From Heterodera schachtii (Eukaryota; Nematoda; Chromadorea; Rhabditida; Heteroderidae): DNA of 64,000 nt. The notes beneath the pieces were generated by a model, which ran no database searches, had not been told where the DNA came from, and was given only the letters and a program-made list of their open reading frames with translations. Below, in pieces: positions 1 through 64,000 of this stretch (positions within the stretch are counted from its first letter, which is position 1; each line of letters starts with the position of its first letter). Where the stretch lies: positions 1 to 64,000 of the forward strand of contig SIJG01000149.1 of assembly GCA_023374025.1 (NCBI GenBank), given 5' to 3'. Position numbers and translations under genes: made by a program.

Positions 1-356
1 TAAGAGAAGATCCAGCAGAATGACTCATTTCAATTAACAAATAAATAAAAATTGAACGATTTTGGATTCATTTAACATTTATTAAAGTTTTTCTTTTCAT
101 AAAAATAATTTTTGCTGTTAGAATATATTAAAAAAATAATTTGTTCTTGAGAATCCTTCTCTTCACTCGCACACATTTCCAAACTGTGTAAAAATTATTC
201 ATTTTCTTTGGTTTCCACAAAAATGGCATATTTTGCCCCTTTCCCGGCAATTTTTCTTTCCAATTAATTTTTATTTTCAAATTGCTCGGCACCATTTTCT
301 GTGCTACTGTTTATTTGAAAAAAACAGTACGGTGAGAACGATTTGTATGTTGAGTC

Positions 357-1261
357 ATGGGGCAAAACGAACTGTTCACTGAACAAATTGATATTGCGGC
401 GCTTGGAATTGGCCGACCATGTGAAGACATTTTTGAAGTGACGGAATGGAATAAATTCGCGGTCAGTGAAATTAGCGAAGCGCAAGTGGACAAATTGGCC
501 AAATTTGTCAAACAAAATTTTGGAATGGCCGACGGAGCATTGATCGAGTAAAATTTAGAGAATTTAAAAATGAAAATAAATGTTTATTTTAATTAAGGCA
601 CGTGCCGGAAGATTGGGTCGAATCTCCGTCAAATTTTAAGAAAATCAAAGACAAAAAGTTGGCGAAGTGGGCAACGGAATTGAACAAAATGTGGAAGGAA
701 ATGAGCAAAAAAATGCCAAAAGATGTAAAATTAATTACAAAATCGGCTTAATGTAAATGCCTAACATTAAGATGGACAAAAATGGCAACCAAAGGCATTC
801 GCTAATTCATTTGTCCAACCCTTTCTTCGTTTCGGGTGGCCGATTTCGCGAGTTTCGCTATTGGGATTCCTATTGGATGGCACGAGGACTGATCGCATCA
901 GGTCAAAGTGATCAAAAAGTGATGAAAATATTTAAGTTATTTAAGGGATGATGAAATCAGTGAAAAATATGTGCCAGAATTTTGCGGAAATGGTCAACCG
1001 ATTTGGATTTGTGCCCGCCGGAGGACGCATTTATTACAAAAAAAGATCGCAGCCGCCATTCCTTACATTGTGAATTAAATTACAAAAATTTAAGATAAAA
1101 AAGTAAATAAATATCGAAAATAATTAATTAATTTTAATAAAACGAAATAAAAATTCTAAAATAATTAATTAATTGATTGTTTATTAAGTTTGGTCTATGA
1201 TTACTTCGCTGCCACCGGTGACATTGCGTTCCTTAAGGAAATAATGCCAGCACTTGTTAAG
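357..1261 (+). CDS. Trehalase (GH37), 5' portion, five exons
   Basis: Trehalase hydrolyses trehalose to two glucoses. Exons that join in frame are 357-547, 598-724, 772-907, 946-1069 and 1189-1261, separated by introns of 50, 47, 38 and 119 bp. The translation carries family landmarks in order: HVPEDW, then GGRFREFRYWDSYW (the trehalase signature, usually PGGRFxExYxWDSYW), then NRFGFVPAGGRIYYKKRSQPP, then VYDYFAATGD. About 217 residues are covered, roughly the middle third of a normal trehalase. I found neither the N-terminal part nor the catalytic C-terminal half, and the first ATG has a stop just upstream in frame, so the start is provisional. The gene may be truncated; a decayed serpin lies just downstream on the other strand. 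The family call is firm; integrity is doubtful. Confidence 0.8.
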
Positions 1262-1329
1262 GTCAATCAGTATAATTAATATTAAATTCAAAATGTCCTT
1301 TATTATTTCTTTAATTTTCACTAATACTT

Positions 1330-2102
1330 GAATTTCATTTCCATTAAGCCAAAAGAAATGGTCTTTTTTCCGATGGATTTTTAATCAAACGGTTGAGACC
1401 ATTTTGCATTGAAAAAATTGCATTGACAAAAAAAAACCCTAAAGAATAATAATCAAAGATTTCAATTAAGACAATGATTGTTCATCGATTGAATGTGCAC
1501 TGATCATTTTTGGGATTTTCGCATTCGTTTCATCCGACACAAAAGCATTGACTTTCTGAATCATAAAAATGAAAATAAAATATTCTAACTATAATATTAA
1601 TTAAATTCCTTGAAGAATTTTATAAAAATTAATATTAAATATTATTACATTTAAAAATAGTTTATGTAAATGTGTTAAGGTCCTGGTTTTTGTGGCGTAA
1701 GAATTTCAAAAAATAAATTTTACAAAAATGATAAAAATGTAATTAATATGAAAAAAATACAAAACACTCGGCCCTGATATTTTTATTTGAATTATTATAA
1801 TTATATTATTTACATTTGCTTCTTCTTTTTTGTTCAGAAATATTTAAACTCTTCCAAAATGGTAAAATTTCCGTCCAAATATATTTTGTTGGCAATGCTC
1901 AAATTGAATGTTTTCTCCGATTCTATTTCTTCGATAAATTTGGCATTATTTTGGTGTATCGATGAATCATCTGATGAAATTTTAAAACGAAATGGATTTT
2001 TGGTATTTAAAAATGGAAAAATTTACCACCATCGGCCAACAAATTGACAAATTCGCCAGCCGTTTGTCCCCTCGCGCCCGCATAAGCCATGGCCAATGCA
2101 AT
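1330..2102 (-). pseudogene. Serpin remnant, at least four decayed exons
   Basis: Serpins are suicide inhibitors of serine or cysteine proteases. Read on the minus strand, successive pieces match the family in order: IALAMAYAGARGQTAGEFVN (about 2102-2027, helix D region), then an exon from 1970 to about 1834 containing FNLSIANKIYLDGNFTILEE, then 1555 to about 1470 containing KVNAFVSDETNAKIPKM, then about 1425-1340 containing VNAIFFNAKWSQPFD. In-frame stops follow PFD and the KYF near 1836, and no acceptor in a usable phase precedes the ALAMAY piece. The reactive-centre loop and C-terminus were not found. I therefore call it a pseudogene; a live gene with sequence errors is the alternative. Confidence 0.65.
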
Positions 2103-2168
2103 TTAATAATTTTTTGCTAATTTTGCATTTTCATCAAATGATACGTATTAACATTGAGTTCATTAGTT

Positions 2169-2972
2169 TTAACTAGTCATCTCATGCACACGGCGCTGGA
2201 AATTATTTTTAATTCAAAACCAATTAAAACCAAAGGTACGAATATATTATTGAAAAATTCTGATATTACGGAATTTTTACGCAAATAATTCCGTTCCCAT
2301 TTCCACAATAAGCTTTGGACCCATTTGACTTAACAAACGGGACTAATTTGTAAATTATAGTGCTAATGTCGCTCACTTATCGTACAGTTATTTACTGATT
2401 TTTCCAGAACATTTTACACTGACCTTATCAATTCAAGGGCGGGATGTTTTTAAGGTATTTATTTCACATCTGATGAAATTAAAAATAAATTGGAAAAATT
2501 TAAATTTGTGATTTTTTAATTAATCTATTAAATTTAATAAAGAATTCTTTACGCACTCTCCGCTTATGGTCACCGTAATGCCATTGAATGCATTTTCCAT
2601 TTGCGCACTGCCAAATAAACTGCTGCAAATTCGGTGTTGGAATACCACGGGAAAGGTAAAGGGAGAAACGTAAGAATTCGAAATTTCAAAACTTAAAGAA
2701 TATCAAAATATAAAATTAAATATTTAAATAATGTCATTGATTTGATGGTTATGCTAATTATGGTAATTAATGTTAATTAATCTGCCAATAATTTCTGCTC
2801 CCCCCTTTTAATTTGCACTTTCTTTCACCTGCTCTCAAACACTGTTTTCATTTGTGCGTCACAATTTCCGTAGAAAAATGAACTTTTCGGCTGCTCAAAT
2901 TCAATTTCCACTTTTACCGTACAATTTTGTCTGCTCCTCCCGCGACGCATGCGTCCAAAAATGCGAGAGTAC
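2169..2972 (-). CDS. Unrecognised small gene, four predicted exons (5' end unknown)
   Basis: Four short exons with GT-AG borders and compatible phases run 2829-2972, 2574-2622, 2281-2328 and 2169-2195, ending in TAA. The first is basic (RIFGRMRRGRSRQN) followed by CTVKVEIEFEQPKSSFFYGN; the third contains AYCGNGNGIIC. I do not recognise the family and found no upstream exon with a start codon or signal peptide. Support is only the agreement of splice sites and phase, so it may be partly or wholly spurious. Confidence 0.3.
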
Positions 2973-3989
2973 CTAAAGAGAAATGCAAATTTTAAATTAA
3001 TCGTTTTTGGAGGCACAGTAATTTTTAAATTGCTTTTACGTTTATATTTGTGGCCATTTGGCTCCTTTTCGGGTTCGTTTTCGTAAAAATGGACCTTAAT
3101 TTAAGTAAAATTAGTAATAAATAGGGCTGGGAATTTAAGTCACTAAAAATCTTCAAAAAGTCGACTAAAAAAGTCATAAAAAATCGCCAAAACGTCACAA
3201 AAAAGTCACGAAAAGTCATAAAAACGCAAAAAAGTCACGAAAAATGAAAAATGAAAAAATCCCCAAAGAAAATAGCCAAAAAGTCAGAAAAAAAAATTCA
3301 AAAAAGCACGTAAAAATGCAAAAAAGTCCTGAAAAATTAGGCAAAAGTTAAAAAAAAATCCCATTTTTAATAATTTATAGAATAATATTTTGGAACGATT
3401 TTTAGACATTTAATTTTATAAAAAGGTACCTAAAATAAAATGTAAATAACAGCAAAAAAAAAATTAATTAATTCTGTTGAAGCGTTTTTTTAAATATTTG
3501 GAATAATACTTTTTAAAACCAGGCCCATTTGACCCAAAACGAGGCTTTTTGCCCAACCAGATGAGAGAGTCTAGAAAGTTCCAGTTGGGAACCATGTTTT
3601 ACGCTTATTTGTTAAACACATTTTTTAACATTGACAGAAATAATTTGCATTTTTTGAAATTTTCATTTTCATAGTATTTGCTTTTTTGTATTTGTATTAG
3701 GAATTTTCGAGTATTTAAAGACCCAAAAGATTTTTTTTTTTGGGGGGAGAGAGAGAGAATTTGAAAAATGGATTCGTTAAGACTTTCTCGACTCATCCCT
3801 CAAATAAAGCTCCCCGCCCCCTCCCCGAAAAGGTTGAAAAAAGAGTTTACAGGGTAATCTATTAGGTGAATTCAGCATTAATATCACTGATGCTAAAGGC
3901 TGGGAATTATATGGAAATTCCATATATTTTTTTCTGGACTGTGGGAGGCCTGAAACGCACCAAAAACATGTTTTTAGCTTGGTTTGAAG
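2973..3989. other. Non-coding stretch with AAAAAGTCA-type simple repeats
   Basis: From about 3140 to 3360 the sequence is a degenerate array of short units such as AAAAAGTCA and AAAAATCGCC. A GA-rich run lies at 3739-3760. I see no gene here. Confidence 0.6.
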
Positions 3990-4778
3990 TAGGGTTCAGC
4001 CCCGAGCCCTCGGGGGGCAAAAAGTCGGGGGCCGGGGACCTCAGGGGGTGACATGTCGGGGGTCGGGTCGGGGGGGGGGGGGGAGCTCAATTGTCGGGGG
4101 TCGGGGACCCCGATCGGGTAGTGATCAACGAAATTTTTTAACGAAAAACCCAATTTTTCTTTTTCAATGCTCGTAAATCTTCCTTTTTTCACTTTAATCA
4201 ACTAAAAATGCGTCCAATTTGGCATTTTATAACAAGGCATCCCAGGCTCCAAAAATTTTCAGAAACTGAAAATCGCATTTCGAGGCTCAAAAATTTTAAT
4301 CTCGTAAATTTGAACATTTTAGCGGCGCGATTTTCAAAAAACTTTTTTGGAAACTTGGGGTGGGGGGAAGTGGTAAGGCGGTGCTGATAGGCGCCGCCGG
4401 GAAAATTTTTAAAAATGAGTATAATTTGTTAAGAGACTATTGTCCAAAAATTGTCTAAATTTTGTGATTTCGAGCCAATTTTTAAGAAAAAACTTGGTGT
4501 TTTGGGGGCAGGCGGTGCCGATAGGCGCCGCCGGAAAGTTTTTCGTAATTTTTAATCAATTTTATTAAAAAAATTTGTTCAAAATTTCAAAAATTTTCAA
4601 ATTTCCCGCCTTCGTGGATGAATTAACTTTTAAATTTTTAAAACGCTCGGAGTCCCCAATCCCCCGAATTCGTGTCGGGGGGTCGGGGGGCAAAAAGTCG
4701 GGGGCCGGGGACCTCGGGGGACGACATGTCGGGGGTCGGGTCGGGGGCCGGGGGGCTCGGGGTCGGGGCTGAACCCTA
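3990..4778. mobile_element. Non-autonomous hAT-type MITE, 789 bp, TSD GTTTGAAG
   Basis: The ends are inverted repeats, TAGGGTTCAGCCCCGAG and CTCGGGG..GGGGCTGAACCCTA. They are flanked by an exact 8-bp direct repeat GTTTGAAG (3982-3989 and 4779-4786). An 8-bp duplication with YAGGG termini is characteristic of hAT transposons. Inside each end are runs of TCGGGG-type units, and in the middle two copies of the window-wide core GGCGGTGCCGATAGGCGCCG (near 4375 and 4510). No transposase is encoded. Confidence 0.8.
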
Positions 4779-4789
4779 GTTTGAAGCTT

Positions 4790-5300
4790 GTAGGACGGAG
4801 TTATATATCCATAGTTTCCATATTTTCCATATTTCGCGATTTATTTCCATATTCCATATTTGTCCATATTTTGGCATTTAAGTCCATATATGTCCATATT
4901 TTGGCATTTTTCCAAAAACCTTTATTTGAACGGCCCCCAGCGGCTAAATTTGCCTTTTGACCCCAAAGACCGGAAAATTTTCCAAAAAATCATTTTTTGC
5001 AAAATATCATGAGAAATTGAAGAAATAATTTTCTTAAAAATTGGTAAATTTATGTAAAATATGCAAAAGAGCGAAAATTTCGCTTTTCGGTTTGACTTTT
5101 CGCTAAAAATTATTAAATTTTAGGTTTAACGTGTTTTTTTCTCCTAAAATTATATTAACAACGTATTTAGCCATTTTTCAACGTTTTACTTTACATTTTG
5201 CGAATTTGAAAAAATTTAAATTTTGATCCTTAATTTTGAAAAATTTATGTTCATAATTTACAAGTTATATCCATATTTCGCGATTTTTGGTCCATCGAGT
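4790..5300. repeat. CCATATTT-rich dispersed repeat, copy 1
   Basis: Many copies of CCATATTT, TTTGGCATTT and ATATTTCGCGATTT surround a conserved middle (CGGCCCCCAGCGGC to TTTTTCTCCTAAAAT). Related copies lie at about 46430-46935, 53455-53990 and, reversed, 60718-60915. The ends are not well defined; two other copies end in GCCCTA or GCCCTG, like the hAT-type elements. Confidence 0.6.
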
Positions 5301-7182
5301 CACCTGAAAATGCTCTCAAGCATCACTGTATTCAATTATTTTTTTACCACTCAGGCGAACGGGTTGGCCAGGTTCGGTTTCAACTCATTCTGACAATGGC
5401 AGTAGAAGCCGCCTTACACATTAGTGCAGAAATGCTTTTTTTTTTATACAACTATGCTTAAAAGCAACCAAATTTAAAAATTTTTGATATCTTTCGATGG
5501 CCCTAAGTTTTTAAAAAAGTCTTTTACCAAACTCCCGAAAAATTATTCAGTGGCGATTTTTGAAATTAAAAAATTTTCCCGGCGGAGCCTATCGGCACCG
5601 CCGGCCCCCCTATTTCCTCAAAAATTCTTTGGAAAAGCACAGCAAAAAAATCAACTTCGATTTTTCATGCTTAGAATATCCCAAAATATGCTTATTTCTA
5701 ATCATGGAATCAAAAAAAAAGACATTTGAACATTTTCAAATAAAAAAAAATTTGATTTTTTGAGCTCCTTTCTTCAATTCATTAAAAAAAAAATTAAATT
5801 ATAATTAGCATCACTAACAATTAAAGCGAACCCCCCTCCCAACTCAGGCTTGTCGGGACCTAAGTCGGGAACTCTTTTCGCTTCCCGGTCTCGGGTTTCA
5901 CGGAAACCGAGAGTTTTTTACACTGTTAAGACAATTGCGGGGAGGGGCCAATGAAATATGAAGAAAAATAGCAAAATTTTCAATTTTTCTCCCGCGACGC
6001 CTATCACGGAATGGGGTGAACTCTGTCTAACCAACTCCGTCTCAGCAAAATTCAAAAATCTATGGCTTTCTTTGTTGATAAAACTCAACAAAATAGTATA
6101 ATTGAAAGCTTTAAATGATTTGAAGATTCGACATTCTCAGTAATTATTCTTAGACTAATAGAGCCTTTGTAAGCTTTCGAGTGATACACGATTGTTGGAT
6201 TTGGTCAAAAACTTAAAAATTTACATTGACTCAATTTTATTCAGGTAGAGTTGGTCCGGTTCGTTCAATTTATATTTTACATAAAGAAAATTGGCCTTTT
6301 TGTGTAAAAAAAAATCCAATTTTTTACCGGCGGCGACGATTAAAAACGAAAATTGATCACTTTTAAACAAAATCTGTTAACAAATCACACTCAAATTTCC
6401 AAAAAATTTTCCCGGCAGCGCCTATCGACACCGCCGAACCCTTCTGCCAAAAATAAATATTCATAACTTTTAGGCACGAAAACAACGCAAAATAGTAGAG
6501 TAGCTCTATAATTAAAAAAATCTTAAAATTCCTTGAAAGGCATAAAAAAAGAAAAATATTTTTTAATTAAATATTTCTTGAACAAACAAAAAAAAAAACT
6601 ATATTTTGGGTGTATTTCAAAATTTTAAACGAAATAATTAAATATTTTGAAGCTTTTTTCGAAAATTATTTAGAGTCATCCTATAAGCTTCAAACCAAAC
6701 TTAAAGTTGTTTTTTTTGTGCTTATCCAACGTATTAAATGTGCAAAAATTTTAGGCATTACCCAAAATTTGATCCCAAGTAAATTACATGAATCACACAA
6801 ATCACAATTTTTTCTCATTAATTAAATTATACCATTCAATGGAACAGTCATCGACCATCGCTGCCAATTGGCTTACTGAACCAATAGTAAATGAGAAGCG
6901 AATGTTATGCTTTTCTCCACAAAACCGATTAAAGCTATCAGTAGTGTCATCAATTTTTGCATCCAATGGTCGAACATTAATAAAGACACGTCACATTTTT
7001 GGCATTTAGCGGAGAGAAGTACTACTAGCAAACACATCAATCACAATATTATTTTACCATTTAGTTGTTTTGAAAATAAAATTTCATTCTTATACAATAG
7101 TGCTCTAATATTTTTTAAATAATTATATTTTTAGTTATTCAATAAATATTAAATTTTATCAGTTTCAACATCCAAACACCAA
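5301..7182. other. Intergenic repeats, no gene recognised
   Basis: Contains copies of the CGGCG..GCCTATCGG core (5578-5605 and 6408-6435). At about 6005-6260 is a decayed foldback with the AAGCTTTCGAGTGATAC / GTTGGATTTGG internal motif shared with elements further right. Open frames here are AT-rich and show no family features. Confidence 0.5.
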
Positions 7183-10100
7183 ATGTCGAACAATGGAATG
7201 AGTTTCAAGTGTGCAGCAGTGTTCAGCTTGTTATTTGTGTTGATGGTCAATGAAAATTGGGCATCTACTGATTCTGAGAAGGTGATTAAAATTTTGGTAC
7301 AAAATATAAGCACAAATGGATGTTAGTTAATCAAATTTTAGTCACTTATTCAAAACAATTTACGAATTAAGTTTGAGGGAGTCCGTGGTAGGAGTTTCAT
7401 AAATAAAAATGATTAACCATGTCAACGACTGAATAAATTGGAAAATTTAATTCATAACATTTGAAAATGTATTAATGAAATGGAAGAGAACGATAATTCT
7501 TTTAATAATTAGCCAAAAATGGTGAATAAATTGGAAAATTTAAATTCATAACTAACAGTGATTACCTAACTTAATATCAAACTTAAGAAATGTGAGCAAA
7601 AGTGCACGAAGGGACGTGTGAAGCGCGGCGATTCCAATACCACTGTGCGATATTTTATTAAATTTGTAATGAAAATATAAAAATCATCTGTTTCTTTAGA
7701 CTTTTGAGCGCATCTCGCCCCCGGAGCATCTGAACCCAACTTGCAAGGACGAATGTTTGAAGGAATTGGTAAGTAGCGATGCGGGTCAATTCCGTTCGAC
7801 CAGTACAGTTCCAGCCGCTTAGAGCAGCATAACTTTGTATTTGTCGTCTAAACTAAACTTATGCGCTCAGTTTTTGGGAAAAATTGGATCCGGTCCCGAA
7901 AAGCCTATTTTGGGTACCGGTCCAAGTTTTTCAACCTGATCCGGGTATTAATCGGGCCCAACCTAGTTGTCAAAAAGTATTAACAATTTCTCACAAAAAT
8001 TACTTAAAATATTTCACGAAAAATCTTGAAATTTACAAATATTAAAAAAAATATTTACAGGAATCCGATGACAAATCAAAAATAATATTTTTGAAAAAAT
8101 CCAGACGAGAAAAAATTTCATTAATTATGATTTTTAAAATTTTAACACTTTCCCGAATTTCTTGACAAATTAATTTCTATAAATTATGTTTCATTTGATG
8201 AATGGATCTTTTTAAAATATATATTCCTTTTCAAAAGTGTGAATTCTTCCTCATAGAATTTAAGCTAAGTTCTTAAAAACTTTAAAATTAATCTGACTTG
8301 ATCCATCGTATAAGAGGCAATAGAACCTGACAAGGGAACATTTCGAATTGTAAGTGTATAAAGCACTTTAAATGACTTTTTATAGTGTGAGGATGGTCGA
8401 TTTGCTATGGCTTTTTTGGCCCTGACTCCTCAAACTGACCAGAAAAAAGTGATTAAATTTCAGAAAAATCAAAAAATGGTTAAATTTTTAAAAATTCACA
8501 AAAATTAACATATTCATGCTTGAGCCTTAAACATAGCGTTTTGATCAATAAACAAATGAAAGCTTTTAGTTTCCTCACTGTTGATCAATAATTCGACCCA
8601 AGAATACCAGTGAATTTTGAACCTGGACCAACCGGGTCGGATACTATGTATTGGATTTTCAAAAAGTCGGGTACGGGTACAGAGTCCGGGTGCTTAAAAA
8701 GTCGGGCGGTCCGGGTTGACCGGTTGGGCGCCCGGGCTCCGTGTAACCCTTAGACTAAACCAACATAAATTATGCGGAAGCTCTTTACAGGCTCAATTTG
8801 ACAAAAAATATTTGTTGGATTTAGTCAACAAAGAAAAAAGTTATGACGCTAGGAACTTGGCAGACAAGAATTGCTGACCATCGACGAGTTTAGCTCCCCT
8901 CAATGGTCACGGTCCCCTCAGAATACGTCTCAAACTTTATATTATAATTAAAAATTTTTTTGAATATTTATAAAAATATTTCCCTTGCAATTTTATTCAA
9001 AGCTAATCAAATGAGCCAAATTTATTTTTATAATAACAAAATTTGTTCAACTTGTAATCATATTTGAAAATGTATTAATGAAATGGAAGAGAACGATAAT
9101 TCTTTTAATAATTAGCCAAAAATGGTGAATAAATTGGAAAATTTAAATTCATAACTAACAGTGATTACCTAACTTAATATCAAACTTAAGAAATGTGAGC
9201 AAAAGTGCACGAAGGGACGTGTGAAGCGCGGCGATTCCAATACCACTGTGCGATATTTTATTAAATTTGTAATGAAAATATAAAAATCATCTGTTTCTTT
9301 AGACTTTTGAGCGCATCTCGCCCCCGGAGCATCTGAACCCAACTTGCAAGGACGAATGTTTGAAGGAATTGGTAAGTAGCGATGCGGGTCAATTCCGTTC
9401 GACCAGTACAGTTCCAGCCGCTTAGAGCAGCATAACTTTGTATTTGTCGTCTAAACTAAGCTTATGCGCTCAGTTTTTGGGAAAAATTGGATCCGGTCCC
9501 GAAAAGCCTATTTTGGGTACCGGTCCAAGTTTTTCAACCTGATCCGGGTATTAATCGGGCCCAACCTAGTTGTCAAAAAGTATTAACAATTTCTCACAAA
9601 AATTACTTAATCACGAAAAATCTTGAAATTTACAAATATTAAAAAAATATTTACAGGAATCCGATGACAAATCAAAAATAATATTTTTGAAAAAATCCAG
9701 ACGAGAAAAAATTTCATTAATTATGATTTTTAAAATTTTAACACTTTCCCGAATTTCTTGACAAATTAATTTCTATAAATTATGTTTCATTTGATGAATG
9801 GATCTTTTTAAAATATATATTCCTTTTCAAAAGTGTGAATTCTTCCTCATAGAATTTAAGCTAAGTTCTTAAAAACTTTAAAATTAATCTGACTTGATCC
9901 ATCGTATAAGAGGCAATAGAACCTGACAAGGGAACATTTCGAATTGTAAGTGTATAAAGCACTTTAAATGACTTTTTATAGTGTGAGGATGGTCGATTTG
10001 CTATGGCTTTTTTGGCCCTGACTCCTCAAACTGACCAGAAAAAAGTGATTAAATTTCAGAAAAATCAAAAAATGGTTAAATTTTTAAAAATTCACAAAAA

Positions 10101-13100
10101 TTAACATATTCATGCTTGAGCCTTAAACATAGCGTTTTGATCAATAAACAAATGAAAGCTTTTAGTTTCCTCACTGTTGATCAATAATTCGACCCAAGAA
10201 TACCAGTGAATTTTGAACCTGGACCAACCGGGTCGGATACTATGTATTGGATTTTCAAAAAGTCGGGTACGGGTACAGAGTCCGGGTGCTTAAAAAGTCG
10301 GGCGGTCCGGGTTGACCGGTTGGGCGCCCGGGCTCCGTGTAACCCTTAGACTAAACCAACATAAATTATGCGGAAGCTCTTTACAGGCTCAATTTGACAA
10401 AAAATATTTGTTGGATTTAGTCAACAAAGAAAAAAGTTATGACGCTAGGAACTTGGCAGACAAGAATTGCTGACCATCGACGAGTTTAGCTCCCCTCAAT
10501 GGTCACGGTCCCCTCAGAATACGTCTCAAACTTTATATTATAATTAAAAATTTTTTTGAATATTTATAAAAATATTTCCCTTGCAATTTTATTCAAAGCT
10601 AATCAAATGAGCCAAATTTATTTTTATAATAACAAAATTTGTTCAACTTGTAATCATATTTGAAAATGTATTAATGAAATGGAAGAGAACGATAATTCTT
10701 TAATAATTAGCCAAAAATGGTGAATAAATTGGAAAATTTAAATTCATAACTAACAGTGATTACCTAACTTAATATCAAACTTAAGAAATGTGAGCAAAAG
10801 TGCACGAAGGGACGTGTGAAGCGCGGCGATTCCAATACCACTGTGCGATATTTTATTAAATTTGTAATGAAAATATAAAAATCATCTGTTTCTTTAGACT
10901 TTTGAGCGCATCTCGCCCCCGGAGCATCTGAACCCAACTTGCAAGGACGAATGTTTGAAGGAATTGGTAAGTAGCGATGCGGGTCAATTCCGTTCGACCA
11001 GTACAGTTCCAGCCGCTTAGAGCAGCATAACTTTGTATTTGTCGTCTAAACTAAGCTTATGCGCTCAGTTTTTGGGAAAAATTGGATCCGGTCCCGAAAA
11101 GCCTATTTTGGGTACCGGTCCAAGTTTTTCAACCTGATCCGGGTATTAATCGGGCCCAACCTAGTTGTCAAAAAGTATTAACAATTTCTCACAAAAATTA
11201 CTTAATCACGAAAAATCTTGAAATTTACAAATATTAAAAAAAATATTTACAGGAATCCGATGACAAATCAAAAATAATATTTTTGAAAAAATCCAGACGA
11301 GAAAAAATTTCATTAATTATGATTTTTAAAATTTTAACACTTTCCCGAATTTCTTGACAAATTAATTTCTATAAATTATGTTTCATTTGATGAATGGATC
11401 TTTTTAAAATATATATTCCTTTTCAAAAGTGTGAATTCTTCCTCATAGAATTTAAGCTAAGTTCTTAAAAACTTTAAAATTAATCTGACTTGATCCATCG
11501 TATAAGAGGCAATAGAACCTGACAAGGGAACATTTCGAATTGTAAGTGTATAAAGCACTTTAAATGACTTTTTATAGTGTGAGGATGGTCGATTTGCTAT
11601 GGCTTTTTTGGCCCTGACTCCTCAAACTGACCAGAAAAAAGTGATTAAATTTCAGAAAAATCAAAAAATGGTTAAATTTTTAAAAATTCACAAAAATTAA
11701 CATATTCATGCTTGAGCCTTAAACATAGCGTTTTGATCAATAAACAAATGAAAGCTTTTAGTTTCCTCACTGTTGATCAATAATTCGACCCAAGAATACC
11801 AGTGAATTTTGAACCTGGACCAACCGGGTCGGATACTATGTATTGGATTTTCAAAAAGTCGGGTACGGGTACAGAGTCCGGGTGCTTAAAAAGTCGGGCG
11901 GTCCGGGTTGACCGGTTGGGCGCCCGGGCTCCGTGTAACCCTTAGACTAAACCAACATAAATTATGCGGAAGCTCTTTACAGGCTCAATTTGACAAAAAA
12001 TATTTGTTGGATTTAGTCAACAAAGAAAAAAGTTATGACGCTAGGAACTTGGCAGACAAGAATTGCTGACCATCGACGAGTTTAGCTCCCCTCAATGGTC
12101 ACGGTCCCCTCAGAATACGTCTCAAACTTTATATTATAATTAAAAATTTTTTTGAATATTTATAAAAATATTTCCCTTGCAATTTTATTCAAAGCTAATC
12201 AAATGAGCCAAATTTATTTTTATAATAACAAAATTTGTTCAACTTGTAATCATATTTGAAAATGTATTAATGAAATGGAAGAGAACGATAATTCTTTTAA
12301 TAATTAGCCAAAAATGGTGAATAAATTGGAAAATTTAAATTCATAACTAACAGTGATTACCTAACTTAATATCAAACTTAAGAAATGTGAGCAAAAGTGC
12401 ACGAAGGGACGTGTGAAGCGCGGCGATTCCAATACCACTGTGCGATATTTATTAAATTTGTAATGAAAATATAAAAATCATCTGTTTCTTTAGACTTTTG
12501 AGCGCATCTCGCCCCCGGAGCATCTGAACCCAACTTGCAAGGACGAATGTTTGAAGGAATTGGTAAGTAGCGATGCGGGTCAATTCCGTTCGACCAGTAC
12601 AGTTCCAGCCGCTTAGAGCAGCATAACTTTGTATTTGTCGTCTAAACTAAGCTTAAGCGCTCAGTTTTTGGGAAAAATTGGATCCGGTCCCGAAAAGCCT
12701 ATTTTGGGTACCGGTCCAAGTTTCACAACTAAAATTGCTAATTTAGAAATGCCACGATAAATGCAACAAAAAAATTGGGACTTCCAAGGTAAATTAATTT
12801 GGTATATAAAACTAGCCGCTCTGAGGGCATGCGTGCCGAGTTTAGTTTGCCGAGCCTGTTTGGCTATAACTTTGGCGCGCTGCAATCTTGCAATTTGAAA
12901 TAAATTTCGAAAATATTCCCTCGACCTCTACTTTCATAAACTGCAATGTGAATGGATGCGCCACAACGTTAAATGGGCCGAACCCAGGATTAGGTCCAAA
13001 TCGGCCAGAAATTTGGCCATAACTTTTCGGCGACTTGACCAAAAAAAAAATTCAGCCACCATTGTGATCAGCGCCCCCTCCTAAACCATAATCGAATATT

Positions 13101-16024
13101 AAAAGACCCCAAAAACAAAATTTCATTTTGAATTTTTCAGGCTTAAAATTCATTCAATCTTTTTATTTAATAATAATTGGCGCTGAGTTCGTTTAAAAAA
13201 CAACATAATTTTTTATGTATTAAAAAATTAATTTATGCTTTGCTTTTCAAATAAAAACATAACTTCATTAATTAAGGCAAAATCAGCATATTGCTATGAA
13301 GACTGCATGGGCATTGTAAGTTATAATTAAGCTAGTTATTTTTGTCGGCTGAGTTCAAAAGGACGGCACTAATTTTTATTTCAAATGATAGGTCGACCCT
13401 GAATTTTCATTAGATTTAATTTTGAGTAAGGTTTTTGTGCTTAATCACATTGTTTTGTGGTTATTGGTTATTTGGTTACCCTAATAGATAGTCTTTCAGA
13501 ACATTTTCTGCCTGAAATTAATTGGAATTTTATGGCCCAAGCCAAAATCTGACATTTGCGACTTGACTTTTACCCTATACATTTGCGTCACGACAGTTTC
13601 GGTCGAAAATTAAACATGACCATAAAATAATTTGGCAACTTGAATGGGCAAAAACTTTTTTTTTAGAATCATCCGATTTAAATTATTCTTGATTTCATTC
13701 GATAGCTCTAAAACTAGAGCTGAGCGGGACCGGGATTTTTGACAAAAACCGGGACCGGGACTTGCCGGGACCAGAAAAGTCGGGACCGGGACCGGGACCT
13801 CGATTTTCGTCCGGGACCGGGATCGGGACCAGGAGAAAAGCCGGGACCGGGACCAACCGGGAATTTTCCCAAGAAAAAATTTTTTGAAAAAAAATTTGAA
13901 AATTTGAGTGCACTTTGTTATGAAAATTGCCAATAATCAAAAATGTACCCATAAAATTTTGTATTTTCGTTTTGGGGGACGAATTCGAGTAAAATTTTTA
14001 AAAATTTTCATTTCAGGGGGGATCTTGGAATTTTCTGGGTCCCAAAATTCTGGATTTTTTAAATAAATTAACAATTTCTTAAATCGCTGTTTTTGTGGCG
14101 CTGTTTTTTCAAAAAAACTTTTTTGGAAAATTGGGGTCGGGGCGGGGTCCGGCGGTGCCGATAGGCGCCGCCGGAAAATTTTGAAATTTTGAGTGAGATT
14201 TGTTAACAGAATTTGTCAAAAAAATACCAAATATTTGGTTAATTTGTGTGCTTATAGGTTCTTTAAAAATGAAAAAAATAATAATTTTTAAGTTGATAAT
14301 TTTATTAATTAAATTCAATAAAATAATGGTAAAGAAATTACAAAAAAACTTTCTGTTCAATCGGGGGATTGAACCCAAGAGACAAATAATGAAAGTCAAA
14401 AAGTTTAGCAACTTGACCACTTATGCATATGAACAAATGCTGTAAAAGAAATAAAGAATTTTTTTTTTTTTTTCAAAAATTTCTCATTCCTAACCAATTC
14501 CCTCTCTGTTCTCACCAGACCCCCATTCTTACCAGTGCTTAATTTAATCCCGCCGGGACCGGGACTAGCAAAACCGGGACCGAAATTTCTGTTTTTCCAA
14601 AAACCAGGATCGGGACCGGGACCGGGACCTGAAAAAACCGGGATTTCCCGCCCCGGTCCCGGTCCCGGTCCCGGTCCCGCTCAGCTCTACTAAAAACCCT
14701 CTATAAGTCTGCAAAATTTCAAAATTTCGGTATGTTTCAAAAATGTTGAGCGCTATTTATTAAAGAGTTGTTTCTAAAATTGTCCAAATTTTGCATCAAA
14801 ATAAAATTCTAAATAAGATATTGGCGTCCCATAAAGTTTCAAATTATGTAAGTTTAAGAAATTATAAAAAATTTCTTCACTATCCTCAAATCAAAACATT
14901 TCTATAAATCAGAACAGGTCAATCCCTGAAGAATCCCATTGAAAATGGCTATTAAAATGCCTCTTAAAATTCTTTCCTTAAACGAACATCAACTTTTTTG
15001 TTTGTTCTTCAGAAAGAAACTACATATTTTCTTTTATTTGTCATTGCTATTAAAATTTCTAAATTCCATTTTTTTTTGTTTATTTTTAATTTATGGTTAA
15101 TTTGACCCTTTTCGTAATTAAACATTTTTTCTTGTGATTTTAATTACTTATTAATGATTTTGGGCTGGTTCAATGCGGGGGGGGGGGGGGATTTCCATGT
15201 TAAATTTAGCATTAATATTTGACTTTTCCACTAAAAATTCCCATTTTTTGTAAGATGTTTTTGGAACTGTTGAACAATTCTGTGAGATGCCGTGTGGTTA
15301 CCAAGGATATTTGCCCATGCGGTTGGGCTGTGTGCATTCGCCGCGAAGGTTATCCGTCTGAACTTTGCTGCCCCAAAAACTACGACCTGGATTGCTGCAC
15401 GAAGGTCAAAAAAATATTATTTTTATAAGAAATAATGATTGCAATTTTTAAGATATATTATTAAAGCACGATAAAAAATTTTAAAAAAAATCAAAAAGAT
15501 AAATAATTCGGCGAAAATGTGACACCGAAATTTAAACTTTCAAATTAAAAAAAATATACAAAAGCAAATTATTTATTTTTCATTCTTTAACAAAAGAATT
15601 ATGTAATATATTGTTAATTTATAAGCCATACCAAACTTGATTTAGTATTTCAAGCAGTGAGAAAATTTTAGCAAGTTCACCAACTTATTTGTTTGAATAT
15701 TCAGTCATTTTAAATTTCAGAAACCATACTCCGAACGTTTGAACGCCCATTTGGTAATTATTGAATAAATATTTTACATAAATGTATTTATTGTTCTCAA
15801 ATTCAAATTTGATTTTTACGTTTGCAGCTCAACGTAAAACTCCACAAAGCTTTGAACGATACGTCAGACGCCGTTGGAATGGTAATACATTTTATTTGTA
15901 AATAATTAGGGTTGTGATTACAAATTTTTACATGTTTTAGTGCTTCCCGATCATTGGAATGGTCACTTTGGCGTTGATGGCCATCATTTTGCCTGCTCAG
16001 GCTAACCATCATATCGCTGGCTAA
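7183..16024 (+). CDS. Secreted Cys-rich protein with repeated exon 2 and hydrophobic C-terminus
   Basis: I assembled seven exon types, all beginning and ending between codons. Exon 1, 7183-7281, 33 residues, has a signal peptide (core AAVFSLLFVLMV). Exon 2 occurs four times, identical, at 7700-7768, 9303-9371, 10898-10966 and 12494-12562, encoding 23 residues with NPTCKDECLKEL. Then come exon 3 13277-13315 (AYCYEDCMGI), exon 4 15255-15404 (50 residues, eight Cys), exon 5 15721-15753, exon 6 15828-15881 and exon 7 15941-16024. Exon 7 ends GMVTLALMAIILPAQANHHI and stop, a hydrophobic tail that could be a membrane anchor or GPI signal. Protein length is 175 residues with one exon 2 and 244 with all four. 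I do not recognise the family. A surface or secreted role is inferred from the signal peptide and cysteines. Confidence 0.65.
7459..12722 (+). repeat. 1.6-kb tandem repeat, 3.3 copies, each with one exon
   Basis: Units start at 7459, 9062, 10658 and 12254, giving periods of 1603, 1596 and 1596 bp. The fourth copy stops at about 12722. Units differ by only a few bases and small indels. Each holds exon 2 of the Cys-rich gene with its TTTCTTTAG acceptor and GTAAGT donor, plus GC-rich GGGTCCGG-type blocks. Microhomology at the edge is TATTTGAAAATG. Near-identity implies very recent amplification or an assembly duplication. Confidence 0.9.
13715..14689. mobile_element. hAT-like MITE, 975 bp, in an intron of the Cys-rich gene
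   Basis: Terminal inverted repeats TAGAGCTGAGCGGGACCGGG and CCCGGTCCCGCTCAGCTCTA are lined with GGGACC units. Flanks CTAAAAC and CTAAAAAC look like a decayed 8-bp target duplication. The middle carries the GGCGGTGCCGATAGGCGCCG core (14151-14172) and a tRNA-like stretch with a B-box GGTTCAATCCCC (minus, about 14357-14368). A similar tRNA-like stretch is at about 37150-37215. The open frames at the left end are only the GC-rich repeat and are not genes. Confidence 0.65.
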
Positions 16025-16410
16025 TAACATGGATTATGCATGTGATCTGGTTAAGCCGGGTATTGCTATGTTTTTCATGGGTATTTTTTTGTGGGGTTTA
16101 ATTTTTATTTATTTGTAAACTTTTATTTTAATGTAATTTTATTGTAAGTTTGCTTATCTCTATTAATCAACTTTGTGAATATATCATTATCTGATTTACC
16201 AATACACCTATGACTAATGAAAACCATAAATTGTTTTTATTTCATCATGAATAAATATATTTAAGAATAAAAAAATTTTTAATTTCCACATTTTTCTGTA
16301 AAAATTAAATTATGTCATAAAAATTAACTTGGAAATTACCCCTTTATTTTTTGTAAATCATGTAAAACTATAAACTAAAATAAACAAATGAAAAAAACAT
16401 TTTACTAAAA
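16025..16410. other. Short intergenic stretch, nothing recognised
   Basis: AT-rich 3' flank of the Cys-rich gene up to the LTR edge, with AATAAATA-type polyadenylation-like sequences near 16250. Confidence 0.5.
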
Positions 16411-16890
16411 TAACACACATTGCCCAGTGGAACGTGCTGAATTAGGCCTTGGGACCCCCAACCCTTAGAAATCCAATCATTTTTATGAGGAGGTCCTGGG
16501 GTGATCAATCCCACTTCCCTCCCCAACTCATTCCAAATCCAACTCCATTTTGGATTGGCTTTATTTCCGGAAAAGCATGGAAAATAAATACAATAAATAC
16601 AAATAAATAAAATAATTACATAAAATGGAATCAAATATTTAAATACAATTAAATAAAAACATAAAATACAAAATTAAATAAATTAAATAAGTTACATAAT
16701 CATGATTAAGTGATCATAAGTGGAGAGATCGCACATTAAATAGACATAAATGGAAAGGGGAGGAGTGTCAGATCGATCGCTATTGGCTAACGGAAAATTA
16801 AATAAAATGAAAATAAAAAGGAAATTAAAAGTGAGTGTGAAATTGTGCCTAATGCTTCGGCAATTTATGTTAATTAGCTTATGTCTTACA
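16411..16890 (-). repeat. 3' LTR of the retrotransposon
   Basis: 480 bp matching 29305-29787. In element sense it begins TGTAAGACATAAG and ends CAATGTGTGTTA. It contains one copy of the element's 8-mer in reversed orientation (16854-16861). Confidence 0.9.
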
Positions 16891-16907
16891 CCTCATACCC
16901 CCTTTTA
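16891..16907 (-). promoter_or_regulatory. Polypurine tract
   Basis: In element sense the 17 bases just before the 3' LTR read AAAAGGGGGTATGAGG plus one upstream base, a purine tract of the kind that primes plus-strand DNA synthesis. Its position fixes the LTR 5' edge at TGTAAG. Confidence 0.75.
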
Positions 16908-17170
16908 GACCGTCCCTGGTCTCAGATTTTTGAAACCAGATAAAAACAAAAGTTTTTGTACAATTATTTTTACGCAGTTTTTATTCAAAAATTTTCAAGG
17001 ATTTTGCATAAAATTATTTAAAAATGTAAAAATCAAAATTATTAAAAATGAATTATGAACTTTTCGCCTATCACTCCCTTCCTTAAAAGGATCGTCCCTG
17101 ATCCATTTTTTTTTAAATTTTTTTGCCAAAGCATTAAATCCGCCATTTCCGCCCTTTTTATCATTCAAAT

Positions 17171-20100
17171 TTATTTCCATTGCCCTTTGCCCCTTGGTTG
17201 GCCACGTCCTGCTGATTGTCCATCCGCGTACCAGCAATTCTTTGCCAAATGCCCAACACGTTTGCACACAAAGCAAGCACCACGAGGACCCGCTGGTTCG
17301 CGACTTCTGACAAAAACGGCACCGCTGTACTGCTCAAAACGCTGCTGTGGCCTCCAAGTCTCATTTCTTCGTGCACTTGGACCTTGGTCGGGCTCATCCG
17401 CTCTTCTTTTTCGCGACTCAAATATGGACGTACTGCTTGAAGTGCTCTGCTGTTGCATCGTTCGCCAATTTTCGTCATTCTTTTGTAGAAATTGCAGATC
17501 CTGTACGACTCTACCAATGTTGTCGATTAGTTGCCCATATCGATCACGCATATACCGACCATTTCGGAGGATCTGAAGATACTCTTCACCAACGATTTGA
17601 GAGTCCTCACTTGCTGTTTCCAAAAACTTATTCCATACCTCACCCTCACTTAAAGTTTTAAAGTCCCCAATCAAAAATAAACCACTTTTTGCCCTGCTTA
17701 AAGCTACTGTAGCTCTTCTCGAATCCTTCAAAAATTCTGAATTCTCACTTAATGCCCCATCTCTAAGACTCGTTCTTGTTGTGACCAAAATTACCAAATC
17801 ACTTTCTTGCGCTTGATACCCATCAACTGTCACAACAAGCACCTCAATTCTCTCCCTCTCAAATTCAGTTTGAAGCGATTCTTTTTGATAAGAATACAAG
17901 CAAATCACAACTAATGACACATTTGGAGACAAAATTGAATTTTTCAACGCAGTTACTATTTGAATTGCCGCAGCAGTTTGAGAATCGTTGGTCAACGAAT
18001 GCGAGAGCGGGTCCTGTCTGCACTTTCCGACAACATTCAGCAGAACAATTGGACAACTTTGAATTGGCAAAGGAAACTTCGAAGCTGTCAAGAGGGACCG
18101 ATCTTCAGCTGCTCTTCCTGGTTCAAATTTTTCTCCATTTGGCTCATATACTGCCGAAGCAACTGCTTTCACCAATGTCGGATGCATTCTGTAACAAGTC
18201 GTTAGACGAGTTTGAACAACTGTCGGAGACATGACCAACTGATCCACCATAGATTCAAGACCAAAACCGGATTGTAGCAAAGGCGGGAGCTTCTGCAGAT
18301 GAACACCAAGCTGCAATTGGTCACCAGTTACCAAGACTTTCTCCAATTTTGGCATTCTGGCTACTAAATGTGCTAAGCAGACCCACGATCCCTGCGTAGC
18401 TTCATCAAAAATAAGAACTGTTGTGCCGTCTAAAGCCGTGTGAATCAAACTTTCTGCCATCGACACTGTGGTGAAGACAACCCGCAAATCCGCAACTTCT
18501 GAGTACAAATTCGCTACTTTTCGCTCCTTCGTTAAGCGTGGTCGAACTTCGAAATTCTTACAATAAGTCTCAATTTCCTTCACATCGTCTTGCGTCTCAA
18601 ACTTGCTTATTATCTCTTCGTTCGAAATTTTGGAAATCAACAAATGCCTTTTCAACTTTTCTAACATTTCTTTGTACTTTTCTTTGGCATAACCCGAAAA
18701 GAACGCAACTGAACCTGATTCTTCCATCTCATCACAACCAAATACATCATTCAATTCTTGGACTAATTTTGCAAGTGGCAAATTTGCTGCTGTCACAATG
18801 GCAATTTTGACTTCCTTTTCTAACGACAAAAGAATTGCTGCAACAATTGCGGCAACATACGTTTTGCCTACGCCCGGCGGAGCATGCTGAAAAACAAAGT
18901 GCGATTCCTTGCTCAACAAAAGCTTTGCTGTCTGCTGCTGCTTTTCATTTAACTTTTTCATCAATGCATGATTAATTTGTATTGCCGAAGCACTTTGGTC
19001 CACATTTTCTTCAATTATCTCCTCAGTTCTGCCTAATACCGCACGCATCATTTTCCCCTGTTTTGTTTCCAAATTTGCAATTTTTGATGGCAAATTAGAA
19101 GCAAAACAATCCCTTCTGTGTTTCACTCCAATCGGAATGATCGGGTGTACAACAAAGACTCCACCTTCTGCTGCTGCTTCCAATTCGGCATGAACATCAC
19201 GAAACTTTCTCTCTTGGACATTTGTGACTTTGGCCATTATCCAAAAATTGAATTTCGGCTTTCCGTCCTCTCTGATTCGCTCAATGTCAATTTGCTTGAC
19301 ATACCCGGAAGCAAAGTTCGGCAAATCCAACGCAGTTCTGAAGATGACATTCGCTTCTTCTGTCCAAACTTCTTTCAATTTTTTCATTTTTTCAGTGTCA
19401 ATTTCAGCAAATCTCAACCAAAAAGTGTCGTTCTGCCATTCTGCTCTTCCTTCAAATTTGCCTTCAACTATTCTCTTTTCCTCATCTTCAAAACTGTAGG
19501 CAATCGCTGAACTCATGATTTGTTCTGACATCTCAATTTCCGGCAAAGTCATCTCTGGCAAAAGCGGAAAGAAGACATTGCGAGAATTTGATTGGTATGG
19601 CCACGGTGCATGATTTCCAACAATGGCGAAAACTCCTTTGCCTTCCTCTATCTGTTTTTCAGTCCCCAGTCGCAATTGGCTCTGAGGTGGAAGTATGAAC
19701 GAATTTTCTACTAATGTCTGCTCCGGAACAAAAGCAGTCCAAACTTTTAGCAACTGTCCTTCTTGGAGAGAGTCCAATTCCAACTCAGAAAGCTGACGTC
19801 GATAGCATCTCGAACTCAACTGCAGACCAGGAGAAATAATGATAGCACAAAGCTTTTTCGTGACACCATTTGAGACCATTTCTCTTATTCTTAAGACCAA
19901 ACCCGGATGTTCCCTCAGAATTGCATATCTTATATGACTGAGGTCAATGACTGTTGCTTGGCTATTTATTTTCTGCACATACCACATTTTGTTGAAATGA
20001 CTTTTTTCAGTTTCTCTTTTTGCCAAATAGCGGTAATCATTTTTCCACTCAAATTTTTTCACTCCAACTATGTCTCCCATTTGCAATTTCTTTTTAAACT

Positions 20101-20617
20101 CTCTTGCCTTTTCAGCCACCTCATTTGAAATTGCTACAAAATGTGGCCAACTTTTGTTAGCCATTGTCCTCAATTTTCCTCCAATCACTGTATTTTCTTC
20201 TACTTGGCAAACCAAGTATTCAACATTTTTCCCATCATTTTCCTTCACATTAAAACTTGAAAATTCTTCCATCATTTCTTCAGCCATTTCATCTGGGTTT
20301 TTGTCAAATCCTTGATTAGCAAACTTTTCAGAATCTCTTTGGCTTGCCGAAGCAACATTTTTATTTAAATTTTGATTCTTTTCCCCTTTTTCTTGCCCAC
20401 TGTTCCCTTTTTCCCCTCCCAAAGTTATTTTGCTTGCCGAAGCAGCTAAATCCACACTTATTTCGTTGCTACGACTTTCTTTAGAAATATTTGAGTTTCC
20501 ACTTGGGCTTGCCGAGGCAATTTTGTTCTTTTTCCTTACATCTTCCAATGTTAACTTTTCCAACGGCGGAAATTCGCTCAGGTCCCGAACATTTGGTGGT
20601 GCTGTTGGTGCCGACAT
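17171..20617 (-). CDS. UPF1-like SF1 helicase with C-terminal CCHC zinc knuckle (retrotransposon cargo)
   Basis: A 1148-residue intronless frame. Superfamily 1 (UPF1/SMG-2-like) motifs appear in order: I APPGVGKT (about 577), II FDEAT (about 737), III GDQLQLG, IV CYRMHP (about 810), V VDGYQAQESD (about 934), VI RRATVALSRAK (about 971). The canonical Walker A GPPGTGKT is changed but keeps GKT. Near residue 1120 lies CFVCKRVGHLAKNC, a CX2CX4HX4C knuckle typical of Gag, after a Q/R-rich linker. The N-terminal 550 residues are charged and contain repeated ASAS tracts encoded by the element's hairpin motif. Such helicases unwind RNA or DNA by ATP hydrolysis; UPF1 acts in nonsense-mediated decay. 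Its place between pol and the 3' LTR and its uninterrupted frame argue that it belongs to the transposon. A role in protecting or remodelling element RNA is inference. Confidence 0.88.
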   Translation of the reverse strand: MSAPTAPPNVRDLSEFPPLEKLTLEDVRKKNKIASASPSGNSNISKESRSNEISVDLAASASKITLGGEKGNSGQEKGEKNQNLNKNVASASQRDSEKFANQGFDKNPDEMAEEMMEEFSSFNVKENDGKNVEYLVCQVEENTVIGGKLRTMANKSWPHFVAISNEVAEKAREFKKKLQMGDIVGVKKFEWKNDYRYLAKRETEKSHFNKMWYVQKINSQATVIDLSHIRYAILREHPGLVLRIREMVSNGVTKKLCAIIISPGLQLSSRCYRRQLSELELDSLQEGQLLKVWTAFVPEQTLVENSFILPPQSQLRLGTEKQIEEGKGVFAIVGNHAPWPYQSNSRNVFFPLLPEMTLPEIEMSEQIMSSAIAYSFEDEEKRIVEGKFEGRAEWQNDTFWLRFAEIDTEKMKKLKEVWTEEANVIFRTALDLPNFASGYVKQIDIERIREDGKPKFNFWIMAKVTNVQERKFRDVHAELEAAAEGGVFVVHPIIPIGVKHRRDCFASNLPSKIANLETKQGKMMRAVLGRTEEIIEENVDQSASAIQINHALMKKLNEKQQQTAKLLLSKESHFVFQHAPPGVGKTYVAAIVAAILLSLEKEVKIAIVTAANLPLAKLVQELNDVFGCDEMEESGSVAFFSGYAKEKYKEMLEKLKRHLLISKISNEEIISKFETQDDVKEIETYCKNFEVRPRLTKERKVANLYSEVADLRVVFTTVSMAESLIHTALDGTTVLIFDEATQGSWVCLAHLVARMPKLEKVLVTGDQLQLGVHLQKLPPLLQSGFGLESMVDQLVMSPTVVQTRLTTCYRMHPTLVKAVASAVYEPNGEKFEPGRAAEDRSLLTASKFPLPIQSCPIVLLNVVGKCRQDPLSHSLTNDSQTAAAIQIVTALKNSILSPNVSLVVICLYSYQKESLQTEFERERIEVLVVTVDGYQAQESDLVILVTTRTSLRDGALSENSEFLKDSRRATVALSRAKSGLFLIGDFKTLSEGEVWNKFLETASEDSQIVGEEYLQILRNGRYMRDRYGQLIDNIGRVVQDLQFLQKNDENWRTMQQQSTSSSTSIFESRKRRADEPDQGPSARRNETWRPQQRFEQYSGAVFVRSREPAGPRGACFVCKRVGHLAKNCWYADGQSAGRGQPRGKGQWK

Positions 20618-20731
20618 TTCTGTAATAAATCATTTGTTATTGCGGTGTTATTTGAAAAAAATATATAGGATTTAATATAATTATAATTAAATTATTATTA
20701 TTATATGTAATATTTAAAAAAAATTTTGGAT

Positions 20732-21298
20732 TTATTTATTTTTTTTCGTGTTCATTTCACCAGATTTCTTACGCAGGAATTTCTTCATCAGTGATGAGAG
20801 AATCCGTCCAAGGATATTTTTACCAGGCCATCGGTTTATGTCGCGGATTTTTTCAACATCCGAAAGGGCCACTCCTGCGCCCCAATACACGTCATTTGCT
20901 GCACATTCAACAAATTCAGCATCGGGACCAAAATTGAAGAGATGGCGCATCAGGTCTTCATTTTGCTTATACTTATGCCAATTAGCACAGGTCATGACGA
21001 ATATGCTTATTCGTCTCCAAGCAGTGGTGTCGAACAACCGAATTCGCGATCCAATGCGTTTGCACTCCTTCGGATTTGACGTGCGCATGATTGCAGATGC
21101 CGATTCGTCGTCACCAAATACGCTCGCCTTGGCCCACATATACATTTGTTCGCTCGAGGAAAATTCAAGGCCATCAATGACAAATCGGCAGGAGAAGTGA
21201 TTGGAAAATGGATATGCTGATGTGAAGAATGGCACTAGTTTTCTCCCATCTTGCGATATGACAACCTTCGCAGTCGGCATGCTGAATGGATACGACAC
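20732..21298 (-). CDS. NADAR (YbiA-like) domain protein (retrotransposon cargo)
   Basis: 188 residues. Family landmarks: PFSNHF (30-35), FSSSEQMYMWAK (46-57) with the conserved glutamate E50, NPKECKRIGSRI (75-86), KYKQNEDLMRHL (109-120), DVYWGAG (136-142) and WPGKNILGRIL (157-167). NADAR proteins act on ADP-ribose-type N-glycosidic linkages; bacterial and phage members can remove ADP-ribose from guanine in DNA. The C-terminal 20 residues are basic. It is intronless and separated by 114 bp from the helicase start downstream in element sense. Family assignment is confident. A role against host ADP-ribosylation defence is my inference from the family and location. Confidence 0.85.
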   Translation of the reverse strand: MSYPFSMPTAKVVISQDGRKLVPFFTSAYPFSNHFSCRFVIDGLEFSSSEQMYMWAKASVFGDDESASAIMRTSNPKECKRIGSRIRLFDTTAWRRISIFVMTCANWHKYKQNEDLMRHLFNFGPDAEFVECAANDVYWGAGVALSDVEKIRDINRWPGKNILGRILSSLMKKFLRKKSGEMNTKKNK

Positions 21299-21435
21299 TA
21301 ATGATTTTATTTGTTTTCTTATTTTCTTCTTATATTTTAAAATTGTTAATTTTTTTTTTAATTTATTTAATTTATTTATTTTATTTATTTATTTTTTTAA
21401 CCCCTCTTTCTGAACTTTTACTTGCCAAAGCAAAA

Positions 21436-21552
21436 TTAATTATTTAAACTGAGTTTTCTTGCTCTTGGATTTTTCCTAAGATTATATCTCGGACCAATTT
21501 GCGCAGGTTCATCCGTTTCTTCTACTTCTTTGGAAAATTGCTGTGGGTTATT
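21436..21552 (-). CDS. Pol C-terminal tail (integrase end), remnant
   Basis: In element sense this reads about 38 residues ending GPRYNLRKNPRARKLSLNN and stop, the basic tail typical of gypsy-type polyproteins. It is cut off from the rest of pol by about 1 kb of repeats and the N gap. The integrase catalytic core is not visible on either side. A degenerate copy of the element motif (GCCAAAGC) lies just downstream. Confidence 0.5.
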   Translation of the reverse strand, partial: NNPQQFSKEVEETDEPAQIGPRYNLRKNPRARKLSLNN

Positions 21553-21597
21553 TAAAATCATTTGTTACATTAATGAAATATATAAATAGATATAATA

Positions 21598-22295
21598 CAG
21601 AGATGTAATCTCAAAATTTTGAAAATCCTCATTTCAGCCGTAAAAAATCCTCATTTGCCACTAAAATACTTCAAAAAAATCCTCATTGGCATGAAAAAAT
21701 CTTCATTTGGCATGAAAAATCCTCATTTGGCATGAAAAATCCTCATTTTTTAAAACATCATAAAATGCGTACAAAATCAGTTAACTGTCATATTTTTTGT
21801 TTGAAACAATCAAATTCATCAATTTTTGTCATTTGTAAGCATTTTATGGAAGTCTTAGCACGAACAATCGAAGTTGCACTTCACTTGGGCCAATGCTTTC
21901 ACTGTGTCCATGTGTAATGAATTCTGTTTATCTGTCCACTTAGACCCACAAAAAAATTGCTTCTTTTTTTTGTGGCGCGGTTTTTCAGAAAACTTTTTGG
22001 GAACAGTGAGGGAGGGGGTCCGGCAGTTCCGATAGGCGCTGCCGGAAAAAATTTGGAATTTTGAGTACGATTTGTTAACAAATTTTGTCAAAAAAATGAT
22101 TTTGACTGAGGATTTTTCGAAAAAATGTTTAAGATTTGAAGAAAAAGTTCGAACATTTTGCCAAATATACCTATTTTTCAAAAATTATGCGTTATTGTCA
22201 CTTTTTTCTCAAAAGACCACAAAAATCGTCATTTTCAAAAAAATCCTCTTTGACCCTCTAAAAGACCACAAAATGAGGAAAAATCCTCAGATATC
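21598..22295. mobile_element. Repeat inserted within pol, hAT-like family
   Basis: Begins with about five copies of a 21-bp unit (AAATCCTCATTTGGCATGAA). It contains the core CGGCAGTTCCGATAGGCGCTGCCGG at 22020-22044 with the adjoining TTTGTTAACA block seen in the other MITEs. Possible flanks AGATATAA and AGATATCA differ by one base. Inverted ends are not clear. Confidence 0.45.
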
Positions 22296-22299
22296 ACGA

Positions 22300-22458
22300 T
22301 TGGCCGACATTTGCGGCGCTGACATTTGCGGCGCAGACATTTGCGGCGCCCAGTCAAAGCGACACTTGCGGCGCCGACATTTGCGGCGTGACACTTGCGG
22401 CGCCGACACTTGCGGCGACGACACTTGCGGCGCCGACAGATGCGGCGCCCAGTCAAAA
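22300..22458. repeat. 15-bp GACA(C/T)TTGCGGCGCC tandem array beside the gap
   Basis: About nine imperfect copies of a 15-bp unit with palindromic GGCGCC, twice interrupted by CAGTCAAA. It runs straight into the assembly gap. Some units were translated as the Arg/Cys-rich end of the pol frame, which is an artefact. Confidence 0.75.
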
Positions 22459-22531
22459 NNNNNNNNNNNNNNNNNNNNNNNNNNNNNNNNNNNNNNNNNN
22501 NNNNNNNNNNNNNNNNNNNNNNNNNNNNNNN
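22459..22531. other. Assembly gap (73 N)
   Basis: Runs of N between the integrase zinc-finger coding sequence and the GGCGCC array. Its true size is unknown and it may hide the integrase core. Confidence 1.
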
Positions 22532-25500
22532 TGCTCTATAAGGCGGATTTGGAGAATGCCTAAGCTGACAAGTGATACATTCTTTGTACCATCTTAATAT
22601 GTCTGCGTGCATTAATGGCCAAAAATATTTGCAACATTTCTTTAGTGTTTTACTCAAATCCATATGTCCACCGCCTAGACGAGTGGTATGAAAAGAGTCA
22701 AATATTAGAGCCCTTAATGATATTGGAATATAAATTCTCGGCTTAGTGTCTTTCTGATAAAAATAGAGAATATTTGACTCTAGGCATAAATCTTTAGCCA
22801 ATATTGATAGTCTATCTTTTTCTTGCCTGAGCATTTCATTTGGAAATTCACCTGATTTTAAGAATTGAATTAAAATTGACATTTCAGGATCTTCGTTTTG
22901 TTCCTTTTGTATGTCAACCTGTTTTATTTCTCCTTCAATATTACGAATGGAAAGAGTTAGCCCAAATTTCTCATGAATAATTTTGGGGTTGGGAGAAATT
23001 GCTAAACAGACTGGGAATTCAGCCAAGTCTTCAAGTTCTTGAACTTGTTCAATTTCTTCTTGACTAAGATTCTCATGGGGAATACGGGATAGGGCATCAG
23101 CTAAAGAATTTTGTTTACCTGCTATATGTACTATTTTTATGTTATAATTTTGTAGCTCAATAAGCCACCTAGCCAAATTTTGATGTGTTTCTGCCTTTTT
23201 TAATAAAAATGCTAACGGCTTGTGATCTGTATGTAATTCAATGTTTGACATAAAAATGAACGGTTTGAATTGCCGAAGCGCAAATATTATTGCTCCTAAT
23301 TCAGTCTGAACAGGAGGCCAATTTCTCTCAGTTTTGGAAAGCGTTCTACTGCAATAAGCAATTGCATTATAAACTCGGTTTTCCGAATCCCATTGCATTA
23401 GTGCGCCTCCCTGACCCACAGAAGATGCATCACAAAATATATGAAATGGCTTAGAATAGTCAGGGAATATAAGAACAGGCTTTTCAGAAAGAATTTTCTT
23501 AATTTTCTCAAAAGCATTTTCTTGCTCATCAGTCCAATTAAATTGTTTATCTTTCCTAGTTAATCTCGTTAATGGTTCCACAATAGTTGAAAAATTCGGA
23601 ATATGCTTTCTGAAAAAGCTTGCCATTCCCACTACTTGCCTAATTTCCTTTACATTGGTTGGATTTTGCAGATTAAGAATTGATTCAACTTTGCTTATGC
23701 TTGGAGTATATCCATTTTTGTTTACAATATACCCCAGAAAATTCATGCTTGCCGAAGCCAAAATACATTTTTGTGGTTTAAGTTTTAAATTAAACCTTCT
23801 GAATCTTTCAAAGACACTTTTAAGAGAGTCTAAGTGCTCATCAAAGTTGTCAGACTTTGTGAAAACCAAAATATCATCCACATAAGCAATGACATTTTCA
23901 AGACCTGTTAGTACATGTGCCATGACTCTGGCAAATGCACTTGTTGCATTTTTCAATCCAAAAGGCAAATTAATCATCTGAAAAATTTTGTCCTCAGTGA
24001 TCACTCCACATTTTCTGGATGCTTTTTCACTTAATTTTATTTGCAAATAACCGCTGGCCAAGTCCAGTGATGTATAAAAGCAACAATTTCCCACTTTTTC
24101 TAAAATAACTTCTAAACGGGGTAACGGAAAATGATCAGGTACAGTAACCTCATTTAATTTTCTGAAATCAATACATGGCCTAAGCCCTCCGTCCTTTTTC
24201 TGTACCAAGACTATGTTTGACACCCATGGTGTGTCTGACTCAACCATAACTCCTGAGGCTAAGAGTTGGTCAATGTGTTTCTGTAGCTCATCCCTATATT
24301 TAAATGGAATTCGATGGGGTTTGGAAGCAATTGGCTCATTAGACGTTGTGACAATTTCATGTTCACCTGCTATACAATTGCCTAAGTCATATTGACTTTT
24401 GCTAAAAATGTCCTTAAATTCTTCACAAAGTTCCATTAGCTTACTTAGGTCATTCCCTTTAACTGAAGTTTTACTAAAATCTAACTTAAATGCCGGGTCA
24501 ATTTCAACTTCTTTTTCTATCAGTGCATTAAATTCATATTCATTGTCCTCATTCTCAATTTCAGTAAAAATAGTGCTATTTTCTGTTTCTAAGACTTCAT
24601 TTGCATTGCCGAGGCATGTTCCTTTGAAAATTCTTTTTACAGTTGAGGTAGGATTTGTAATTATTACATTAATTGTTTCTGATTTGGAATCAGATAATGA
24701 CGGCACAAAACCCATACCCTCGTATTTCCCTTGCTTATTCTCCCAACTTGAAATACTTTTGGGTTCAAAAGAATTTTTCTTTGATTCAATTTTTTGAATT
24801 TCTTCGTTTGTATGAATCATTTGTAATGCTTTAATGTTCTGTTGGCTCGCCGAAGCGTAATTTTTGTTCATTTTCATTTCATGCACCTGAACTGCTAAGT
24901 CTTCTACCATATCTTTTAATTGTTTTGACTCATTTGTGGACCAATTGTCCCTATTTGAATTTTGTGGCGGAGGTTGCCATCGTGTCTGATTCCGATTGTT
25001 AAATTGTCCAGAAAAGTCATTCTGTCTTTCCCTGCAATTGTATTGTACATGTCCGGTTTTCTTACAGTAATGACAGACGGGTCTATTGTTCCATCTTCTA
25101 TCATTTTGTGGGCCCCAATCCCTCCTTTGCTGATTGTATCTATTGTTCTGTGAAAAATGGTTGGGTCTCCTGTCTGACTGATCACGATTTTCATTTCTAA
25201 ATGTTCTGTGCCCAAGTTGAATATTGTTAGGGTTCGAAGGTCCCCATGTGTTAAATTTGCCCTGTGGAACTTGACTAGGATTTGTATTAAGTGCGTGAAT
25301 GCCGAAGCTCTCATTTCTCACATCCCTCTCAATTGAAACTTCTAACTCTTGAATGTATGCTGTCAGTTTCTGAAAGTCCTTTCTCCCAATAAGTGGTCCT
25401 ACAAGCTGTAATGAACGCTGAAATTCGGGTCTAACTTTCTCTATGAGACACCTACACATCATCTCTTCTCTCGCTTCAGGCGGAAGTTGAGCTGAAGTTG

Positions 25501-25810
25501 TGTTGACAAGAGGAACTAAGCGCTTAATAAAGTCACTTACTGACTCTCCCTCCTTTTGGTAACATGCCGCTAATTTTCTGTAGGCTAATTCCCGAAAATG
25601 AGGGCTGTCCAATTTTAATCTGATATTTTTCAATGCATTGGCGAGGGTACTTCTTTCATTTTGAAGCAAATTTTCAAAAATGGTCCGTGTTTGGGTTCCC
25701 AAATGTAGCTTAAGACGATTCAATTTCTCTGACTCATTCCAATTTGTACCAAAAACATCAATATAATCCCTAAATTTAATTTTCATCAAATGCCGAAGCA
25801 ATTTCACCAT
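22532..25810 (-). CDS. Gag-Pol polyprotein: CA, zinc knuckle, RT, RNase H, IN zinc finger
   Basis: About 1093 residues up to the gap. In order: a retrotransposon Gag capsid-like segment (FRDYIDVFGTNWNESEKLNR), a CCHC knuckle CHYCKKTGHVQYNC (about 244), reverse transcriptase with LPFGLKNA and the active-site YVDD (about 642), RNase H (IFCDASS about 790, HTDHKPLAFLL) and the HHCC zinc finger of integrase ending ECITCQ (about 1080). No D-T/S-G aspartic protease motif is visible between knuckle and RT, where it should lie. The ATG at 25810 lies in the overlap with the upstream gag frame, and the shift between them is +1. It copies element RNA into DNA and would integrate it if the IN core exists. 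Confidence 0.9.
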
Positions 25811-26330
25811 TAAATAGCCCTGGTTGTGGTCCCGAAGTGCCTACTTCAGTGAGTGCATTCACATTACCCTTATTTGGTGCTTGGATTTGGAAAATAGGTG
25901 CTAAGTTAGCAGGAGGAGTTGCTGGAATATTCAGTCTAGGAGATATTGGAAGTCTTCTGAATGGAAAAGGTGCAGTTCCCTGGGCTTCTTGAGTTTTGTT
26001 CATATCATCAAACTCTAATTGTTCTCTCGTATCTATCTCATTTTTCCATGTACTAAATTTCCCGTCTAATTCTGTGACTACTTCCCCTAAAGTGTCGACC
26101 CGTTTCGCCACCGTATCAAAACCTAGATTTACATCATTAGCAATCTCAACCACGCGATTTGAAACATTTGTTACTTTTCGGTTAATTATTCTCAAATTTC
26201 GGTTCACCCCATCTTCTAAAAGTATTACTTCATCATGGACTTTCCCTAAGTCACCTAATTTTGCATGGTTTCCAAGTGCCTTCCCTTCCATGAATTTCTT
26301 ATCAATCACATTTAAATCGGTATATTCCAT
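25776..26330 (-). CDS. Gag N-terminal ORF
   Basis: 184 residues starting MEYTDLNVID. The first 110 residues have the heptad-like spacing of a coiled coil (RNLRIINRKVTNVSNRVVEI), followed by a proline-rich stretch. It ends GLFNGEIASAFDEN and stop, overlapping the next frame by 35 bp. Capsid and nucleocapsid parts continue in that frame, so either a programmed +1 shift or a one-base error joins them. The hairpin motif lies both just before the ATG (26337-26344) and inside the overlap (25792-25799). Confidence 0.75.
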   Translation of the reverse strand: MEYTDLNVIDKKFMEGKALGNHAKLGDLGKVHDEVILLEDGVNRNLRIINRKVTNVSNRVVEIANDVNLGFDTVAKRVDTLGEVVTELDGKFSTWKNEIDTREQLEFDDMNKTQEAQGTAPFPFRRLPISPRLNIPATPPANLAPIFQIQAPNKGNVNALTEVGTSGPQPGLFNGEIASAFDEN

Positions 26331-28499
26331 TTTCTTGCCGAAGCAATAATTTAATTTTATTTCTTTCCTTTTTGTTTATTTGTTTGTTTATTTTATTTCT
26401 TTTTTTGTATTATTTTTTAGAATAATTTGAATAATTAATTCAATAATCAGTGATTTGACCAACCCTTGGCCACGTCAAATTCCAAATCCAAAATCCAAAC
26501 GCTGCTCAGGTCCTTGACGACGACAAATTCCAACGCAAAAACACAATGCCAAAACCTGAATGAGTTACAGTATTAATTGTAATACAGTAAACCAATTCGG
26601 TTATCTGAATGATTACAATTTTAATTATTTAAGTAATTAATTATAATTGATAAATACCAATGATCAATAATTCCAAAAAAAATTTTAGGAAGAAAACACT
26701 ATTTAAGGTTGTCCCAATAAACTTTCAATTATTATTAGAAATGCACCAAAATTATAAAAACAAAAGAATATAAACATATATGTTAAGCATTATCATATCA
26801 TTGATACAAAATTATTTTTTTTTTGATCAGTTAATTAATTAGAGAGAGAAAACAAATTTAAATTTGTTTGTCACAGATTTGATTTAATCGAAAAGAAAAA
26901 AAAATTACTGTAATTACCATTTTTGAAATTTAATAAATGCATTAAATTGAAGCCAAAGTGCATGTGTACAAACAATTTAATTAATTAATCACTCACCCCA
27001 ATGAGTGAAATAATTGGATGTCATTGATTAATTAGACTCACTTAATTGGGCTTCAAAGGCAATTTGCAAATGCTGAGGCTCACAGAGTCCGTCCAATTGC
27101 AGTCACAGGCGAACAGAGAACCTGAAATTATTCCCAGAAATTAGTGATTGAAATTAATTTTACATTCGAATTAAGTTTCTGTGATTAAAAGTGAGACATT
27201 AATCATAAAGAGTCACATTTACTATTTTTATTGCTAACTCATTGTCTTTAGACTAATAATGCACTCAAATTTGACCAAGGAAAACCAAAAGCATAGGGAA
27301 ATTACTGTACATTTGAAAGGATTAAACCAATTTTGATTACTGTAATTAGTCTTTAATTATTATATTAGAAATGAGCGATAATTTAATTAAACTCCAGCAT
27401 TTGAATGCGTTAGACCCAAGAAGTACAGTATATTCGATACTGTGGGACTTACAGAAAAATGCCGAAGCGATGCGCAGTCCGTCCGATTGGTAAGCAACCG
27501 CAATTCAGTCCACAGTCCAACAGAGTCCGAAAGGTAGAACCTGAAATAGTACCCAAAATGTTAATAAATGTCATATATTTTACATACTGATTACCGTAGG
27601 TAGAAACCCCTATAACTCATAAAGCATAAGATAAAGATTTATTGGCCCATTTGTGACCCATTAATTCTAATTTGAAAGTCGAATTATCACCAAATTATTA
27701 AGTAAAAGGCATTTTTGTTTGCCCAAATTTTAGGGTTACCAGGATTACCAAGATTTACGAATTGTAAAAAGTTTCACCATTTTTTACTCCAAGAAGGATC
27801 CCAAAGGCTTGAAAATCCTCCCCTCTTAATTGGTACAGTATCCATTACTGTAACTCACAGAGAATTGCCGAAGCGATGTCCTTGCCAATTGTCCTTGTTT
27901 AGTTGTGTCGGAAGTGTGCCGATGCCGAGTCCAAATCCAATGATTTGCAGTTAAGACTTATTTTTTAGAGTTGAAAATTGAATTGCTAAAAATGAAAAGA
28001 GAAAAAAACAAATTAATTTAAATTGCAAACATAATAAAATTCCTAATAAATGAGACATTAAATAAATTCACAAATAAAAATGATGTTTTGGAGGAATGAA
28101 TTGTGTGCTGTAAATCCGCATTATTGGCGTCTCATAAATGAATGGCCAAGCGACGCCATCCTCCGCCCATCATCGCCGGGGGGGGGGGGGGAACGAAGAA
28201 GAGATGAGTGTGAGAAGACGCTACGAATTGCAACAGATCTTCCGATTGACAAAAGAAAGCAGCGCCGGAGGGGAGAAAGAGAGAGAGCGCAGTGCTAACG
28301 TTAAGTGAGCAATGTTCTCAGCAGATGGCCAAAACGATAACGCGAGCTGTGAGCGTACTTTGCTCATCAACATGTCCGGCAAAATTCCCCTCTTTTTTTT
28401 GAGTACTGTAGTCCCTTTTGTATACTGTACATGATTTAAATTAATTTTTATAGTTTTCATTATTTTTATTTACTTTTTTTTTTTATATAACTTTTCAAT

Positions 28500-29130
28500 C
28501 ATCTCTTTGGCTTCCCGAAGGACCTACTGTATTTTCACTGTACATTTGTGTTTGTTTTTTTTTTTAGCTTTTAATTTCACATTTGAATTTTCACTTTTTT
28601 TTTTGACTGACTGATTTCAATTTTTTTCGGTCATTTTCCATTTTTATTTCAATTTATCTCTTTGTCTTCCCGAAGGGCATTTTCATTTTTCATCTCGAAG
28701 AATATTCCTAATTTCAATTTTTATCCTTCATGGCATTTCGAATTTTATTCCACTAATTATTATCCTAATGGTCATTTTTCTTAGCCATCCAAAGGGGCAT
28801 CTTTTCACTTATTGTCTTCCCGAAGGGCATTCCAAATTTTACATTTTCATCTTAATGGCCATCCCGAACTTTATTTTTCACATATTTGTCTTCCCGAAGG
28901 GTATCCAAAATTTTCACTTATTTGTCATCCTAATGGGCATTAAATCATCCAAAAGGGCATCCCGGGGCATTCTCTTTTTTTTTCATCCCGAAGGGCATCC
29001 TAGGGCATCCCGAAAGTCATTTTTTTCTATTTATCATCCTAAGGGGCATCCCAAATTTTCATAATTTCATCCTAATGGGCATTCTCATCCAAAAGGGCAT
29101 CCCAAAGGGTATTCACTGACTTTATCGGGG
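28500..29130 (-). repeat. Leader array of degenerate ATGCCCTTCGGGATG units
   Basis: On the plus strand, about 15 loose units like TCATCCCGAAGGGCATCC, separated by T-rich spacers. At least five keep CCGAAG (28515, 28670, 28820, 28894, 28988), which in element RNA is CUUCGG, again able to form a UUCG tetraloop. Confidence 0.65.
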
Positions 29131-29287
29131 CATTCTTTTTTCACTTTCTTCTTTTCTCCTTTTTACCGCCTCCGGAGGACTTTCTTTTTATTGCCGAAGC
29201 ACTCACTGATGGCCATCTTTTCCATGCTTTTCCCTCACTAATATTTTCCTATGGGTTGTCCCTTAGCCGCCCAGGCCAAATGCCTAA

Positions 29288-29303
29288 CCATCCGGTGCTA
29301 CCA
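29288..29303 (-). promoter_or_regulatory. Primer binding site
   Basis: In element sense, directly after the 5' LTR, the sequence TGGTAGCACCGGATGG begins with the TGG that pairs with a tRNA CCA end. It would match a tRNA whose acceptor starts AGCACCG. I cannot name the tRNA. Confidence 0.65.
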
Positions 29304-29304
29304 A

Positions 29305-29787
29305 TAACACACATTGCCCAGTGGAACGTGCTGAATTAGGCCTTGGGACCCCCAACCCTTAGAAATCCAATCATTTTTATGAGGGGGTCCTGGGGTGATC
29401 AATCCCGCTTCCCTCCCCAACTTATTCCAAATCCAACTCCATTTTGGATTGGCTTTATTTCCGGAAAAGCATGGAAAATAAGTACAAATAAATACAAATA
29501 AATAAAATAAGTACATAAAATGGAATCAAATATTTAAATATAATTAAATAAAAACATAAAATACAAAAATTAAATAAATTAAATAAAGTTACATAATCAT
29601 GATTAAGTGATCATAAGTGGAGAGATCGCACATTAAATAGACATAAATGGAAAGGGGAGGGGTGTCAGATCGATCGCTATTGGCTAACGGAAAATTAAAT
29701 AAAATGAAAATGAAAAAGAAATTAAAAGTGAGTGTGAAATTGTGCCTAATGCTTCGGCAATTTATGTTAATTAGCTTATGTCTTACA
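29305..29787 (-). repeat. 5' LTR of the retrotransposon
   Basis: 483 bp, about 98% identical to 16411-16890. It carries a reversed copy of the element 8-mer at 29751-29758. Confidence 0.9.
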
Positions 29788-29816
29788 CTTAATTGACCCA
29801 ATTCTGATCAATTAAG

Positions 29817-29930
29817 GAACTGATGAATCCGAGCAAAGGTTTCTACGACAAAAGCGAGGACAAAGTGACGTTGGCCATCGATTTCACCGTGAAAGAAGCA
29901 AAACGAAGGACAAAACATAAATGCCCAATA
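29817..29930 (+). pseudogene. MATH-domain exon fragment
   Basis: After an ATTAAG acceptor the frame reads ELMNPSKGFYDKSEDKVTLA then IDFTVKEAKRR, resembling the C-terminal strands of MATH (TRAF-like) domains found in nematode BTB/MATH proteins. No other exon of the gene was found. The retrotransposon ends 29 bp upstream, so the insertion probably hit this gene. It could be a remnant. Confidence 0.45.
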
Positions 29931-31116
29931 TGATTGGGGAAAAATCTCTTCATTGAATATTCATCCTATGATGAACCTGTTTTTTAATTAATTTTTCTTG
30001 GTTTTACTTTTTTTTTTTTTGATTTTGACAAAACTGATAATTAGAGACCGCAAAAAAGGCACCAAAAAACGCGAAAAGGCACTAAAATAGGCAGCAAAAA
30101 ATTGAAAAAAAAGGCATGAAAAGGCACGAAAATCCCGAAAAAGGCATGAAAAAAAGGCATTTAAAAAATTTTTTCTAAGGTTTTTGTTGCGAAACGGGGC
30201 ATAATTTTGACATTTTTTGCTAGAAATATGACATGCATTTTATTTATATAATATGTATTCAGTAGAGACCGAATATAGCACCCGTAACTGCGTGTATTTT
30301 TTTTCGACCGATACGGGTTTTATGAACTACGGGTTTTTCACGGGATTTTGTTCGAAAGTCCGTACCGCGTATAGGTGTGCCCAGCCCGTAACCGTTACCC
30401 TTCTTCAGTACACTCCAAAATTTGGGTCTCAAGGAAAAACGAACCAGGGATCGCGTTTGAGTATGCAAAAATACCTACTTTCTTTTTTTTTTGCAAACAA
30501 ATAAATTAAACATTATTGATGTCTTTCGATATGTATCTCTTAATGTGTTTTATAAGCCCCAGATAATACATACAAGACCAAAAGAATATAAAAACTCGGT
30601 TTTAACCAATCTTTTGTGTATCTTTGCACCTTTCTGAGCACAACTTTCTTTTACCTGGGCAATTTTTTTGTTTTAAAATTTTGGAGGCTTACAAAAACGC
30701 ATTAATAGCTATCGAAGTATCAAGGAATGTTTGATCCGTTTATTTGTAAAAATGAATAAATCGATGTACACTCTCATTAAAGGAACCGGACCGAGGAATA
30801 AGCCTCTTCTGCTGTTTGCTGGTGGTAGGGGTTGAAGAATAGCGACTTAAACAAGCACATAACGCCAAAAACATAACGCCAAAAATCTCGCGCACAAATA
30901 AAATTTGATAAATTGGCTTAGGTCTTTCGCTCCCTACCGGCAAGCGCCGAAACCGACTTATTTTTGCTCTCAAAATCCGGCCCAAGCCCTAACCGATCTA
31001 ATCCTAAAAGATTTCTCAGTAAATTTCATCCGTTTACCACCCTTAACTTCTTAATATTTAAATTTCAACCGCCCCAAAATTCCCCAATTTTTTTTAGCTT
31101 TTCCATTTCCAATTCT
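29931..31116. other. Intergenic repeats
   Basis: An AAAAGGCA(C/T)GAAAA array lies at 30045-30170. A GC-richer block at 30265-30410 carries ACCCGTAAC and CCGCGTATAGGTGTGCCCAG, resembling the terminal blocks of the local MITEs. No gene seen. Confidence 0.5.
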
Positions 31117-32873
31117 ATGGCTTCCACTTCAACAACCGCTGTTGAACATAATATTCTTGGCAAATGCATTGTAAGTGTTAGGGATTTTTCGGAAATTTTT
31201 TTAATCGAAAATCAAAAAAAAATTTGTCCCCTCATCCCCTCACAGAAAGACAAATACGTGGTGCTGAAACAGATTGGTCAGGGAGGCTTTGGACGGTGTA
31301 CCTCTGCGAGAACAAATACGTACGGGGCCAACGCTACGCGCTCAAAATGATTCCGGTAAGTTTCTCATTATTATTTTTGGCAAAAATGCCATTGACAATG
31401 GAGAATATATGAGGCCTCAATTTGTTGAAAATTGAAAAAAAAAATTGAGTCCAATTGCATTTTATGAGTCTAAACAACAACCAATTTACCCTAAATAACC
31501 CCAAATCTCAGAGGCGTTTCGAATATTGCCGAAAAAGGCATATGCTTTACTCAAGTATGGTTAGTCGATTGGTTTCATAAAGTGATAGAATCGAAATTTA
31601 AGTGCAAAGGATAGTTTCGATTTTCTCGGCTTTTCTAATTTGCAATTTTCTACCTAAATTTTTTTGAATTTTTTTGAAAAAAGTGATGACTTTCACCATT
31701 TTTGACAGATGCCAAAGGGCGGACGGCACCACCATTCGGTGAATCCGAAAGCCGAAATTGAAATCCACCGGGACTTGGCCAAAGAAAAGGGACGGCGTTT
31801 CGTCAAAATTTTGGACGACTTCGAATTGGACGGGACGGTGTTCATCGTCATGGAGTACTGCGAGGAGGGCAGTCTCAAAGACTACGTGACCAAGCACAGG
31901 ACACCCATGGACATTCTGTTGGGTAAGGATGGGGAGGGCGAAATGAAAAAAAAAAAAATTTTTTTTCGAGGGGTATTATTATTTTTTTGATGGCATCAAT
32001 ACAAGTCTAAAATTTCAAACAACAGTTTTATCACATGAAAAAGTGTGGCTTTTGTGAATTTGTAAGCCATTTTTTTAATGAATTTACAAAATAAAAATTT
32101 AGGGTTTGGCTTAAAGATTTTTTTTTTTGGGTGTATGTTGAGAGGAAAATTGAATCTTGAATACCCTCTTCTAGAGCTCTTTCCAAATTTTCTAATTCAA
32201 TAACCCAAAATGACACCTTTTTGAGTAATTTGGGTGCAAAAAGCGTCCAAAAATTTGGTAAAAATTCGTATTTTAACAAAAATTTATGTTTTTTTTTGCA
32301 GGTAGGGCTGGATTGTTGGGATAAAATACACACAAAAAATTGTCTGAATTTTTCCAAATTTCCTCAACCCTCCCCTATTTTTTCAAAACAGCCACCGACG
32401 TTTTGCTTCAATTGGCGGATGCGCTTCGCCTGATGCACTTCAAAAAAATCATGCACCGCGACCTGACCGCCAGCAATGTGCTGATCCGGGAGGTTTCACG
32501 GGGCCAAAACGACGACGTCAAACGGCTTCACGTGGTAAAAAAGGCCGGGGTGAAACGATAGGAAATGGGGGGGGGGGACAGGTGCATTTGGCCAATTGGT
32601 GTGGACCGAAAAAAAAAGAAATTAAAAAAAATTTTCCGGCAAATTACGCGCATTTTTTTTGTTTTTAATGAAAAAATGGTAAATAAATTAAATTAAAAAT
32701 AACAATCAATGAGAGAGGCCTCTCGCCACCACCGAGCACAAAATTTTCCCAACCAAAAATTCGCAAAAACAAAAAAAATTTTTTTTTTAGAAAATCATCG
32801 ACTTCGGCCTGTCCAAACGCGACGTGCACGGCCAACTGCGCACAATGCTCGGCACACCCGCATTCATGGCACC
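31117..32873 (+). pseudogene. Ser/Thr protein kinase, N-terminal two thirds, one frameshift
   Basis: Exons: 31117-31170, 31246-31355, 31709-31922, 32392-32534 and 32791-32873. Motifs: glycine loop IGQGGFG, ALKMIP, hinge VFIVMEYCEEGSLKDYV, catalytic loop HRDLTASNVLI, IIDFGLSKRD, and GTPAFMAP at the end, where a GTAATT donor follows. Exon 2 is 110 nt; one base is missing after GGCTTTGGA, shifting GGFG out of frame with TVYLCENKYVRGQRYALK. No C-lobe exon (DVWSLG region onward) is found downstream. It is either a truncated pseudogene or a gene with an indel error whose remaining exons are lost. Subfamily not assigned. Confidence 0.75.
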
Positions 32874-33718
32874 GTAATTTTTTCTTTTTTTTTCAACATT
32901 GATCATTGGGCGAACAAAATTCGGCTTATTTAAAAAAAAATTTTAAATTATTTTTTCGGCGACGCCTTCGGCACTGCTGCCCTCCCCCCGTTCTCCAAAG
33001 ATTTTTTGGAAAAGCGCAACAAAAAGGCGGTTTTAAAAGCAATAAAAAAAGACCTTCGACGTACATTGTATGACCGAACAGTAGTATAGGGTCGCAGGGG
33101 CAGGGGTCTGGGGCAGGGGTCTGGGACCCCTACCCCTGCGACCTATCACATAGGCAGGGGTCTGGGACCCCTGCCCCTATAACCTAAGGGTCGGCCAGAC
33201 CCCTGCCCGTTGTTCTATTAAGTACCCTAGGACCCCTGCCCCTTGTCCTATTAAAGGGTCCAGACCCTGTCCCTTATCCTAATTAATCACACCCCCCTCC
33301 GTCACTATATAAACAGTTACTTTTAAAGAAATGTACAGTTATCAATATAATTGTATACATTACCTAAAATTAAACATGGAGACAATTATACAAGAAGCAG
33401 GTGATAAAGAATTGCAGCGTGAAACGTCACCACCCTTTGATCAACAATTGGAAATCGAAAATCAATTTTATAATAAAAAAATTTAAATATAAACCTACTG
33501 TTGAATATTTCCGGAAAAAGCACTTTTTACCTTGCTTTTCGAAAAAGTGAAGGGAAAATTCAATACAAAATTTGCTCGCCACGCGGGGCTATACAAAAAC
33601 CAAAAAAAAAAAATGCATAATTCGAAAAAATTTTCGTTTATTTTTAATGAAATAAACAAATAGTAGTCAGTCTTCGAGCGCTTATCAACGATTTGTGCTC
33701 TTAAGCCAATTAAAATAC
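32874..33718. repeat. Core repeat copy and CAGGGGTCTGG minisatellite
   Basis: A degenerate GGCGACGCC..GGCACTGC core is at 32957-32983. From 33085 to 33275 runs a GC-rich array of CAGGGGTCTGG and its inverse GACCCCTGCCCC. Downstream is a TATATAAA at 33307 and a 36-codon open frame from 33378 that I do not trust as a gene. Confidence 0.55.
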
Positions 33719-34202
33719 TAGAGACACGGCGGATCGGGACTCCGCGGGAGCCTACTCGTCCCCACAAAGATTTTTTCAAAAATACTCCGCAAAAATTTGT
33801 TCAAATTAATAAAGGGAGTCGAAAATAAAATATATTAATAAATTTTGTTAGAATAAATTATAAAAAATAATTTATTTGAAGTAATTTGAAAAAATTTTCT
33901 GATTTTTGACCCTAAATTTATTTTTTTTATTTCAAGTTTCTGCTTACTAATTTTTTTTTGTATATTTTTTCTTTAATAAAAGGATTGATTGTCCTTCAAA
34001 TTTGTGCATTAAAAATATTTTTCTGAGTTTTTAATTAAATTTTCGAATTACTCCCGCTCCCGCCCGGGACTCCCGCTAAAAATGGACGGGATTTTAACGG
34101 GAGCGGGATTTTTACGGGATTCCCGTTCGGGACTCCCGTCCCGGAAAATTTTGAACTCCCGATCCCGCTCCCGCTCGCGGAAATTTTTTTTACCGGTCTC
34201 TA
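33719..34202. mobile_element. hAT-like MITE, 484 bp
   Basis: Ends TAGAGACACGG and CCGGTCTCTA, with CCCGGGACTCCCG-type units near the right end. Flanks TAAAATAC and AAAATTAC match at six of eight bases. A related right-end block lies at 41845-41999. Confidence 0.5.
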
Positions 34203-34429
34203 AAAATTACAATTTTTGAGGAGGGGATTTATTATAAGGAAAAGCATTGACTTTGGAAAAGATTGTGAATTAAAAAAATAATAAATTTAAGCTTTTTTGA
34301 TCATAAAAACTTTTTAAAATTTGCTTATTTAAATTTATTAAAATTTGCTTTTATTTAATTTTTTCCATTTCTGAATTAATTAAAATTTGCGCCTAAAACT
34401 TTTCCAATTTTATTTCTCAAATTTTGCTG

Positions 34430-34720
34430 TTTATTTCTTTGTTTTTGTCACTCTGTTCACTTTTGGGAATGTTTTAATCGTTCCAAATGACCATTGATCA
34501 ATTGGGTCATTTTCCATTTCATCACCGTTCTGTTGAAGAAATGAGTAAATTCAAAATTTCCATTTTTTTTTGTTCAATTTCACGGTTTATTTTAATTTAA
34601 TATTGCTCAATTTATCCTCATTTTGCTTGTAAATTAATTAACCATAATAGATAATGTTCTGTTTTCTCAGAGCATGTTCTGATTAAAAAAAAATTCTTTA
34701 AACAAAAATAAAGCATTGAA
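34430..34720 (-). pseudogene. Decayed duplicate of the HTH-protein gene 5' part
   Basis: The stretch repeats 36110-36260 and the upstream flank 36540-36660 at reduced identity, for example TTCATCACCGTTCTGTTG and TTGCTCAATTTATCC. The frame is not kept. Confidence 0.5.
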
Positions 34721-35553
34721 ATTTTTAATCTGTAATATTATTTTCTAAAATTAAAGGGAAACAAAAACTTACTTATTTCAAAATATTTTGTTGAGTTACA
34801 CAAAAAAATATATCAAAAAAGCTAAAAAAAAAAGTACTATTAAAAAAGCTTTGGCACCCTTCGGCAGCTATTAAAATGAAATCGATTTTTTTTTTGAGAA
34901 AATATTATTAAAAATTTTGGGGACTTTATCTAATATAAATAAACTTTTTTTTAATTTTTTTTTGTTTTGGTAAATCAAGTGAAGCGCATTTGTCACTGTT
35001 AATAATGTTTCTTAAACATTTTTTGAATTTGATATAACTTTTACATTTTTGTAAATTTCATTTTCCAGCAATTTTTATGAAAATTCTGGCGAAATGAGAA
35101 TTTTTAGGGTTTAAATATTGTGTATTAGAACTGAAAAATGACCAATGACTCACTTGCTGTAGCATGGCTATCGCGACTTTAAAATAAATTTTTATTTGGC
35201 TACTTTTTCATAAAATAAAATATTGTTTAAAAATTTAGCAGAAATTTAATTTGTAATAAAATTAAAAAACAAACGATACTGTCATAAATAAGTAATATTT
35301 TAATTATGGCGAATCCATTCAGTAAAGATGGAAATTTATTTGAATGATCGATGCAATATTTTGGAACAATAATTAATAAAATGAAATTTACAAAAATTTT
35401 AAAAAATGTAACAACATAATAGTGAAGTTAGGTTTATTAAAAAAATAGCTTTTGTCATATTTTACGACCATTAAATTACAAACAAATGTACAAATGCCAT
35501 TAATTACGACCAACAATAATAATAATAATAATAATTCTCTTTGATTGGCTACC

Positions 35554-36403
35554 TCAAAAATCATATTTAAAATGATTAAATTTATTTTTCCATCTTTTCA
35601 GTGTTGCACTTCCAATTCCCAATTTTTTGGCAATTATTTCGTCGCTCATTTTCGGATTTGATTCTTTAATTTCGTAATATTGCTTCATCTTTTTCAATTT
35701 GTCAACATTGGTATGTTGTGCTTAAACAAAAATAAAATAATAAAATTTTAAAAAATCTCTTATTCTTACTTTTATGGTAATTTGGCACCAATTCTTTTTT
35801 CCATTTTCGAAATGTTACTTCAGAAATGCCCAATTCCTTCACAAATTGTTTCTGTTTGCCTTGGCCATATAATTCTTTAAATTCATCAAATCGTTCAATG
35901 AATAAGCGCTTTTTCTCATCATAAATTCGCTTTTTAATTTTATTTTTATTTAAATTTAATTCATTTTTCCATTTGTGTATTGAGCTTCGAGTAGTTCCTA
36001 ATAATTGTCCAATTTTTGTCTCAATTTTTGATCGGTCTTTGTTTTTATATTTTCTTTTTTCTCTCAATTTTTCTTTAATTGCATCAAATTTTTTAATTAT
36101 TTCTCTTTTTTGCTGATCAATTTCTTTATTTTTGTCATTCTGATCATTTTTATGAATGTTATGATCACCCCAATTGGCCACTTGTTCAATTTGTTCATTT
36201 CCCATTTCATCACTGTTCTGTTGGTGAAAATGAATAAATTCCAAGTGTTCATTTTGCTGATTTTGTTCAATTTTCACTGTTTGTTCACTTTCATTTTTGT
36301 CCCATCCGTCGCCAAATATTTCATCAAAATTTGGTTGGATTTTGACGGATTCAATTTTATAAACAAAGCAAAATATAAAAAATAATAATTGCCAAAAATG
36401 CAT
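35554..36403 (-). CDS. Secreted protein with three helix-turn-helix-like modules
   Basis: Two exons, 36403-35770 and 35720-35554, join in phase through a GTAAGA donor and a TTTAAG acceptor, giving 266 residues. Residues 1-19 form a signal peptide (LLFFIFCFVY core). A Q/N/D-rich region to about 95 is followed by a basic region. Three similar modules follow: IGQLLGTTRSSIHKWKNEL (131-149), FVKELGISEVTFRKWKKEL (187-205) and IIAKKLGIGSATLKRWKNKF (240-259). Each has the G-x-S/T-x-x-T/I-x-x-x-W spacing of transposase or Psq-type HTH recognition helices. The third module is on exon 2. A secreted DNA-binding protein is unusual; in a parasitic nematode a host-directed effector is possible, but that is inference. 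Confidence 0.7.
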
Positions 36404-37785
36404 TTTTACAATTTGAAATAAATTATAGCGAAATTATTTTATAATAATGAAAAATTTTCATTTAATATTGCTCAATTTTTTTCTCTTTTTTGGCATTAAT
36501 AAAAAATCGAAAATGTCTTGATTTGAAGGCAAATCTAATAATTGCTCAATTTATCCCAATTTTGCTTGTAAAGTAATTAAGCAAAAACAGATAATGTCCT
36601 TGTTTCTAAAAGCTTGTCCTGATTAAAAAAAATTGTTTACACAAAAATAAAGCATACGACACACAAATATAATTAATAACTGAAATTATTTTAATAGTTT
36701 GATCGGAACTTTAAGTAAGTCTGCATCCTGGTTCAGTATTGGTATCAGGCCGGGAAGGGATAGAATTATCTTGATTCTGTTCCCGGAAGACCGGGACTGA
36801 TGAGATTGAGAAACCCACTTTTTAATCTTTAAAATTAGTTTATAAAGTGCCATATTATGAAAATGCATTTTTTGATTATTGAAAAAAGTTGCCCAGTCTG
36901 GCCCTAAAAATTGAAGGGTGTTTTGGGGCACTTGCGGTGCCAATAATCGCTGCCGGCCAGAAAATTGGAAGTTTTGGCCCAATTTCTTAAAATAGATGTT
37001 TGATTCAAAATGGACCAACAACGAATTGCGAGGAAAATTGCCATTTTCTATGAAATTTCAATTTAATTTTTAAAAATATGTTTTTTAAGCACTGACCTTT
37101 TATAGTTTTAGACCAATGAAAAAATAAAAATAATTCTTGTTTTAATATGGGGATTGAACTATGAAAAAATAAAATTGAGAGAAATTTTGAGCAACTTGGC
37201 CATTCAAATGTTTTTAATGTTACTTTTCACAATATGGCCAAATATAAACTATTTTTTGGATTTAGAATTGGATGTTTTCCAAAATTTTGGATGTTTTTTC
37301 AATTTTTACATTTTGCAATTTTTTTTTTCAATTCAAAACCGAATAAAAATCGAGAAAAAACAGATTAAAAGGTCGTCATGCCAGTCTCTACTTCTAAAGT
37401 TCAATTTTTTGGCAATCATATTGTCACTTACATACTCAAACAATATAAAAGATTTGAACAAATATTTTAATGGGACTCACAAAATGCCATAGGCACTCTA
37501 CCCGTAAAATGCCATGGAATACACTAATCCATCATGAGATGCAAAAATACAAAAAACCGTCAATTAACTCAGGTGGATTATGAAGCCGAATTGAGGAAAC
37601 ATCTAACAAAAAGGAAATTTTAAACAATCCCAAAAAACATTTATCCAAGTGAAAATGAATGTGCAAAATTCGGACAAAAATAGAAATAAAAAACGAAAAC
37701 CTTGGATAAAAACTAAAATTTTCACTTCTAACCTTAATCTTCTCTTCATCTCTTCATCTTCTCTCTCTCTCTCTGTTTCTAAGAT
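36404..37785. other. Intergenic, repeat fragments
   Basis: Contains a weak core-repeat copy (CTTGCGGTGCCAATAATCGCTGCCGG, 36930-36955) and a tRNA-like fragment with GTTCAATCCCC (minus, about 37149-37159). A CTCTCT run is at 37758-37775. No gene recognised. Confidence 0.45.
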
Positions 37786-40700
37786 TTACCAGTCTTTACC
37801 AGAATGTTGTTCATTACCAGAACCACTTCCATCTTCGTCATCTTCATGTTGTTCATTACCAGAACCACTTCCATCTTCGTCATCTCCACCACGTTCACTA
37901 CCAGAACCTCTTCCATCTTCGTCATCTCCACCACGTTCACTACCAGAACCTCTTCCATCTTCGTCATCTCCACCACGTTCACTACCAGAACCTCTTCCAT
38001 CTTCGTCATCTCCACCACGTTCACTACCAGAAGTACCACCATAAGCATTATCTTCATTATCCCCATCATTAGCATCGTCGTTTTGATCGTTGCGATGACC
38101 AACCGGCATTAATGACGCTTTTTCACTTCCGTTCACTTCAATGTCCCTCGACTCCTTGGCGCTGAGCCCGCGTATCCATTTGAATTTTTCCGCGCACTCT
38201 CGCACTTCTTTCGCAGTCATCCACTGGCTGAGGTCAATGATGTTGCGCAGAAATTCTTGGCCAGATCCTTTGGCAAAAACCAGACGAGCTTCCTTTGCAT
38301 AATATTGGTCCAATGCGCCGAATCCTCCTAAACAATTAATTAGGGATTGGATTTTAGTCAAATGATTGCCGACTTTATATGATCTTCAAATGACTTAAAA
38401 ACTGTCCTACACTTTGTTCAAGAAGCTTCTAACATGCATTTTTATTTGAATTTTTTCTACTTTTTTGGATTTTATGTATTTTTGGCAATTTATCATTTTT
38501 TAGGGACTTTTTTCACTTTTTATGCCAAAATTTGAAACACAGCAAAGAAAATGCCGAAAAATACACTCAAAGCTACTGTAGCTTAAACGGTTAGCGTCTA
38601 AATTATTATGACGCACAAACGGCGATGCCCAAACTACTAGTGATGCTCGAGAGTCTCAGTCTTGACTCAAGAAAACTCTTCTCGGGTTTTTTTCGTTTCG
38701 ATCTCGACTCCCGGGTTTTCGGTCTCGAGTCTCGGGAAATTTTCGGTCTCGAGCATCACTACAAATTATCCCGTTGCCCAATGCGATTCAGAAAGACCCC
38801 CATCTTTTCTCGTTAATTATTTGCAATAATTAAGAAACCTCCTTCTTTAATTCCGGCTTTGTTCGTAATCGCCTTCACTTTTTTCATGAAAAATTCATTT
38901 CCTCTAATTGTATCCTCCATTTCCTTTAAAAGGTCCATAAAACCATATCTTTTGTTCGGGTCCGTTGAACTTTTTGAGCGAAACGATTTCCGCACCGAAT
39001 GGAACATCCCACGAATACTAAAACGAATTTAAAAATTGAGTGAAAAAGAGGAACATCAGTCATTTCATAAAGTATATTCATTCAAATATTTCATTTTATT
39101 TATTTTAGGTTTTTATTTATTAGAGCTTAAAAAGACTAAAAGATTTTGAAAAAATTTGGTTTTGGAATTTTTCCGAAAATTATTAAAAAATGCAATAAAA
39201 ATGAAAAATACACCCCTTAAAAATCGACCTAAATTTTTTTTCAAAAAATACACCACTACTCCAAAATTTATTTCTTTATTTCTTGACAAATTTTTGATTT
39301 AAAAAAAAATAATGTAATCCAATACTTATTTGGCTTAATTTTGTTTTATTTTTGAATAAATGTTTGTCATTTTACAACCCTAAATTTCAGCTTTTTTAGT
39401 GCCTAGCGCCTATTTTTGGGGTTTTTTAGAGCCTAAAAATTGTATCCCTATTAATTACCGAGTAATCCAACAATTTTTAAAGAATTGCTCTTGCCTACCT
39501 CTTTGACAATTTCGTGTTTTTCTTGTACTCATCTCTTTCCGATTTTGCTCCTTTTACATCTTTCTTAATTTTTCTCAACTTTTTTTGGTCCTTACAACTA
39601 TGTTCATCATCATCATCATCAGAACTGTGAGCACGTTTTCGTCGCCGTTTTTTGTCTTCGTTATTACGTCGTTTGCTTGTGCTATGCTTTTTTTTGTACG
39701 ACTTTCTTTCTTCTTTATATATTCCCTTTTTTTCATTCAATTTTTCTAAAACCAAATAAAAATTTTAAAGAAAAATTTCTTTTCTAATAGGTTAAAACAG
39801 GGCTCCGATCTGTCCTGATTTATCAGAAATTTCCTGGTTTGGAGATAGTGACCAAATTTTGTTCTGATTTCTAAAACACACTCACTCATAATTTTGCAAT
39901 TTTATGGCATAATGTCACGATTTTATCAAGAAAAATATAAGGTTTGTGGCAAAATTTGGTCAGTTTTGGACAAAAACCTGTTCGCCGATGTCCAAATCGG
40001 GTTCAAACTTAAGATTTTTCAAGCCTAAACAGCATTATATAAGTCAGGGATGCCATCGTCCATGCTCCGCTTCCAAGGACGGGTAGCCGATTTGCAAGGA
40101 CATAATGGGGAAAATTCATGAAACCCAAGGACATTTAAAATTTTTCTTATATGCAATAAAAAAATGATTAAGATTTATTCAAATGGCTTGTTTGGGATCG
40201 ACTCATTTCCTTACCACCGTTTCCCTACCAACCGTTTCCTTACCAACGTATTTGGTTCATTTCCATACCAAAAAATTTTCGAAAAATTTCCGTAAAAATT
40301 GATCATTTTTTTAAATAACGAAATAAATCATATGTAGCATCTTTTGGATTATTTCATCCCTAAAAATTTGGTAGGGAAACGGTTGGTAAGGAAACGGTGG
40401 TAGGGAAACGGTGGTAAGGAAACAACACCAACCCTGTATTTTTCGCCGGAATGGATTTTTTCCAACATTTTTTTGTTTTCACTAATCATTTTCCTCATTT
40501 GCGACGACTTTTTTTCTGCTTTAAAAACGCTTTTTTTTTGCGGCGCTCTTTTTCCAAAAATTTTGTGGGACAGGGGGAGGGGTTCGGCGGCGCCGATAGG
40601 CGCCGCCGAGAAAATCTGTAATTTTTAATGCGATTTGTTTACAGATTTTTGGCCAAAAACGATCATAATTTGCGATTTTGGGTTAATTTTTTAAGAAAAA

Positions 40701-41566
40701 TAGTGACTTTATGCCATAAAATTTCAAAAAGTCTCAGCCATGAGAAAAAAAATTTACATTTTATTGACATAATGCCATAATTTAATCAAAATATTGTTGA
40801 AAATTACAAAAAATTATCAAATTTCTTTGAATTTTTTTAAAACTTTTCCAAATGCTCATTTCCAAGGACGTCCTTGGCATCCAAAGACATTTCTTATTTT
40901 CAAGAAAGAGGGCCCAATTTCAAGGACGTCCTTGCCATTCAAGGACGGATGGCAGCCCTGAATATAAGTGATCAAAAGTGATAAGTCGATAATTTGATAG
41001 TAAGTAAATTTTTGAAAAATCACTAATTATTCAAACAGCAGAAAAAATGCTCCCACAAAAATAAACTAGAAGACAGTGTTTTCTTAACTTTAATGTTGTT
41101 ATGGCTATCTGGGAATGAAAAAATTTATGTTTTATCCGATTTCCGTATCGTTGTGGCGCCGACGTTTTGTCGCAAGGGTCGTTTTGGCGCCTGCCATGCA
41201 AAGAGGCAAGATTTGATTTTCTCAAAAATCGGCGCCAAATCGTCGGCGCCAAAACGTCGGCGCCCAAATGATCTGGTCCCGGAATTAGCAATGGAAAAGC
41301 TTTGCTGGCTTACCGTTTAATGCTTTCAGCTCCTCATCCGCCTTTTCTTTCACTGTTTCCTGAAACATTTGGAGAAACAGTGCGCCTTTGATACATTCAA
41401 TGGACACTTCGCGGTCCTCCAAACCCATTGCCTTCAACAGATCATTTTGGCACTTTTCAATTTCTTCATCTAACTCTTTTTTATGCCGATCAAAACTCCT
41501 AAAAAGGCAAAATTGGCATTGTCATAGCACAATGGTGAGGAATATATTTTAGTTTTTCAAAGTCTT

Positions 41567-41625
<59 letters not shown>

Positions 41626-44600
41626 CTTTCTCTCGCTCTCTCTCTCTCTTTTTCCTTCTCCCTCTCCCTCTTTCCCGCCCCCGTCACTCTCTCTGTTCTC
41701 TTTCAAATTAATAGTCACAAATTAAGTGGCTATATAACTAATCCATAACTAGCGCAGGCGCGCTCGCTTCGCTCGCGCAAGCTTTTCCCGACGGCGCCTA
41801 TCGGCACCGCCGGACCCTTAAAATCCTTAATTTTCTTTAAAAATAAATTTTCGAATTACTGGCGCTCCCGCCCGGGACTCCCGTTAAAAATGGACGGAAT
41901 TTTAACGGGAGCGGGATTTTTACGGGAATCCCGTTCGGGAGTCCCGTCCCGGAAAATCTTGAACTCCCGCTCACGGAAATTTTTTTACCGGACTCTAACA
42001 AAAATGCATTAAAAACGAAAATACAAACTGGATTTAACTTTCTGATTTGAATTATTTTGTTATTATACTTCCGAAAAAATTTAAAAATTTATTTATTTTT
42101 TCTGTTATTAAAAGAAGAATTCGGCTTTCTTCTGTGATTCTCACCAAAAAAAAGACAACAAAATTGCATTTATTTTTATGCTTAATTTTCAATTTTTGCT
42201 TAATTTTGTATTTTTGCATTTATTCATGCTAATTATGAAATTTTGATGCTTAATTCAGTGCTTAATTACCATCTTTTTGTGCTTAAAAGTCCATTCTCGA
42301 TTAATAATGGACAGAATTGTAAAAGTTGTTTTTTTTCTTTTTGCCCGTTTTGCTACCTATTTTCATAACGGTTGATGGATGTGTTAATTTTATGCCGGAG
42401 TTCAGTGAAAATGCTGCTTCTTTTGCTTGCTTTTAGTGGTTTGAAATCATCCGAATCTTTGAATGTGGATTGCCTCCCACTGACATACGAAATCTCCAAC
42501 CCATGAAATAACTGAAATTGTAAAAGAAAAATTAAATTTTAAATGTATTTATGTCCCCCTCCATCGAACCCCCCCCCCCTCCCCTCTAATAAAGCCTCCC
42601 GTGTCTCTCTATTATCTTTTACATAATCCACAAGCAATTTTGGTTTTTGTGATTAACTTCCATTTTAAACATGCTAATTTTTGGTCCCGGTCCCGCCAAG
42701 CTAAAAGACCGAATTTGGGGGAATTTTTAATTTTAAAAACCGTCAAGAGGACTTGATTATGGCCCTAAAAGTATGAATCCCTGGAGCAATCGCAGGTATT
42801 GCTTTTTTTGGCAATTTACTTATTAAAATGAAATTAGTTCATTTGGTGCCGGGTCGAAATGGAAAATTTTTGACAGAAAATTATTCATAACTTCGCACAA
42901 AATGAATAAAATTTTTAATTCATGATAACTTTAGATTGCTCTAAGTGTTTTTTTATTATATTGCAAAATTTCAAAAAATTTCATTAATTTTAAATAAAGT
43001 TATGACCTGAGAAACTCAAAAAAGCAAGTTTTCTTGAACATTTTTGGTCATAGCTTTCTTGAAATGTAACGAAATTTTATGAAATTTTGAAGATTTAATA
43101 GAAAACACTTAGGCCTATCTAATGATATCAAGAAATAAAAATTTGGTTGCTTTTGAGCAAAGTTATATCAAAACATATTTTCATTTGATGGTTTTTTGAC
43201 TAACGCCCATTTTTATGGGTTTTGAGTAACGTCATTGCACCGCTCATTTAAATATTAATTAATTATTATTTTTTAAATGCTTTTCCTTCAATGGCTTTAT
43301 GAAGTAATTGTCAATGTCCTTGTCGTCCATGTCTTTCGCAATCGCTGCCCAATTGCGCATTGGCACTCTAAAGATCAAGTTCAGGCACAAGCTGCGCGCC
43401 TCCTGATCGAGTGCCGCATCAAGCAGTAGAAATTCGGTGACTTTCAGCTTTTTTGGGTCGGGTTCGACTTTGGGTTCGACATTCGTACTTTTTTTCTTCC
43501 CCGCTTTCTTTTTGTCATTCTCTTTTTGTTGTGGTTGCAGCATTGCATATTTAAGCAGTGGATGTTCTTAATAAGAGCCGATCAATTAAGTTTATTATTT
43601 AACCTAATTTAATCGTTTTTTTAGAGCCTATTTTAGCTTTTTATTTATAGAGCCAAAAACCTAAAAAAATCTTTTTTTAAAAAGTTATTTTGGCCTTTTG
43701 CCCAATATTATTAATAAAAATGCAACAAAAACGAAAAATACACCCCCCTAAGAAGTGACCTACAAAATATTTTTAAAAATTCACCCCACTAAAATCGACC
43801 CGAAATTTTTCAAAAATATAATCCCTAAGAAATGAAAAATTTGGCAATCATGAAGAATGGGGGTCCCACATTTTTCAAAAAAAAAAAAATTCGAAATTTT
43901 ATAATAAAGGAAATATGGGACCCCCATTCTTCATTGGACTTTCGATTTTTTTTTTCGAGTTCGGGTCCGGGGTTCGTAATTGGCCGAAACATATATCGGA
44001 TTCGTGATCAATGACCCCGAAAACCCAAGAAAATTATTTTTATGACAATAAAATTTTCACTGACGCATTTACCATAGCCATTTTTATGGGGTCTGTTTTT
44101 TCGATGTTTTTCTTTTTTTCACTTACTTTGTGAATTACGTTTTACCCAAATTGTCATACAATCTTTGCCCATTTCTATAACCTTTTCATTCTCTCTTGCC
44201 AAAATTTCTGCTCTAAACGGCGCTGATTTCTGGCGCACTGGCAAATTGAAAAAATTTCCAAATAAATACATTTCATCTTTTTTCTCAATGTCAGCCAATG
44301 AATCAATGGTCCTTTAAAAATTTTAAAAAAATTTTTTAAAAAATTTAATGCATGGGAAATCCAATTTCTCAACAATGAGCAACAAAAGGCCTTCTTCCTT
44401 TCTAGGTTTGTGGCTTAAAATTCTCAAAATTTCTCTAGTTTCGTTTTTTTGTCTTTGTTTTTCACACCAATTTTTGGTCAAATTTTGGCTTTAAAGTAGG
44501 GTTGGGCCCCCGACGTCGGGGTTGGAAAAGTCGGGGTTCGGGGTCGACTAAATTTGTCGGGGTTGGCTGGAGAAACTTAAAAAATGTCGGGGTTAGACAC

Positions 44601-47600
44601 CTTTGTCGGGGGCAAAATTTTCATAAAAAGTCGGAAAAAAGATAAAAGAAAAAGTTCCAGAACAAAAAAGTCTTAAAACCTCATTTAAAGACATTTCCAT
44701 CTTATTTGAAGTGCAATTGACGACTTTCATAAAACCCCGACATTTCGGGGGCCCAACCCTACTTTAAAGTTTAAAAAAAATTTTTTTTGAATTTAGAAAC
44801 TATTTCAGGGAGAAAAATTTGGAAATTATTTTTTTCAGGGGGAAAATAGCCTTCAGTGTTTTCTATTATTTTGCAAAATTAAAAAAAAAATTTGTTATGT
44901 TTCAAAAAAGTTATTGTCAGAGAAACTCAAAAAATCATGTTTTTTAAACAATTTTGGTCATAACTTTCTTAAAATTTATCGAAACTTTTTGAAATTTTGC
45001 ATGATAATAGAAAACATTTAGGTCTATTGAATGAGATCAAGCTTTTAAAATTTGATTGCTTTTGAGCAAAGTTATAGCAAAAACATATAGCACCACTATC
45101 CCTACTCACCAGGAATGGGCCAAATCGGAAAAAAAAAATGCGAAACGCGAAATTTGCGGAAGTAAAAAATGCGAAATGAAAGTAAATGCGAAACGCGAAA
45201 TTTGCGGAAGTAAAAAATGCGAAATGAAAGTAAATGCGAAACGCGAAATTTGTGGAAGTAAAAAATGCGAAATGAAAGTAAATGCGAAACGCGAAATTTG
45301 CGGAAGTAAAAAATGCGAAATGAAAGTAAATGCGAAACGCGAAATTCCAAAAAACGCGAAATTGCGAAAGGCGAAAGCGAAATTTTTCCTACAACTTTTT
45401 TACGCCGCCGGGAAAATTTTTGAAAATTTGAATACAATTTATTAACAGATTTTCACTAAAAAATTATCAAATTTTGCGATTTTTGGACCATTTTTATAAG
45501 AAAAAAAGGACTTTTTGGCGCACGGCGGTGCCGATAGGCGCCGCTGGGGGAAAAATTGGAAATTTTGACCATTTTAAACAGCTTTTCACTGGAAATTAGC
45601 CAATTTATATATCAAATTTTTGAAAATTTTAGAGGCTTTTCATCCCTCATTCTTAGGGGGTATAATATTTGCATTTCGCGCCAAAATGCGAAAGCGAAAG
45701 TACCAAAAAAGCGAAACATGCAAAAGCGAAACGCGAAAGCGAAAGCCCATCACTGCTACTCACCCCGGACTTGCTCAGTTGGGCGCGCACGGTTGGGCGC
45801 CAGCAGGTTTTTCCACTATAGCTTTTTTATTTATCACCCAAATCCAACAATCTTGTTATCATTCGAAAGCTCTTAACATGCTCTATTAGCCACACAAAAA
45901 GCAAATAGATTTTCAAGCCTAGAAAAAATTTTATTAAGAAAAAACTTCAAAATTTCGAAAAGTTATAGAAAGTTATAATGGAAAAACATGCTGGCGCCCA
46001 ACCGTGCCGCGCCCAAACGTGAGCGCCCAACCGTGAGCGCCCAACTGAGGTAAACCGTACTCACCCCCCTCAATTAAAAGTACAAAAAGTAAACTTACTT
46101 TTTAACACTTCTTTTTGCTTTGGTCACTTTGTCAACCTTTTCCTCTGCTTCTTTCTTATCGTCTATATGATATCTTCTCTGTAGCTTATAATCGTCTTCC
46201 TTTTTGTTTAATTTTATCTTCCTAACATTATCCCTACCATTTTTTTCGTCAACCGATGCATTCTAATTTTAAAAAAATAGAATTAGAATAAAGAAAAAAG
46301 AAAAAATATACTTTATTTAATTTATCCATGCATTCAACAAAAAATTTTTTTTGGGTCTCCGAATGGATCATGTCCAGACATTTGCGCCCTATGCCAAAAA
46401 TCGGGTTCAAACGATAAGTTTTTTCCATATTTGTCCATATTTTAGCATTATGTTCATATTTTATGTACATATTTTTGCATTTTTCCAAAAAATCTCTATT
46501 AAAACGGCCCCATCAGCTTAATTGGCCTTTTTGACCACCTAAAGATTGGAAAAATTCCCGAAAAATCATTTTTTAACAAAATTTTCGCGAGAATATTGAA
46601 TATATTAAATTTTCTTAAAGAATGGTAAATTTATGTCAAAAATAAGCAAAAAAGAAAAAATTTCGCTTTTTGGGTGATTTTTCGTATAAAAAATTGGTAA
46701 ATTTTCGGTTTATCATGTTTTTTTCATCTAAAATGATTTTTAATACAATATTTAGCCATTTTTGAAAGTATTACCTTACATTTAGCTAATTTGAAGAAAT
46801 CTTGGGAAATTACATCCTCAATTTTGGAAAATTTATGTCCATATTTTTGGCATTTTATATTCATATTTCGCGATTTTTGGTCCATATTTTATGGCCATAT
46901 TTCGCGATTTTATATCCATATTTTTGGAAGCCCTATTTATTAGGAACAATAATTCTGTTATTTTGAAAAATTTGTTATTTTTTCAAAAATTTGCTGACCA
47001 TCAAATATTGCATGCAATCACTTTCAATCGCTTATTTAAAGCTGATTAATCTATCTGTGGTTGAAAAAAACTTAAGTTTGAACCCTATTTTGGACATAGG
47101 CGCAAATGTCCGGTGCGCAAATGTGGGATAACCGAAGGGATTGCGGGTTTTTTTAAATTCCAAAAAAGATTTTTTAATATTAAATCAAAAAATTTTTCAT
47201 TCCATTATTAAAGTATTTCGTGCAAAAAGAGGTCAATTAATAAAGAGAATGATTGTAAATTGATTTAGAAAATATTGGGCATTATGTCATTGCTTTTTTT
47301 TCGTTTTCGCGCGGGCCCGAGTTTTTGAACTAGAACTTTTTCATTGTCAACCAAATCCAACGATCTTCGTATCATTGGAAAGCTTAATATGTTTAGAAAT
47401 TGTTAACTAAGCTATTGCTTGGCGCTTAGACAGTCAAAATTACCAAGAAAAAGTTATAACATGAAAATTGCGAAAAAGTCGAAATTTTGAAAATTTTCTT
47501 AATTATTTTTTACTGTCCACAAAATCTTTTTGCTTTTTGTAAGGCTAATAGATAGAGCATGTGAAGAGGGCTTTCGAATGATAGCAAGATTGTTGGATTT

Positions 47601-50600
47601 GGTTGACAATGAAAAAAGTTATAGTTCAAAAACTCGGGCCCGCGCGAAAACGGCATGGTCCGAGGTGTTGCGGATCCGGCATAATCCCAAAATTTTGCCA
47701 GGATCCCGAAACCTTCACTATATAACGTAAATTAACATAAATTGAAATTAAATTAATATTTAAATTGCATTTGTTTTTTACTTTCGCAATTTGAAGTGCT
47801 AGCTCAATGTACAAATACGCTTTGAGCAATTCCTTTTTTTTCACTAATTGATCAGAATTTTTAGCCAAAACCATTTCCAGTGCAAGTCGTATTTGTTGCT
47901 CTTTGACCTATTTAATTAAAAAAAAGAGAAAAGAAATATATTTTAAAGAATTATTAGGAAAATTATAGGAAATTTTCCAGCTTAAATCATATAATTTTGC
48001 CATATGTCCGAGTTAAATTACAATGAAATCCCGGCATTTGACACTTGGGGCGCCAGAATTTTCGAGGATCCAAATTTATGGACCCGGCATTTTTAAATTT
48101 TAGCTCGACCGATTCATGGATAAGTGGTCGTAAATTCACGAAAAATAGGTGCATTTATTGAAAATTTACACACTATTACTCGTCCATTTAAACAGCAGGG
48201 CTGCCAGATGAAAATTTTCAAAATCATCAGTTTGCCAACAAAAAAATCAGCATTTGGGGTCAAAAAACAGCATTTTGAAAAATTTTATTCCAAATGAAAA
48301 AAAAAAACAATAAAATATTTTTGCGGCACTTATTTTCCCAAAAATTTTTTTGGGAAGAAGGGTCCGGTGGCGCCAGTAGGCGCCGCCGGGAAGATTTTTG
48401 AAAATTTGATTGGTAATTTTAACAGATTTTTTTACCAAAAATGACCAATTTTTGTGATTTAGAGCCAATTTTTTAAGATCGGGGAAAAATTAGAAATTTT
48501 GACCATTTTTTAACAAATTTTCACTGTACGCAATTTTTAGGTCAATTTTGCACTATGAAAATCTTCATTTCAAAAAGAAAAACCATCATTGACACCTTGA
48601 AATCAGCAAAATGATGATAAATCATCACATCTGGCAGCCCGGCATTTAAATCAGTGATCCTTTCGAAAAAAAAATTTCGAAAAACAGAACACCAGCAGCA
48701 GGTCCAAACAAACATATTTTGGAGTCAAGGGGAACAGGACAAAATCACGCCGCCGAAATCACGCCGGGACAAAATCACGCCGCTAGAAATTTTTTAAAAA
48801 ATTTTCAACCTAGAATTTTTTCAAGAATAAATTTTTAGAAAATTTTTTTATAAGAAAATTTAAAGAAAAAAAATTTTGAAAAATTTTCAGCTATTTTTTT
48901 TTTGGAATTTCATGATAAATTACTAAGTTTTTTTTGAAAATTTTCCAAAAAAAAATTTTTTTTTCTTTGAAATTTTCTTATAAAAAAAATTTCTAGGAAT
49001 TTTTTCTTGAAAAAATTCTAGGTTTGAAAAAAAATTTCTAGCAGCGTGATTTTGTCCCGGCGTTATTTCGGCGGCGTGATTTTGGGGTGCACCCAAAATT
49101 AGACACATTTTTTTTTTGTAGAAAATATGGGCAAAATAAAATGTAAAAAACATAAAATGCCGGGCCTTTTCTATTTATGTATTACACTCACTGTACTGGT
49201 GGAACTGTCGAATGTCTGCCGTTTTGTTGACACAAATTTTTGTTTAAATTTTTGTGTGATTCTGAAATTTGGGAATTTTTGCCAATTTAAAAAAAACATA
49301 AACAAAATGCCAAACTCCTGACTTTTGCACTGTTGTTTTCTTCGCCTCCTTTTCAACTTTCTCTGGCATCATTTCCTCCATCACACGTCGGCCTGACTTG
49401 GATCGAAACGATTTGCTCCTCACCGATTTGCTGCCAAGATTCTTGGAATACTTCTCGCTTTTTGTACGGCGCCAACGCCGACGATGTTGGCTTTTGGGTT
49501 CAAGAATGGCATTTCCGATACTTGTTTCTGGCGTTGTGTTTGAATTTGACGCGTTTGCAACTTTTATGGAAAATTGACAAAGTTAGAAATATGGGCTTAT
49601 TTTCAAAAAATGTAACCCTATTAATTGAAAAATTTTCTCAAAAATTCATCTACAAAATTTATTTATTTGTTTTCTTGATAAGAATTTTAAATTTTAAAAA
49701 TTATGGGTCTCAATACTGATTTGGCATAATTTTGTTGCTTTTTGAATAAAATTTTTCACCCCTAAATTTGAAGCGCTTATTTTCCCATTTTTAACACCTA
49801 TTTGGGTTTTTTTATAACCTAAAAGCTAACTATTTTGGCAATTTTAGAACCTAAAAATATAAGCCTTAGTTAGAAGAGATAAATTGGAGGTTTGGAAATA
49901 AATTTTCTGAAAATTACTAACGTTATTGGGAGCCTTTAGTGAGGAGAATTTTTGTCAATTTGTTAATTGCCGAAAAATTGAGCGAGACCAGGAATTTTAT
50001 GATGAAGCAGTACCCAAACTTTTCACAAAAAATCGGCACCGATACTTAAAGGTACCGGACTCGCTCAGTTGGGCCCTCACATGTTTGGGCCTCACATGTT
50101 TGGGCCTCACATGTTTGGGCCTCACACGTTTGGGCCCCAGAATGTTTTTCCACTATAACTTTTTTCGGGCCAGGTCGTTTTCGCGCCGGGTCGTTTTCGA
50201 GCCAGCCTAGTTTTTGAACTATAACTTTTTTCATTGTCAACCAAATCCAACTTTCTTTGTATCATTTGATAGCCCTAAGGATCCTCTATTAGCCTGCAAA
50301 ATTCCAAAAAATTTGTTAATTTTGAACAAACTTATGACCAAAAGTACATCAGAAATCAGGTTTTTCGGCTTTTTTGGCCATAACTTTTTTGAACCTAAAC
50401 GAAATTTTTCGCAATTTTGCATGCTAATAGAGTATGTGAAGGGCTATCAAATGATACCAAGAAAGTTGGATTTGGTTGACAATGAAAAAAGTTATAGTTC
50501 AAAAACTCGGGCCCGCGCGAAAACGACCGGCGCGAAAACGACCCCGCCCCAACTTTTTTCTTTATCATCCAAATCCAACATTCTTGGCATCATTCGAAAT

Positions 50601-51760
50601 CTCTTCACATGCTTTATTAGCTTTACAAAAAGCGAAAAGATTTTTTAGCTTCTGAAAAGTTCTTAAGAAAAAACTAAAAATGTCGACTTTTTTGCAATTT
50701 AATGTATAACTTTTTGGGTAATTGTCTAATCGCAAAGCAATAGCTGAAAAAAGTTCTAAATATGTTAAGCTTTCGAATGATACCAAAAATGTTGGATTTG
50801 GATGACAAAGAAAAAAGTTATAATAATGGAAAAACATGCTGAGGCCCAACCGTGCCGGCCCAACAAAGGTAAACCGAACTGTACAGCGGCGATGAATTTT
50901 CGTAGGCACAGATAAAAGGATTTTTTTGAAAAAGATTAATTTTAAAAATTTCTCATCTTAATTACATGAAGAGAATAGCAAGTTTATATTCTTAATATTA
51001 AAAATTAAGAAGAATATAATAAGAAATGCGCAAAATTGTTAGGGCTCGGGTGCGACTCGAACCCACTCGTCCGCCCAATCCGTGGGCAGCACCACTACCA
51101 TTGTGCTGGGGTGAAGGCAGTTCGTACAATGGCGTTTCGTACAATTTGAAATGGGAATGGCCATAACTTTTTTGTTCGTTGGTTAATTTGTTCAAAATTG
51201 GTATCATTCGAAAGCTCTAAGTGTTTAGAAGCTATCATTAAGCAGAAGCTAAGCGACTAATAATCTCAACAAAAAGTTATGATTTATAGTTTAGAAAAAA
51301 TTAGCATTTTCTTGAATTTTTAAGTCTTATAAATCATAACTTTTTGTTGAGATGATTAGTCGCTTAGCTTCTGCTTAATGATAGCTTCTAAACACGTAGA
51401 GCTTTCGAATGATACCAATTTTGAACAAATTAACTGACGAGCAAAAAAGTTATGGCCATTCCCATTTCAAATTGTACGAAACGCCATTGTACGAACTGCT
51501 ATCGACCCCATTGTGCTACCGAGGCACACCCACCCATTTGAAAATTTGCAAAAAATAAAAAAAAACTATTTTAATTGCATTTTTATGTGCAGAAAAAATT
51601 GTTTTTTATATTTACCAAAAAGAATTAGGCATTTTAACATACCTTCTTCGGCCGTTGGTTTGACTATTTCGGTGGAGCAAATCGACGATAAAAGCACATT
51701 TATGCACAAAAAGAGTTGCAAAATTACAAATAAATTCAAAATTTTGCGTGCTTCAAGCAT
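37786..51760 (-). CDS. Secreted charged protein, paralogue A, 11 exons
   Basis: Exons from 5' to 3': 51760-51643, 49560-49358, 47907-47782, 46262-46099, 44311-44127, 43566-43286, 42511-42357, 41498-41314, 39745-39499, 39017-38839, 38327-37786. All phases agree; total 2385 nt, 794 residues. Exon 1 is a signal peptide (core LNLFVILQLFLCINVLL, then ICSTEIVKPTAEE). Exon 2 is Arg/Ser/Lys-rich (SQHRRRWRRTKSEK, RSKSGRRVMEEMMP). Exon 6 has VPMRNWAAIAKDMDD, exon 8 ECIKGALFLQMFQETVKEKA, exon 9 a KR/D-rich stretch. Exon 11 has NIIDLSQWMTAKEVRECAEK, then an acidic repeat tail. Family unknown. Every exon has a counterpart in paralogue B, the main evidence that it is real. The exon 6 end lacks a GT donor; if not spliced there it would stop at 43259. 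Confidence 0.75.
37794..38035 (-). repeat. Coding 42-bp minisatellite (GSGSERGGDDEDGR)
   Basis: About six units of 42 bp in the last exon of paralogue A. Four encode SGSERGGDDEDGR-like units and two encode SGNEQHEDDEDG. Paralogue B lacks this array and has a shorter D/E-rich tail. Confidence 0.85.
38638..38761. mobile_element. Tiny hAT-like MITE, 124 bp, intron of paralogue A
   Basis: Ends TAGTGATGCTCGAG and CTCGAGCATCACTA, with flanks CAAACTAC and CAAATTAT (six of eight). The interior is TCTCGAGTC-type units. Confidence 0.55.
40045..40961. mobile_element. hAT-type MITE, 917 bp, TSD ATATAAGT
   Basis: Ends CAGGGATGCCATCGTCC and GGACGGATGGCAGCCCTGA, flanked by exact 8-bp ATATAAGT (40037-40044, 40962-40969). 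Inside are GGAAACGGT units and CCAAGGACG units, with the core GGCGGCGCCGATAGGCGCCG at 40586-40605. It lies in an intron of paralogue A. Confidence 0.8.
41150..41275. repeat. GGCGCCGACG / CGTCGGCGCC inverted block
   Basis: GC-rich units with palindromic GGCGCC on both sides of a short AT-rich centre, similar in style to the array beside the assembly gap. It lies in an intron of paralogue A. Confidence 0.5.
41560..41660. repeat. (TC)n microsatellite
   Basis: About 90 bp of nearly pure TC with a few interruptions, in an intron of paralogue A. The Arg/Glu-rich open frame on the other strand is an artefact of it. Confidence 0.95.
44497..44761. mobile_element. hAT-type MITE, 265 bp, TSD CTTTAAAG
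   Basis: Ends TAGGGTTGGGCCCCCGA and TCGGGGGCCCAACCCTA, flanked by exact 8-bp CTTTAAAG (44489-44496, 44762-44769). It is in an intron of paralogue A and lacks the core. Confidence 0.85.
45110..45755. mobile_element. hAT-type MITE, 646 bp, TSD CTACTCAC
   Basis: Ends CAGGAATGGGC and GCCCATCACTG; flanking 8-bp CTACTCAC is exact (45102-45109, 45756-45763). It starts with four 48-bp units rich in GCGAAA and holds two core copies (near 45400 and 45524-45548). Confidence 0.8.
45767..46057. mobile_element. MULE-like foldback, 291 bp, TSD TACTCACCCC
   Basis: Left arm has GGACTTGCTCAGTTGGGCGC; right arm has GCGCCCAACTGAGGTAAACC with extra GCGCCCAACCGTGA units. An exact 10-bp TACTCACCCC flanks it (45757-45766, 46058-46067). 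Arms share the ATCCAACAATCTTG / CATTCGAAAGCTC motif of other foldbacks. A 9-11-bp duplication with long inverted repeats fits Mutator-like elements. Confidence 0.7.
46375..47122. mobile_element. Inverted-repeat element enclosing a CCATATTT repeat
   Basis: About 45-bp inverted ends (GACATTTGCGCC..GGGTTCAAAC and GTTTGAACCC..GGCGCAAATGTC) enclose the second CCATATTT-type repeat (about 46430-46935). No target duplication is clear. It lies in an intron of paralogue A. Confidence 0.55.
47302..47655. mobile_element. Foldback element with GTTTTCGCGCGGGCCCGAG arms
   Basis: Arms CGTTTTCGCGCGGGCCCGAG and CTCGGGCCCGCGCGAAAACG, with the CAACCAAATCCAACGATC and ATCATTGGAAAGC motifs mirrored inside. No clear target duplication. 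Confidence 0.6.
48193..48642. mobile_element. hAT-type MITE, 450 bp, TSD CATTTAAA
   Basis: Ends CAGCAGGGCTGCCAGATG and CATCTGGCAGCCCGG, flanked by exact 8-bp CATTTAAA (48185-48192, 48643-48650). Core GGTGGCGCCAGTAGGCGCCG at 48366-48385. Intron of paralogue A. Confidence 0.8.
50051..50869. mobile_element. Foldback element with TTGGGCC arms, interrupted by another
   Basis: Left arm has GGACTCGCTCAGTTGGGCC and four CTCACATGTTTGGGC units; right arm has GGCCCAACCGTGCCGGCCCAAC then AAAGGTAAACC. The ends match the element at 45767-46057. It is split by the insertion at 50166-50550. Its own target duplication is not clear. Confidence 0.55.
50166..50550. mobile_element. MULE-like foldback, 385 bp, nested, TSD AACTTTTTT
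   Basis: Arms carry CCAGGTCGTTTTCGCGCCGG and its near inverse. An exact 9-bp AACTTTTTT flanks it (50157-50165, 50551-50559). Mirrored inner motifs GTTTTTGAACTATAAC and AACCAAATCCAAC. Confidence 0.7.
51043..51525 (-). pseudogene. tRNA-like gene split by a 400-bp foldback
   Basis: Minus-strand halves 51525-51508 (GCCTCGGTAGCACAATGG) and 51107-51043 together read like a tRNA: D-arm GCACAATGGTAGTG, stem-loop CTGCCCACGGATTGGGCGG, T-arm GTGGGTTCGAGTCGCAC, acceptor CCGAGCC. Position 33 of the predicted anticodon loop is C, not U, so it is likely a tRNA-derived repeat. A relative is at 58018-58091. Confidence 0.5.
51108..51507. mobile_element. Near-perfect palindromic MULE-like element, TSD CCATTGTGCT
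   Basis: Arms of about 170 bp (CAGTTCGTACAATGGCG to CGCCATTGTACGAACTG) mirror each other almost completely around a short centre near 51310. Exact 10-bp CCATTGTGCT flanks it (51098-51107, 51508-51517). Inner motif GGTATCATTCGAAAGCTC is shared with other foldbacks. A transcript would fold into one long hairpin. Confidence 0.8.
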
Positions 51761-52255
51761 TTAATTTCTAAAATAATAATTTTTAAAAAATAATCGTAAA
51801 GCTTACAGAATTATTATAAATTTTTTTTTATGATTTTACGCTTTCAGAAAGTATTTACTGTTAATAATAAATTTTATTCACTCATTTTTGCCCTATATCA
51901 TTTGTTAATCATATGCCACATTCCCTTGGCATATATTTTTGGCAACAAAGGCCCAACAGTATGACTTTTTCTATTCAACAAAATGAAATATCGATTTTTT
52001 TACAATTATGCGTGGGATTTTCTTTCTTTTTTCTTTTTGCTTTTTTAAGAATTTAGCACCTGGAAATGTAATGTAAAAATTTTCAATTTATAATTTTGGC
52101 AGGTAATTGGGATACCGTTACTTTTTAAGTAAGAATACCATTTTTAGATACTAAATCGTATAAAAAAATATTCAAATAGTGCCTAAAAGTGCGAAAATTG
52201 TATCTCATCATCATTAGACAAAAATGAATCGTTTTTAAATAAATTGTACAAATAT

Positions 52256-52696
52256 TAGAGCTTGGCCTGGACCTGGATCCAGGCCTTGGTTTTTCCTAGG
52301 TTCCAGGCCCAGGTAATTTTTTTACAACCTGAATTTTCCTGGACCTGGATTTTCATGGATTTTTGTCCAGGAAATCCATTCAGGTCAAATAAAAAAAAAA
52401 TCCAGTTCCAGGTTAGGCACGAAAAAGCTTTATTTCTGGATAATATTTTAGAATTTGTTATTTCGATTTACCGTTTTTTATTTCAACTTTCAAAAATGTG
52501 TAAACCCATTAAAACATATTATTAATGTCAAATATGTTTTTCCTAAACAATTAATTGACAAATTTAAAAAACAATTCAGGTCCAGGCCTGCTAAGACAAG
52601 CCTGGATTTTTCCTGGACCTGGATTTTCCTGGATTTTTTCCAGGTCCAACATGGAACTCAGGCCAGGCCCAGGCTTTTTTCAAATGCCAAGCTCTT
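52256..52696. mobile_element. hAT-like MITE, 441 bp
   Basis: Ends TAGAGCTTGGCCTGG and GCCAAGCTCTT, flanks ACAAATAT and TCAAATAT (seven of eight). Both ends are lined by CCTGGACCTGG-type units. Confidence 0.7.
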
Positions 52697-53454
52697 TCAA
52701 ATATCTATCAAAAAAAATTTTTAAACATCCGGTTTTGCGGACCACTGTATTAAAAATTTAAAAAATTTATGTGCTTCCGTGTATATTAACTCATTTTTTT
52801 GATAAAAAATAGAAAAAAATAATAATCGTATCTCTAGCAGAATCTATGCCTTTCAAAAAATTGTTGTATTTGATTTAATAGTTATTATTCAATAAAAAAT
52901 TTTATATTTATCACTTTTGAGTGTCTATAAAATATAAATTTGATGGATGCTAGAAAAAATAATTTGTACAGAATTAAAAAAGCCGAAAGAATGCAATGAA
53001 AGATTTATTTGTATATTAAATTTGTTAATAATAAATTCTATAAAAAATCAATGTTAAAATGCCAAAAATAAATGCCAACATCATAATGGCCCGTGACGCA
53101 GCACAAATTTAGCCAAGTATTGTAATTTTTTATTAATTTAAAAGAATTATTTTTTTAACTTTTTAATAAATTTTTATTTTTCGAATTTTATTCAATTGTA
53201 TAATTTACCAATCAACTAAAAATGTGGATGGTCAGCTAATTTTTTGCATTGCTCGGCGCCGAGAAAATTTCTGATCATCATTTTTAATCAGAAGAACGTT
53301 GATCAGTTAGCATTTTTATCAAAAAACCTCGAAAATCCCGGTCCCAGACTTACTCCGAATTAGCCGATCCCATGAAAACCTAATTATACAAAAGCGAAAA
53401 TTTAAGGAAGTAATCGTAAATGACTAGTATTAGCTTGTTTTGAAGCTTCCAGGA

Positions 53455-53990
53455 AGCATTTCCATATACATTTTTTGCATATTTGTGCATATTTCGCCAT
53501 TTATTGTGCATATTTGCATATTTTAGCATATTACGCGATTTTCTATGCATATTTTATGTGCGTATTTGGGTATATTTTTTCAAAAAATCCTCTATTAAAA
53601 CGGCCCACTCTATTAAAGCGGCCTTTTGACCTTCAAATAACGAAATTTTTCAAAAAATTTCATTTTTTGGGCTATTTTCTCGAAAATATTAATAAAAAAA
53701 ATAAATAACTTTAATAATAATAGAAACATATGCTAAAAAGAAGTCCAAAATTGGAAAATGTTCGATTCTTTCCTCAATTTCTTCATAAATAATTAATTTT
53801 AGTTTTATTTTGTGTTTTTCTTCTAAAATGATTTTATAGATACTGTTCGAGACTTTTAGCTTAATTTAATGAATTTGAAGAATTTTGGAAATTTTGCACT
53901 CAATTTGGAAAAATTTATATGAATATTTTTAACTTTTTATGTGTATATTTTGCAAATTTTGATGCATATTTTATGTGCATAAATCAAACG
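53455..53990. repeat. CATATTT-rich dispersed repeat, copy 3
   Basis: Same organisation as 4790-5300 with GCATATTT and GTGCATA units, a conserved AAAACGGCCC middle, and right end GCCCTG. Confidence 0.55.
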
Positions 53991-54535
53991 CCCTGTTTAT
54001 CAGAAATGTTAAGTTTGACACAAAATTTGGTCATTTTTTGGAAAAAAACTGTAAAAAAACTAGCCAAAATTTCAAAAAAAAAAAAAATTTCTGCGGCATC
54101 GGCATCCACGGACCCTTCCGATTGCACAGAAATGTACGATTTGCTAATTCCCGCGTCCCCAAAATTGTTAAAATCAAAAAGAGAGGCGAAAAATACAATT
54201 ATATTTAATAAAATTTTTGTCGAATTAACTAATTTGAAGCAATTTCGCAAAATCTTCTGGTTTTCAATCCCAAAATCTGTTTTTTTTTTTTAGCCCCTAT
54301 GCTCTGATTATGAAAAATTTTCGATTGAAGAACTGAATAAATGTGAATTTGTGGCTTAAAATGAATGACATCGATTTAAAAAAAAATTTATCCGCCTATA
54401 AATTGACGAATACATAAAATAGGAAATCCAATTTGCAAAAGCATTTATATAGAATGCAGGTTTTTTTATAGGACCGGTAAAAAAAGGTAAAAAAAAAAAA
54501 TCAGTTTTATATCCGGACGATGCGGTCTATTCGTC

Positions 54536-57500
54536 TTACTCTTCGCCTTCACCATCATCTTCATCACCATCGTCTTCAACAGCATCATCATCAGCTCCGC
54601 CGGCCGACTGATTGCGCGTGCCATCTCCGTTCGCTTCAATGCCAACATTTTCGCCGGATTCGCTCATCTCCCCGTCGCCCTTCTCCTCGGCGCTGAACCC
54701 GCGGATCCATGTGAAATGTTTCGCGCACTCGCGCACTTCGGCCGCGGTCATCCACCGGCTCAGGTGGATCATGTTGCGCAAAAAGTCTTGGCCTGGGCCA
54801 GCAGCAAACAGCACCAGTGCCTGCTTCTCGTGGTATTCATTCAAAAATTTGGACGCTGAAAATAGAGACGAAAAATATGGAATGTAAAAAATTTAGGCGC
54901 AACAAATTTAATCGCCATTTAATTATTTTTCAACCAATTAATAGTCATTTAATTATTTTCCGCTAATTTCCTACAGCTTTTATTGGGTTTTTTTTTAATA
55001 AAAGTGCTAAAAATGGTAAATTTTATATTTATTTGCAAACAAAGTTGTCATTTAAATTACCGAAAATTATGCTAATAATTTAAGACAATGTTATGAATTT
55101 CTTAGGTTTTTGTATAAAAATCCAATAAATGCTAAAAACCTATCTGTAAAGAAAAAAATGAATATTAGTGACAGAAATAATATAAAGTTTTTTTGTTGAA
55201 TAAAATGCAATTTTTAAAGCTTGTAAAAATTAAGAAAACATTGAAGCCTTTTTAAAAAATTCCACAAAAATTAGTCTGAAAAAATTCGATTAAAATTGTC
55301 TTTTAACAGTGAAAAATTCTTAGAAAATTTTTAATCGAAAAGCCCTGGTTTAAGTTGGTGTAAAAATTGTTAGCAACCTTTTTTTTTGAACGAAACATCT
55401 TAATTTTTAATATTAAGAATATGTAAACTTTTATATTCTTCTCAGCTGATTAAGATGAGAAATTTTTGAAATTTCATCAATTCCTTTTCCTTAAAAACCG
55501 GTTGATCAGTGCCTACGTAAATTGATCGCGCTGTACTTATTTTCCGAGTTTTCTGACCGCACCTGGCATTTTGGCGCCACCATTTTTCGCCATCACCTCC
55601 TCCTCAATCTCTTTCAATTTGGCCATAAAAAATTTGTTTTTTGCGTATTTGTCATTGGTGAGAATTTCCTTGTATAAGTCCTCAAATGTCTCCATCGGTT
55701 TCTTAGAACTGAAGGCACGCATTGATTTGGTTAAGCGGAACAAAAATTCGCGCAAGCTGAAATTAAAAATAATGCAAAATACAAAATTTAATTAATTTGG
55801 CTCATTCTTAAAAAAAATTTTTCTTATATTTCATCATAGGATAAAAAATGTAAAAATACAAATAATTTTATGTAAAAAAAACTAAATTAATTAATTTTAA
55901 TGTTAATCTAATTAAGCGTTCATTATTAGGGACGGGATTTTTAGTCAAATCAATTATTTTTGCTGACTTTAAAACAGGGCTCCAAACTCAAAATTTTCAT
56001 AATCTGCATTTGGCCGACGAAAAACCATCATTTGGGGTAAATATCAACACTTTGAAAAATTTTATCTCCAATTAAAAAACAATAGAACTTTTATTTTTTT
56101 ACGGGATGCTTTTTACGAAAAATTTTTCAGAATTTGGGTACAATTTGTTAAGATTTTCACCAAAAAATGACCATTTGCGATTTTGAGCCAATTTTTTGCA
56201 TGAAAAAAAAGTAAATTTTTGGGCCCCAGCGGTGTCGGCAGGCCCCGCCGGGGGAAAAATTATAAATTTTAGCATTTTACAGATTTTCACTGAAAATTGG
56301 CAATTTATAGGTTTAATTTTTTTTAATTTAGGAGAAATTTAGGGGGACGGCGGTGACGATATGCTAAAAATCGCCATTTTAGAGAATTGTTTCCAAAAAT
56401 CAGCATAAATCAGCAAATTTTGAAAAATTTGCGCTTTGAAGTCATAAAAATACTGAAAATGGAGAAACTAATTAGTTAATAAACAACCTAAGCAATAAAA
56501 ATCAAATACAGAAAAATCAAAGATACAATAAATTTAACATTTGGGAGTTTTTTTTAATTATTATTTTTACATAAATTGGCCATTTTAGAGGATTTTTTCC
56601 CAAAAATCAACATAAATCAGCAAACTTTCTTAAATAGCATCAAAAATCATCAAATCAGCATCTCAAAAAAAAATCATTGACCCGTTGAAAAGCATTAAAA
56701 TGAAGATAAATCAGAAGAGTTGGGAGCTCTGCTTTAAATATCATTAAAATGACTTTAAAATGTTCTAACTTTGTTTGAATTTAAAAATATAAGTTTCTTT
56801 TATGACTTGCCGAAACCATAAAAAATAAAAAAAAATAAAAAAAATCCCTTCCCAACTATTTTCCATTCATCCTTTTTTGGTTCGTAGATTTTTTGGGTGT
56901 GTCGAACTAATCCCCCCCTCGCTCGAAAGTGGGCCAGCGAGGGGCTTAACTGGCTGAAAATTTTCTTAAAAATTTATTAATCTTCCAAAGTGTAAAAGAA
57001 AAAAGATTTAATTAATCCCGACTTATCACGCCCATTCGCCGCAACAATTTTTGTCGACTCAAATGTGTACCTTTTCGTTCTTTTGAGACTTTTTTTGAAC
57101 AAACTCAGCTCAGCTTTTGCTTGTTTGTGATTTTTATGTTGCTTGGACAAATGTTGGTGCGATTCGCACACAAATTCACCATTTTCATCCAAATCACTTT
57201 CCTCCTCATCAAAACTGCCATCACCATCATTCTCATCACCATCATCATCATCATCCTCATCATCGCCTTTTTTACTGTCAGAACGGCGGTGTCGCCGATG
57301 CAATTTTTCGTGCGTATTTTTGGCTTTAATCAATGCTTTTTTCGTTTTTCCAACGTTTGCTAAAGAAAATTTTAAATCAATTTTCTGCATTAATTTATTA
57401 AAAATATTTTCTCATGATATTGTTAACAAGGGAACCTCGCGTGAATTGTGACCTCGGAAAATGCATATGGGTTATATAGCATTGGATAGAGCAGGGCCGA

Positions 57501-60500
57501 CTTCTATTTTAAGTTTTTAATATTACGGGCCGATAGCATGAAATAAAAAAAAAAATTACTGGGCCTCAAATACAAAAATCGCCAAATTTTCGTTTCGTTT
57601 TCGGGTTTTAAAATTAAAAAATCAATTTTCGTTTCGTGTTTGTGAAAAATAAATATTTTCGTTTTCGAAATTTATTTTTTAGTTTCGCACACCCCTGATC
57701 CATAATATGTTTTAGCATACTGTATTACAGTTTTTCTGTACTACTGTACTACCATTGGATTATCTACCGTTTAGCCTTTTCATCTGCTCCTCCGCATTTT
57801 CTTTCACAGCTTCCATGAACATTTTCAGAAACAGTGCACCTTTGATGCATTCAATGGCCTGTCTTCGTTCCTGCAAATCCATTGCTTTCAGCAGTTGACC
57901 TTTGCACTTTACAATCCGAGCATCCAATTCTTTTTGATGAGTTCCAAATTTCCTGTATGTATAATATTTTCATGCCATTCTTAGGTGGCAAAATGCAATA
58001 AGAATGGCAAAATGGTATGCCTCGGGTGGGAATTGAACCCACTCGTGCACCCTTCCCGTGGGCAGAGCTCTACCATTGAGCTATCAAGACACATCGCTCC
58101 TTTCTTATTATGGATGCTTATCAAACTCCGCTTTTCGTGTTTTAACCACCAGCCAACAATAAATGGAACAAGCAATTTTGGGATGTCGGACCCAGGCTCG
58201 GGCTTATTGTTAGACAAACATTGTCCGGGCACTGGCGGCCCGGTTCAAAAAAGTACATTAAAATTTTTTACTTGGCCTCATACGGCTCGAAGAGTAACTT
58301 GAGTCCATGCCGTATGTGTCTGAAAATGCCGCTTTTTGATTTTTGCTCAACATGTGGGAAATCTGCTGATGCGCTGAACGTGCATTGCGCCCCAGGGTCG
58401 AACGAAATTGCTAATCCATGGAATTTCTAAACAACCAAAATTAAAATTCAATTCAATCATTTAAAAATGCATTAAATCAAAAAACCTAAAAGGAAGCATT
58501 TCTCATTTCGGGCCCTCTTGACAAACAAAAAATGGATTTGTCTAAGTGGGAAGAATTTGAGGGGTGGACAGTTCGAGTCCTTTCCACCACATTGATTTAA
58601 ATTTTAATTTAATTTTCCAAAAAATTTAATCATTTCAGTTTAAACATTGTTAGAAAATACGAGATTTTTTTGCCATAACTTTTTTTGTAAACTAAAATAT
58701 TTTTGCATTTTTTGCATTTGCACCGTGCCAATATTTAGGAATTTCCTGCAAAAATCCAATTTAATAAAAATTTTGTTGGAATAATTATCATTAAACAACA
58801 GTGTGCCTGCATTGGTGTTGTAAAATATTTCTGGATGTCCTCGTCGTCCATGCCTTGCGCAACCGCTGCCCAATTGCGCAATGGCACTTTAAATGCCACT
58901 TTCATACATATATCGCGCGCCTCGCGGTCGAGTGCCGCATCAACGAGCAGAAATTCGTCGACTTCTTGCTGCGTTTGTGGGTCGGGTTTGAACTCAATTT
59001 TGCTGTCTTTGGCCTTCTCTCCTTTCTTGTCTTTCTTGTCTTCATTTTTTGGCGGCATAAAGGCCCACTCATACAACGGATGTGCTTAAACCATATTTTT
59101 TGAGTCAGAAAGTGGGTTAGGATTTAGTATTTTAAAAGGAAAGGTACTGTAACATTTGTAATGGACTGTATTAGATGGATGCGTTATCCAATAAATCTTT
59201 AAGATTGGCTAATGAAATAAGTGCTTTTAAGATATATTAAAACTTCATCATTTTTTTTTTGATCAGAAATGCATCAGAGATGCAGTATTTTATTAAAAAA
59301 GGTACTGTATTGGGTGGTGCATTTGGAGAATTTCCAAAATTCGAAAAATGGAAATTCTGCAGTTGACAAAAAATTTTTTCATAGCCCCACCAAAAGTTGT
59401 TTTTTTATTCTTTCCCTAAAATTCAGGCTCGCCATTGCCCGCTAAAACTTGACAAAATCACTGAACTATATGCATTCACATACAAAATAATTAAATATTT
59501 TTGATTTTTCGTTTTTTAATTTTTTACCAACAATTTTTTTTTTTTTTTTTTTACCAATTCTTTCTTTTTTTGTTTTATTACTTTTTAATTTTTTACCAAC
59601 AATTTTTTTATTTTTTTACCAACTTCTTTTTTTCTCTTCATTTTTTGAATGATTCATTGTCCATATTCCCAACTGATCCTCGCCCCATTTGTCCACTTCA
59701 TCTTTTTCCCAATCCATCAATTTTTGGTGCAGCAATGATTTTGTGCGAACTGCCCACATGAAATTTCCTCTTGCAAATGAAAACTTGTTGTTGTCCTTCT
59801 CTCTGTTTTCAATGAAAGTTGTTGCGCTTTAAAATGAGATAAAAATTAGAAATTTAAAATAAAAAAACAAATAAAAAATTGGTTTGAAAATAAAATTCAT
59901 TAAACTTTAGTTAAACGATTTTTCAGCCAGCAGGGCATTACATTTTTGCACTTATTTTGGCATATTTTTTGAGTTTTTAGCACTTTATTGGGATTTTGGC
60001 ACAAATCCCTGCCCCGATAATTATATCTTTTAATTGCGCTTTATAATATGATAAAAATTAGAATTTAAAAATTTAAAAAAAAAGCAAATAAAATTGTTTT
60101 AAAATAAAAACATTAAACTTGAGTTAGACGATTTTTAGGCCATGACATTATATTTTTGCACCTTTTTTGGCATATTTTTGAGTTTTTAGTACTTTTGGGT
60201 TTTTTGGCACATGTATAAAATTAATTAAACTTTAGTTAAACGATTTTTAGGCCATATATTGTTGCACTTATTTTGGCATATTCCTTGAGTTTTTAGAGCA
60301 TTTTTGGCTTTTTTGGCACAATCCCCGCCAACCCTGATGATTATAGTCTTTAATTAATTAGGCTATTAATTCATTTACTTTTTGATCATTCTTTTTGTTT
60401 CACTAATACTTGTACTGCTACTGCTCAATTTCTTATTGAGATTTTTCTGCAAATCGCGCTGGTCTGAGCTTTTCGACTTTCTCATTGATTTTGAGTTACT

Positions 60501-63500
60501 TCTGGCAAGTTTTTTGCGCTCTTTTGTGCCATCCGACAATTCCTAATTTTTGAACAACAATATTATTAAGTTCAGCATTTTAAATTTAAAAAAATATATA
60601 AAAAACCTATTATATGAATAGTTGGATTGGGAAAACTTATAAAATACTATTTTTTTTTCTTAAATATTAAATTGATTGACCTTTGAAAACAATTTTCGGA
60701 ATAATCTTCAATTTTTAGGTTTTATTAAATATGGACATAAAATATGGGCCAAAAATCGAGAAACATGGACATAAATTTTTCGAAATTTCTTCAAATACGC
60801 TAAATGTTAAAATAAAGTCTTTAAAAATAGTTAAATAGAAGAAAAAAAACTAACCTGAAATTTAACTAATTTTTAGCGAAAAATCAACTCGAAAAGCAAA
60901 AAATATGGATTATTTCCAAATATAATTCTACGCCCTACTAATTAAATTCCATGAAATAAATTATTTTTTTAAAAACTATTTAAAATTTACTTTCACTAAA
61001 ATGAGCGCATTCTCCACGTAAATTAACATTTTGAGCAGTTCCTTCTTTTTGTCCATTTGTGGCAACGTTTTGGCCAGCGCCATCTCAAACCCAAGATGCA
61101 TTTGTTTCTTTTTGATCTTGGAATTTGAAAAAATTAATATTCACAAATTTATTTTTAATGAATTTTAGATTTTTTGAAAAAGTCAAAAAATTGTCCTGTG
61201 ATTTTCATTTGCAAAAAACCTTAATTGGTCTAATTTATTCAAATTTCAGGACGATTGGTACCTAAGGATGTAAATTTTAGGTGCTAAAAACTGCCAAAAT
61301 AGTTAGTTTTTAGGTTCTAAAAAACCCAAAATAGGTGCTAAAAATTGAAAAATAAGTACCAAAAAGTTCCAAATTTAGGGAGGTTTAAAAATCGTATTTT
61401 ATCCAAAAGGCAACAAAATTATGCCAAATCAGAATTGATTTACATAATTTTTTAAAATCAAAAATTCGTCAAGAATACATAAATAAATTTTGGTTTGAAA
61501 ATTTAGGCTGGGTATTGTAATAGAATTTTTTCAAAAAGAAATTAAAAAAAATGGTGCTAGATCGTTTCGTAAAATCCGCCATTTTAGCGATTTTTTAGAC
61601 AAAACTCGCCATAACTTTGCTTAAGTGCATTATTTTCATACAATTTTTTCTAAAGTTGACCAAATTTTTTTAAATATTGCAGGCTAATAGAGAAAAAGCT
61701 TAGCTATTGAATGGTACCAGAATGTAAAATTTGATTGCCTTTAAACAAAGTTATGCCATGTTTTGTCGAAAAAATCGCAAAAATGGCGGATTTCACGAAA
61801 CGACCCAGCACGTGAAAAAATATATAAAAAGGGGTGGGTTGGTGGGTGGCGCTAATTTGTCCAGATTCCCAACTAAAAATTTTCTGATCATCATGATACA
61901 AGATTTGAAAAATGCAAGGAATTCAAACGGCACAATTTGCCGTAAATTAAATGATTTTCATTTATTTTTAATTAATTAAATTTTATTATTTTTTAAATTT
62001 GCACAAAAATGCAAAAAAATTAAACCATTATTCTTTAAATATGCACAAAAAAAAACTATACCCAGTTAATTGATAGCTTAAATGTGCGTCTGCTTCTGGG
62101 CACAAATAATTGTTTCCCTCTGAAAATTCGAAGGATTTTTATGACAGTCATTTTTTAGACAAAATGCCAAACAAACTTTTCGAAAAATGATTTCTTCTTA
62201 AGCACTTCTTTTGGCAACAATTCCTCCATCACACGTCGGCCTGACTTGGACCGATACGAGCTGCTCTTCATCGATTTGCTGCTAAGACTCCTCGCAAATT
62301 CTTTTTTTTCACTTTTACTCGCTGATTGTTTTTTTGCACTTTTACTTTGTTTTTTTTCACTTTTTCCACGGCGCCAACGCCGACGGTGTTGATGAGGTTC
62401 AAAAATGCCATTTCCAATGCTTGTTTCTGGCGATGTGGTTGGCGCCAACGGAGCTGACGACGACAGAATGCCAACTAATAATTTTAAATAGATTAATGCG
62501 CATTTTATTGCGAAACGGGCCAGTTGCGTCTGAGCCCAGTTTAGACCACCATAACTTTTTTCTTTGTTGACCAAATCCAACAATGTTGGTATCATTCGAA
62601 AGCTCTTAACAAGCACTAGCGGCTTTCCAAAAATCACAAAGACATACCGACATATAAAAAAGTTATAAATTAAAATATGCAAAAATTCTGACTTTTTGGT
62701 AGTGTTCATGTTGCAACTTTTTTAGAAGTTGTTCAATCGCTTAGCAATAGCTTATCAAAAGCTTCTAAACATGTAGAGCTTTCGAATGATGCCAAATTTA
62801 TAAAATTTGACAAATAAAGAAAAAGTTATGGTGCTTTATGCTTGGCTCAGACGCAACTGACCCCTACCGTTTTATTTGCCCAAAAAGGGAATTCAAAAAT
62901 TTGTTCATTTTTGCATCGCCAAACACAAGTTTTAAATAGGGTTCGAGCCCCGCCCCCGTCACCCCCGCCCCCGCCGGGGGCGGGACAGGTTTTTTGGCCT
63001 CACCCCCGTCCCCGCTCCCGCGACTCAGACCCCCGCAACCCCCGCCCCCGTGACCTTCACCCCCGCGGGGGCGCGGGGGTGAAAAATACACTTCTTTATT
63101 TCTAAGAAATGTTCTGATTTGGGGGGTAATGCCTTATTTTCATCTAAAAGAGGAAAATTTCTTTTTGGCAAAGTTCTAATTAAAAATTCAAAATTTTCCC
63201 GGCGGCCTCTATCGGCACGCCGGCCCCAAAAAAAAAAAACTTTTTTTCTTAAAAAAATTACCTAAAAATCCCTAAATTTGGTTATTTTAGTCAAAATCTG
63301 TGCAATTTAGGTCAAAATAAATAGAATCAAGGCGATCAACGAATAAAGGAATGTGGAGCCAAAGAAAGCATTCATAAAAAATAATTTTTTTTTTTTTTTA
63401 GATTTTTTGGAGCTAATTCAAAGCAAACCCCCGCCCCCGCGGGGGCCGAATTATCGTGCCCCCGTCCCCGCCCCCGCGACTATGACCCCCGCCAACCCCC

Positions 63501-64000
63501 GCCCCCGCGAAAAGCCACCCCCGCCCCACGGGGCTCGAACCCTAGTTTTAAACGATAGGGGTCAACTGAGTCCCGCCAGCGGCGTCCCAGGCAAGTTTTA
63601 GAAGGCATAACTTTTTTCTAAGCTGGCCAAATTTTATAAGTTTGGCATCATTCGACAGCTTTACATGTTCAGGGGCTGTTGATAAGCTATTTCCAACCGA
63701 TTGAAAAACTTATAAAAAAGTTGCAGCATGTATAATGCAAAAAAGTACGAATATTTGCATGTTCTTAATTATAACTTTTTTTTACATGTTGGCCAATCTT
63801 TGGAATGCGACTCAATTCCCCGCGTCGGCTTGGGGCTTAACCCTATGCTTATCGATCAGTTTTTGCAGTTATTAAGTGCCAAAAAATTGAATTAAATTTA
63901 CCTTCCGCCGCCGTTGGATGTACAATTGTTGAGCATGCCGATTTGATCAGAGTTATGGCCAAACACAGGGAAATGATTAGAATTATAATAATTAGGAATT
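54536..64000 (-). CDS. Secreted charged protein, paralogue B, 11 exons (start outside window)
   Basis: Exons from 5' to 3': >64000-63902, 62474-62206, 61116-60997, 60542-60379, 59826-59624, 59084-58807, 58426-58272, 57952-57768, 57359-57071, 55756-55563, 54855-54536; at least 757 residues. Exons 4, 7 and 8 have exactly the same lengths as in paralogue A (164, 155, 185 nt) and every junction has the same phase. Exon 1 continues a hydrophobic signal sequence (LIISLCLAITLIKSACSTIV). Conserved blocks: SGRRVMEELLPKE, VPLRNWAAVAQGMDDEDI, ECIKGALFLKMFMEAVKENA, MIHLSRWMTAAEVRECAKHF. Exon 9 carries a long D/E run and the C-terminus is acidic. Exon 6 ends CAG with a GC donor candidate (GCACAC). The exon 5 donor (GTTGGT) is the weakest call. 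Family unknown. Confidence 0.75.
55975..56731. mobile_element. hAT-type MITE, 757 bp, intron of paralogue B
   Basis: Ends CAGGGCTCCAAACTC and GAGTTGGGAGCTCTG, flanks CTTTAAAA and CTTTAAAT (seven of eight). The core is degenerate (GCGGTGTCGGCAGGCCCCGC near 56229). Confidence 0.7.
58018..58091 (-). tRNA. tRNA-like sequence, probably a tRNA-derived pseudogene
   Basis: Folds as a cloverleaf: acceptor TGTCTTG with CGAGGCA (GU pairs), D-arm AGCTCAATGGTAGAGCT, T-arm GTGGGTTCAATTCCCAC. The anticodon stem holds only with two wobble pairs, and loop ACGGGAA has C where U33 is expected. It keeps A- and B-box pol III promoter sequences. Lies in an intron of paralogue B. Confidence 0.4.
60718..60915. repeat. 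CCATATTT repeat, partial reversed copy
   Basis: Reverse complement of the middle of the 4790-5300 repeat (AAATATGGACATAAAATATGG and ATCGAGAAACATGG), in an intron of paralogue B. Confidence 0.5.
62519..62862. mobile_element. Foldback element with CAGTTGCGTCTGAGCC arms
   Basis: Arms GCCAGTTGCGTCTGAGCC and GGCTCAGACGCAACTGAC, with AACCAAATCCAACAATG-type and CATTCGAAAGCTC motifs mirrored inside. No clear target duplication. Intron of paralogue B. Confidence 0.6.
62937..63544. mobile_element. hAT-type MITE, 608 bp, TSD GTTTTAAA
   Basis: Ends TAGGGTTCGAGCCCCG and CGGGGCTCGAACCCTA, flanked by exact 8-bp GTTTTAAA (62929-62936, 63545-63552). Ends are lined by CCCCCGCCCCCG units; a shortened core GGCGGCCTCTATCGGCACGC is at 63201-63220. 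Confidence 0.85.

Follow-up and report, generated by a model that had tools for sequence, protein, structure and literature searches.

The 64,000-nucleotide stretch of the Heterodera schachtii genome analysed here (contig SIJG01000149.1, positions 1 to 64,000; hereafter the window) contains a cyst-nematode (Heterodera-type) LTR retrotransposon, by its sequence of the Ty3/gypsy type, which carries a NADAR gene and a UPF1/NAM7-like SF1 helicase gene in addition to gag and pol. The two accessory genes have very probably been recruited and kept by selection as extra cistrons, that is, as selected cargo. On sequence grounds, NADAR is the recurrent part of such cargo, found in gypsy, BEL/Pao and MULE elements, and the partner varies, being either a helicase or a nucleotidyltransferase.

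Structure of the element

The initial annotation described an LTR element with about 98% LTR identity around both genes. The element is real, and the measured identity is 97.5% (486 alignment columns with 9 mismatches and 3 gap openings). It is oriented on the minus strand, and NADAR and the helicase are each encoded by a single ORF on the strand of pol, placed between pol and the 3' LTR (Table 1). The candidate primer-binding site has the TGG start by which such sites are recognized. Inspection by eye revealed no exact target-site duplication at this copy or at a second copy on contig C40.

The gene positions in the initial annotation held, but the truncation of pol at a run of 73 N had gone unmentioned there. 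The window copy is damaged: about 2.5 kb of the gag-pol frame of the C40 copy is missing, the protease stretch present in C40 is absent, and short repeats (21532-22458) occupy the place of the integrase-coding part of C40. No integrase core was detected in the window copy by Pfam or by the C40 alignment, because pol ends at the gap and the repeat segment has no counterpart in C40. The PNMA-like and CCHC matches of the gag/pol ORF in Pfam are weak.

Table 1. Features of the NADAR- and helicase-carrying element in the window
Feature	Position	Strand	Basis or remark
3' LTR	16409..16891	-	98-99% identity with both LTRs of the C40 copy
Candidate polypurine tract	16892..16906	-	Immediately before 3' LTR; read from sequence
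UPF1/NAM7-like SF1 helicase, 1148 aa	17171..20617	-	ATG at 20617; Pfam, PDB, alignments
CAG, candidate splice acceptor	20620..20622	-	2 bases before helicase ATG
NADAR gene, 182 aa	20732..21280	-	ATG at 21280; E44, K51, E125, D130, W133 present
CAG, candidate trans- or cis-splice acceptor	21282..21284	-	1 base before NADAR ATG
15-bp minisatellite and other short repeats	21532..22458	.	No match in C40 copy
Assembly gap, 73 N	22459..22531	.	Read from sequence
gag/pol ORF	22532..25840	-	RT, RNase H, integrase zinc domain; ends in gap; Pfam and C40 alignment
gag ORF, first part, 199 aa	25776..26375	-	98% identity with C40 gag ORF
Candidate primer-binding site	29288..29303	-	Abuts 5' LTR internally; TGG start (element orientation); read from sequence
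5' LTR	29303..29788	-	97.5% identity with 16409-16891; TGT end at 29787

Other copies and relatives

The C40 copy has LTRs that are 98.6% identical, both extra genes are open, and its order is gag - pol (PR-RT-RH-INT) - NADAR - helicase - LTR. Since this copy is free of N in the three pieces fetched and shows the identical order, we rejected the possibility that the placement of the two genes is a product of the gap in the window. The gag ORF of C40 encodes 384 aa with a PNMA match slightly over the cut-off, and its pol ORF encodes 2135 aa with matches to a protease (25.2 bits; cut-off, 24.3), RVT_1, RNase H, and H2C2; the integrase core rve scored 30.2 bits, under the cut-off of 32.6. The intercistronic distances are about 160 and 120 bases. 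A broken NADAR gene in C40 was also considered and rejected, the two TAA triplets lying upstream of the ATG that begins an open frame of 181 aa.

At least two full-length copies exist, with 40 of the 59 LTR candidates scored, and the presence of both genes in such copies (LTRs at least 97% identical), a check proposed in the initial annotation, was confirmed: both are open in the two copies. LTR relatives are found at C46 (87% identity) and C52:1052892 (84%). Copies lacking both genes, which according to the initial annotation would mark the pair as trapped host genes, were found just once, in a distant sister family, C25, whose LTR is 79% identical to that of the window element, and even there the condition holds incompletely. 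The 4.5 kb fetched from its 3' side gave neither a NADAR match nor a helicase core but retains an ORF whose N-terminus is helicase-like and which carries a CCHC knuckle. The pair is thus dispensable for some related elements. C25 was the one opened (4.5 kb) of about nine visible LTR pairs at 76-79%, and the genome NADAR search gave no match at the remaining pairs.

NADAR and helicase lie within one gene model in four of nine database relatives, all four from Heterodera trifolii; relative P0004 from this species retains the pair at 57% helicase identity. The opposite order, helicase-NADAR, occurs at C6, C52, and C87, where the tree label "gypsy" of C87 and C52 rests solely on the neighbouring helicase, no gypsy pol having been seen there.

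Properties of the two proteins and selection on their genes

The window NADAR matches Pfam PF08719 (2.9e-33; 115.8 bits; cut-off, 35.1) and has the family profile and fold of NADAR (YbiA subfamily). The catalytic Glu and Lys and the subfamily Glu are E44, K51, and E125 in this protein; the residues named in the accessible part of PMC11543638 are E43 and E125 for an oomycete enzyme and E88 and K95 for E. coli C7, and the correspondence was read from alignments. The protein also passes the NCBIfam model for a riboflavin-intermediate N-glycosidase, and its activity could be metabolic. The chemistry of NADAR is treated in PMC11543638 and PMC11125620.

The helicase matches PF13087 AAA_12 in Pfam (3.5e-30), with 105 bits versus 38 bits for Viral_helicase1. 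Its nearest solved relatives by sequence are NAM7/UPF1 (5.1e-22, PDB), NAM7 being the best PDB match by sequence and reaching 2.8e-23 by profile. The strings APPGVGKT, DEATQ, GDxxQLG, CYRMHP, and QAQES/A..VTTR, which we take to be the SF1 helicase motifs, are conserved among its close relatives. Upstream of the core, where a UPF1 CH zinc domain was sought, Pfam gave no match except a sub-threshold one at 535-574, and the C-terminal CCHC zinc knuckle scored 16.1 bits, under the cut-off of 20.8. The structure model (pLDDT 41.6) was too poor to use. Scanning viral contigs with the helicase alignment produced 31 pattern matches, none of which was confirmed as a relative. This outcome and the much higher AAA_12 score both point away from a helicase closest to RNA-virus replicases.

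Purifying selection, for which the initial annotation had proposed a test on both genes, was evident between the window and C40, with dN/dS values of 0.068 for the helicase (72.5 synonymous and 19.5 non-synonymous differences, p 2e-32) and 0.16 for NADAR (5 synonymous and 3 non-synonymous, p 0.014), the latter ratio resting on 8 differences. The value for pol from RT onward was 0.039, and constraint on the short gag ORF was not significant (0.65). Pfam, PDB, and dN/dS all led us to reject the idea that the two genes are chance ORFs.

Start codons and expression

In addition to the candidate acceptors in the window, two H. trifolii gene models join immediately before the helicase ATG. A CAG at most 3 bases from the ATG was found at 6 of 13 ORF starts (4 of 11 excluding the near-identical C40 copies), against a background of 84 among the 2130 ATGs of the whole window and of 16 among the 310 ATGs of the element strand. 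No acceptor-like CAG was present at the other seven starts (C87, C52, C6, and MULE), some of which are merely the first Met of an ORF. There may be an even chance that each extra gene is expressed separately from its own spliced RNA, which would probably be formed by spliced-leader trans-splicing with an acceptor 1-2 bases before the ATG.

NADAR in other mobile elements

BEL/Pao elements on other contigs of this genome carry NADAR together with a TUT/GLD-2-like nucleotidyltransferase. LTR pairs enclose pol, NADAR, and the nucleotidyltransferase at C68 (98.2%; domains DUF1759, DUF1758, Peptidase_A17, and DUF5641) and C149 (90.4%; DUF1759, DUF1758, RVT_1, and DUF5641). C13, C47, and C26 have BEL/Pao domains but no LTR pair in the pieces compared, and C152 has NADAR and the nucleotidyltransferase only. 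The GS...DxD motif is present at all six NADAR-nucleotidyltransferase loci read (seven pieces; none in the C-terminal half of C149). The BEL copies are partly broken, with split nucleotidyltransferases at C149 and C13, and the NADAR match of C68, located at an ORF edge, misses the first 34 positions of the profile. The equivalent of D130 is replaced in four of the six aligned BEL-labelled NADARs. These NADARs sit inside longer polyprotein ORFs downstream of pol, and no protein relative of the NADAR-nucleotidyltransferase region was found among 7992 scored candidates. For the BEL pair C47/C26, dS was saturated and hence gave no ratio.

NADAR is also carried by a MULE transposon at C36, where inverted repeats surround NADAR and a transposase, and a transposase lies beside NADAR at five of six MULE loci (the query's own counted). 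The dN/dS of MULE NADAR was 0.095-0.164 in three of three pairs, with dS above 1.4 in two of them. The genome NADAR search gave 35 matches, of which 10 had no mobile-element placement (four on C85, two on C254, and those at C17, C69, C40:1061987, and C4); two of the C85 sequences were included in the NADAR tree, which was built without SNA-3, a NADAR protein of Caenorhabditis elegans.

In this tree, the six gypsy-labelled NADARs came out as a single clade in 0% of the 200 bootstrap replicates. The window type joins a spliced host gene that has introns (support 98/94), and the other gypsy NADARs do not group with that gene. Distinct NADAR lineages are found in the Ty3/gypsy, BEL/Pao, and MULE elements of this one genome; because the deep branches are weak (64/64), the tree is compatible both with separate recruitment from the host and with transfer from one element to another.

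Discussion

NADAR alone and an SF1 helicase alone each have a published precedent in retrotransposons. In the accessible part of PMC12477816, a YbiA-family NADAR is reported at the N-terminus of Pol in Ectocarpus Gypsy elements, its role being called unclear, and another in ORF1 of Tx1 LINEs of Crassostrea gigas; the authors' blastp found almost only bacterial hits for the Ectocarpus NADARs outside Ectocarpus, and that part contains no mention of BEL/Pao or MULE carriers. These NADARs are retrotransposon-borne like that of the window, and the Ectocarpus elements are also Ty3/gypsy. However, they are fused into Pol or ORF1, whereas the window NADAR is a separate gene after pol with an SF1 helicase adjoining, and it groups with a spliced nematode gene, unlike the Ectocarpus NADARs with their bacterial matches. 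SF1 RNA helicases derived from virga-like viruses have been described in insect TRAS/Jockey LINEs and in two Ty1/Copia fusions, and the insect ones are reported to suppress silencing weakly when assayed in a plant (accessible parts of PMC5563155 and PMC6338049). The window helicase likewise is retrotransposon-borne and retains the motifs, but it is NAM7/UPF1-like, forms a gene of its own within a Ty3/gypsy element, and has a CCHC knuckle and a NADAR partner.

One enzyme type across unrelated elements of one genome is also known from bdelloid rotifers, in which captured ORF3s of LTR retrotransposons (DEDDy exonuclease and GDSL esterase) are common to unrelated retroelements (PMC5408684, in part). 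That set includes one RNA- or ssDNA-processing enzyme, but its enzyme families are different, their intragenomic variation is mostly neutral whereas purifying selection was found here, and a DNA transposon is among the carriers in H. schachtii. NADAR further occurs in DarT-NADAR and YarT-YbiA toxin-antitoxin pairs and in viruses, including nematode nidoviruses (PMC11543638, PMC11125620, and PMC9503650, each in part). These proteins share the catalytic positions of the window NADAR and belong to mobile or viral conflict settings; here, the carrier is a retrotransposon, and no ADP-ribosyltransferase gene was seen beside NADAR. In a term search of the accessible text of PMC5839581, on cyst-nematode RNA viruses, neither NADAR nor nidoviruses were mentioned. 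SNA-3 is a three-domain, NADAR-containing host protein of 937 aa with an RNA role (PMC9303266, in part). The element gene likewise encodes a nematode NADAR protein, but one of a single domain that groups with another, spliced gene. The initial annotation knew of no element with the NADAR-helicase pair, and the titles and abstract openings listed from the searched literature, which included few subscription papers, likewise yielded no description of it; the same holds, within the same scope, for the NADAR-nucleotidyltransferase pair.

As a whole, the best explanation, to which we give a probability of about 0.5, is recruited cargo that is expressed separately and combines a host-directed NADAR with an RNA-directed partner. 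NADAR would undo a host modification, be it ADP-ribosylation of the guanine type on nucleic acid or some different N-glycosidic adduct; alternatively, it may interfere with RNA-handling processes in which the host employs NADAR proteins, such as SNA-3-dependent trans-splicing. Since MULE, as a DNA transposon, does without packaged RNA and yet carries NADAR, the job of NADAR is probably not in reverse transcription or packaging. The partner, a helicase here and a nucleotidyltransferase in BEL/Pao, would act on the RNA of the element against decay or small-RNA silencing. In C. elegans, the silencing machinery draws on broadly similar classes of enzyme, namely, the helicase ZNFX-1 and the nucleotidyltransferase RDE-3, and in both RNA-copying groups the partner of NADAR belongs to an enzyme class of the worm's transposon-silencing pathway (SF1 helicase and terminal nucleotidyltransferase). 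A counter-silencing or counter-modification role of the cargo, akin to the counter-defence proposed in the initial annotation, is put forward tentatively, and it is possible, with the odds somewhat against it, that NADAR serves nematode mobile elements in general as a module for counter-defence or RNA handling.

Host genes picked up by chance and riding along without function would fit the grouping of the window NADAR with an intron-bearing host gene and the C25 family, in whose fetched stretch both NADAR and the helicase core are absent. This explanation is largely contradicted by the purifying selection on both genes, their open state in both full copies, the retention of the pair in H. trifolii at 57% helicase identity, and the distinct NADAR lineages in three transposon types, and we consider it very improbable. 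A somewhat unlikely alternative is that the cargo helps in cis, with no arms race: the helicase or nucleotidyltransferase would aid packaging, strand transfer, or RNA unwinding, and NADAR would strip ADP-ribose-type adducts or NAD-derived caps from element RNA before reverse transcription. The gag-like CCHC knuckle at the end of the helicase agrees with this, as do the C25 ORF3, where an N-terminus and the knuckle persist but the helicase core does not, as would be expected of RNA binding as the older function, and the location of NADAR in pol-downstream polyprotein ORFs of BEL/Pao and, in the accessible part of PMC12477816, in Pol of Ectocarpus Gypsy; however, MULE, in need of no packaged RNA, also has NADAR under selection.

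It has also to be considered that the elements use NADAR as the host uses SNA-3, either to have downstream cistrons trans-spliced or to spare full-length RNA from trans-splicing. Although acceptor-like CAGs adjoin some cargo start codons and the intercistronic distances in C40 are as given above, the BEL/Pao NADARs lie within longer ORFs, and NADAR cargo is also present in Ectocarpus Gypsy and oyster LINEs (PMC12477816, in part), which makes this link improbable.

One enzyme family in three unrelated kinds of mobile elements of one genome is the pattern to be expected if all three face a common obstacle in the host. Should selection act on the guanine-ADP-ribose hydrolase activity, ADP-ribosylation of nucleic acids may be a means by which animals combat transposons, which to our knowledge has never been shown. 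Were NADAR a general module, its target would be either a host system, as yet undiscovered, for ADP-ribosylating the nucleic acid of transposons or a NADAR-dependent control of trans-splicing. In the latter case, the elements would give a handle on SNA-3, whose domain function was called unknown by its discoverers (PMC9303266, in part). The two genes of the window are open, conserved, and directly testable.

The element in the window and its second copy

The element in the window (C149:1-64000) is encoded on the minus strand. It was initially annotated as carrying NADAR and a UPF1-like helicase between LTRs of about 98% identity, and pairwise comparison gave 97.5% over 486 columns. Its order is a leader followed by gag, a gag/pol frame encoding RT, RNase H, and the zinc domain of integrase, a 73-N assembly gap, a stretch without counterpart in the copy on contig C40, NADAR, helicase, and 3′ LTR. 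The search for other full-length copies proposed in the initial annotation found the C40 copy, in which both NADAR (181 aa) and helicase (1148 aa) are present. Its LTRs are 98.6% identical, its gag ORF has 384 aa, and its 2135-aa ORF contains protease, RT, RNase H, and H2C2, with a sub-threshold match to the integrase core; the three pieces examined contain no N. The C40 copy is not visibly damaged. The window copy is: aligned with C40, its gag-pol frame is short by about 2.5 kb, and the gap and unrelated repeats stand in place of the part that codes for integrase. Among 46 matches (40 of the 59 candidates scored), only these two copies had LTRs at least 97% identical. A 15-bp minisatellite, GCCGACACTTGCGGC, found by tandem-repeat search, adjoins the assembly gap and may be its cause. 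Many imperfect GGGCATCC-like repeats were seen by eye in the leader; the tandem-repeat search did not list them.

In the test proposed in the initial annotation, both cargo genes gave the low dN/dS of purifying selection when the two copies were compared: 0.068 for the helicase (72.5 synonymous and 19.5 non-synonymous differences, p 2e-32) and 0.16 for NADAR (5 and 3, p 0.014). The value was 0.039 for pol from RT on (13 and 2) and 0.65, not significant, for the short gag ORF (3 and 7). Synonymous divergence was uneven (helicase 0.106, NADAR 0.044, pol 0.029), being about 3.6 times as high in the helicase as in pol, and suggests that element lineages have recombined with each other. Elsewhere in the genome, dN/dS was 0.061 over 471 codons of the helicase and 0.173 in the NADAR ORF (394 aa) of the C87/C52 pair, 0.175 for the C85/C6 NADAR pair (dS 1.36), and 0.164, 0.110, and 0.095 for the MULE NADARs of C36, C13, and C7 compared pairwise, with dS > 1.4 in the latter two pairs. 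For the BEL pair C47/C26, dS was saturated.

Identity and age of the NADAR-helicase pair

The helicase keeps the SF1 motifs in alignments with its relatives, and its best matches by profile were NAM7 (2.8e-23) and UPF1 (1.3e-18), ahead of SEN1, SMUBP-2, and NFX1-type ZNFX1 (5.9e-11). The helicases of insect LINEs are described as virga-like (PMC5563155), whereas the window helicase matched Pfam AAA_12 (105 bits) better than Viral_helicase1 (38 bits), contrary to what a virga-like origin would lead one to expect.

The pairing is old, judging from the protein relatives. The proteins nearest to both genes belong to Heterodera trifolii and H. schachtii; more distant ones belong to Meloidogyne enterolobii for the helicase and to Globodera rostochiensis for NADAR. 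This places the host among cyst nematodes of the Heterodera type. Of nine helicase relatives in the database, four (P0001, P0002, P0004, and P0008, all from H. trifolii) have NADAR in the same gene model, and the P0004 helicase is 57% identical to that of the window; the other five (three from M. enterolobii, a fragment from H. schachtii, and an unnamed protein) have gene models without NADAR. On C6, C52, and C87, NADARs adjoin remoter helicases (35-42% identical to the window's) in the order helicase then NADAR, the reverse of the window element, an order less informative on C87, where the units are in tandem. The NADARs of these contigs form one clade (99/99) and the window type another (98/94). 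Because of the reversed order and the separate clades, NADAR and this helicase lineage appear to have come together on at least two occasions.

On C87, a 2.5-kb unit with a partial helicase and a NADAR gene occurs three times in tandem, the units being 99% identical; the 30 kb examined there showed no match to gag or pol. In the C52 NADAR ORF, the part after NADAR is about 24% identical to helicase residues 135-331 (E 8e-5), possibly a common accessory domain. ORF3 of the sister LTR family on C25 resembles the window helicase in its N-terminus and also has a CCHC knuckle, but contains no helicase core; a remnant of a window-type helicase C-terminus lies separately on C25.

Candidate expression signals

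CAG precedes the ATG by 1 base in NADAR and by 2 bases in the helicase of the window element, by 2 in the C25 ORF3, and by 1 in the NADAR of the C68 gypsy-type element. An adjoining CAG was found at 6 of 13 ORF starts with the two from C40 counted (4 of 11 with these left out) and was lacking at the other 7; as background, such a CAG occurs at 84 of the 2130 ATGs across the window and at 16 of the 310 on the element strand. On C40, about 160 bases separate the pol stop from the NADAR ATG and about 120 the NADAR stop from the helicase ATG. The H. trifolii gene models P0001 and P0002 have differing upstream ends, each joined directly to the helicase start, as would be expected from a trans-splice acceptor mistaken for an intron end.

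NADAR genes across the genome

A search of the 178.5-Mb, 356-contig assembly gave 35 NADAR matches, whose neighborhoods were judged from the stretches around them, with 10 left unplaced. Helicase and gypsy-type pol are both present at C149, C40, and C6, gypsy-type pol only at C68:571350, and helicase only at C87 and C52.

Features of the NADAR-bearing elements and neighborhoods of NADAR matches (C, contig; L, stretch cut from a contig)
Feature	Location	Details
Window LTRs	29303-29788, 16409-16891	
Window leader	28615-29120	
Window pol compared	22532-25840	
Window minisatellite	22303-22449	
Window NADAR	20732-21280 (-)	182 aa
Window helicase	17171-20617 (-)	1148 aa
Tandem units	L026 (C87:200-209 kb)	
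NADAR ORF	L028:8157-9338 (C52)	394 aa
ORF3, sister family	L044:723-2027 (C25)	434 aa
Helicase remnant	C25 family, 283-411	
BEL/Pao element	L034:4267-9999 + L035:1-7008 (C68:670-683 kb)	LTR pair 881 bp, 98.2%
BEL/Pao element	L032:2013-9999 + L033:1-5391 (C149:215-228 kb)	LTR pair 1.18 kb, 90.4%
MULE-type DNA transposon	L040:4837-8016 (C36:536.8-540.0 kb)	Inverted repeats, FLYWCH-MULE transposase, NADAR gene
ORF beside gypsy-type element	L024:7183-9999 (C68:581.2-584.0 kb)	939 aa
Helicase or gypsy-type pol beside NADAR	C149, C40, C6, C68:571350, C87 (three), C52	8 of 35 matches
BEL/Pao domains and nucleotidyltransferase beside NADAR	C149:219185, C68:674668, C13:2020349, C47, C26	5 matches
Nucleotidyltransferase only beside NADAR	C152, C90:264721 (latter by position)	2 matches
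MULE transposase or fragments beside NADAR	C36, C13:1380482, C7, C58, C122	6 matches, 5 loci
Spliced host gene, exons	C45	3 matches

The C68 and C149 LTR pairs bracket BEL/Pao gag-pol, NADAR, and nucleotidyltransferase, the last two placed after an integrase whose matches are below the cut-off. NADAR lies in an integrase- or DUF5641-bearing ORF on C149 and C26 and in a separate ORF farther downstream on C47, C13, and C68. Several of these elements are broken: the C68 NADAR match starts right at an edge of its ORF and covers the profile from position 35 on, and C149 and C13 have split nucleotidyltransferases. The GS...DxD motif is present at all six loci read, and the enzyme is predicted to be TUT/GLD-2-like, the C68 protein resembling TUT7, TUT4, and GLD-2 (1e-22 to 3e-20).

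The inverted repeats of the C36 MULE element, up to 81 bases long, are about 2.9 kb apart and bracket NADAR and the transposase, which are on opposite strands; the two main repeats are 91-95% complementary between arms. Its relatives are on C13, C7, C58, and C122. At the C13 locus (L004), the 3.5 kb examined contained no inverted repeat, and the stretch examined around the C5 NADAR, a close relative of the MULE-type ones, contained no transposase.

Possible function and relation to previous work

Guanine ADP-ribosylation is reported to be reversed by NADARs, some of which work on riboflavin intermediates (PMC11125620, PMC11543638). The nematode protein SNA-3 is reported to require its NADAR residues for full trans-splicing function (PMC9303266). 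A role of NADAR confined to packaging or reverse transcription is disfavored, because a DNA transposon also carries it. In C. elegans small-RNA silencing, the conserved helicase ZNFX-1 is described as acting on pUG-tailed RNAs (PMC9276528) and RDE-3 as the enzyme adding the tails (PMC12265681). In these mobile elements, NADAR is joined by either a helicase or an enzyme of the tailing type, a likeness to this silencing that is suggestive at most.

NADAR has been published in Gypsy elements of Ectocarpus and Tx1 elements of oyster (PMC12477816), SF1 helicases in insect retrotransposons (PMC5563155, PMC6338049), and captured ORFs shared between retroelements in rotifers (PMC5408684). Our literature searches found no description of NADAR paired with a UPF1-like helicase, in agreement with the initial annotation, or with a terminal nucleotidyltransferase, nor of NADAR in BEL/Pao or MULE elements.

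The 939-aa ORF adjoining the gypsy-type element with NADAR on C68 matched Monjiviricetes_fusion, a viral fusion glycoprotein (5e-15), and weakly an aspartyl protease.
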